Shown in pieces: positions 1 through 41,464 of a stretch of 41,464 nucleotides of DNA. Numbering within the stretch: the stretch's first letter is position 1; the number at the start of each line of letters is the position of its first letter. The notes beneath the pieces are model-generated. The model saw only the letters and a list, made by a program, of their open reading frames with translations. It did no database searches and was not told the DNA's origin. The stretch covers positions 1 through 41,464 of the forward strand of contig DULL01000009.1 in assembly GCA_012840395.1 (NCBI GenBank), read 5' to 3'. The translations under genes were made by a program, and so were the position numbers. This DNA is from Clostridiaceae bacterium (GTDB lineage: Bacteria; Bacillota; Clostridia; Acetivibrionales; DULL01).

Positions 1-764
1 AGGCTCGGGGAAACTCCCAAAATCCTTGCAGCCTGTCTTTGTGTTATCCCTTCTATTCCTTTTATCTCCCGTAATACTTGATTCCTTTCTTTTTTCGGGA
101 GGCTTTTTAGCTGCGCTATTTCAATTTCATTAATTACTTTCAAAATTTCCTGTCTTGCCTCATCATCAGATAATTTGATTTTTTTATTAATGGTATCATC
201 CATGCAGCAGTCATTACTTTCCTGTTCGTTCAATTGCTTGAATTTCTCTCTTGCTAATCTTTCATCTTTAGAGAGAATACTTAATATTAAGGTCTCATCT
301 AATAAGTCCTCAGGATAAACCTTTTCACCATAATAACCAATACAACTGCTCCATTTCCACTGTTCAGCCCGTCTAGCTAACTGTGCTTTCACTGGATTTT
401 GATGAATATATCTTATAACTGTCAGCAAATACCTCTCTGTTTCCACATTTTCGCTTAAAAACCTGTCCTGGAAAAGATGTCCTATAGTCTTGTATTTTTG
501 ATTATAATACCATACATAACTTACACCCAGGCGTTTCATACTTATTGATATGTCTTCGTTTCCCTCTTTTAACAATAAATGAACATGATTATCCATAAGG
601 CACCAACCATGAACTTTCATTTGGGAGATTGTTTTGACCTTTTTAAGGATTTCCAGGAATCTTAACCTATCATTGTTATCATGAAAAATCTCTTGTCTGT
701 TGGCACCTCTTATAATTATGTGATATACTCCAGTTCTACTTTTTTGTCTTGCACAGCGCGGCAT
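1..764 (-). CDS. REP-associated tyrosine transposase (RAYT, Y1/HUH), 3' end cut by window edge
   Basis: This single-strand DNA transposase-like protein is of the IS200/Y1 (HUH) superfamily, and 254 codons are visible. Translating the minus strand from the ATG at 764 gives an N-terminus MPRCARQKSR, then a metal-binding HUH motif in the segment MDNHVHLLL (His60, His62). A block RYIHQNPVKA follows, whose Tyr119 is the probable nucleophile, and WKWSS comes after it. From about residue 205 there is a helix-turn-helix-like tail containing ITQRQAARILGVS. These blocks are typical of RAYT proteins, single-copy domesticated relatives of IS200 that act on short extragenic palindromes. A weak RBS (GGTG) precedes the start. 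No IS ends are visible. The gene lies next to a cluster of GGGACGGTTCT repeats, its likely substrate (inference). The frame is open to the window edge, so integrity of the 3' end is unknown. Confidence 0.88.
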   Translation of the reverse strand, partial: MPRCARQKSRTGVYHIIIRGANRQEIFHDNNDRLRFLEILKKVKTISQMKVHGWCLMDNHVHLLLKEGNEDISISMKRLGVSYVWYYNQKYKTIGHLFQDRFLSENVETERYLLTVIRYIHQNPVKAQLARRAEQWKWSSCIGYYGEKVYPEDLLDETLILSILSKDERLAREKFKQLNEQESNDCCMDDTINKKIKLSDDEARQEILKVINEIEIAQLKSLPKKERNQVLREIKGIEGITQRQAARILGVSPS

Positions 765-951
765 ATTTTCACCATTTATATCTATTTTTATTATATTTTA
801 CCAAATAAAAATAATTGAAGCAAGAGAAATGTCATTTTTTGTCCTTTTGTTTCCTTTATTATGTGTTTTGCAGAAACATGAGAATAGTCTTTCTGGCTGC
901 ATTCAATTAGAACAGTCATTTTCATTCCATTATTCTCAGATTCGCTGCATC

Positions 952-1050
952 TGAAGCAGAAGAACCGTCCCCATGCTTCGCCCATGCTTCATGGAAGCAG
1001 AAGAACCGTCCCCACGCTTCCGGAGAACCGTCCCTCTGCTTCACCTCTGC
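952..1050. repeat. Cluster of three GGGACGGTTCT-type extragenic repeats
   Basis: AGAACCGTCCC occurs at 961-971, 1002-1012 and 1024-1034, all in the same orientation. Each core is followed by a GCTTC-type pentamer and the first two are preceded by GAAGCAGA, so a unit can be drawn as GAAGC...core...GCTTC, a short stem enclosing the core. Extra GCTTC copies (as in CCCATGCTTC) look like partial duplications. The cluster starts about 190 nt upstream of the RAYT gene. Confidence 0.85.
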
Positions 1051-1074
1051 TTCAGAGCAGCCATCTGTTTATTT

Positions 1075-1116
1075 GACAAAACAAAACCAGCGAGTAAACT
1101 GATATTCACCCGCTGG
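1075..1116 (-). terminator. Rho-independent terminator, probably of ppdK
   Basis: Read on the minus strand, CCAGCGGGT (1116-1108) pairs with ACTCGCTGG (1095-1087) apart from one mismatch, with a 12-nt loop, and is followed by TTTTGTTTTG. It lies about 220 nt beyond the ppdK stop, with a repeat cluster in between, which suggests the repeats entered the 3' untranslated region. Confidence 0.6.
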
Positions 1117-1245
1117 AAAAATATTGCGCTATTTTATTCTACTAGAGTCCCACCCCAAATATTGGCGTAGAGCTGAAAATGACAACTCCATCTCCTCGTA
1201 TTTCACTGATACTCTAGGCTATGGACTAAGCTCTAGTGAATTTGG

Positions 1246-1325
1246 AAGCAAGAGAACCGTCCCCGTGCTTCAGGAGAACCGTCCCTTTGCTTCGAACCGT
1301 CCCCATGCTTCAGGGACCTGTCCAC
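1246..1325. repeat. Second cluster of three GGGACGGTTCT-type repeats
   Basis: AGAACCGTCCC lies at 1253-1263 and 1275-1285, and GAACCGTCCCC at 1294-1304, all in the same orientation as the cluster at 952-1050. The first unit is bounded by GAAGCA on the left and TGCTTC on the right. The last runs into a degenerate GGGACCTGTCC. The cluster ends about 12 nt beyond the ppdK stop codon. Confidence 0.85.
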
Positions 1326-1336
1326 ATGTCCTATTG

Positions 1337-3964
1337 TTATCTCGGGTTCTTTACCTGGGCTTGTGCGGCTGCAAGCCTTGCAATAGGTACTCTGAAAGGT
1401 GAGCAGGATACATAGTCAAGCCCTACTTTATGGCAGAACTCAACTGAAGAAGGATCTCCTCCATGCTCTCCACAAATACCTAATTTAATATTTGATCTTG
1501 TCTTTTTACCCTTTTCAACAGCTATCCTTACAAATTCTCCTACGCCGGTCTGGTCAAGCTTGGCAAAAGGATCAAAGTCATAGATCTTCTTATTGTAGTA
1601 TTCTTCAAGGAATTTATCTGCATCATCACGGCTGAATCCAAAGGTCATCTGTGTAAGGTCATTGGTTCCAAAGGAGAAGAATTCTGCTTCAGTGGCAATT
1701 TCATCAGCTGTAATACATGCCCTTGGTATTTCTATCATTGTACCGACCATGTATTTCAGCTCTACTCCAGCCTTTTCAATTATTTCATTAGCAGTTTTTA
1801 CAACAACGTCCTTAACATATTTCAGCTCTTTTACTTCTCCAACCAAGGGTATCATTATTTCAGGAACAACATTCATGCCCTTTTTATTGACATTTATTGC
1901 AGCTTCAATAATTGCCCTTGTTTGCATTTCAGCTATTTCAGGATAAGTAACCGCAAGACGGCATCCCCTGTGTCCCATCATGGGGTTGAACTCGTGGAGG
2001 GCATCTTTCCTTGCTTTTAACTCTTCAAAGGATACTCCCATTTCTTTCGCAATTTCTGCTATTTCATCATCTTCATGAGGCAGGAATTCATGGAGTGGTG
2101 GATCCAGAAGCCTGATTGTTACAGGATGTCCTTTCATGGCCTCAAATATTGCTTCAAAGTCTCCTCTTTGCATGGGCAGTAATTTATCAAGGGCTTTACG
2201 TCTTTGTTCTTCAGTATGGGATAATATCATTTCCCTTACCGCAGAAATTCTGTCAGCTTCAAAGAACATATGCTCAGTACGGCACAAGCCTATACCTTCT
2301 GCACCAAATTTCAAAGCCTGAGCAGCATCTGCCGGTGTGTCTGCATTTGTCCTTACTTTGAGTTTTCTAATTTCATCAGCCCATCCCATTAATGTTCCAA
2401 AGTATCCTGTCAGCTCAGGATCAACAGTTGGAAGTTTTTCTCCATAAACGTTTCCAGTTGATCCGTCAAGGGAGATCCAGTCGCCTTCCACATATTTATT
2501 ACCATTTTTATCAATAAAATATTTTTCTTCTTCATTTATTCTTATTTCGCTACAACCTGCTACACAGCAAGTACCCATACCTCGGGCAACAACAGCGGCA
2601 TGTGAGGTCATGCCTCCACGGCCTGTGAGAATACCCTGGGATACATGCATGCCTTCAATGTCTTCAGGTGAAGTTTCAAGTCTTACCAGTATAACTTTTT
2701 CTTCGCCGTTCTTAAACGCTTCTGCTGCGTCTTCAGCTGTAAAATAGATTTTGCCTGTAGCAGCTCCCGGGGAAGCAGGCAAACCTTTAGCAATCGGTTT
2801 CGCAGCTTTTAAAGCCTGTGGTTCAAAGTTTGGATGGAGTAATGAATCCAGCTGCTTAGGTTCAACTTTCAGAACAGCCTCTTCTTTTGTAATCATCCCT
2901 TCATTTACCAGGTCAACAGCTATTTTAAGAGCAGCTGCAGCTGTTCTCTTGCCGTTTCTGGTCTGCAGCATGAAGAGTTTGCCTCTTTCAATGGTAAATT
3001 CCATATCCTGCATATCCCTGTAGTGCTTTTCAAGTTTTTCAGCTATCTCAACAAACTGATTATATACATCAGGCATTACTTCTTTTAACTGATCAATGCT
3101 CTGAGGGGTTCTTATACCGGCAACTACGTCCTCACCCTGTGCGTTCATAAGGAATTCTCCATAAAGCTTCTTTTCGCCTGTGGCAGGATTCCTTGTAAAT
3201 GCAACACCTGTACCGGAGTCATTGCCCATGTTTCCATAAACCATTTCCTGCACGTTAACTGCAGTACCCCAGTCACTGGGTATGTCATTGAGCCTTCTGT
3301 ATACAATTGCTCTGGGATTGTCCCAGGACCTGAAAACTGCCTTCACAGCTTCCATAAGCTGTACTCTTGGATTCTGAGGGAATTCTTCCCCTTTTTCTTC
3401 TTTATATAGCTTCTTGTATTCTTCAACAATTTCTTTAAGATGTTCAGCTGTTAAGTCAGTATCTTGCTTAGCTCCATATTTTTCTTTAACGCTGTCCATG
3501 ATCTTCTCAAATTTTGCCTTTTCAATATCCATTACAACATCGCTGAACATCTGGATGAATCTTCTATAGCTGTCATATGCAAATCTTTCATTATTTGTAA
3601 GTATGCCCAAGCCTACAACAACTTCATCATTAAGTCCCAGATTCAGAATTGTATCCATCATTCCAGGCATTGAAGCCCTTGCTCCGGAGCGGACTGATAC
3701 TAAGAATGGATTGCTTGGATCACCGAATTTTTTGCCAACTATTTGTTCTGTCTTTGCCAATGCTGCATATATTTCGTCTTCTATATCTTTTGCTATTATC
3801 TTTCCATCTTTATAATATCTGGTACAAGCCTCTGTTGTAACTGTAAATCCTCTTGGCACCGGCAAGCCTAATCCTGTCATTTCTGCCAGGTTAGCACCCT
3901 TTCCGCCAAGTAAATCTCTCATGGAAGCATTACCTTCGCTAAATAAATAAACGTATTTTGCCAT
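1337..3964 (-). CDS. ppdK: Pyruvate, phosphate dikinase
   Basis: This cytoplasmic enzyme interconverts pyruvate + ATP + phosphate and phosphoenolpyruvate + AMP + PPi. In many clostridia it works in glycolysis in place of, or beside, pyruvate kinase. The protein has 875 residues, the normal length. An N-terminal ATP-grasp domain begins MAKYVYLFSEGN. The phosphohistidine swivelling domain carries GRGGMTSHAAVVARG with His455, and the C-terminal PEP/pyruvate barrel ends with GICGEHGGDP containing Cys831. His455 and Cys831 are the numbers of the catalytic residues in the Clostridium symbiosum enzyme. The ATG at 3964 has a clear AGGAGG 7 nt upstream. It lies 79 nt after glyS and may be read from the same transcript. 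No frameshift or missing catalytic residue is seen. Confidence 0.98.
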   Translation of the reverse strand: MAKYVYLFSEGNASMRDLLGGKGANLAEMTGLGLPVPRGFTVTTEACTRYYKDGKIIAKDIEDEIYAALAKTEQIVGKKFGDPSNPFLVSVRSGARASMPGMMDTILNLGLNDEVVVGLGILTNNERFAYDSYRRFIQMFSDVVMDIEKAKFEKIMDSVKEKYGAKQDTDLTAEHLKEIVEEYKKLYKEEKGEEFPQNPRVQLMEAVKAVFRSWDNPRAIVYRRLNDIPSDWGTAVNVQEMVYGNMGNDSGTGVAFTRNPATGEKKLYGEFLMNAQGEDVVAGIRTPQSIDQLKEVMPDVYNQFVEIAEKLEKHYRDMQDMEFTIERGKLFMLQTRNGKRTAAAALKIAVDLVNEGMITKEEAVLKVEPKQLDSLLHPNFEPQALKAAKPIAKGLPASPGAATGKIYFTAEDAAEAFKNGEEKVILVRLETSPEDIEGMHVSQGILTGRGGMTSHAAVVARGMGTCCVAGCSEIRINEEEKYFIDKNGNKYVEGDWISLDGSTGNVYGEKLPTVDPELTGYFGTLMGWADEIRKLKVRTNADTPADAAQALKFGAEGIGLCRTEHMFFEADRISAVREMILSHTEEQRRKALDKLLPMQRGDFEAIFEAMKGHPVTIRLLDPPLHEFLPHEDDEIAEIAKEMGVSFEELKARKDALHEFNPMMGHRGCRLAVTYPEIAEMQTRAIIEAAINVNKKGMNVVPEIMIPLVGEVKELKYVKDVVVKTANEIIEKAGVELKYMVGTMIEIPRACITADEIATEAEFFSFGTNDLTQMTFGFSRDDADKFLEEYYNKKIYDFDPFAKLDQTGVGEFVRIAVEKGKKTRSNIKLGICGEHGGDPSSVEFCHKVGLDYVSCSPFRVPIARLAAAQAQVKNPR

Positions 3965-4043
3965 AATATACCTCCTTATAATGTAATTTTCTATATATAA
4001 GCTTTCCGCAAGTTTATAGGAAAGGCTATCAGTAACTTAAAAA

Positions 4044-5432
4044 TTAAAAATCAAACTTACCTTCAAAATATTCGTTTAAACCATCGATAGGAATTCGTAC
4101 CTGTTGCATAGAGTCTCTTTCCCTTATAGTCACACATTTATCATTCAGAGAATCAAAATCAAAGGTTATGCAGTACGGAGTGCCTATTTCATCCTGTCTT
4201 CTGTAACGTTTGCCTATACTGCCTGTTTCGTCGTACTCACATACATATTTCTTTATCAGCATTTCATATATTTTATAGGTCTCTTCACCCAGCTTTTTGG
4301 ATAAAGGAAGTAAGGCAATTTTTACAGGTGCCAGTGCGGGATGTAAGCGGAGAACGTTTCTAACATCCCCTTCTGCTATTTCCTCTTCGTCATAGGCATC
4401 ACAGAGAAATGCCAGGACTAACCTGTCAACTCCTACTGAAGGTTCAACACAATAAGGTATGTATTTTTCATTGGTGGCAGGATCAAAATAGGACAAGTCT
4501 TCTTTTGAATGTTCCATATGCTGCTTCAGGTCATAATCAGTCCTGTCGGCAATGCCCCATAATTCTCCCCATCCAAAGGGAAATTTGAATTCTATATCTG
4601 TTGTGGCATTACTGTAGTGGGACAGTTCTTCCTTGCTGTGATCTCTCATTTTTACATTATCTTTATTTAAGCCAAGGCTTATAAGCCAGTTATAGCAAAA
4701 TTCCTTCCAGTAACTAAACCATTCCAGGTCAGTGCCTGGCTGGCAGAAGAATTCAAGTTCCATTTGTTCAAATTCTCTGGTTCTGAATATAAAGTTTCCT
4801 GGAGTTATTTCATTTCTGAAGGATTTCCCTATTTGACCTATTCCCATGGGTATTTTTTTTCTTGTTGTCCTTAACACATTCTTAAAGTTAACAAATATCC
4901 CCTGAGCAGTTTCTGGCCTTAGGTATATCTCTGACTTGGAATCTTCGGTAACACCCTGGAATGTTTTAAACATAAGGTTAAACTGCCTGATATCGGTAAA
5001 GTTTGTCTTACCGCAGGAGGGGCATGTTACTTTGTTTTCAACTATGTACTCTACCAACTGTTTATTTGTCCATCCGTCTACTGAAATCTCCTTGCCAACG
5101 CTTTTATTCCAGTCTTCAATCATCTTGTCGGCTCTGTGCCTGGTCTTGCATTCCTTACAGTCTATCAGCGGATCACTGAAGCTGCCTACATGTCCTGAAG
5201 CAACCCACACTTGAGGATTCATAAGTATTGCACAGTCAACACCTACATTATATGGGTTCTCTTGTATAAATTTTTTCCACCAGGCCTTTTTTACATTGTT
5301 TTTAAGTTCTACTCCCAGGGGCCCGTAATCCCAGGAATTTGCAAGACCGCCGTATATATCTGAACCGGGATAAATAAACCCCCTGTTTTTAGTTAAAGAT
5401 ACAATTTTTTCCATAGTTTTTTCAACAGCCAT
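4044..5432 (-). CDS. glyS: Glycyl-tRNA synthetase, single-chain (dimeric) type
   Basis: This class II aminoacyl-tRNA synthetase charges tRNA-Gly. The 462-residue protein is the archaeal/eukaryotic-like homodimeric form, not the two-gene alpha/beta enzyme. An N-terminal [12 protein letters not shown] segment is followed by a zinc-type insertion with C92xxC95 and C137xxC140. Motif 2 contains SFRNEITPG after LRPETAQG (171-178), motif 3 contains GVDRLVLA, and the C-terminal anticodon-binding domain starts near [11 protein letters not shown]. The ATG at 5432 follows a purine-rich GGAAGAGG. It sits 39 nt downstream of rpoZ, an attachment to the gmk-rpoZ cluster that suggests co-transcription. No T-box was recognised upstream. 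Confidence 0.97.
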
Positions 5433-5471
5433 TTCCTCTTCCGACCTTTCTTTATAAACCTATTTAATGCC

Positions 5472-5678
5472 TCATTTAATGCCGCTTTTGGTGCGAATAT
5501 AATGTATTTTGTTTTCATTAACCTCATGAATTGCAACTGTAACCGGTTTATCCGCATTGACATTTGTAAGCTTTGGAGCGCCATCATTTAGCTGTCTTGC
5601 CCTCTTTGCCACAGCAACTACCAATGTAAACCGGCTGTCCATGTTCTTCATAAGTGAACTTATAGAAGGATATATCAT
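5472..5678 (-). CDS. rpoZ: RNA polymerase omega subunit
   Basis: This small subunit supports folding and assembly of the RNA polymerase beta' subunit. The 68-residue protein starts MIYPSISSLM and contains the omega signature around SRFTLVVAVAKRARQL. Length and motif fit the family. The start at 5678 has AAGGAG about 12 nt upstream and is 9 nt after the gmk stop. The order yicC-remA-gmk-rpoZ is the standard Firmicutes arrangement and supports the call for such a short protein. Confidence 0.95.
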   Translation of the reverse strand: MIYPSISSLMKNMDSRFTLVVAVAKRARQLNDGAPKLTNVNADKPVTVAIHEVNENKIHYIRTKSGIK

Positions 5679-5687
5679 TATTAATTA

Positions 5688-6305
5688 TCACTCCTTATTG
5701 ACCAACCCTAATTTCAATAATATATCTTTATTTCTTTTAACTGTCAATTTTTCTGCTTCAATTATTTTAATAATTTTTTCAGCTGATAAATTAATATCAT
5801 CATTTATCACAACATAATCATAATCATAAAAATATGTAACTTCCTTCTTTGCCTTTTCAAGGCGCTTTTCAATAACATCCCTGCCTTCTGTTCCTCTTCC
5901 GACTATTCTGGCTTCCAGTTCACCAAATGAAGGAGGTAGAATAAATATTGATACACAGTCCGGATACTGTTTTTTAATATTTGCAGCCCCTTCAACTTCC
6001 ACTTCAAGTATAATATCATATCCTTCCTTCAAAGAACTTTCCACGTAATCCCTGGGAGTACCATACAGGTTGTTGCAATACTCAACCCATTCTATAAGCT
6101 GGTTGTCATCTATTAAACGCTTAAATTCCTCCTCAGTCTTAAAAAAATAGCTTTTTCCTTCTATTTCACCTTCTCGTGGTTTTCTGGTGGTAGCTGATAC
6201 TGAAAACCTCACACTATTATACTTTTCCTTCAGTTGTTTCAAAACAGTGCTTTTGCCTGTTCCTGAAGGCGCAGATATTACTATTAGCAATCCACCATTT
6301 GACAT
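5688..6305 (-). CDS. gmk: Guanylate kinase
   Basis: It phosphorylates GMP (and dGMP) to GDP with ATP, an essential step in GTP and (p)ppGpp supply. The P-loop SAPSGTGKST lies near the N-terminus, followed by SATTRKPREGE and the GMP-binding segment GKSYFF...EWVEY. I place the start at 6305 (MSNGGLLIVI, 205 residues) because AGGAG lies about 7 nt upstream of it; the frame is open 11 codons further, but that extension contains the RBS. It is packed between remA (54 nt) and rpoZ (9 nt) in one operon. Confidence 0.97.
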   Translation of the reverse strand: MSNGGLLIVISAPSGTGKSTVLKQLKEKYNSVRFSVSATTRKPREGEIEGKSYFFKTEEEFKRLIDDNQLIEWVEYCNNLYGTPRDYVESSLKEGYDIILEVEVEGAANIKKQYPDCVSIFILPPSFGELEARIVGRGTEGRDVIEKRLEKAKKEVTYFYDYDYVVINDDINLSAEKIIKIIEAEKLTVKRNKDILLKLGLVNKE

Positions 6306-6359
6306 TTTTGTATCTCCTCTTAACAGCCTTTTCCGCAATTGTTTACTTTTTATTTTTCA

Positions 6360-6641
6360 TTACTGGATATCTTCTTCTTCGTCTTCTGCTTCTTCAATAA
6401 CTGTTTCCTTGCTGCTAAGCCTATGGGCTACAGTCTCAGGCTGAACGGCAGACAATATTATGTGGTCGCTGTCTGTAATTATAACAGCCCTGGTTCTTCT
6501 GCCGTATGTGGCATCTATTAGCATGCCCCTGTCTCTGGCCTCCTGGATTATTCTTTTGATAGGAGCTGATTCCGGGCTGACTATGGCAATTAGCCTGTTC
6601 GCGGAAACAATATTCCCAAAGCCTATATTTATCAGTTTCAT
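6360..6641 (-). CDS. remA: RemA-family (DUF370) DNA-binding regulator
   Basis: RemA-family proteins are small DNA-binding proteins. In Bacillus subtilis RemA activates biofilm matrix and osmoprotection genes. The 93-residue protein begins [10 protein letters not shown] and has the family core [18 protein letters not shown] and [12 protein letters not shown]. It ends in a very acidic tail (about 14 residues rich in Glu/Asp) longer than the core needs. The ATG at 6641 is preferred over an in-frame TTG one codon earlier because AGGAGG is spaced 7 nt from it. Its place between yicC and gmk is typical. The regulatory targets in this organism cannot be read from the window. Confidence 0.92.
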
Positions 6642-6653
6642 CAATATACCTCC

Positions 6654-7532
6654 TTATTCTATATTTTGTACCTGTTCTCTCATCTTCTCAATTTCACTTT
6701 TTAATTCAATAATGTTTTTTGTAATTTCAAGATCATTCGCTTTTGAGCCTATTGTATTTACTTCTCTGTTAATCTCCTGTATTAGAAAATCCAGCTTCCT
6801 TCCAACAGGCTGTTCCATATTTAGTGTGTCCACAAACTGGTGCATATGGCTTCTTAGTCTTACCAATTCTTCATCAATGCTGCATCTGTCGGCAAAGAAA
6901 GCTACCTCTGTCGCAATTCTGGACTCATCAATAGTTTGCTGCTCTAACAGCTCTTTTATCCTGTTTTCTAATTTGATTTTATATTCTTTTACTACTTCAG
7001 GAGCCCTTAAGGTAATTCGGTCTATAGTTGACTCAAGACTTTCGGCTTTTTGAATAAGGTCTTTTTTCAAAGTTTCTCCCTCTTGTTCCCTCATTTTTAT
7101 AAGGGCATCAAGAGCGTTTTGCACTGCCACTTGTAATACACTCCATATTGCTTCTTCGTCTTCCTGAACATTTTCTACACGAAATACCTCAGGGAATTGG
7201 GATATTAAAGATACGGATATATCATCTTTCAAGCCGTATTTATCTCTAAGTTTTTTAACAGCTTCCATATATGAAGCTGCCACCGCCTCATCAAGAAATA
7301 TCAATTTTGATGTCTCGGTTAAACTTTTATATAATATGTACACATCAATTTTGCCTCTTGACAGGTTTTTGCTAATCAAATCCCTCACTTTGTCTTCGAG
7401 AAACATAATATTTCTCGGCATTTTAATAAATATGTCAGTATACCTGTGATTAACCGTTTTAATTTCAACCTGAAATTCGCGTCCATCCTGCTGGTAAATG
7501 CATCTTCCAAATCCAGTCATACTTCTGATCAT
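6654..7532 (-). CDS. yicC: YicC/YloC-family endoribonuclease
   Basis: This family was long known as stress-induced protein YicC. Characterised members act as endoribonucleases, in E. coli on the small RNA RyhB. The 292-residue protein starts MIRSMTGFG, the family hallmark, has KTVNHRYTDI near residue 30, and ends with the conserved DUF1732 block containing RKLDFLIQEINREVNTIGSKA. A coiled-coil-like middle is visible around the REQEGETLKKD segment. It heads the yicC-remA-gmk-rpoZ operon. The ATG at 7532 follows GAGG about 10 nt upstream. Function beyond the family assignment is inference. Confidence 0.93.
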   Translation of the reverse strand: MIRSMTGFGRCIYQQDGREFQVEIKTVNHRYTDIFIKMPRNIMFLEDKVRDLISKNLSRGKIDVYILYKSLTETSKLIFLDEAVAASYMEAVKKLRDKYGLKDDISVSLISQFPEVFRVENVQEDEEAIWSVLQVAVQNALDALIKMREQEGETLKKDLIQKAESLESTIDRITLRAPEVVKEYKIKLENRIKELLEQQTIDESRIATEVAFFADRCSIDEELVRLRSHMHQFVDTLNMEQPVGRKLDFLIQEINREVNTIGSKANDLEITKNIIELKSEIEKMREQVQNIE

Positions 7533-7588
7533 TAATTATCATCCTCTGCAACAAACTCGCGGGTATTTCTGTTAAATATCTGTTAAGT

Positions 7589-7594
7589 ATTATA
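7589..7594 (-). promoter_or_regulatory. Probable -10 box upstream of yicC
   Basis: A perfect TATAAT reads on the minus strand about 57 nt upstream of the yicC start, in the 160-nt gap after rsmE. The sequence at the expected -35 position is T-rich but poor, so the promoter is only suggested. Confidence 0.4.
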
Positions 7595-7692
7595 ACACAA
7601 TTTTTCTGTTTTAAAAGCTAATATTTGTAATTATTCTATATTTAATTACGATTTACTCAGTTTTTCTTTATATTACTGTCCAATCCGGATAA

Positions 7693-8454
7693 TCAGCTTT
7701 TTCCTCCCATATCACCCAGTTCATACATTATAATTGACAATACTGCTGCGCCGGCTGTTTCAGTCCTCAAAATCCTGGGGCCAAGTGAAACAGGTTTTAT
7801 CCCCATTGAGCATGCCTTCATGACTTCTTCCTTTTCAAATCCCCCTTCAGGTCCAATAAAAACTGATATATTCTTTATTCTATTATTTATTCCGCCACCG
7901 GTTAAATATTTTTTAATACCTACAGAGGTTTCTTCTTCGTATGGTATGAGGGATAAGTCAGAACCAGCGGAGTGTTCAAGTGCTTCTTCAAACTGCATGG
8001 GATAGCCTATCTCAGGTATAATACCCCTGTTGCACTGCTTGGCAGCTTCCAGGGAAATTTTTCTCCATCTTAAAACTTTTTTATCCTTATCCCTTGGACT
8101 TTCAAATCTGACAATTGTTCTGCAGGTAATTACAGGCACAATTTTTGCAGCGCCGAGTTCCACGCATTTTTGTATCACCATATCCATCTTGTCACCTTTT
8201 GGAATACCCTGATAAAGGGTAAAATTTAAAGGTGGCTCGGTGTTGCTTTTTTCGGAGCTTATTATTTCAGTATATATACTGCTTGGCTCCAATTGCTGTA
8301 TCTTTACTGTGTAATCTGTACCTGCCCCGTCACATACCTCAATAATGTCACCTTTTTTAAGACGTAAAACATTTTTTATATGATTAACATCTCCGCCCTT
8401 TATAACTATATGGTCAGAATGGATGTTTTCCTTTTCTACAAAGAACCTTGACAT
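7693..8454 (-). CDS. rsmE: 16S rRNA (uracil-1498-N3)-methyltransferase
   Basis: This SPOUT-class methyltransferase modifies U1498 of 16S rRNA with S-adenosylmethionine. An N-terminal PUA-like domain begins MSRFFVEK and contains VLRLKKGD. The C-terminal knot carries FIGPEGGFEKEEV and SLGPRILRTETAGAA, the SAM-binding signature. I chose the ATG at 8454 (253 residues) to match the usual family N-terminus. A GTG at 8475 is in frame, but its purine stretch lies too close to it. The gene overlaps the end of prmA by 19 nt, so translation is probably coupled. It is the last gene of the chaperone operon. Confidence 0.95.
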   Translation of the reverse strand: MSRFFVEKENIHSDHIVIKGGDVNHIKNVLRLKKGDIIEVCDGAGTDYTVKIQQLEPSSIYTEIISSEKSNTEPPLNFTLYQGIPKGDKMDMVIQKCVELGAAKIVPVITCRTIVRFESPRDKDKKVLRWRKISLEAAKQCNRGIIPEIGYPMQFEEALEHSAGSDLSLIPYEEETSVGIKKYLTGGGINNRIKNISVFIGPEGGFEKEEVMKACSMGIKPVSLGPRILRTETAGAAVLSIIMYELGDMGGKS

Positions 8455-9380
8455 CTGAATACAATCGCCACCCACTCTCCGTCTTCGGCCATTTCCTCAC
8501 ATATAAAACCCTTTTGAGTGTAGGTTTTTATAACCTGATCCTTTCTTTCTTTTATTATTCCGGAGGTAATAAACAGTCCGTTATTTTTTATATAATTTTC
8601 CATTGAATTGGACAAATCAATTATAACATCAGCTATTATATTTGCAACAACAATATCTGATTTTTCTACAATAATATCCTTTAATACTCCTTCATGTACT
8701 TCAACAACATCATTTACATGATTAAGGATGCAGTTTTCCCGGCTTACCCTGAAAGCTACATTGTCAATATCCAGTGCAACTACTTTCTTAGCCCCGAGCC
8801 TGGCTGCAATTATTGAAAGTATTCCGGTGCCGCTTCCTACATCTATTACAGTATCTCCTTCTTTCATGTATTTCTCAAGGAACTTCGCACACATGGAGGT
8901 TGTTTCGTGAGTGCCGGTTCCAAAAGCCATTCCGGGATCAATTTCTATGACTATCTCATCATTTACTTTCTGATAATTTTCCCAGGTAGGTTTTATCACA
9001 ACTCTTTTTGTTATATGAAAAGGCTTATAGTACTTTTTCCAGTTTTCTGACCAATCCTGGTCATTTATCCTGGTAGTTTCAACCGTTCCTTTCCCAACAT
9101 TAAGAAAGCCTGAAATATAGTTCAGTTTTTCCTTTACAAGCTGTTTTAGTTCTTCAGGGTTCAATTCATCTGAAAAATAAGCTTTTATCACAACATCCTG
9201 GCCGAGGGACTCTAAAAATTTATCGTCTGCATAATCCAGGGAGTTACTCTTCAATATTTCCCTCTTTATTTCATTGGGATCATCAACAGCAACTCCTCCC
9301 GCACCAATAGACATAAGCATTTCAGATACCGCATCCCAGGCTTCTTCCGTTGTTGTTACTGTAATTTCAATCCATTTCAT
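8436..9380 (-). CDS. prmA: Ribosomal protein L11 methyltransferase
   Basis: It methylates ribosomal protein L11 using SAM. The 314-residue protein has the PrmA N-terminal substrate-binding domain (MKWIEITVTT), the linker segment FHITKRVVIKPTW, and a Rossmann fold with IDPGMAFGTGTHETT and VIDVGSGTGILSI followed by VVALDID. Length is normal. The RBS GAGGTAG sits 5-8 nt from the ATG and is the last of three 16-nt imperfect tandem repeats. A 219-nt gap separates it from dnaJ, and the order dnaJ-prmA-rsmE is conserved in clostridia. Confidence 0.97.
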   Translation of the reverse strand: MKWIEITVTTTEEAWDAVSEMLMSIGAGGVAVDDPNEIKREILKSNSLDYADDKFLESLGQDVVIKAYFSDELNPEELKQLVKEKLNYISGFLNVGKGTVETTRINDQDWSENWKKYYKPFHITKRVVIKPTWENYQKVNDEIVIEIDPGMAFGTGTHETTSMCAKFLEKYMKEGDTVIDVGSGTGILSIIAARLGAKKVVALDIDNVAFRVSRENCILNHVNDVVEVHEGVLKDIIVEKSDIVVANIIADVIIDLSNSMENYIKNNGLFITSGIIKERKDQVIKTYTQKGFICEEMAEDGEWVAIVFRCQGSL

Positions 9381-9424
9381 AATTCTACCTCTGTTATATT
9401 CTGCTTCTATAATATTCTACTTCT
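9378..9424. repeat. Three 16-nt imperfect tandem repeats carrying the prmA ribosome binding site
   Basis: On the minus strand three adjacent units begin AGAAGTAGAATA, AGAAGCAGAATA and AGAGGTAGAATT. The third provides the prmA RBS and runs into its ATG. The first two are RBS-like decoys. They look like a small local duplication. Confidence 0.6.
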
Positions 9425-9599
9425 GTAATTATTTTGCTTTTTCATTGGTTTTCTACTCATATATCATTAGCATTTTATCGCTTAATTATCATTGCATTGG
9501 ATTTTTAGATCGCCAATAATTATATAACATTGCTTAGTGATTGCAACTTTTATTGCTAAATCCGCTTCGCTCAGAGATTTAAACTTAGTATTTTCACTT

Positions 9600-10736
9600 T
9601 TATTTCCCAAAAGCTTCCTTAACCTTATCAAAAAATCCTTTTCCCTGTTCCTGTACTTCTTCGCCACTTAATTGAGCAAACTGTCTTAACAATTCCTTTT
9701 GTTTTTCATTCAGTTTTTTCGGTACTTCAACAACTACTTTTATAAACTGGTCTCCTCGTCCGGTACTTCTCAAATAAGGAATACCTTTGCCCCTTATCCT
9801 GAATACTGTATCTGTCTGAGTCCCTTCAGGAATATGGTACTTTATTTTCCCGTCAAGGGTTGGTACTTCTATTTCAGCTCCTAAAGCTGCCTGCACGAAA
9901 GAAATGGGTATATCACAGACTACATCATTACCTTGGCGCTGGAATATTGGATGAGGCTTAACTCTTACATGAACAAACAGGTCTCCCGGTGGTCCTCCTC
10001 TTAAACCAGGCTCGCCCTCACCTCTTAGGGAAATTGTCTGGCCATCGTCAATTCCTGCAGGGATGTTCAGTTTTATTTTCCTGTTTTTCCTGATTCTTCC
10101 TCTTCCGTTGCATTTTGTACAGGGGTCGGTTATTACTTTTCCTTCTCCGTGGCACACTTCGCAGGTCTTAATATTTACAAATTGTCCCAATATAGTGCTC
10201 TGCTTGTACTGTATCTGACCCGTACCATTGCAATAGGTACAGGTTTTTATGGATGTTCCATCTTTTGCCCCTGTTCCCTTGCAGGTCGGACATTCCTCCA
10301 TGCGGTGGATGGTTATTTCCTTTTCCACTCCGAAGGCAGCCTCTTCAAAGGTTATTTCTATAGAGTATGTTAAGTCAGCTCCTTTCTGGGGGGCATTTCT
10401 TCTCCTTGTTGAACTTCCGAAAGCTCCTCCAAAGAAGGTCTCAAATATATCTCCTACTCCTCCAAAATCAAATCCCTCAAAGCCTCCAAAACCACCAAAT
10501 CCGTTCGGATCCACTCCTGCATGTCCGAATTGATCATATTGGGCGCGCTTTTGCGGATCGCTCAGAACCTGATATGCCTCATTCACCTCTCTGAATTTTT
10601 CCGCAGCATCCTTATCATCAGGATTTACATCCGGATGATATTTCTTGGCCAGTTTTCTGAATGCCTTTTTTATATCTTCATCAGAGGCATTTTTATCAAC
10701 CCCAAGAACTTCGTAGTAGTCTCTCTTGTTTGACAC
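9600..10736 (-). CDS. dnaJ: Chaperone protein DnaJ (Hsp40)
   Basis: This DnaK co-chaperone stimulates DnaK ATPase and delivers unfolded clients. The 378-residue type I DnaJ has a J domain with HPD at 34-36, a Gly/Phe-rich linker ([15 protein letters not shown]), four CxxCxGxG zinc repeats ([32 protein letters not shown]) and a C-terminal substrate-binding domain. The start is a GTG at 10736 with GGAG 7 nt upstream. It lies about 170 nt after dnaK, in the CIRCE-controlled operon. Confidence 0.98.
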
Positions 10737-10910
10737 CCTATCACTCCATTCAATTTCAGCCTCGAAAATCAGGCCAAAGCCATATATTATGACTTCGGCC
10801 TGCAGATCTTTTCCTGTAGTTATATACCAGTGTTATTAATATTTTGCATATGATGTTCTGCCTGCATTACTTTGCCAATCAGGTTTTGTGCAATATTTAT
10901 ATTAGCAAAA

Positions 10911-12782
<1,872 letters not shown>

Positions 12783-12830
12783 TTATTCTTAAGATTACTT
12801 TATTAATTCTTTTTCTTTATATAACTTCAG

Positions 12831-13427
12831 TTAATTGGCCACTTTTACTACACTGTGCCTTATGACTTTATCTTTTGTCTTATATCCTTTCCGGAATTCT
12901 TCAACAATGATGTTCTGGCCGTATTCTTCATCTTCTACATGCATTACAGCTTCGTGCAGACTAGGATCAAATTCCTTGCCTTTGCAATCTATTTCCTCAA
13001 CACCAAGATTTTTAAGCACTTCATTAGCTTTGCGTTTGATCAGCTCTACTCCTTCTTTAATGGGACTGTTTTCTGCTTCCTTCTCACATACCTGAAGAGC
13101 CCTGTCAATGTCATCTATTATAGGAAGAAAAGCTGATACAACATCGCAAACGGCTTCTGTATAAATGGCTTCTTTCTCTCTGGCAGTTCGTTTTCTGTAG
13201 TTATCAAACTCAGCCGCGGTTCTCTGAAGTCTGCTGAAGTATTCGTCAGCTGCTTTGGATTTTTCCTCAAGCTGTGCCATAAGTTTTTCAAATTCCTCGT
13301 TACTTGGTGCGCTGCTTTTTTCAGAACTTTGAGAATCTTCTACTTTATTTTCTTCAAAAGTAGTTTTCTCATTTAAGTTCTCTTCAACAGCTTCTTTTTT
13401 CTCTTTTTTTTCATTGTTATTGTCCAT
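12831..13427 (-). CDS. grpE: Nucleotide exchange factor GrpE
   Basis: It releases ADP from DnaK. The 198-residue protein has a very charged, probably disordered first ~50 residues (Glu/Lys/Asn-rich), then a long helical region starting near FEKLMAQLEEK. The GrpE core follows, with FDNYRKRTAREKE and the C-terminal beta domain around KEFDPSLHEAVMH. It lies between hrcA (45 nt) and dnaK (66 nt). A purine-rich GGAGGAAGGTGG precedes the start at 13427. Confidence 0.97.
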   Translation of the reverse strand: MDNNNEKKEKKEAVEENLNEKTTFEENKVEDSQSSEKSSAPSNEEFEKLMAQLEEKSKAADEYFSRLQRTAAEFDNYRKRTAREKEAIYTEAVCDVVSAFLPIIDDIDRALQVCEKEAENSPIKEGVELIKRKANEVLKNLGVEEIDCKGKEFDPSLHEAVMHVEDEEYGQNIIVEEFRKGYKTKDKVIRHSVVKVAN

Positions 13428-13472
13428 TATATTTTAATTCCACCTTCCTCCTAATAGTAGATAAGTAAATCA

Positions 13473-14519
13473 TTACTCATCATCTCTGAAAAGTTTCAGT
13501 ATTTCCTGGTTTATCTTTTTCCTGATATACATCATAGAGGAAATAACCTTGGCGTAATCCATTCTTGTTGGTCCGATAACTCCAATAGATCCAATTATCA
13601 TATCACCAATACTGTAAGTAGCTTTTATCAAACTGCAATCTTTTATCTCCTCTATTTCATTTTCAGAACCGATCTTTATGTTTATTTTATCTGTTTGGTT
13701 ATTATTGCTGTTCAACAGTTTTTTCAGAAGGCTGATCCTGTCAAGTACACTAAGAAATTCTTTAGCCTTGGCAATATCCCGGAATTCAGGAAAATTGAAA
13801 ATATTAGAAGTTCCTTCAAGGTATACTTCACGGTTATCTATACCCTCTATGCAGTCTGATAATCCATCTATTATAGTTTTCATCATTAGTCTGGAATCTA
13901 TTACAATGTTGGATAAATCCGACAAAATCATTTCATTTACGTCTCCAACAGCAAGCCCCACCAGTTTCTGCTCCAATGCATTGGATACTTTATTCAGATA
14001 ATCCATGGTAGCATAATCTGATACTTTAATAATGCTGTTTTTGACAGTACCACCGCTTGTCACTAAAATAATAAGCGCTTTTCCGTTATCAATAGGTATT
14101 ACTCTGACAGATTTAATAATGCTCTTCTTCATGTGAGGAGTAATAGCCATTGAAGTATATTTTGTTAAACGGGACATAACATCTGTAGCCTGTCTCAACA
14201 ACTGGTTCAATTCATTGATTTTTGTTTCCATGGCTAATCTGATAGTCTCTATCTCTTCAAATGTTAAGCCCCTGATGCTCATTAATTCATCAACATACAG
14301 CCTGTAACCTTTATCTGAGGGAATTCTTCCGGCAGATGTATGTGGCTGCTCAAGGTATCCCATTTCTTCAAGGTCAGACATTTCATTTCTTATAGTAGCA
14401 GAACTAAGACCTAGTTCATGCTTCTTTGCTATGGTCCTTGAACCTACAGGCTCTGCTGAGCTAATATAATCACTAACCACTGCATGAAGAATTTTTCTTT
14501 TCCTTTCATCCAGTAACAT
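13473..14519 (-). CDS. hrcA: Heat-inducible transcription repressor HrcA
   Basis: HrcA represses class I heat-shock genes by binding CIRCE; its activity depends on chaperonin. The 348-residue protein has an N-terminal winged helix (RKILHAVVSDYI...GSRTIAKKHELGLSSATIRNEMSDLEEMG) and the HrcA effector/dimerisation domain, with the conserved end containing IGPTRMDYAKVISSM. The ATG at 14519 follows AAGGAGGTGAGG. It is the first gene of the operon and a perfect CIRCE lies directly upstream, so the operon is self-repressed. Confidence 0.98.
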   Translation of the reverse strand: MLLDERKRKILHAVVSDYISSAEPVGSRTIAKKHELGLSSATIRNEMSDLEEMGYLEQPHTSAGRIPSDKGYRLYVDELMSIRGLTFEEIETIRLAMETKINELNQLLRQATDVMSRLTKYTSMAITPHMKKSIIKSVRVIPIDNGKALIILVTSGGTVKNSIIKVSDYATMDYLNKVSNALEQKLVGLAVGDVNEMILSDLSNIVIDSRLMMKTIIDGLSDCIEGIDNREVYLEGTSNIFNFPEFRDIAKAKEFLSVLDRISLLKKLLNSNNNQTDKINIKIGSENEIEEIKDCSLIKATYSIGDMIIGSIGVIGPTRMDYAKVISSMMYIRKKINQEILKLFRDDE

Positions 14520-14535
14520 CTACCTCACCTCCTTG

Positions 14536-14562
14536 TTAGCACTCTCCTGTGTTGAGTGCTAA
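14536..14562. promoter_or_regulatory. CIRCE operator of the hrcA-grpE-dnaK-dnaJ operon
   Basis: TTAGCACTC at 14536-14544, a 9-nt spacer and GAGTGCTAA at 14554-14562 form the perfect, canonical HrcA-binding inverted repeat. It lies between the -10 box and the hrcA RBS, where bound HrcA would block initiation or early elongation. Confidence 0.98.
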
Positions 14563-14572
14563 TCCTCCTTTA

Positions 14573-14601
14573 AAAATATCACTAGTGCATTTTTTTGTCA
14601 A
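14573..14601 (-). promoter_or_regulatory. Sigma-A promoter of the hrcA operon
   Basis: On the minus strand TTGACA (14601-14596) and TATTTT (14578-14573) are separated by 17 nt, immediately upstream of CIRCE. The perfect -35 box and ideal spacing support a vegetative promoter controlled by repression. Confidence 0.85.
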
Positions 14602-14646
14602 GAGCTTTATGGAGTGTATCTTAGCTTTTTATAGAGGTACGTCCCT

Positions 14647-15795
14647 TTACCTTATGCACTCCACAAACACCTGATTGGCCAGATCCAGTCCCTTTTCAGT
14701 TAATCTCACATTGTTTCCTTTCTCCGGATCAATCACAATAAGCCCCTTGCGCAACAACTTTTCCAATGGCACTCCAAAAGCCTCCCAAAGTCCAACTCCG
14801 AATTTATTTTCAAAATCTCTGCCGCTTATCCCCTCTATGAGTCTAAGTCCCAGGATCATGTATTCGGACATGGCTTCTTCTCTGTCTATATTGATAACAT
14901 TTTCTACAGTGGATTTTCCAGTCTGAATAAGGTTTATATATTTCTCAGGGCTGTATACATTATTGAATCTCTTTCCCTCAATATAGGAATGGGCTCCGGC
15001 ACCCACTCCAAGATACTGAGCGGTTTGCCAGTATATCAGGTTGTGTTTGCATTGGTAACCGGGCTTTGCAAAATTAGATATTTCATAATGTTCATAACCG
15101 GCATTTCTCAGTATTTCCTTTGCCCTATAATACATTTCCCTGTCATATTCATCATCTACAGGAGTCAGGCCACCCTCTGAGAACAATCTGCCGAATACAG
15201 TTCCTTCTTCGATCTGGAGGCTATAGCATGAAATATGTTCCGGCCCCATGGCTACAACATTCTCAAGGGTTTCACACCATTCCTCCAGAGTCTGGCCTGG
15301 GATAGCAAATATAAGATCAGTACTTATATTGTCAAAGCCTTCTTCCCTGGCTAGAGAAAAATTGTTTAAATAATCTTCTAAAGTATGGGTCCTGCCTAAT
15401 TTTTTTAGAATCCTGTCCTGCCAGGCCTGAAGGCCAATGCTTAGCCTGTTGATGCCTGATTGCCTGTATGCTTTTACTTTATCCCGGCAGAGAGTTCCCG
15501 GATTGGATTCTATGGTTATTTCAGCATTGCTGCTTATATTAAAATTCCGGCGGCATGTATTTAATAATTGAATGATATACTTCTCATTTACATATGAAGG
15601 AGTGCCACCACCTATGAATATGGTATTAATTCTATGGTGTTTTAGCTTATTTCCGTAACTGTCCAGTTCCATCTCAACAGCCTTGAAGTATGCAGGTATA
15701 AGATTATCCTTGTCAGGATAGGAGTTAAAATCACAATAATTGCATTTTGACCTGCAAAAAGGCAGATGTATATAAATTCCTGTTACTTCATTCAT
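14647..15795 (-). CDS. hemW: Radical SAM heme chaperone HemW
   Basis: HemW is related to oxygen-independent coproporphyrinogen oxidase but is known in characterised cases to bind and insert heme, not to oxidise coproporphyrinogen. The 382-residue protein has the radical-SAM cysteines C14xxxC18xxC21 in LPFCRSKCNYCDF, FIGGGTPS, and a C-terminal winged domain starting near EYMILGLRLIEGISGRDF. The size fits HemW better than HemN. It follows lepA by 75 nt, the usual lepA-hemW-hrcA order. Older annotations call this hemN; only biochemistry would separate them fully. Confidence 0.92.
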   Translation of the reverse strand: MNEVTGIYIHLPFCRSKCNYCDFNSYPDKDNLIPAYFKAVEMELDSYGNKLKHHRINTIFIGGGTPSYVNEKYIIQLLNTCRRNFNISSNAEITIESNPGTLCRDKVKAYRQSGINRLSIGLQAWQDRILKKLGRTHTLEDYLNNFSLAREEGFDNISTDLIFAIPGQTLEEWCETLENVVAMGPEHISCYSLQIEEGTVFGRLFSEGGLTPVDDEYDREMYYRAKEILRNAGYEHYEISNFAKPGYQCKHNLIYWQTAQYLGVGAGAHSYIEGKRFNNVYSPEKYINLIQTGKSTVENVINIDREEAMSEYMILGLRLIEGISGRDFENKFGVGLWEAFGVPLEKLLRKGLIVIDPEKGNNVRLTEKGLDLANQVFVECIR

Positions 15796-15870
15796 CTTTT
15801 ACTTTTCCAGTGCTACTCTCCCAATTTTACTCTCTAATAATTCTCTAATAATTCTTTTTAAATATTTACA

Positions 15871-17679
15871 TCAATCCAGCTTTAAAACGCTCATAAAGGC
15901 CTCCTGGGGTACCTCCACGCTTCCTACCTGGCGCATTCGCTTTTTGCCTTCCTTCTGCTTCTCAAGGAGCTTCTTTTTCCGTGTGATATCTCCTCCATAA
16001 CATTTTGCAAGTACGTCTTTCCTATAGGCTTTTACAGTTTCCCGGGCAATAATTTTGCCACCTATGCAGGCCTGTATAGGAATTTCAAACTGCTGCCTTG
16101 GAATGGACTCCTTCAGCTTCTCAGCTATTCTTCTGCCTCTGGCATAAGCTTTGTCTTTGTGAACAATAAACGAAAGAGCATCCACTATTTCAGAATTTAT
16201 CATTATGTCCAGTTTTATCAAATCTGCTTTCCTGTATCCTATTAGTTCATAATCAAAGGAAGCATATCCTCTGGACCTGGACTTTAAAGCATCAAAAAAG
16301 TCATATATTATTTCATTCAAGGGTAACTCATAATTCAGCATAACCCTTGCTTCATCTATATATACCATGTCTTTAAAAGTTCCCCGTCTTTCCTGTGCAA
16401 GTTCCATAATATTACCTACAAATTCTGTAGGCAACATTATAGATGCCTTAACAACAGGTTCTCTGATCTCCTCAATAGAGTCAGCAGAAGGCATATTGGT
16501 GGGGTTATCGATATGCAGTAGCTGCCCGTCGGTTTTTATCACTTCATATACAACGCTTGGAGCAGTAGTTACCAGATCCAGGTCATACTCCCTCTCAAGC
16601 CGTTCCTGAATTATTTCCATATGGAGAAGCCCAAGAAATCCGCACCTGAAACCGAATCCCAGCGCTCCCGATGTTTCGGGTTCAAAAATTAGAGCTGCAT
16701 CATTTAATTGCAGTTTCTCAAGAGCATCTCTCAGGTCATCGTATTTTGCCCCGTCTGCGGGATATATGCCGCAAAATACCATAGGTACAACTTTCTTATA
16801 CCCTGGAAGAGGTTCTTTTGCAGGATTCCGGGATAAGGTAATCGTATCTCCTACTCTTGTATCCTTTACATTCTTTATGCTGGCACTGATGTATCCTACA
16901 TCTCCTGCAATAAGTTCATCACAGGGCATATAGGCTCCAGGCCTGAAATAACCTACCTCAGTAACCTGGAACTCTTTGCCGGTGGACATCATCTTTATTT
17001 CATCGCCTGGCTTTACCCTTCCTTCTTTTATCCTGACATAGGCTATAACCCCTTTGTAGCTGTCATATATGGAATCGAATATAAGAGCTCTAAGAGGAAT
17101 GTCCTCATCACCTTCAGGACAAGGTATCTTATTTACTATTGCCTCCAGAACTTCTTCTATATTAATCCTGTTTTTGGCAGATATTAGCGGCGCGTCGCTC
17201 GCATCCAGTCCAATCACATCTTCAATTTCATGCTTTACATGGTCAGGCTGGGCACTTGGTAAATCAATTTTGTTAATTACAGGTACAATTTCAAGATTGT
17301 GCTCAAGTGCCAGATAAGTATTGGCAAGAGTCTGGGCTTCGATTCCCTGTGAAGCATCAACTACCAGTATGGCTCCTTCACATGCAGCAAGACTCCGTGA
17401 GACTTCATAATTAAAGTCCACATGTCCGGGAGTATCTATCAGGTTTAAAGTATACTCTTCACCGTCCCGGGCTTTATATTTCATCCTGACTGCCTGGAGC
17501 TTTATTGTAATCCCACGTTCCTTTTCAATTTCCATGTTGTCCAGAACCTGATCCTCCATCTCACGTTCGCTTAAGGCTCCAGTCATTTCTATAAGCCTGT
17601 CGGCAAGAGTGGATTTCCCATGGTCAATGTGGGCAATTATACAAAAATTCCTTATTCTCTTTTGTCTTTCGCTCCCCAT
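15871..17679 (-). CDS. lepA: Elongation factor 4 (LepA)
   Basis: This ribosome-associated translational GTPase is implicated in 30S maturation and recovery of stalled ribosomes. The 602-residue protein has G1 AHIDHGKST (16-24), G3 DTPGHVDF and G4 NKID, EF-G-like domains II, III and V, and the LepA C-terminal domain with [12 protein letters not shown] and [14 protein letters not shown] near its end. Length is typical. GAGGAG precedes the ATG at 17679. It is followed by hemW and preceded by a small membrane protein and spoIIP. Confidence 0.98.
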
Positions 17680-17819
17680 TGATTACTCCTCTCTATTTCT
17701 GGCTAAGTTTTATTTATTAAGTTTTTTCCTTGATAAAATATTATATCATGAATTTGAAAAAATTCATGATATAATTCTTTATTTGGACACCAATAATTAT
17801 TTTATTTTGGCACCAATAA

Positions 17820-18095
17820 CTATTCTCTGGCGAACCTTTGTTTCAGCCTCTCCAAATCATTAAGAATAACAGAGACGTCTATTTTAAGAGACTCGTCCAG
17901 AATTTTAACTTCCAGAAAGGCACCTTCCATATAAAAACCTATTAATTGAATACTTTTCTGGTTTTTTAACAGCCAGTTTGTAGAGTAATCAACTATACAT
18001 AATCCAAAAGTAATAATGAAAAAGAATAAAAGAAATAATGATGTATATCTTCTTTTAAACCGCCTTGCGGTCCTGAACCTTTCCAGCCTGTTCAC
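17820..18095 (-). CDS. Small single-pass membrane protein of unknown function
   Basis: I do not recognise this 91-residue protein. It has a strongly basic N-terminus (Arg/Lys-rich over residues 1-17), one transmembrane helix around residues 18-42 (SLFLLFFFIITFGLCIVDYS), and an outer or cytoplasmic tail of about 48 residues ending in a charged helix (ILNDLERLKQRF). A GTG start at 18095 has GGAGG 9 nt upstream, a good sign that it is translated. It lies between spoIIP and lepA on the same strand, so a sporulation link is possible but only by position. Confidence 0.65.
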   Translation of the reverse strand: MNRLERFRTARRFKRRYTSLFLLFFFIITFGLCIVDYSTNWLLKNQKSIQLIGFYMEGAFLEVKILDESLKIDVSVILNDLERLKQRFARE

Positions 18096-18116
18096 GTAAC
18101 TGAACCTCCAAGCCTG

Positions 18117-18145
18117 GAAGCAAAAGAACCGTCCCCTTGCTCCCT
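18117..18145. repeat. Solitary GGGACGGTTCT-type repeat between spoIIP and the small membrane gene
   Basis: AGAACCGTCCCC lies at 18125-18136, preceded by GGAAGCAA and followed by TTGCTCCC. This is the same unit as the repeats near the RAYT gene about 17 kb away, in the same orientation. It sits just upstream of the RBS of the 91-residue protein. Confidence 0.8.
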
Positions 18146-18206
18146 TTTCTAGATATTATTCCCAAAAAAATCTAATTAATTACTTATAACCTGGACTTCA
18201 GGGCGG

Positions 18207-19535
18207 TCAGTTACTCAGTTTGCTTATAACCTCATTTATGGCTTTAGCCACATACTTGGTACTTTCCAGGGCTTCATTCAGTGTGTTGCCGTCACCACCT
18301 ATCTCTATAATAAGGGATCCGGTTGTAAGGTGCTGGTTATACCTGTTTTTGCTTATCAGTATAGGTCTTGCCAGGCCGGGGCATATTTCGTTTAGCTTTT
18401 CCTGGAGTTTCAGAGCAAGCTTTAAATTCTCCTTCCAATTAGGATGTTTAAATCCGTTTGCATCGGTTCCAATAACAAACATAACCTGGGCTACCGCTTT
18501 ACCGTCTATCTCCTTGACTCTTCTTAGCTTTCCCTGGTCTTTAGCCAGGCCGTCCCTGTGAATATCAAGAGTTATTTTTATTGAGGGATAGCTCTTTAAT
18601 ATCTGTGTAACGGTATTTAATGAATTGCCATATGAGTTATTATAAATATAATCATGAACAGTACCATTGTGAATTACCTCAATACCATAGGTTTTTTGAA
18701 GGGTTTGAGCCAGTTCATTTCCAACTCTTACTACATTACTCCTGGGGTCTGGTGATGAGTTGGGTGAGTCTTTTTTCCCAAGGTCAGCTAAATTCTTTAA
18801 ATAAGCTTCGGTAGTATGAGTATGGTAAATAAGAATCTTTGGCCCTTTCTTATCAAATTTTATTTTGAGAGGTTCTTTTAATAAAGCTTCAATATCTATC
18901 TTATATTTTGTTTCATTTTGAATTTCAATTTTTCCACTGGTCTGGACCTCCAGCTTGGAAAGATCCCTGTCTTCGGTTTCTTCGTGGAACCACGCCACAT
19001 CTATTCCTTCCAGAAACTCTCCTTCATAACCCTCCATGTCAGGAATATATTCTATACCTGACCCTCCTTCTAAATATTGATTTTCATCATTCGTATCATC
19101 CCGGGCACTATAATCATCAGGATCAGAGCCTCCGGTGTCTTCCAGTTCAGGTTCTGATATGCTCTCTTTTTGTGCTATAAGTATATTGTTGTAGTAGGTG
19201 TTAAAATATGGCGACTGGGAGTTTAATATTGTTACAGGAGAATTTAACTGAAAGTTAAATATATATCCGATTACATCTTTTATTTCATTTAGTAATGAAG
19301 TGCTGATATTTCCACTGTTATATACTGTATTAATTATTGGCAGGGACAGGTTGAGAGTTCCCTTGAAATTCTCTGTATCTATATTTTTCACAATATCCAT
19401 GTCCATTGAAAAAAGTGTGTTTCCAGCAAAAATGCCAAAACTGATCGCAGTAATGCATAAAATTACTGTAAGAGGTATCATGAATATCCTGCGGTATTTT
19501 TCTTTTCTTTTTTTCTTTATGTATGCTTGTCTCAT
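18207..19535 (-). CDS. spoIIP: Stage II sporulation protein P (SpoIIP)
   Basis: This peptidoglycan amidase/endopeptidase works with SpoIID and SpoIIM to drive membrane migration during engulfment of the forespore. The 442-residue protein has a basic N-terminus, a membrane anchor at about 16-37, an acidic linker (about 127-190), and a catalytic domain with YHTHTTEAY (237-245), DIHRDG (324-329) and EIGGDGN (411-417), fitting the zinc ligands and glutamate of this family. AGGAG precedes the ATG at 19535. The gpr protease gene often found next to it is not within the neighbouring sequence. A sigma-E promoter is expected, but I could not assign one. Confidence 0.95.
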   Translation of the reverse strand: MRQAYIKKKRKEKYRRIFMIPLTVILCITAISFGIFAGNTLFSMDMDIVKNIDTENFKGTLNLSLPIINTVYNSGNISTSLLNEIKDVIGYIFNFQLNSPVTILNSQSPYFNTYYNNILIAQKESISEPELEDTGGSDPDDYSARDDTNDENQYLEGGSGIEYIPDMEGYEGEFLEGIDVAWFHEETEDRDLSKLEVQTSGKIEIQNETKYKIDIEALLKEPLKIKFDKKGPKILIYHTHTTEAYLKNLADLGKKDSPNSSPDPRSNVVRVGNELAQTLQKTYGIEVIHNGTVHDYIYNNSYGNSLNTVTQILKSYPSIKITLDIHRDGLAKDQGKLRRVKEIDGKAVAQVMFVIGTDANGFKHPNWKENLKLALKLQEKLNEICPGLARPILISKNRYNQHLTTGSLIIEIGGDGNTLNEALESTKYVAKAINEVISKLSN

Positions 19536-19651
19536 GGCAACTCCTAATATTAATAATTAAGGTAGATACTATAGCCCGTTATTCAATAATATTCTGGAAA
19601 CATGGATATTATGACAAGTTATATAGAAACGTGATCTTCTCTCAATCTCTA

Positions 19652-19701
19652 TAGGCGGCTGATACCTTCCGGCTTTTCAAGTATTAACCTGATTGCCGCC
19701 T
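19652..19701. other. Possible structured element upstream of spoIIP
   Basis: AGGCGGC (19652-19658) and GCCGCCT (19695-19701) form a 7-bp stem, with an inner imperfect stem (ATACTT with AAGGTAT on the minus strand). Just outside, the minus strand reads TATAACAAGGCGGCAA, one base different from the start of the element at 21.8 kb. Function unknown. Confidence 0.4.
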
Positions 19702-19716
19702 TGTTATAAAAGATGC

Positions 19717-19762
19717 AAAAAAGGTCCAAACAACGGCTATCCGTTAAATTTGGACCTTTTTT
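19717..19762. terminator. Bidirectional-looking terminator after the ECF sigma operon
   Basis: GGTCCAAA (19723-19730) pairs with TTTGGACC (19749-19756), with an inner AACGG/CCGTT stem and flanking A and T tracts of six. It lies about 60 nt past the last gene of the sigma-factor operon and before spoIIP, so it most likely isolates the two transcription units. Confidence 0.8.
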
Positions 19763-19823
19763 ACTTTATTATATTTTTTATATCATACTATCATTTTGGA
19801 CTATTATTTTGGGGGAAATATTT

Positions 19824-20132
19824 CTACTGAATAAATTTTTTTAATTCAGGATAATTATCTATAACAAATTCAGCTCCTGCCATCACCATTGCGAATAATG
19901 CCAACAATATTACCAGTACAATGGCTCCCACATCATATTTCATAGGTTCATCCTTTTTTCCTGCGAAAAATACCAGCATTTCGATTCCCATAAGGACAAG
20001 TATAATAGGCCATAGTGAAAAGATAAACCTATAATCCATATCCGGTAAAAATATACGGGTTAAAAACAAAAGTCCGAAACCTACAAGCACTATACCTGCT
20101 GTAAGAGTGCCTACCCTACGGCCTTTAAACAT
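19824..20132 (-). CDS. Three-helix membrane protein (LiaF/DUF5668-like), ECF operon
   Basis: This small integral membrane protein has 102 residues from the ATG at 20132. Three hydrophobic segments are visible: GTLTAGIVLVGFGLLFL, FSLWPIILVLMGIEMLVFF and AIVLVILLALFAMVMAG. The pattern resembles the N-terminal membrane part of LiaF-type envelope-stress proteins, but I see no cytoplasmic LiaF domain. I preferred this start over an in-frame one 10 codons earlier because GAGGAG lies 10 nt upstream. The gene overlaps the preceding one by 8 nt. A part in envelope sensing with the sigma factor is inferred from the operon alone. Confidence 0.7.
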   Translation of the reverse strand: MFKGRRVGTLTAGIVLVGFGLLFLTRIFLPDMDYRFIFSLWPIILVLMGIEMLVFFAGKKDEPMKYDVGAIVLVILLALFAMVMAGAEFVIDNYPELKKFIQ

Positions 20133-20649
20133 CTCTGTCACACTCCTCTTTTTTAACTGCAATAAGCCGGATTCCTATCAGTATTATTACGATTCCAATT
20201 ACAAATTGTGGGAAAACCCTGGTGATGCCACGAATAAATCTGTATATATCTTCAGGGATATAATTCCACAAACTAAGCATAATATTGTTCAAAATAAGGT
20301 ACACACCAAAAATTATTAACAAAATGCCGGCATATAATCCCTGTTTTTTAAAAATAAAACCACAATTTTTCATTATACTGTCAAGTGAGAATAAAAAAGT
20401 ATCTTCATACTGGGCAAATTCCTCATCACTTGAATAATATTTATTTATGCAATCAAAGAATGAATAAAACCAAAGAATCGGCAGGATAAAAAGCAGTGGG
20501 CCAATATTTAGCCAGCTTGCAATAAAGATAATAAGGAAGAAAGCTGACATCAGTGAAACTCCTATTTTCATAAAGCCCATAAACATATGTCCTGCTCCGG
20601 GCAAAAGTGAAAATACAAATGTAAAAAACTTATTCTTCTTCTGTCTCAT
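20125..20649 (-). CDS. Four-helix membrane protein of unknown function, ECF operon
   Basis: A 174-residue polytopic membrane protein. The N-terminus has a PGAGHMFMG segment, a PGxGxxxxG pattern like that of TM2-type small membrane domains. Hydrophobic stretches lie at about 25-47, 49-65, 104-124 and 145-165. A soluble loop containing SSDEEFAQYEDTF separates helices 2 and 3. GGAGG precedes the ATG at 20649. It overlaps the anti-sigma gene by 20 nt and the next gene by 8 nt, so all four genes of this operon are translationally packed. Molecular function is not known. Confidence 0.75.
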   Translation of the reverse strand: MRQKKNKFFTFVFSLLPGAGHMFMGFMKIGVSLMSAFFLIIFIASWLNIGPLLFILPILWFYSFFDCINKYYSSDEEFAQYEDTFLFSLDSIMKNCGFIFKKQGLYAGILLIIFGVYLILNNIMLSLWNYIPEDIYRFIRGITRVFPQFVIGIVIILIGIRLIAVKKEECDRDV

Positions 20650-21127
20650 TTAATGATACCTCCATATTTAAAATTTTTTGTGAGAAATCCTTTAATCCTG
20701 TATTTATATCATTAATATAATCAATCAGCTTTTGTTCTGATGTATTAAATCTTTCAGCATATCTTTCAGGATACCTTTCAGTATAATTAATTGCATTTGC
20801 GTAGAAATCCAGGAAACCTGAGAATATAATTGCCAAAGAAGCACAAACAGCAACTGCAACTCTGAAGGAGTAAAACAAAAGTTTTTTGTTATTCCTGTTT
20901 TCTTCGGGAGCAGAAGGCAGTTTTCTCATTATTTCATCAGCAAAACCCGAAGGTACTTTCTTCAGTTCTGAATCCATAAAGCTTCCGGAAAAAGCTTCTG
21001 CACAGTATAGACATTCGGCTATATGTGATGTTGCCTGTAATAGTTCATCTTCAGTTAATGCGCCTTTTTTGAGGGCTTCCAGTGCGAAACCGGCCAAATG
21101 TCCATTCTCATCAAATATTTCTTTCAC
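20630..21127 (-). CDS. Zinc-finger anti-sigma factor (ZAS type), membrane-anchored
   Basis: This is the probable antagonist of the ECF sigma factor encoded just upstream. The N-terminal cytoplasmic region has H35xxxC39xxC42 (HIAECLYC), the zinc anti-sigma signature. One transmembrane helix (about 83-107, in RVAVAVCASLAIIFSGFL) leads to a tail of about 55 residues. The GTG start at 21127 is chosen because AGGAGG lies 7 nt upstream and it overlaps the sigma stop as GTGA, classic translational coupling; an ATG six codons earlier contains the RBS itself. Length (165 residues) fits short ZAS proteins. The sensed signal is unknown. Confidence 0.85.
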   Translation of the reverse strand: MKEIFDENGHLAGFALEALKKGALTEDELLQATSHIAECLYCAEAFSGSFMDSELKKVPSGFADEIMRKLPSAPEENRNNKKLLFYSFRVAVAVCASLAIIFSGFLDFYANAINYTERYPERYAERFNTSEQKLIDYINDINTGLKDFSQKILNMEVSLNETEEE

Positions 21128-21639
21128 ATATATTCCTCCTTCCATAAATCTCTTAATAGCTTCTTTGATCTTGTCAGCCGGGTCTGAAGTGTTTTCAGGT
21201 TTTCTCCGGTATCTCTTGCAATATCCGATAATTTCCTGTTCTTACAGAAATAATTTATTGATACTGTCCTGTAGGGTTCTCTTAATTTATTGCACAAATA
21301 AAAAACCCTGTTTTCAGAATCCGTATTTATTACAACAGTTTCCGGTAATTCCTTATTATCCTGTATGTCTTCAATATCCGCTTCAGACAGGCAGGTTATA
21401 TTCCTGGCAGGACTCTTTAGATAATCTCTGCACTTATTTGCAGCTATGGTGGTTAACCAGCCTTTAAAGTTCTTACCGTCAAAATTGTCAATGTTATTAT
21501 ATGCAGACAAAAAAGTTTCCTGGGCCAGGTCCTCTGCGTCAAAATAATTTCTGGTAAAAGAAAGGCAAATAGTGAAGACTAAGTTTTCATACTGCTTTAC
21601 TAATTCTATGAATTGTTCTTTCTTTATAATCTTCACCAT
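21124..21639 (-). CDS. ECF-family RNA polymerase sigma factor
   Basis: A 171-residue alternative sigma factor. Region 2 lies at about 11-77, with the -10 recognition helix DAEDLAQETFLSAYNNI followed by WLTTIAANKCRDYL. Region 4 lies at about 108-165, with the helix-turn-helix KLSDIARDTGENLKTLQTRLTRSKKLL. There is no region 1 or 3, as in ECF sigmas. The ATG at 21639 has only AAAGG directly against it, so a GTG one codon later is also possible. It is the first gene of a four-gene operon with its anti-sigma and two membrane proteins, suggesting an envelope-stress regulon. Targets are not visible. Confidence 0.92.
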   Translation of the reverse strand: MVKIIKKEQFIELVKQYENLVFTICLSFTRNYFDAEDLAQETFLSAYNNIDNFDGKNFKGWLTTIAANKCRDYLKSPARNITCLSEADIEDIQDNKELPETVVINTDSENRVFYLCNKLREPYRTVSINYFCKNRKLSDIARDTGENLKTLQTRLTRSKKLLRDLWKEEYM

Positions 21640-21733
21640 CCTTTGTATATCTTATTTCCTCTTCATTATAACACCTATGTTCAAAAGAATATTTTTCGAT
21701 TGTAGGATAATTTACTTACATCTACGCTGTTTC

Positions 21734-21822
21734 AACGAGGCGTATCTTTTTTTCATTATCTGAACGCCAAATCGGCGTCTGCCACCTGCAGGATACATTT
21801 TGCCGCCTCGTTATATATAACG
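21734..21822 (-). other. Structured intergenic element, possible non-coding RNA or mobile miniature repeat
   Basis: Outer arms AACGAGGCG (21734-21742) and CGCCTCGTT (21804-21812) are perfectly complementary. Inside are GTATC/GATAC (21742-21746, 21792-21796), an ACGCC/GGCGT hairpin (21764-21778) and a CTGC/GCAG hairpin (21779-21791). It ends in the perfect 14-nt palindrome CGTTATATATAACG (21809-21822). The nested stems suggest a folded RNA or a small mobile repeat. I could not match it to a known riboswitch. The strand is assigned by the neighbouring gene and is uncertain. Confidence 0.5.
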
Positions 21823-21832
21823 ATTCACATAA

Positions 21833-21862
21833 AAAAAACTCTTCAAAGTTGAAGAGTTTTTT
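21833..21862. terminator. Rho-independent terminator of hisS-aspS
   Basis: ACTCTTCAA (21838-21846) pairs with TTGAAGAGT (21849-21857), flanked by an A tract and a T tract. On the minus strand it ends in eight T residues and lies about 120 nt after the aspS stop. Confidence 0.85.
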
Positions 21863-21982
21863 ATTCATTAATTATATAATAATATATTGTGTCAGCTTTT
21901 TTAGCATATGCGTGACTTAATAATACCGAAGTTTCGTTAAGTGCGAATTATATAATCTATACGTAATCAGCAAAAACTGCGT

Positions 21983-23776
21983 TTATTTTATCTCAGCTTC
22001 TACAGTTCGTATATAAAGTTCTCTTAGCTGCTTGGGATCAACTGTACTGGGTGCATTGGTCATCGGATCTGAAGCATTCTGAATTTTCGGGAATGCTATT
22101 ACATCACGAATGGAATTTCTTCCTGCCATGAGCATAACCAGCCTGTCTAATCCGAAGGCCAAGCCGCCATGAGGTGGTGTTCCATATTTGAATGCTTCAA
22201 GCAGGAACCCAAATCTATCCCAGGCCTGTTCCTGTGTAAACCCTAGAAGCTTAAACATTTTTTGCTGAATTTCCTGGCTGTGTATTCTAATACTTCCTCC
22301 GCCCAATTCAACTCCGTTTAATACCATGTCATATGCCTTGGCACGGACTCTTCCAGGGTCTGTATCGAGATACTGGATATCTTCATCCATGGGTGAAGTA
22401 AAGGGATGATGTTTTGCTACCCAGCGTTTTTCTTCTTCACTGTATTCAAGAAGAGGAAATTCAATTACCCACAGGAAGTTAAACTTGTCTTTTTCAATAA
22501 GGTCAAGTCTCCTTGCCAGTTCAAGCCTCAGATGTCCTAAAGCATCAAATACAATTTCATCTTTATCTGCTACAAAGCATAGTAAATCTCCTGGCTCGGC
22601 TTTCATTCTTTCCAGTATGGATTTTATTTCTTCATCTGTGAAGAATTTTGTTATGGCAGACTTAAGTTCATTTTCTTCTACAACTATCCAGGCCATTCCT
22701 TTTGCTTTGAAAGTCTTAACAAAATCTATCAGGCCGTCAATTTCCCTTCTGCTAAATTTCCTTCCACAACCTTTTGCATTAATTGCCCTGACACTTCCAC
22801 CTTTTTTTACTGCATCAGAAAATACTTTAAATCCGCATTCAGCAACCAGATCGGATATATTAACCAATTCAAGCCCGAATCTTGTATCAGGCTTGTCTGT
22901 ACCAAACCTGTCCATAGCTTCTTTATATGTCAACCTGGGGAATTTATAGTTCAATTCTATTCCTAAGGCTTCTTTAAAAGCTCTTTTTATGAACTCCTCA
23001 TTTATTTCCAGAACGTCTTCTACATTGACAAAAGACATTTCAATATCTATCTGAGTAAATTCAGGTTGCCTGTCAGCTCTTAAATCCTCATCCCTGAAAC
23101 ATTTTACTATCTGGAAATACCTGTCGAAACCTGATACCATAAGAAGCTGTTTAAATATCTGAGGTGATTGGGGCAAAGCATAAAACTTTCCAGGGTGTAC
23201 CCTGCTGGGCACAAGATAATCTCTTGCTCCTTCCGGAGTACTTTTTGTGAGCATGGGAGTTTCTATCTCAATAAATCCCTTCTCATCAAAATAATCTCTT
23301 GCAATTTTTGCAACACGGTGCCTGAGCATAAGATTTCTTTGCATATCAGGCCTTCTAAGGTCCAGATACCTATACTTAAGTCTTAATATTTCGCTTATGT
23401 CTGAATCTTCCTCTATATATATGGGAGGGGTTTCGGATTTGCTGAGTATTCTTAATTCCTTAGCCACAACCTCAATCTCCCCGGTTTTTATCTTGGGGTT
23501 TACTGTCTCAGGATCTCTTTTGACAACCTGTCCAACAACAGCAATCACATACTCGCTTCTTACTGTTTCTCCCTTATTAAATACCTCCTGGCTGTTCTCT
23601 GCGCTGATTACTACCTGAAGTATTCCGCTTCTGTCTCTTAAATCAATAAATATTACTCCCCCAAGGTCCCTTCTCTTATGGACCCATCCCATAACTGTCA
23701 CTTCTTGTCCTACATTGCTAATATCCAGTTCTGCACATCTATGTGTTCTCTTTAATCCATAAATCGTATCTTCCAT
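21983..23776 (-). CDS. aspS: Aspartyl-tRNA synthetase
   Basis: This class IIb synthetase charges tRNA-Asp (and possibly tRNA-Asn in organisms using the transamidation route; which applies here cannot be told). The 597-residue protein has the N-terminal OB fold (VTVMGWVHKRRDLGGVIFIDLRD), class II motif 2 (FRDEDLRADRQPEFTQID), a bacterial GAD insertion, and motif 3 (GGLAFGLDRLVMLMAG). The start at 23776 is chosen because GGAGG lies 10 nt upstream and the protein then starts MEDTIYGLKRTHRC; 13 in-frame codons before it are not needed. It is 46 nt downstream of hisS. Confidence 0.98.
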   Translation of the reverse strand: MEDTIYGLKRTHRCAELDISNVGQEVTVMGWVHKRRDLGGVIFIDLRDRSGILQVVISAENSQEVFNKGETVRSEYVIAVVGQVVKRDPETVNPKIKTGEIEVVAKELRILSKSETPPIYIEEDSDISEILRLKYRYLDLRRPDMQRNLMLRHRVAKIARDYFDEKGFIEIETPMLTKSTPEGARDYLVPSRVHPGKFYALPQSPQIFKQLLMVSGFDRYFQIVKCFRDEDLRADRQPEFTQIDIEMSFVNVEDVLEINEEFIKRAFKEALGIELNYKFPRLTYKEAMDRFGTDKPDTRFGLELVNISDLVAECGFKVFSDAVKKGGSVRAINAKGCGRKFSRREIDGLIDFVKTFKAKGMAWIVVEENELKSAITKFFTDEEIKSILERMKAEPGDLLCFVADKDEIVFDALGHLRLELARRLDLIEKDKFNFLWVIEFPLLEYSEEEKRWVAKHHPFTSPMDEDIQYLDTDPGRVRAKAYDMVLNGVELGGGSIRIHSQEIQQKMFKLLGFTQEQAWDRFGFLLEAFKYGTPPHGGLAFGLDRLVMLMAGRNSIRDVIAFPKIQNASDPMTNAPSTVDPKQLRELYIRTVEAEIK

Positions 23777-23822
23777 AATAATAATCCCTCCATATATATA
23801 GTTGCTTAATACCATATAGTTA

Positions 23823-25085
23823 CTAAATGCACTTGTTTTTTAGCCTGTCTAATATTGAATCCAGACTTACATCCTTTTGTTCTCCGGTTTGCATGTTTTT
23901 GAGCACTGCCTTGTTGCTCTCTATTTCTTCATCTCCAAGTACTACCACTGTTCTTGCGCCTAATTTATCCGCGTATTTTAACTGAGCTTTCAGACTTCTT
24001 GCCATATGATCGGTTTCAGCTCTTATATTCTCACTTCTAAGTTTATATACAAGCTTTTCAGCAAATTTTCGGGCATTTTCACCTATCACTGCCAAGAATA
24101 TATCTAATTTTTCAGGTTCAGGTATATTCACACCCCTGCTGTCCATCTCAAGAAGCAGCCTTTCTATTCCAAGGGCAAATCCTATACCTGGTGTCGGAGG
24201 GCCTCCGCAAATTTCTACCAATCCGTCATACCTTCCGCCTCCGCAAATTGTTCCCTGAGTGCCTACATTTTTTGAAACATATTCGAAAACTGTCTTTGTA
24301 TAATAGTCCAGCCCTCTAACAATATTTTTATCTACATTATATTTTATATTAATATTGTCCAATCCTTCTTTTAATCCTTCAAAATGTTCTTTACAAGTAT
24401 CGCAGACATTGTCCAGCAATGCAGGGGCACCCATGGCATATTCCCTGCATTTTTCTTCTTTACAGTCCAGGAGCCTTAATGGATTTCTGCTGTATCTGGT
24501 TTTACAGTTATGGCACATATCATTGATATAAGGCTTAAAATATTCCAGCAGCTTCTTATTATATTCTTTTCTGCATTCAGGACATCCTAAACTATTTATA
24601 TTCAATTCTATATCTTTAAGGCCAAGTCTTTTGAATAAAACATCCAGTATGCTTATAACTTCTACATCTATTGAAGGACCGGGCGCTCCAAAGGCTTCTA
24701 CTCCAAATTGATGGAATTCCCTGTATCTTCCCTTTTGAACATTTTCATATCTGTAAGCGGAAATATTATAGTATAATTTGACAGGTTGAGCCATGGAAGC
24801 CATTCCGTTTTGGATATAACTCCTCACCACTCCGGCAGTTCCCTCAGGGCGCAGTGTAAGGCTTCTTCCGGCTTTATCAAGAAAAGTATACATTTCCTTT
24901 TGAACTATATCCGTGGTATCTCCCACGCCTCTTTCAAACAGTTCAGTATGTTCAAATACAGGTATTCTGATTTCCTTATAACCGAACTTATCACATACTT
25001 CTGTTATAATTTTTTCAATATACTGCCACTTGTAAATTTCATCCGGCAATATATCTCTTGTGCCTTTTGGAGCTCTTGTAAGCAT
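23823..25085 (-). CDS. hisS: Histidyl-tRNA synthetase
   Basis: This class II synthetase charges tRNA-His. The 420-residue protein begins MLTRAPKGTRDILPDE. Motif 2 contains YRYENVQKGRYREFHQFG, and the histidine-specific segments GLDYYTKTVFE and GGGRYDGL are present. A C-terminal anticodon-binding domain follows (LDIFLAVIGENARKFA onward). A zinc-like set of cysteines (CPEC, CHNC, CKEEKC, CDTC) sits in the insertion domain. GGAGG at 5-6 nt supports the ATG at 25085 over one four codons earlier that contains the RBS. It has its own promoter and is followed by aspS. Confidence 0.98.
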   Translation of the reverse strand: MLTRAPKGTRDILPDEIYKWQYIEKIITEVCDKFGYKEIRIPVFEHTELFERGVGDTTDIVQKEMYTFLDKAGRSLTLRPEGTAGVVRSYIQNGMASMAQPVKLYYNISAYRYENVQKGRYREFHQFGVEAFGAPGPSIDVEVISILDVLFKRLGLKDIELNINSLGCPECRKEYNKKLLEYFKPYINDMCHNCKTRYSRNPLRLLDCKEEKCREYAMGAPALLDNVCDTCKEHFEGLKEGLDNINIKYNVDKNIVRGLDYYTKTVFEYVSKNVGTQGTICGGGRYDGLVEICGGPPTPGIGFALGIERLLLEMDSRGVNIPEPEKLDIFLAVIGENARKFAEKLVYKLRSENIRAETDHMARSLKAQLKYADKLGARTVVVLGDEEIESNKAVLKNMQTGEQKDVSLDSILDRLKNKCI

Positions 25086-25163
25086 TTTTACCTCCATTTA
25101 CATTAAATAAATGTACTTATACACTAAATTAATGTTCTTCATTAAATGTTCTTCATTCTTGTT

Positions 25164-25192
25164 ATTTTAATTATGCATGAAGATATTGTCAA
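25164..25192 (-). promoter_or_regulatory. Sigma-A promoter of hisS-aspS
   Basis: On the minus strand TTGACA (25192-25187) and TAAAAT (25169-25164) are separated by exactly 17 nt, about 80 nt upstream of hisS. No T-box signature was found in the short leader. Confidence 0.8.
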
Positions 25193-25216
25193 TATAAATC
25201 GAAATTATTGAAGTCT

Positions 25217-25250
25217 GCCCATATGGGTTTTTTATATAACCCATATGGGC
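25217..25250. other. 13-bp perfect hairpin between murI and hisS, each arm itself palindromic
   Basis: GCCCATATGGGTT (25217-25229) and AACCCATATGGGC (25238-25250) pair perfectly over an 8-nt loop. Each arm contains the palindrome CCCATATGGG. It starts about 25 nt after the murI stop and may end that operon, but no T tract follows on the minus strand. Confidence 0.65.
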
Positions 25251-25275
25251 TCGCAGATAGCGCACTGAGTAATAT

Positions 25276-26064
25276 TTATCTTGCTGCAACGGGATTGTAT
25301 AAAAGTTCTTTAAAGCTTTCTCTTTTCTTTTTGTCCCATGTACTATTCCCTGAAGTATGAAAAACTATTTCTCCTGCCTTGGTTGTGCCTTTCTTCAGCA
25401 GCCCCTTTTCTTCCATTATATTCCTCATATGCCTTACTGTGCCTGCACTTCCGTCTATTATATCAACATGTATTGGTAAAATCTCTCTGAAATAATTATA
25501 GTACAAAGGGTAGTGGGTACATCCCAAAACCACCGTGCTATAATTATCAAATTCAAAAGCCGAGAGTTTCTCCTTAAGATAGGGTTTTATTACATGAGGC
25601 CTGAACTCCAGCTCTTCAGCAAATGATACCAGTTCAGGCAGCGGCAGGTAATCAACAATATGCTCCTGGTCAACTTTTGACACAAGGTTTTGGAACTTTT
25701 CTTCCTTAAGAGTAAGGGAAGTAGCCAATACAAGAATACGTTTTCCTTTACAACCGTTTTTGTCCACCGCTTGTTTTACCGCAGGTTCCATCCCTATGAC
25801 CGGAAACCGGTATATTTTGCGCAGATCCTCTATTGCTATACTGGTTGCTGTATTACATGCTACTACCAGCAACTTCAGCCCCTGTCCAACCATATATTCT
25901 ACTGCTTCCAGGATATGTTTTTTCACTTCTTCCTTAGGTTTCATGCCATAGGGTACATGAAGAGTGTCCGCATAGTAAAAATAATCCTCATAAGGCAATA
26001 ATTTTAATGCTTCTCTAAGGACGGTTATACCTCCTATTCCAGAATCAAAAAAACCTATCTTCAA
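25276..26064 (-). CDS. murI: Glutamate racemase
   Basis: It converts L-glutamate to D-glutamate for peptidoglycan. The 262-residue protein begins MKIGFFDSGIGG and has the two catalytic cysteines Cys70 (VVACNTATS) and Cys182 (VLGCTHYPL). Length is normal. The start codon is TTG at 26064, overlapping the hemZ stop as TTGA, with AGGTGA about 9 nt upstream, so translation is coupled to hemZ. Its location between hemZ and hisS is not the commonest arrangement for this gene cluster. Confidence 0.95.
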   Translation of the reverse strand: MKIGFFDSGIGGITVLREALKLLPYEDYFYYADTLHVPYGMKPKEEVKKHILEAVEYMVGQGLKLLVVACNTATSIAIEDLRKIYRFPVIGMEPAVKQAVDKNGCKGKRILVLATSLTLKEEKFQNLVSKVDQEHIVDYLPLPELVSFAEELEFRPHVIKPYLKEKLSAFEFDNYSTVVLGCTHYPLYYNYFREILPIHVDIIDGSAGTVRHMRNIMEEKGLLKKGTTKAGEIVFHTSGNSTWDKKKRESFKELLYNPVAAR

Positions 26065-27569
26065 GATTTCTCATCACCTTTTGCACATAACAGTTTTTTC
26101 TTCCGCTCCAGCATTTCAGGTATCCTTTTTATATACTCTTCTACATTCTTGACATTAAAAGCCCTCTCTATTCTGTTTTCCTGAGGATACACCACTTTGG
26201 TGACCGCTCCTGCCCCAAGGGCTATTATAGTCTGCTTCTCCTCCATAATCTGAACATTGTATATGCACTCATAGCCCGGTTTGCTATAGCCTACATTCTC
26301 CAGATTCCCAAGTATGTTTTTCTGGCGGTATAAATAGTAGGGATGCATGCCAAGGTTTTTGGCGTGCTTATACGCCAAATCCATCATATCTGATGCTTCC
26401 TGGTCTGAAATCATTTTATATTTCTCCCTTTCCTCCTTAAACCTGGATGCCCTTTTTACCGCCATAGCATGTACTGTAACAGCTTCAGGAGATAATTTGC
26501 CAATTTCTTTTAATGTATTCTCAAACATTTGAAGATTTTCACCTGGAAGGCCGGTTATGATATCCATATTTATGTTATTAAATCCAACCTCCCTGGCAAG
26601 AGTAAAGGCTTCCCGTATACTGCTGGCTGTATGGTTTCTTCCTATTGCAAGCAAGGTTTCATCATTCATGGTCTGGGGATTTATACATATTCTGCTTACC
26701 TTGCTGCCTTTAATAATTTCTAGTTTCTCTTTATTAATTGTGTCAGGCCTGCCTGCTTCAAAAGTATACTCATCCACATCTTCTGTATTAAAACTTAAGG
26801 CTGTTAGCTCCAGCAGTCTTTCCAACTGGTTACAATCTATTGAGGTAGGAGTGCCTCCCCCTATATATATACTTTGCAGCTTAAGAGAATTATTCTCCAA
26901 TATTTCTTTTACGCCCTTCATTTCTTCATGAAGAGCCGATAAATAACCATCTATCAGATGCCTGCATTTATCTATGGAATTTGAAGTAAAGGAGCAATAG
27001 AGGCATCTTGTAGTACAGAAAGGTATTCCGATGTACAGGCTTACGGTGTCCGGATATGCTGTATCAAGTATCCTTTTCTCGGTTTTTGCTACTTCATACA
27101 AAAGATTTGCTTTTTTGGCAGATACAAGGTAATTCTTCTGAAGTTTTTCCAATACTTCATATTCATTATATCCATTTTCCAGCATTTCATGGACTATTTT
27201 TGAAGGTCTCACTCCGGTCAGTGTTCCCCAGGGAGATTCTTTTCCGGATATTATAGATAAAGCTTTATATAGTTCTTTTTTTAAATATTGTTTTTTTAGC
27301 TTTAATCCTTCACGTAACCCTTCTTCAGGTATTTCTATTAAAGTATCGAAATCTTTTCCTTTTATATCTTTTCCTTTTATAGAAAGTATAAAGGTGCGGC
27401 AGTTTTTATTATTTTCCACCCATGTTCTTAGTAGGACTGTTTCCCCGGAAATTTCTTTTACTGCCTTATCATCTGTAAGCCTGCAAGTTTGCTCTTCTTT
27501 GAAAAACAATCTTATAATATCAGCTATTTCATATTCATATAGATCAGTGTCATATTTTAAATATATCAT
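26061..27569 (-). CDS. hemZ: Oxygen-independent coproporphyrinogen III dehydrogenase HemZ (radical SAM)
   Basis: HemZ is a radical-SAM protein of the HemN superfamily, first described in Bacillus subtilis and thought to oxidise coproporphyrinogen III without oxygen. The 502-residue protein has an N-terminal extension of about 175 residues typical of HemZ (with WGTLTGVRPSKI), then C185xxxC189xxC192 in IPFCTTRCLYCSF, then IYIGGGTPT and DIITGLPGE. GGAG precedes the ATG at 27569. With HemW it makes two HemN-like enzymes in this window; which one, if either, makes heme here is unproved. Confidence 0.93.
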   Translation of the reverse strand: MIYLKYDTDLYEYEIADIIRLFFKEEQTCRLTDDKAVKEISGETVLLRTWVENNKNCRTFILSIKGKDIKGKDFDTLIEIPEEGLREGLKLKKQYLKKELYKALSIISGKESPWGTLTGVRPSKIVHEMLENGYNEYEVLEKLQKNYLVSAKKANLLYEVAKTEKRILDTAYPDTVSLYIGIPFCTTRCLYCSFTSNSIDKCRHLIDGYLSALHEEMKGVKEILENNSLKLQSIYIGGGTPTSIDCNQLERLLELTALSFNTEDVDEYTFEAGRPDTINKEKLEIIKGSKVSRICINPQTMNDETLLAIGRNHTASSIREAFTLAREVGFNNINMDIITGLPGENLQMFENTLKEIGKLSPEAVTVHAMAVKRASRFKEEREKYKMISDQEASDMMDLAYKHAKNLGMHPYYLYRQKNILGNLENVGYSKPGYECIYNVQIMEEKQTIIALGAGAVTKVVYPQENRIERAFNVKNVEEYIKRIPEMLERKKKLLCAKGDEKS

Positions 27570-27600
27570 CTAGCATTTCTCCAATATTAAAGAAAGAGGC

Positions 27601-28212
27601 TTAAAAGAAAGGATTATTCACCCTCTCATACCCAATGGTAGAAGTAGTCCCATGTCCAGGATATATCTCAACATTGTCCTCTAAAGCCATAAGCTTGTTA
27701 TATATTGAATTCATCAGGTCTTCATGATCTCCCCTGCCCAGATCCGACCTTCCTATTGACATCCTGAACAGAGTATCCCCTGTGAAAACTTTATTTCCTA
27801 CCTTTATACATATACTGCCTTCAGTATGCCCTGGAGTATGTATTATTTCAAGTTCAAGATTGCCAACCTTTAGGATCTGACCGTCTTTTAACAATACATC
27901 TGCATCTCTGTAAGTTTCATTGGCGCCAAACAGGGAAGCTCCGTTTGCCCAACTGTCGCTAAGGGCCGCCGCATCTTTTTCATGTACGGCAACCTGGGCC
28001 CCTAGTTTATCCCGTATTTTATCCATTGAGCATATATGATCCAGGTGGGCATGGGTTAAAATAATGTATTTTATTTTAAGGCCTGATTCTTCAACCATAT
28101 TCAGTATATCTCTGCTGCTGGCTCCAGGATCAATTATTACCCCTTCACCTTCATCTCCTATCAAATAGCAGTTTGAACCAAGCATTCCTGTATTAAGCCG
28201 TTTATATATCAT
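27601..28212 (-). CDS. Metallo-beta-lactamase-fold hydrolase (glyoxalase II-like)
   Basis: A 203-residue metal-dependent hydrolase. The HxHxDH motif is THAHLDH (His54, His56, Asp58, His59), with later metal-ligand segments HTPGHTEGS and FTGDTLF and a final PGHG. This is the short family related to hydroxyacylglutathione hydrolases, but no glutathione-binding C-terminal domain is present, so glyoxalase II activity should not be assumed. GGAGG lies about 6 nt from the ATG at 28212. It lies between dtd and hemZ in the relA operon, a common clostridial position. Confidence 0.9.
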   Translation of the reverse strand: MIYKRLNTGMLGSNCYLIGDEGEGVIIDPGASSRDILNMVEESGLKIKYIILTHAHLDHICSMDKIRDKLGAQVAVHEKDAAALSDSWANGASLFGANETYRDADVLLKDGQILKVGNLELEIIHTPGHTEGSICIKVGNKVFTGDTLFRMSIGRSDLGRGDHEDLMNSIYNKLMALEDNVEIYPGHGTTSTIGYERVNNPFF

Positions 28213-28258
28213 TTCTGCCTCCGTTTATATCTCAACAAAAAATTCTACCTTGTATTTA

Positions 28259-28708
28259 TCAAAATTCTTTTTTACTATCTATCAATATTGTAACAGGACC
28301 GTCATTATGTATTTCAACAAGCATTTCAGCCTGGAATTTTCCTGTTTCTACCTTAACTCCACGTTGCTTGCAATAGTCAACAAATCTATTGTAAAAGTCC
28401 TCTGCTTCCGCCGGGGGAGCAGCATTAGTATAACTTGGCCTGTTGCCTCTTCTGCAGTCTCCATAAAGTGTAAACTGTGAGACAATTAGCAATTCTCCAC
28501 CTACATCCATTAATGAGATATTCATTTTCCCGTTTTCGTCTTCAAATACTCTCAAATTTAAAATTTTATCGGCCAGATAGGTTAAATCTTTTTCTGTATC
28601 ATTGGTCCCAACACCTAAAAGTACTACAAGACCTTTTCCAATTTCGCCTATTATTTTATTGTCCACTGATACTCTGGCCTCACGTACTCTTTGTACTACT
28701 GCCCGCAT
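28259..28708 (-). CDS. dtd: D-aminoacyl-tRNA deacylase
   Basis: It hydrolyses D-aminoacyl-tRNAs and so keeps D-amino acids (and mischarged Gly-tRNA-Ala) out of protein. The 149-residue protein begins [15 protein letters not shown] and contains [17 protein letters not shown] and the cis-Pro loop [10 protein letters not shown]. The ATG at 28708 has GGAGG 6 nt upstream; an in-frame ATG 13 codons earlier is rejected because it precedes the RBS. It lies directly downstream of relA, as is usual in Firmicutes. Confidence 0.97.
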
Positions 28709-28824
28709 ATTTTCCTCCTTTATATAGCTTAAAGGTACAGAAGTCAAGCAAACTTAAAACAATGCCGGCGAAATGAAGTTGAAAGAATGGATAGTTTATT
28801 TTAGAATAGTTTTACTCCTATATA

Positions 28825-31032
28825 CTATCTTACCTGGTGCTTGCTTCTTTCAACTTCAAAAACTCCATGTACCTTTCTTATACTCTTTATGATTTTTTCC
28901 AGTTGTTCTGTATCTGTTATTTCCAGTGTCAGGTTCATGATTGCTATATTATCTTTTGTAGTCCTGGCATTCATTGCCTTAAGGGGTATTTTAGAATCAC
29001 CCAGGACATTGGTAATATCCATAAGCAGTGCCGGCCTGTCATAGGCAAGAACATTAATTTCAGCATTATAGGCTACATCTCCCGCAGTATACCAGCTTAC
29101 TTCAATTAACCTGTCCTGTTCGTTAATATTATTCAGCACATTAACACAATCTCTCCTGTGAACCGAAACTCCTCTTCCCCGGGTAATATACCCAATAATA
29201 TCGTCCCCAGGAACAGGATTGCAGCAGCGGGATAATCTGACAAGGCAATTGTGGAGTCCCTTCACTACTATTCCATTTTCCCTGGGACTCTTTTTACTGC
29301 GTACACTCCTGGTCTGCACTGCTCGTTCAAGTTCCTGGTCCACAAGTTCTTCAGGTTTGAGTGTTTTCCTGTATTCTTCTTTCAGCCTGGATACCACCCG
29401 GTGTGACGTTATAGCACCATACCCTATTGCGGCATACAGGTCATCTAATGTATTAAAAGAATATTTTTTAAGGATTATATCAACCCACTCAGGCTTAAAC
29501 AGCTTGCTGTAAGGCAATCCTTCTTTCTTTAATTCTTTCTCCACAAGCTCTTTGCCTCTTGCAATATTCTCTTCCCTTTTTTCTTTTTTAAACCATGCGT
29601 TTATCTTATTTCTGGCCTGAGTACTCTTTACTATTTTGAGCCAGTCCCTGCTGGGGCCATGTATGCTTGCTGATGTGAGAATCTCCACCATATCGCCGTT
29701 CTGCAATTTGTACTCAAGAGGAACCAGCTTCCCGTTGACTTTGGCTCCCATCATCTTGTTTCCAATGGCACTGTGAATGGCATAGGCAAAATCAATGGGT
29801 GTAGATCCTGCAGGTAAGTTTATTACATCACCCTTAGGTGTAAAAACAAAAACCTCACCTGAAAACAGGTCAACTTTCAGTGTTTCTACAAACTCCTTGG
29901 CATCCCGCATTTCCTTCTGCCATTCAAGTAGCTGCCTCAGCCATGTAAGCTTAATTTCAAAATCACTTGTGTTGGTATTGCCTTCTTTATATTTCCAGTG
30001 GGCCGCAATTCCTACTTCTGCCACTCTATGCATTTCCCAGGTTCTGATCTGTACTTCAAAAGGTACTCCCTCATGGCCTATTACCGTAGTATGCAATGAT
30101 TGATACATATTCGGCTTGGGGACAGCAATATAATCTTTAAATCTGCCCGGGAAAGGCCTGTAATGCTCATGCACCAGTCCAAGTACCGCATAGCAGTCCT
30201 TCACGGTATCCACAATTATCCTCACCGCAAAAAGGTCATATATCTGATCAAGAGTGCGGTTTTGGTTCTTCATTTTCTTATAAATACTGTAAAAATGCTT
30301 TGGCCTGCCCTCAATGTGAGCCTTGATGCCTATATTGTCAATTTTAGTTTTCAGAGATTCTGTTATCTGGGTAATATATGCTTCCCTCTCTTTGCGTTTT
30401 TGAGCAATACTGTTAACCAGTTCATAATAACCTTTTGGATCAAGATATCTAAGACACAGATCTTCCAGTTCCCATTTGATTTTTGATATACCCAGCCTGT
30501 GAGCAAGAGGTGCATATATTTCCAAGGTTTCCTTGGCTTTAGCCTGTTGACGGTCGGTGCTCAGATATTTGAGAGTGCGCATATTGTGCAGCCTGTCGGC
30601 CAGTTTAATCATTATAACCCTGATATCTTTTGCCATGGCCATAAACATTTTTCTTAAGTTTTCAGCCTGTTGTTCTTCTTTTGTTGAATATGGTATTTTC
30701 CCCAGTTTTGTTACTCCGTCAACAAGCGAGGCTATTTCTTCTCCAAATATTTCGCTCAGTTGTTCAAAGGTAAAGGTCGTATCTTCTATGGTATCATGCA
30801 GTAGCCCTGCAACTATGGTAGCGCAGTCCATACCCAGTTCAGCCAAAATGCAGGCAACTTCAACAGGGTGTGTGATGTACGGTTCACCAGACACCCTCAT
30901 TTGGCCATCGTGAGCTCTTCTTGAAACCAGGTATGCTTTTTCAAGCAGTTCTGACTTGCAACCTGGATTATATTCATTTATTGCTTTCAACAGTTTTTCA
31001 TAATCTTTCTGCACAACCAAGCTATCCTGCAT
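28825..31032 (-). CDS. relA: Bifunctional (p)ppGpp synthetase/hydrolase (RelA/SpoT)
   Basis: This stringent-response enzyme makes and degrades (p)ppGpp. The 735-residue protein has an HD hydrolase domain (RRAHDGQ, THPVEVA, GLLHDTIEDT; His41, His55, His79/Asp80), so hydrolysis appears intact. A synthetase domain follows (around HFYSIYKKM and YDLFAVRIIVD), then a TGS domain starting near FTPKGDVINLPAGSTPIDFAY, a zinc-finger-like CCNPVPGD, and a C-terminal ACT domain. The ATG at 31032 follows GAGG 7 nt upstream. It lies between apt and dtd. Confidence 0.97.
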   Translation of the reverse strand: MQDSLVVQKDYEKLLKAINEYNPGCKSELLEKAYLVSRRAHDGQMRVSGEPYITHPVEVACILAELGMDCATIVAGLLHDTIEDTTFTFEQLSEIFGEEIASLVDGVTKLGKIPYSTKEEQQAENLRKMFMAMAKDIRVIMIKLADRLHNMRTLKYLSTDRQQAKAKETLEIYAPLAHRLGISKIKWELEDLCLRYLDPKGYYELVNSIAQKRKEREAYITQITESLKTKIDNIGIKAHIEGRPKHFYSIYKKMKNQNRTLDQIYDLFAVRIIVDTVKDCYAVLGLVHEHYRPFPGRFKDYIAVPKPNMYQSLHTTVIGHEGVPFEVQIRTWEMHRVAEVGIAAHWKYKEGNTNTSDFEIKLTWLRQLLEWQKEMRDAKEFVETLKVDLFSGEVFVFTPKGDVINLPAGSTPIDFAYAIHSAIGNKMMGAKVNGKLVPLEYKLQNGDMVEILTSASIHGPSRDWLKIVKSTQARNKINAWFKKEKREENIARGKELVEKELKKEGLPYSKLFKPEWVDIILKKYSFNTLDDLYAAIGYGAITSHRVVSRLKEEYRKTLKPEELVDQELERAVQTRSVRSKKSPRENGIVVKGLHNCLVRLSRCCNPVPGDDIIGYITRGRGVSVHRRDCVNVLNNINEQDRLIEVSWYTAGDVAYNAEINVLAYDRPALLMDITNVLGDSKIPLKAMNARTTKDNIAIMNLTLEITDTEQLEKIIKSIRKVHGVFEVERSKHQVR

Positions 31033-31077
31033 GATATACCTCTGCCCATGACCTTGCTAATGTATTATTTCATACTG

Positions 31078-31593
31078 CTAAAACTGTACAATGGATTTTA
31101 CATTATAATTCTTGAGCCTTTCTCTGCCTTTTAAGAAAGTAAGCTCTATGAAAAATACCAGCCCTATTACTTCTCCACCCAGCATTTCTACCAGCTTAAT
31201 ATTTGATTCTATCGTACCGCCGGTGGCAAGGAGGTCATCAACAATAACCACTTTCTGGCCCGGTTTTATAGCATCTTCATGTATCTCCAGAACATCTGTC
31301 CCATACTCAAGTTCGTACTCTATACTCTTTGTTTTATATGGAAGTTTTCCCTTTTTTCTTATTGGCACAAAGCCTTTGTTCATTGAATAAGCCAGTGTTG
31401 CCCCAAAGATAAATCCTCTGGATTCCGGACCTACTATGATGTCAAAATCTCCAAAGCTCTCGGCTGCACTTATCAAACCGTCAATACATTCCTTAAGAGA
31501 CTCTGCATCCTGAAGGACCGTTGTTATGTCGATAAAATCCACTCCCTCTTTCGGGAAATTTAAAACATGTCTTAATTTTGACTTTAGATCCAT
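31078..31593 (-). CDS. apt: Adenine phosphoribosyltransferase
   Basis: It salvages adenine to AMP using phosphoribosyl pyrophosphate. The 171-residue protein begins MDLKSKLRHV and carries FPKEGVDFIDITT, GPESRGFIFG and the PRPP-binding loop VVIVDDLLATGGTI. The ATG at 31593 is chosen because GGAGG lies 8 nt upstream; another ATG five codons earlier would include this RBS. It lies 19 nt after recJ and 45 nt before relA, the conserved recJ-apt-relA order. Confidence 0.98.
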   Translation of the reverse strand: MDLKSKLRHVLNFPKEGVDFIDITTVLQDAESLKECIDGLISAAESFGDFDIIVGPESRGFIFGATLAYSMNKGFVPIRKKGKLPYKTKSIEYELEYGTDVLEIHEDAIKPGQKVVIVDDLLATGGTIESNIKLVEMLGGEVIGLVFFIELTFLKGRERLKNYNVKSIVQF

Positions 31594-31612
31594 CGCGATT
31601 TCCTCCATTTTA

Positions 31613-33940
31613 TCAAGTTGACTTATTGCTCAACTTGTTTATAATTTCCTGGCATCTCATATATGTTTTTGAGTTCTCCAGGTTTTTTTTCGTATTATTC
31701 TTTTCTAGCACAATATACATGCCAAGCTTTCCTAATGGTGTTTTTCTCAGTAAATTCAGCTCTTCAAAAATATCCATAGCTCTTTTTAATTTAAAAAAAT
31801 TTATGGAAATTCCATAAGTTTTGGAAATCTTGCTTGCAAAAGTAATTAAGTTATCTACTCTTATATCCCTGCCTGTATACTTGCCGGAATCTTCTTTTAG
31901 CGCAGCATTTTTAATATACTGGTAAATTGCTTCTAATTCTTTCCTGTTCAGCGTTATTCCCTTCAAATCTACAGGCATATTACGTAAATCCAAACTTATA
32001 TCTATATTATATTTTAATAAACGGCTATTCTCAACATCTTTATCTAATTTATAATAGAAGGCATTTATCAAGCTTTTCCTGGCACAAGGCCTGATATCCT
32101 TAAGAACCAGCTGGGCCTTCTCCATATTATTCCATTCATTTACTTCCAGGGAAAAGGCTACATCCACCACGTCACCGCTGTTGTATGCTTCAGCCAGATC
32201 TCCCATGTTGAAACCTATTGCGTCTATAAAAATATCACCTATTTTCAGGACCAGTTTTAAATGCTTTCCTTTTCCCACTGACCTGATGCTGCTTATAATT
32301 ATGTCATTGCAGGCAAAAACAGGGCTGGGATTTCCGGTACCAAATGGAGCCAGTTTATCAAGCTCTTTAATATTCTCCAGAGTAATATCCTCATCATTTA
32401 TATATGCATCAACTTTTATTCTGGGTATTAAATCTTCATCTTGCATTACTAAATCTGCATATTCATTTATTGCCTTCCTGAAAAGCTGTATATTTTCTTC
32501 CGGGAGAGTAAGACCCGCAGCAAGCTCATGACCTCCATACTTGTCAAGCAGGTGCTGGCAATGAGTCAGTGCCTTGAACAAATTAAAGCCTTCGATGCTT
32601 CTTCCTGAGCCTTTGCCCATACCTTCCTCTATTGATATTAAAATACTGGGGCGGTAGTACTTTTCAGTAATTCTTGAAGAAACAATTCCCACCACACCTT
32701 TATGCCATCCTGTCCCTGCTACAACCAATACCTTATCATCCAGATACTCAGGGTCTGATTCAATAATATCAAAAGCTTCCTGAAGTATTAATTGTTCTGT
32801 TTCCTGACGCCTGCTATTTTCCTCATTTAATTCCAGGGCTATTTTTTCAGCTTCTTCTTCCCTGTCACCGGTAAAGAGATTTACAATTCTTCCTGCATCT
32901 CCAATTCTTCCTGCGGCATTAATCCTCGGAGCTATTATAAATCCTACAGAGTATGTATTAATTGTTTTTCCCTCTAGTCCCGATTTCTCAATCAGCTTTC
33001 TTAGTCCGATATTGCTGCTGGAACTCATCTTTTCCATTCCAAATTTTGCAATAACCCTGTTTTCCCCGGTGATTTTTGATACATCCGCAATGGTGCCCAA
33101 CGCCACCAATTCCATGTAATCAATAAAATTCTTGCCTATACCGTACCTGATATTCATTGCGTTTATCAATTTTAAAACTATCCCCACACCTGCCAGTTCT
33201 TTAAAAGGGTAACTGCAGTCCTGTCTCCAGGGGTCAATTACTGCAATTGCTTCAGGAATTTCCGACTTACATTCATGGTGATCGGTGACAATCACGTCAA
33301 TGCCTTTGCTTCTTGCATATGCTATTTCCTCAACAGCAGTAATGCCGCAATCCACTGTAATTATAAGTGTTGCCCCTGTACCGGCAATTTTATCCATGGC
33401 TTCTATTGAAAGTCCATAGCCTTCCTCTATTCTGTCGGGAATATAGTAGTCAACATCATCTCCAATATCTCTCAGGTAGTCCATTAAAACTGAAGTGGAT
33501 GTGGTTCCGTCCACATCATAATCACCGTATATAATTATTTTTTCTTTATTCTGTATAGCCTTCCATATCCTGTCCACAGCCTTGTCCATATCCTTTAGCA
33601 GGAAAGGATCATGAAAATCATCTGGAGACGGATTTATAAAATCTTTGATATAATCGGGGTCCTTTATTCCCCTGCTAAGCAAAACCTTTGCCAGCAGCCT
33701 GGAAATACCCAGGTTTCGTGAAATTTCATCCACTTCTTCTGCAGGGGCTTCATTACTTACCCAGTATTTATCGTGAGGAATCCAAAGGGCTTCCCCTTCA
33801 GTTTCTTCAAATTGCATATTCTCCAGTTTATTTATTATTTGATTATCCTGCATTTTATTTTGATTACTTTGTATATTTTGTGTATTTTCAATTTTTTGAT
33901 TTTCCTGGCTTTCTCTTGTCTTCTGGTTATCCTGTATCAT
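31613..33940 (-). CDS. recJ: Single-stranded-DNA-specific exonuclease RecJ with Asn/Gln-rich N-terminal tail
   Basis: This 5'-3' exonuclease acts in recombination and mismatch/base-excision repair. It contains the DHH phosphoesterase motifs (YGDYDVDGTTST, ITVDCGITA, VTDHHECKSE), the DHHA1 region (GSGRSIEGFNLF, KYGGHELAAGL), an OB fold (RIKVDAYINDE onward) and a C-terminal RecJ extension. I start it at 33940 (775 residues) because AAAGGA lies 7 nt upstream; an in-frame ATG 23 codons earlier falls inside the likely promoter. The first ~41 residues are unusual, with 18 of 40 being Asn or Gln in a repetitive pattern, and precede the normal RecJ beginning near WIPHDKYW. It heads the apt-relA operon. 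Confidence 0.93.
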   Translation of the reverse strand: MIQDNQKTRESQENQKIENTQNIQSNQNKMQDNQIINKLENMQFEETEGEALWIPHDKYWVSNEAPAEEVDEISRNLGISRLLAKVLLSRGIKDPDYIKDFINPSPDDFHDPFLLKDMDKAVDRIWKAIQNKEKIIIYGDYDVDGTTSTSVLMDYLRDIGDDVDYYIPDRIEEGYGLSIEAMDKIAGTGATLIITVDCGITAVEEIAYARSKGIDVIVTDHHECKSEIPEAIAVIDPWRQDCSYPFKELAGVGIVLKLINAMNIRYGIGKNFIDYMELVALGTIADVSKITGENRVIAKFGMEKMSSSSNIGLRKLIEKSGLEGKTINTYSVGFIIAPRINAAGRIGDAGRIVNLFTGDREEEAEKIALELNEENSRRQETEQLILQEAFDIIESDPEYLDDKVLVVAGTGWHKGVVGIVSSRITEKYYRPSILISIEEGMGKGSGRSIEGFNLFKALTHCQHLLDKYGGHELAAGLTLPEENIQLFRKAINEYADLVMQDEDLIPRIKVDAYINDEDITLENIKELDKLAPFGTGNPSPVFACNDIIISSIRSVGKGKHLKLVLKIGDIFIDAIGFNMGDLAEAYNSGDVVDVAFSLEVNEWNNMEKAQLVLKDIRPCARKSLINAFYYKLDKDVENSRLLKYNIDISLDLRNMPVDLKGITLNRKELEAIYQYIKNAALKEDSGKYTGRDIRVDNLITFASKISKTYGISINFFKLKRAMDIFEELNLLRKTPLGKLGMYIVLEKNNTKKNLENSKTYMRCQEIINKLSNKST

Positions 33941-33964
33941 CATGCCATCCTTTAAATTTTTCCT

Positions 33965-34016
33965 ATTATAGTTTTGTCCATTATTCATTATTATGTTACA
34001 AATAGCCATCTGTCAA
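33965..34016 (-). promoter_or_regulatory. Probable promoter region of the recJ-apt-relA operon
   Basis: On the minus strand a perfect TTGACA (34016-34011) is followed at 15 nt by CATAAT, and a perfect TATAAT lies at 33970-33965 without a good -35. One of the two -10 boxes is probably used. Either places the transcript start downstream of the farthest upstream recJ ATG (34009). Confidence 0.45.
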
Positions 34017-34030
34017 CTTTTATTTTTCTG

Positions 34031-34137
34031 AAACAATGAGGCGGTTTTCTGTACTTTCAAAGTACACTTTTGAAAGTACAGCAACCGCCCCATTGTTTGT
34101 TTATTTACTGGAGCAGGAAGATTTTCCTCCTGTCTCC
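34031..34137. other. Two consecutive long hairpins between the SLH gene and recJ
   Basis: The larger (34031-34098) pairs AAACAATG with CATTGTTT, GGCGGTT with AACCGCC, and a 13-bp arm at 34049-34061 with 34069-34081, around a 7-nt loop: 28 pairs with two interruptions. The smaller (34110-34137) pairs GGAG and CAGGA with TCCTG and CTCC. They may end the SLH transcript, but neither is followed by a T tract on the minus strand. Confidence 0.6.
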
Positions 34138-34145
34138 ATCCTTAA

Positions 34146-37100
34146 TTACTTCACCATGTTCTGCATGAGAATTGCCACCATCTTTGCCGCTTCGGCACGG
34201 TCTGCATTGTCCAATGGCGCAAATACTATGTGGTCTCCTGACGGTCTGCCGTTTATTATGCCTGCCCTCTGTACCTTCTCCACTGCTTCCCTTGCATAGG
34301 AGCTTATCTTGTCACTGTCTGCAAATTCAATTGCTTCCGCTGTCTCGGGCAGTGTATAGTTTTGTACTGACGCAAACCTGCTTATCATTAATGCTATCTG
34401 CTCTCTTGTTATATAGTCGTCAGGTCCAAACAAGCCGTTGCCATATCCTTTCACTATGCCATTCTCCGTTGCCCAGGCTACATATGGCGCATACCAAGCA
34501 TTCTCATCTACATCCTGGAAGGCTGATGTCTTGTACTTAGCAGTATCTATTCCTGCTATCCCTGCCAGTATCTTTGTGAATTCCGCCCTGGTTATGTTGT
34601 TGCCTGGCAGGTACCTTCCTGTACCATCTCCGCTTATTATATTCCTTGCAGACAGGTAGGTTATATAATCCTTTGCCCAGCTTCCTTCTGTGTCTGTGAA
34701 CTCTACCTTGTTATACCCTACCGTATACCTGGAGAAATGGCTTAGCTTAAAGGTCAATGTGCCTGTTTCCGCGTCATATACACAGCCAGCTATTAATACC
34801 AGCTCGCCTTCATCGGTTATATGGTATATTACAATTGCATTCAGGTCCTCTCCTGCCTTAGGAGTATATGGAATGCTTATTGTCGCAGTTCCTCCGCCTA
34901 AATCGGATATTACTTTATCTCCTGAAGTAATTGTGAAATCATATATCGGCCTGTCTCCTACTACCTCTTGTACTTCCGGTTTAAGGTCTGCTTTGTCTAC
35001 ACTTGAAACAGATATTGATACTGGTTCTGATGCAGAAGCACTTATTGCGCTTACAGCTTTGCTGTCAAAGGAAACTTCTGCAACAGATGTTGTAATCTTC
35101 AGTGTATCTATATTACCGTCTGCTATTACATCTAATCCTTTCTTTGGAACTACAACCTCAACTTCAGTGGAATTATCAGGTGATGCAATTTTAATTTCCA
35201 TAAATGCTGATGTTCCTGACTTTGCTGCCGCATTCAATACTTCCTCAGCTACCTCAATAAAATCTTCTTCGCTTATTAAAGCTGCCGCAAGGCCATCTTT
35301 TACTGTTGCTTCAACTTCTGCTTTAATTCTGGTAGTATCTCCTTCTCTCTTAGGACTGTCATATGTTAGTTTACTACCTAAGTCTTTATCCTCAACTTTA
35401 TCTTGCTTTTTATCCTGACCAAAATCAGGAATGTAAATAACAGGTGGGCTGACATATGGTTCATATACTGATACAATGCAATAAGCTTCCTGATCAGAAG
35501 TTTTTGCACGAATCAAAGTAGCTCCTTTACCCTTAACTGTGACAAGCCCTGTCTGATCCACTGAAGCTACAGCATCATTATCCGAACTCCAGGTAATGTT
35601 AAGATTTACAGGAAGCTCAGGCTCAAAAGTAGCTGTGAGCAAAACGGGGAAAGAACCTAATGGAAGACTTAGATAAGTGTGATTTAAGACAATAGTATAA
35701 GGTCTGTGAGGTTCTAAAGCATTTATTGCATTTAGAATAGCAGCGGTTTTTTGTATAACTTCCTCATTGGATGTTTCTGGCATTGCTAATGCTTGCACCA
35801 GAATGTTCCATGAAACATCAAAATAATCGTCCTTATTAAGAGCCATAGCTTGTGCCTTTGCTTCGTCAAGAGCAGCCTGGCCTGCAAATACCAGTGAACT
35901 AATAGCATCACGAATGCTTTGAGCATAACCGTCCACTATGTTTTGTTCGGAAGCAAGTTTTCCTCTCTCAACACTGTCAATAACAGCCTGTAAATACTTC
36001 CAGCTTCCAACTGTATAATCGTTCTCTACCAACTCAGCTGCTTCTGCGATAGCTGCGTCAACTTCACTATAGTCTGCCAGCACAGGTTCTTGTACTGAAA
36101 CTTCGCATGTACAGCTAATATTCCACAAAGTAGCTGTAATAGTTGCGTTTCCAACGCCATGGAATGAGACAAAGCCATTTTCGTCTACAGTAGCTACACC
36201 AGGATTAGAAGAGGTCCATGTTATAGCAGGCAATGTAATAGGTGGATCTACTATGACAGATAGCTGCACCGGAGTGGAATTTGGCATGCTTGTCAGAGTT
36301 TCCTGGCTCATATTTATTCTTACTGATTTATAAATAGCAAAATTATCAATATCTAAAAGCTCAGGTGTTTCACTGCTGGGAAGGTATGTAAACCTGAAAA
36401 ACGTATCATCCACTGATGCACTTTTGTCATGGTAGACAACATCCCATACAGCAGGTTCTTGCTGATCTTTCTTCCAGGTTTTAATAAATAAACTGTTGCC
36501 GATTCGTATACTCTTCCATGTATACCATTGATTTGCTTCAAAATTCTTATTGGATTCTGCTGCCCTGGAAGTTCCGTCCATTATTGCAATACCCTTTTGG
36601 CTAAGTATTGCTATATTGCTTTTATTTTTATGCAACATAGAAATCTGCAATTTTACTGCGCTGTCCTGTGGGAAGCGGAAATCAAATTTATTCGTATAAT
36701 TTCCACTTATGACAGTATGATAATCAGCATTTATACTGAAAGAACCCGGTTCGGCAATAAGAAGATCATCGATATAAAAGCACTCATCAATTGAGCTTCT
36801 TCCATTTGACAAGAAATATATGCCATTTACTCCATTAGCTGTATTTGTTCCATAACCGTTTTGAGATGTTTTCAGTGCTTTACCTGCGTATTTTCCATCA
36901 ATATAGATATGAGCCTCTCCTGTGGTAGCATCAGTGTTAAAGCACTCAACATGAATATCATGCCACTTATCAGCATTAATAGAAATAGTACCGTCTATCA
37001 CATTTTTATAGGCAGTACCATCATAATATTGAATACCTCCATCTGTTGTAAACCTGATCCAAAAAGCAGTGGAGGCTGAAGTGTGTTCTCCGTTTAGAAC

Positions 37101-39539
37101 CTTAAATGCTACATTATTAGTAGCCTTTAAATTTTCTACATATAGCCTGAAATCAATATCCAAACGCTGTGTAGGAGTTAGTCCGGTAATATAAAGTACA
37201 TCTGCTATTGATGATGACGATTGATCGTATATCTGAAGTACTTTATTATTACTACCTTCCTCCATTTGAACCGTAGCCTGGTTACCTGTCATGCCTGCAG
37301 GAAGAGCACCAATTAAATCTTTTTCAAAATCACGAACAGTTATAGTAGCTGGCTTGCTACCGGAAAGCTGCAGGTATTTGTTTCCTTCTTCTTCTTTTAT
37401 TATAGCCGTATTGGTGGCACTCTGGGTTATTAATATATTTTCATTATTGTATACTTCATCGGTTTCATAATTTTCAAAATCATCTGTAAATAGTTGCAAC
37501 TGATCTCCGGTTCCTTCAAGCTCACTTGGCGGTTCAGTAACCGTTACCACACAACTGTCCATCACATTACCTATACTAGCCGTAATCACAGCTGTGCCCT
37601 TGCCTACAAAGGTTACATAGCCATTTACCACATTTGCTACCTCCGGATTACTGCTGTTCCAAACTACAGGGGGGATAAAAATTGGCACAGGATTAAAAGT
37701 AAGAGTGAGCTGCACACCGCTGTCTCCCAAATAAGTGTTTATTTCACTCTCTGCAATGGACATTGTATATCCATATACAAGGCGTAAGTTATCAATATCC
37801 ACCCTGGAAGCACCGGTTTCACCAGCAGTAAATTCCAGTCTAAGCTTATTACGTTCTGTTTGTACTTCACTGGATGTATAAATATAATCCCAACCGGAAA
37901 TTGGTAATAATCCCTTTGGCGCAATTTTTGCATAAATCCGGTTTCCTAACATCATTATTCTGGCAGAATACCAAATATCCTTCTCAAGGTTCTTAACTAT
38001 TGCTTTTTGTACTGTTCCATTATATATTTGCTGTATGGTATCCGGACGTATCAGGGTCTCTGTATTACCTTTTTCATGTGAGAAAGATATTGCCAGACCT
38101 TCTTTCCCATTATTTGCCATCACGTTATCGTTAAAACGGAAATCAAATTCCAGGGAACAACTTTCTAAAACTTGATCTACAGAAGTAATGCTGACGCTTT
38201 TATTTTCCTCTTCATAGATACTTTCAAGGGAAAGGTACTTATTTCCTTCCTCCTCTGCTATTAATGCAGTGGAAGTTCCCTGGTTATCTACTATGAGAGC
38301 ATCGTTTACATATGAATCACCTGCTGTGAAACTTTCAAAATTATCTTCCAGGGCGATCATGGGAGCCATTGTGTCAAACATATCAGGAATTTCCCAGTCA
38401 GAAATCTCTGTGAAAGTTCCGCCAATAGCACGGATACGTGTATCGTAGTATATGGTAAGAATACGGTTGTCGTTTGTTAACATTGCTGAAGGATCCGCCA
38501 TATCTCTAAGGGAAGGACCACCGGTATATATAAGTTTTTCATCAGTACTGTTCCAGTCAAATCCTTCGTTTAAATAAATCATCTTGCCATAAATATACCT
38601 TGGTGTTGAAGGCTTCGCCCATGTGGCAAGTATACGGTTTTCATCAATTCTGATGAAGCCGGGTTGACTTAAGGGTTCTTGTATTCCAAGAACTTGCCAT
38701 GTTTTTCCTTTGTCATATGATACAAAGTAATGACCTGTTGGACGAGCTAATCCATAAACAGTATCATTTCCTACATATATCAGGGACAATTCACTCAAAC
38801 TACCCACTTGCTCCTTTGGAGCTATGGATATTTCTTCAGTCCAAATCCACTTGCCATTTCCTCCACGCACTCCGCGGATCAACCTGACAGTAGAACTTGT
38901 ATCAGATGTGGTGCCTCCGTAAACTGGCACAAGAATCTCGTCATCTTCAAATACAGCAATATCTCCTCTTTTCGCCAGCCAGGCATCCAGATCATTGCTT
39001 ATTACCTCTTGGGGTACACTCCAGGTTTTTCCGCCATCTCTGCTTTCACAAATATATACTCTGAGATACCTGTCAGTGGCATATCTTCTTGTAAAAAATG
39101 TTAATAGCACTGTTCCGTCATTTAGCAGTGCAAAATTTGGATCACGGGGCTCTACAGGGAACTCTTCCGTTCCAATACCATAACTCAATAATATATCTGA
39201 CGAAAGTATTTCTACGGGTTCGCTCCAGGTAAGTCCGTTATCTGTACTTTCCACCAGGCAAATTGTGCCGAATGGATATTCTTCACTGGGAGTGGAGTGC
39301 ACAGTGTTTTTATAAAATGCTACAAGCAATTTCCCGTTTGGTTCAGTTCCACCATAAACTTCAGCTGGTACATTGACAATGGCTGGGAAAAAAGGATAGT
39401 ATGGCGTTCTTGTTTTGGCTATAATAACATCAGGCTCTAACAAATGCTCTTCTGAGTCTGCGGCGAAAGCTGGCATAGCAGTAAGGATAAGCACCAGTGA
39501 CAAGATTAAGGATAATAAAGCTTTAAACCATTTATTCAA
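34146..39539 (-). CDS. Secreted multidomain sialidase-like SLH surface protein (1797 residues)
   Basis: The order is: signal peptide 1-26 (cleavage after AFA); sialidase-type beta-propeller about 35-395 with Asp boxes at 98-105 (STDNGLTW), 166-173 (SRDGGKTW) and 274-281 (SYDKGKTW) and RDPNFALLNDGT; a concanavalin-like domain about 398-592; a Big2-like domain 593-668; a second concanavalin-like domain split by an inserted one (about 690-1072, insert about 737-936); Big2 1073-1150; FIVAR-like helices 1153-1276; Big2 1280-1360; a Lys/Asp linker and beta-rich region; and three SLH repeats about 1613-1797. It should sit in the S-layer and act on, or bind, surface glycans. The FRIP motif of true sialidases is not seen, so substrate is unknown. 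The start is TTG, with GAGGTG 6 nt upstream. Confidence 0.85.
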   Translation of the reverse strand: MNKWFKALLSLILSLVLILTAMPAFAADSEEHLLEPDVIIAKTRTPYYPFFPAIVNVPAEVYGGTEPNGKLLVAFYKNTVHSTPSEEYPFGTICLVESTDNGLTWSEPVEILSSDILLSYGIGTEEFPVEPRDPNFALLNDGTVLLTFFTRRYATDRYLRVYICESRDGGKTWSVPQEVISNDLDAWLAKRGDIAVFEDDEILVPVYGGTTSDTSSTVRLIRGVRGGNGKWIWTEEISIAPKEQVGSLSELSLIYVGNDTVYGLARPTGHYFVSYDKGKTWQVLGIQEPLSQPGFIRIDENRILATWAKPSTPRYIYGKMIYLNEGFDWNSTDEKLIYTGGPSLRDMADPSAMLTNDNRILTIYYDTRIRAIGGTFTEISDWEIPDMFDTMAPMIALEDNFESFTAGDSYVNDALIVDNQGTSTALIAEEEGNKYLSLESIYEEENKSVSITSVDQVLESCSLEFDFRFNDNVMANNGKEGLAISFSHEKGNTETLIRPDTIQQIYNGTVQKAIVKNLEKDIWYSARIMMLGNRIYAKIAPKGLLPISGWDYIYTSSEVQTERNKLRLEFTAGETGASRVDIDNLRLVYGYTMSIAESEINTYLGDSGVQLTLTFNPVPIFIPPVVWNSSNPEVANVVNGYVTFVGKGTAVITASIGNVMDSCVVTVTEPPSELEGTGDQLQLFTDDFENYETDEVYNNENILITQSATNTAIIKEEEGNKYLQLSGSKPATITVRDFEKDLIGALPAGMTGNQATVQMEEGSNNKVLQIYDQSSSSIADVLYITGLTPTQRLDIDFRLYVENLKATNNVAFKVLNGEHTSASTAFWIRFTTDGGIQYYDGTAYKNVIDGTISINADKWHDIHVECFNTDATTGEAHIYIDGKYAGKALKTSQNGYGTNTANGVNGIYFLSNGRSSIDECFYIDDLLIAEPGSFSINADYHTVISGNYTNKFDFRFPQDSAVKLQISMLHKNKSNIAILSQKGIAIMDGTSRAAESNKNFEANQWYTWKSIRIGNSLFIKTWKKDQQEPAVWDVVYHDKSASVDDTFFRFTYLPSSETPELLDIDNFAIYKSVRINMSQETLTSMPNSTPVQLSVIVDPPITLPAITWTSSNPGVATVDENGFVSFHGVGNATITATLWNISCTCEVSVQEPVLADYSEVDAAIAEAAELVENDYTVGSWKYLQAVIDSVERGKLASEQNIVDGYAQSIRDAISSLVFAGQAALDEAKAQAMALNKDDYFDVSWNILVQALAMPETSNEEVIQKTAAILNAINALEPHRPYTIVLNHTYLSLPLGSFPVLLTATFEPELPVNLNITWSSDNDAVASVDQTGLVTVKGKGATLIRAKTSDQEAYCIVSVYEPYVSPPVIYIPDFGQDKKQDKVEDKDLGSKLTYDSPKREGDTTRIKAEVEATVKDGLAAALISEEDFIEVAEEVLNAAAKSGTSAFMEIKIASPDNSTEVEVVVPKKGLDVIADGNIDTLKITTSVAEVSFDSKAVSAISASASEPVSISVSSVDKADLKPEVQEVVGDRPIYDFTITSGDKVISDLGGGTATISIPYTPKAGEDLNAIVIYHITDEGELVLIAGCVYDAETGTLTFKLSHFSRYTVGYNKVEFTDTEGSWAKDYITYLSARNIISGDGTGRYLPGNNITRAEFTKILAGIAGIDTAKYKTSAFQDVDENAWYAPYVAWATENGIVKGYGNGLFGPDDYITREQIALMISRFASVQNYTLPETAEAIEFADSDKISSYAREAVEKVQRAGIINGRPSGDHIVFAPLDNADRAEAAKMVAILMQNMVK

Positions 39540-39977
39540 TTACAACACCTCTTCCCATGAGTTTTTTGGTTATATCCAGTAACTTATCAGGGTCAATACC
39601 GGTAGTTGCTTTAGAAATAAGAAATATTAGCAGTTCCTTTAGATTGGATATTTAAGCCGTTGTAAAAGATTAGTGTCCGATGATGGTACTCAAATTTATG
39701 ATTCTGCTTACTTTTTCTTTGACCACCCTCCCCGGTTAATCACAAGCTAATTATTAAATACATTTGTTTATATGATAAAATAAGATTCAAAATATTTAAA
39801 TAGGTCATATCTTACTTATGTATTGGGGCATTTTTTACCTTTAGAAAGAAGTGGAGGGACGGTTCTCTTTCATCCAAAGGCTTGCCTTTGGATGAAAGAG
39901 AACCGTCCCTCATCTTTGAAAATTCCACATTTCTTAAGCAGAAACTATGATTTTAAAGTATAAGAACCGTTACTCAC
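39540..39977. other. Gene-free 438-nt interval between the amidohydrolase and the SLH gene
   Basis: It holds the inverted repeat at 39854-39911, an AT-rich stretch (about 39740-39840) that may carry the SLH gene promoter though I cannot assign boxes, and, just before the SLH start, a 38-codon open stretch on the minus strand without a start codon (about 39535-39650). No gene is called. Confidence 0.6.
39854..39911. repeat. Perfect 28-bp inverted pair of the GGGACGGTTCT repeat (REPIN-like)
   Basis: The arms at 39854-39881 and 39884-39911 are perfect complements over a 2-nt loop. Each outer end is GAGGGACGGTTCT and the inner part contains CATCCAAAGGC. It lies about 65 nt beyond the amidohydrolase stop. 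It could stop transcription, but there is no T tract. Confidence 0.9.
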
Positions 39978-40751
39978 TTAAAGAGGTAGAGAAATCTTGC
40001 TACCCAGCAGACGAAGTGCGTTTTTCTGGAGTATATTAATTTTGTCTTCTTTGGAAATCAGGGCCCCTTCAATTCGTCCTCTTTGGAAAGCAGCGGAGTA
40101 GGTATCTGTTCCAAAAAGGATATGCTCTGATCCAGCTCTGCTTACAGCATATTCGATGACGGCATTTTTAGAACTGGCTACTCCAGAGGTATCCACATAG
40201 ACGTTTTTATGCTTCGCCTGGCATATGGCTTCCACATGTTCCACCGAACCAAGATGTGCAATTATCAGCTTCATATTTGGATAACGGTCGGCAAAAGTTA
40301 ATAGGTGCAGTGCTTGTGTCTCAGGATGAATCTGAACAATTGCGCGGTTTTCAGAAGCAAAGGAGAACACCTTATCTCCATAATCGAGGATGGAATATCC
40401 ATGATATGGCGGATGGAGCTTTATTCCGACGCATTTTTCTGTTTTAAGCATCCGGTAAGCCTGCTGGAAAGTTTCATCACGCCTGGGATCAATTACCACC
40501 CATTGATAAAGCCAATCGATCTCTCTTGCCTTCTGGAACGCATATTCATTTTCTTCCACAACATCTTCCGCAGAAATTACTCCGGCAAAGGTGGAACAAC
40601 AGGATACCGCGATACCCAGTTGATCATATACTCGTTTAAGATATTCGAGGGTAGGGTTATAAAGCTTCATATCTGCTTCTGTATCATGTGGTGAACCATG
40701 GTTGTAATGGCAATGAATATCTATAGCTAAAACTCCTGTAGATTCAAACAT
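39978..40751 (-). CDS. Amidohydrolase-family (metal-dependent TIM-barrel) protein
   Basis: A 257-residue hydrolase or decarboxylase of the amidohydrolase-2 type. Metal-site residues are visible in barrel order: H13xH15 (IDIHCH), Lys111/His113 (GIKLHPPYHG), His142 (QIHPE), His166 (IAHLG) and Asp216 (FGTDTY). Substrate cannot be inferred. Other family members cleave C-N or C-C bonds in small cyclic or aromatic acids. AGGAGG lies about 6 nt from the ATG at 40751. It sits between two SLH genes and is flanked by GGGACGGTTCT repeats on both sides, so it may be accessory DNA. It has its own promoter. Confidence 0.85.
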   Translation of the reverse strand: MFESTGVLAIDIHCHYNHGSPHDTEADMKLYNPTLEYLKRVYDQLGIAVSCCSTFAGVISAEDVVEENEYAFQKAREIDWLYQWVVIDPRRDETFQQAYRMLKTEKCVGIKLHPPYHGYSILDYGDKVFSFASENRAIVQIHPETQALHLLTFADRYPNMKLIIAHLGSVEHVEAICQAKHKNVYVDTSGVASSKNAVIEYAVSRAGSEHILFGTDTYSAAFQRGRIEGALISKEDKINILQKNALRLLGSKISLPL

Positions 40752-40824
40752 AGCTTCCTCCTATCAGTTAACTCACTTCGTAATTTACATCAATTCAGCT
40801 CCCGCTTATATATTATAATAATAT

Positions 40825-40854
40825 ATTATAGTAATAATTAAAATGGTATTTCAA
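40825..40854 (-). promoter_or_regulatory. Sigma-A-like promoter of the amidohydrolase gene
   Basis: On the minus strand TTGAAA (40854-40849) and TATAAT (40830-40825) are 18 nt apart, about 75 nt upstream of the start. The -35 box lies within 10 nt of the edge of the repeat at 40861. Confidence 0.65.
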
Positions 40855-40860
40855 GAAGCG

Positions 40861-40967
40861 GAGGGACGGTTCTTTGAAGCATGGGGGAAGCATGGGGGGA
40901 AGCATGGGGACGGTTCTTTTGCTTCCAAAAGCGCACCTTTGGAAGCAAAAGAACCGTCCCCATGCTT
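40861..40967. repeat. Composite GGGACGGTTCT repeat with a perfect 30-bp inverted pair
   Basis: A single unit (GGGACGGTTCT at 40863-40873) is followed by three tandem GAAGCATGGGG-type copies (40876-40909) that lead into a perfect 30-bp inverted repeat, arms 40900-40929 and 40938-40967 with an 8-nt loop. Each arm contains GGGGACGGTTCTTTTGC and then TTCCAAA. The right arm ends 5 nt from the stop codon of the second SLH gene. Confidence 0.92.
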
Positions 40968-40972
40968 TCAGC

Positions 40973-41464
40973 TTACTTCACCATGTTCTGCATAAGAATT
41001 GCCACCATCTTTGCCGCTTCGGCGCGGTCTGCATTGTCCAATGGTGCAAATACTATGCGGTCTCCTGACGGCCTGCCGTTTATTATACCTGCCTTCTGTA
41101 CCTTCTCCACTGCTTCCCTTGCATAGGAGCTTATCTTGTCACTGTCTGCAAATTCAATTGCTTCCGCTGCCTCGGGCAGTGTATAGTTTTGTACTGACGC
41201 AAACCTGCTTATCATTAATGCTATCTGTTCTCTTGTTATATAGTCGTCAGGTCCAAACAAGCCGTTGCCATATCCTTTCACTATGCCATTCTCCGTTGCC
41301 CAGACTACATATGGCGCATACCAGGCATTTTCATCTACATCCTGGAAGGCTGATGTCTTGTACTTAGCAGTATCTATTCCTGCTATTCCTGCCAGTATCT
41401 TGGTGAATTCCGCCCTGGTTATGTTGTTGCCCGGCAGGTACCTTCCTGTACCATCTCCGCTTAT
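40973..41464 (-). CDS. C-terminal part of a second SLH surface protein, 5' end outside window
   Basis: The frame is open from the window edge to the stop at 40973 and encodes about 163 residues: the end of one SLH repeat and two complete ones (NNITRAEFTKILAG, GIVKGYGNGLFGPDDYITREQIALM, DNADRAEAAKMVAILMQNMVK). The DNA is nearly the same as the last 492 nt of the 1797-residue SLH gene: about 15 mismatches by eye, no gaps, and nearly all transitions. Similarity stops at the stop codon. The domain attached upstream is unknown. SLH repeats bind secondary cell-wall polymer and hold the protein on the surface. Confidence 0.93.
   Translation of the reverse strand: MSGDGTGRYLPGNNITRAEFTKILAGIAGIDTAKYKTSAFQDVDENAWYAPYVVWATENGIVKGYGNGLFGPDDYITREQIALMISRFASVQNYTLPEAAEAIEFADSDKISSYAREAVEKVQKAGIINGRPSGDRIVFAPLDNADRAEAAKMVAILMQNMVK

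Follow-up and report, generated by a model that had tools for sequence, protein, structure and literature searches.

A MITE-like family of twin-hairpin elements with TTAT junctions in Bacillota, probably moved as single-stranded DNA

Between aspS and an ECF sigma operon in the genome of a Clostridiaceae bacterium (assembly GCA_012840395.1, contig DULL01000009.1) lies an intricately folded stretch, at positions 21734-21822 of the 41,464 nucleotides analysed here (the window). An initial annotation, made from the sequence alone, offered three readings of it, namely a leader RNA, a stand-alone small RNA or a miniature mobile element, and we asked which of these it is. The reading that we favour, with modest confidence, is that the feature is an old copy of a non-autonomous, MITE-like mobile element that would have moved as a single-stranded hairpin by means of an enzyme supplied in trans. 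Together with the copies found elsewhere it makes up a new MITE-like family, probably moved as single-stranded hairpin DNA; members of this family lie dispersed in their genomes, with recent movement in some hosts, have TTAT on both sides and are oriented with respect to replication.

The folded stretch and the unit around it

The component parts that had been reported for the fold are present in the sequence: 9-bp outer arms (AACGAGGCG at 21734-21742, pairing with CGCCTCGTT at 21804-21812), a further pair of 5-bp arms (GTATC at 21742-21746 and GATAC at 21792-21796), two inner hairpins (ACGCC/AAATC/GGCGT at 21764-21778 and CTGC/GCAG at 21779-21791) and a 14-nt palindrome (CGTTATATATAACG at 21809-21822). 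No open reading frame of 80 or more amino acids overlaps the stretch, and the stem of the presumed aspS terminator stands just beyond it. Folded as RNA, the + strand reaches -25.7 kcal/mol (z -3.77), a value equalled by 0 of 200 dinucleotide shuffles. The folded element is therefore real, but its extent had been drawn too short: similarity to other copies begins 68 bases further left, at TTAT 21666, which makes 21666-21816 the full unit and the reported fold no more than its right-hand arm, P2. A mobile element had likewise been the right kind of explanation with the wrong ends, as AACGAGGCG and CGCCTCGTT enclose no more than the right-hand hairpin; the mobile unit, judged from the alignment, the recent sites and an empty-site comparison, runs from TTAT followed by AACGCC to CTCGTTAT. 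A covariance model covers 21666-21816 over its whole length with 103 bits, a score that is self-included because the window copy is one of the 53 copies from which the model was built. The features of the window copy are as follows.

21666-21816, + strand: whole element, from TTAT to the right end (covariance match over the full model; alignment of 53 copies)
21666-21669, + strand: left TTAT repeat, on the target side (sequence; TTAT also in 22/22 recent copies elsewhere)
21670-21731, + strand: P1 arm, AACACC at 21670-21675 and GCTGTT at 21726-21731, with a decayed AT-rich hairpin between them at about 21685-21717 (alignment)
21734-21812, + strand: P2 arm, the reported fold, AACGAGGCG ... CGCCTCGTT (sequence; folding)
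21764-21778, + strand: inner hairpin ACGCC-AAATC-GGCGT, its loop conserved in many copies (sequence; alignment; pair counts)
21779-21791, + strand: shortened remnant of the CCACCT/AGGTGG hairpin (alignment)
21811-21814, + strand: right TTAT repeat (sequence)
21835-21862, - strand: terminator-like stem after aspS, outside the element (self-reverse match; sequence)

Across the family the unit measures about 139-157 bp and consists of two side-by-side hairpins between TTAT direct repeats, in the order TTAT, P1 (AACGCC…GGCGTT), TC, P2 (AACGAGGCG…CGCCTCGTT) and AT. The underlying alignment (A2) began with 134 regex matches, which were reduced to 95 rows by removing 15 spurious matches and collapsing near-duplicates; a cut on length and cost left 60 of these rows, of which 53 entered the alignment. 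In these 53 copies P1 has an outer stem AACGCC/GGCGTT that encloses a long inner hairpin and is followed by TC, and P2 has an outer stem AACGAGGC/GCCTCGTT that encloses a CAAATC-loop hairpin and a CCACCT/AGGTGG hairpin and is followed by GGGGGACAT and then AT. The inner P1 hairpin reads AAAATTTTTC/GAAAAATTTT in Clostridia and AGTTTTGCC/GGCAAAACT in selenomonads, and a third type occurs in families f44 and f116. Alignment, pair counts and DNA folding all place hairpins near both ends of the element.

Several copies depart from this layout. P1 is now a nearly perfect palindrome at loci L206, L229 and L161 in the 53-copy alignment, which may reflect template switching between hairpin arms in which one arm was recopied from the other. 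Extra GC-rich hairpins, often of the type GGTGTCC...GGACACCATGGA, lie inside P2 at L040, L041, L224, L234, L239 and L249. Where copies form tandem arrays, neighbouring units have one TTAT-type junction in common; in the tandem mini-elements of genome G376 (L389, L390, L396, L398) every unit carries a P1 stem of its own, with compensating changes on both arms, and retains only a few bases of P2.

The window copy is diverged and probably immobile. In DNA folding its P2 comes out intact, while its P1 has decayed and no longer folds; a better-kept copy forms both arms. The 5-bp arm pair GTATC/GATAC is peculiar to this copy among the 53, and the 14-nt palindrome is the right end of the element abutting a left-end-like TATAACG in the flank. 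The copy is antisense to both aspS and the sigma gene (gene names as in the initial annotation) and ends 26 bp from the start codon of the latter. A scan found 2 promoter-like sites at the copy against 2.2 expected, so we claim no promoter for it, and any effect on the sigma gene would be incidental. Another intergenic gap of the window also matched the covariance model, though weakly, at 19619-19783 on the minus strand (21.6 bits, E 0.047); the + strand there contains GCCGCCTTGTTATAA, which resembles the right end of the element, and this is possibly a decayed copy.

Copies, insertion sites and inheritance

Similarity and covariance searches recovered further copies both in the same genome and in its relatives. 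A search of the window's own genome with 161 bases returned a second copy of 72% identity on contig C25, and a search with that copy returned further copies and fragments on C25, C9, C11, C59, C107, C83 and C110. With covariance model R1 (E up to 0.01) we counted 127 copies in G003, 96 in G053, 18 in G051, 17 in G040, 16 in G049, 9 in the window's own genome (G000), 2 in G032, 1 each in G027, G036 and G043, and 0 in G017 and G046. A sample of the phylum gave a match in 19 of 398 Bacillota genomes (E up to 0.001, with at most seven candidates scored per genome); the family ranges over Clostridia and Negativicutes, with Selenomonas, a Hungateiclostridiaceae MAG and Candidatus Formimonas among its named carriers. 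Short, non-coding and present in many dispersed copies whose differing flanks mark unrelated sites, the element has the general properties of a MITE.

Pattern matches in other phyla (Devosia, Pseudomonas and others) were set aside as chance: 40 loci (38 of the 69 pattern-matched loci and 2 viral) were scored with the model, and the 9 that matched were all Bacillota by title. The two pattern matches in viral contigs had no covariance match, three longer patterns gave 0 matches there, and the element was absent from the phage collection. Among 72,556 plasmid records a single one carries the element, S. ruminantium pSRC1, which has it at two places, and the best plasmid copy coincides with no annotated feature; the own-genome query matched no plasmid record.

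Mobility was seen in Selenomonas sp. AE3005 (G331), where 44 places match one copy, many of them 98-100% identical at different sites, and more than 20 copies are near-identical. We searched 21 other genomes of the genus for the empty counterpart of one of these sites, L321, and the joined flanks aligned across the junction in seven relatives (G459, G468, G465, G463, G464, G088 and G466; about 79% identical), the element being present in 0/7. TTAT stands on both sides of the copy in G331, and the relatives have a single TTAT-type site in 4/7 (GTATAA on the other strand) and TTAA in 3/7. This is the one empty site resolved to the base; at a second site the element motif was absent in 4/4 relatives checked, and the intergenic sequence has diverged so far that the junction has no sure position. 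A copy identical at 135/135 positions lies in S. ruminantium SIG242 (G468), a genome about 79% identical to G331 at aligned loci, with flanks that were not found among the G331 loci compared; recent horizontal spread is the likely explanation. Another short copy is found with the same flanks in three genera of two families (L033, L035 and L388, in G039, G035 and G002), which suggests a horizontally moved region.

At 22 distinct recent sites the left side reads TTAT (22/22) and the right side begins with AT (22/22), so that the right end also reads TTAT; the base after the right AT is A in 19, T in 2 and G in 1. TTAT at both junctions argues against a simple TA duplication, and the junctions would fit a duplication of TTAT as well as an insertion behind an existing TTAT that duplicates nothing, two outcomes that look the same in sequence. 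We make no claim that terminator tracts are a special target: in a crude test of 43 Selenomonas-type sites, 12% had a hairpin upstream and 9% had one downstream, compared with 5% in shuffled sequence, and the figure for 114 other sites was 3%.

Copies can evidently be long-lived and can disappear through ordinary deletion, since two copies of G040 occupy the same places in G003, in diverged form, and are missing from G046 (95% identical to G040), where the deletions at these two sites take flanking bases too. At genome scale, G046 has 0 copies and G040 has 17, the two being about 95% identical at the compared locus, a pattern of wholesale loss by separate deletions.

Stems, orientation and the search for a mover

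The initial annotation had named, as observations that would refute it, the lack of a second copy, the lack of covariation and a match to a known RNA family; other copies exist, the stems covary strongly, and Rfam has no match at the gathering threshold. When the pairs of a named structure were counted in the 53 copies, because RNAalifold predicted almost no structure from the same alignment (-0.43 kcal/mol), 88.2% of cells were paired, against 83.2% after shuffling and 43-51% when the structure was slid, a control that favours this structure as it was read from the copies themselves. Double changes occurred in 22 of 35 pairs (shuffled mean 11.4) and in 93 cells (31.2 shuffled). Such covariation would be expected of a conserved structured RNA, a leader or small RNA that is multicopy by chance, and so would the conserved loop, the GGGGGACAT motif and the fact that the minus strand is usually co-directional with the neighbouring genes. 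However, covariation alone cannot separate RNA from DNA hairpins. In a selected transcript, G-U pairs should exceed the mirror class, A-C, on the strand that is transcribed. Here mispairs over 34 pairs comprised 59 G-T and 71 A-C (bootstrap interval of the difference -43 to 21), a count that leaves out the register-doubtful pair 22-53, whose 20 G-T would make it 79 against 72. Neither strand shows the RNA signature, and stems that covary without a G-U excess fit DNA hairpins better than a conserved RNA.

Other observations also speak against a conserved RNA. The flanks of the copies are unrelated, copies occur in tandem arrays, and none is found in G046 despite its 95% identity to the carrier G040. 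Rfam gave 0 matches in the window at the gathering threshold and, in a relaxed local scan, only sub-threshold ones over the terminator and an AT stretch; the loci of two other copies had no match. A conserved RNA is accordingly very improbable as an explanation, and neither the leader RNA nor the stand-alone small RNA of the initial annotation is supported, as the copies lie beside different genes and G-U pairs are not in excess among their mispairs, whichever strand is read. More generally, the stems of mobile elements can mimic the covariation of an RNA.

Orientation offers a second line of evidence. Co-directional flanking genes favour the element's minus strand as the sense strand at 58 sites against 15 (46 against 13 in a separate plain ORF gene call of the same kind); these counts take plain ORF calls as genes, omit, out of 173 sites, the 24 that overlap a long ORF and the 15 that lie next to a contig edge, and keep diverged orthologous sites unmerged. 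This asymmetry could be an effect of genes or of replication. The genome of G003 is complete, in one contig, at the start of which the translations read as what we take to be dnaA, dnaN and recF. Among the 60 of its 127 matches that were listed, 36/39 in the first half are on the minus strand and 20/21 in the second half on the plus strand (Fisher p 8e-12), and the local GC skew changes sign along with the strand of the element. After merging of tandem copies, the replichore is obeyed at 46 of the 50 sites represented by these listed matches, including 14/16 gene-neutral sites (those whose neighbouring genes are convergent or divergent); the one site flanked by two lagging genes departs from the rule. 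Outside G003, local GC skew has the expected sign at 112/152 sites and at 41/56 gene-neutral ones, and three other complete genomes gave small numbers with some exceptions, the copies that agree by local skew being 5/7 in G002, 5/7 in G074 and 2/3 in G399. The window copy fits as well, with a window GC skew of -0.17. The bias is weaker in selenomonads (52/80) and, in the recent G331 set by itself, falls short of significance (15/22, p 0.13), and for these reasons selection on orientation may also have played a part.

An ordinary DDE-type MITE, inserted through a double-strand cut with a 4-bp TTAT target duplication and given its strand bias later by selection, where one orientation would disturb transcription or replication, is a possible but less probable account. 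TTAT on both sides of all 22 recent sites resembles a target duplication, a bias that is weak in recent copies (15/22) and strong in older ones is what later selection would leave, and the 58 against 15 co-directional genes agree with it. On the other hand, the replication rule holds at the gene-neutral sites (14/16 and 41/56), the inverted repeats at the tips amount to AACG/CGTT only, and no coding relative was found in 356 loci (1.84 Mb), where no element had both ends with a gene between them. Nor did five selenomonad genomes contain paired isolated ends of the kind an autonomous relative would have; terminal inverted repeats shared with an autonomous transposon, a mark of MITEs, were thus not found.

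In the single-stranded reading that we favour, one strand would fold into hairpins when exposed at the replication fork, and a putative trans-acting enzyme would recognise the hairpins and join the unit at TTAT in a manner resembling that of IS200/IS605 transposases. In G003 the lagging-strand template carries the strand reading ATAACGAGG...GGCGTTATAA, and the strand with the 5' TTAT lies on the leading-strand template, opposite to what the simplest analogy to IS608 would have; because TTATAA at the tips is palindromic, either strand may be the active one. The putative enzyme does not, in the genomes tested, correspond to an intact Y1 transposase at the sensitivity of Pfam PF01797. G331, with 44 element matches, has one broken Y1 fragment, and neither it nor G419 (41 element matches) has an intact Y1 gene at Pfam sensitivity; no Y1 match at all was found in G419 or in G034 (at least 15 copies), and G026 has 20 Y1 matches and no copies of the element, so that RAYT-type genes do not track copies. 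A Y1 or RAYT enzyme as the mover is therefore not supported in the genomes with bursts of copies (G331, G419), although a transient, plasmid-borne or very divergent Y1 gene may be involved. The window itself contains a Y1_Tnp match (396-728, minus strand; RAYT-like, in a 265-aa frame), away from any element copy.

These results make an improbable candidate of a Y1-dependent non-autonomous element, PATE-like or REPIN-like and served by a resident or formerly resident Y1 transposase of the IS200/IS605 or REP-associated kind. The hairpins, the fixed tetranucleotide, the orientation to replication and the T-rich target do match IS200/IS605 in the published excerpts available (PMC5371812, PMC6006769), yet the distribution of Y1 genes in G331, G419, G034 and G026 runs against it, and no conserved GTAG-type tag was recognised. 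A wider proposal, that twin-hairpin elements have spread across Bacillota classes by single-stranded, replication-coupled insertion at TTAT with a non-Y1 enzyme, and so represent a second, independent lagging-strand route, is one that we advance only tentatively and consider rather unlikely. A high-copy family with an IS200/IS605 signature and no intact Y1 gene in two burst genomes raises a testable question, namely what moves the element, and the recent burst in Selenomonas and the zero-copy strain beside carriers are natural contrasts for addressing it. The family may also aid annotation, as it has no Rfam match and its best plasmid copy lies under no listed feature.

Comparison with known systems

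Our searches found no published description of this repeat in the literature within reach, which excluded most subscription journals. The BOX and RUP elements of Streptococcus pneumoniae have sequences and hosts that we take to be unlike those of the present element, and they are set apart here by description only. The likeness to them lies in being short, modular, structured repeats of the MITE type (PMC10969869, PMC3733652); in the available excerpts, such repeats are described as inserting into one another (PMC10969869), and RUP is counted as a MITE together with bcr1 (PMC3733652). REP sequences and REPINs are likewise intergenic palindromes of high copy number, described in part of one source as probably mobilised in trans by TnpA-REP (RAYT) (PMC6006769), and the present element is probably moved in trans too; it is, however, much longer, with twin arms and TTAT junctions, and its copies do not co-occur with a RAYT gene (20 Y1 matches and no copies in G026, no Y1 match and at least 15 copies in G034).

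There is a mechanistic parallel with IS200/IS605, whose members with Y1 transposases are the ones for which the excerpts describe replication-coupled single-stranded transposition, with terminal hairpins, a fixed junction tetranucleotide and an orientation that follows replication (PMC5371812, PMC6006769), and with the PATEs, their non-autonomous derivatives (PMC7290912). Hairpins near the ends, a fixed tetranucleotide at both junctions and an orientation to replication are common to these and to the present element. In contrast, the genomes with recent bursts have no intact Y1 transposase, no coding parent with the same ends was found, and the hairpins fill the whole of the present element. 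We do not file it as a member of IS200/IS605, because a defining feature of that family, the Y1 transposase, fails despite the three likenesses.

By description only, the published repeat that comes nearest to the present one is bcr1, from the Bacillus cereus group (PMC6542083). The repeats bcr1-bcr3 are short, intergenic and MITE-like, reach up to 130 copies, and have a mobility linked to repeats of a TTTAT motif with no known enzyme (PMC6542083, PMC3446304). They thus resemble the present family as short intergenic Bacillota repeats of high copy number with a TTAT-like motif. They differ from it in that bcr1 is described as confined to the B. cereus group, whereas the present family occurs in Clostridia and Negativicutes, and in that the excerpted descriptions of bcr1 make no mention of replication orientation (PMC6542083, PMC3446304), which the present family follows.
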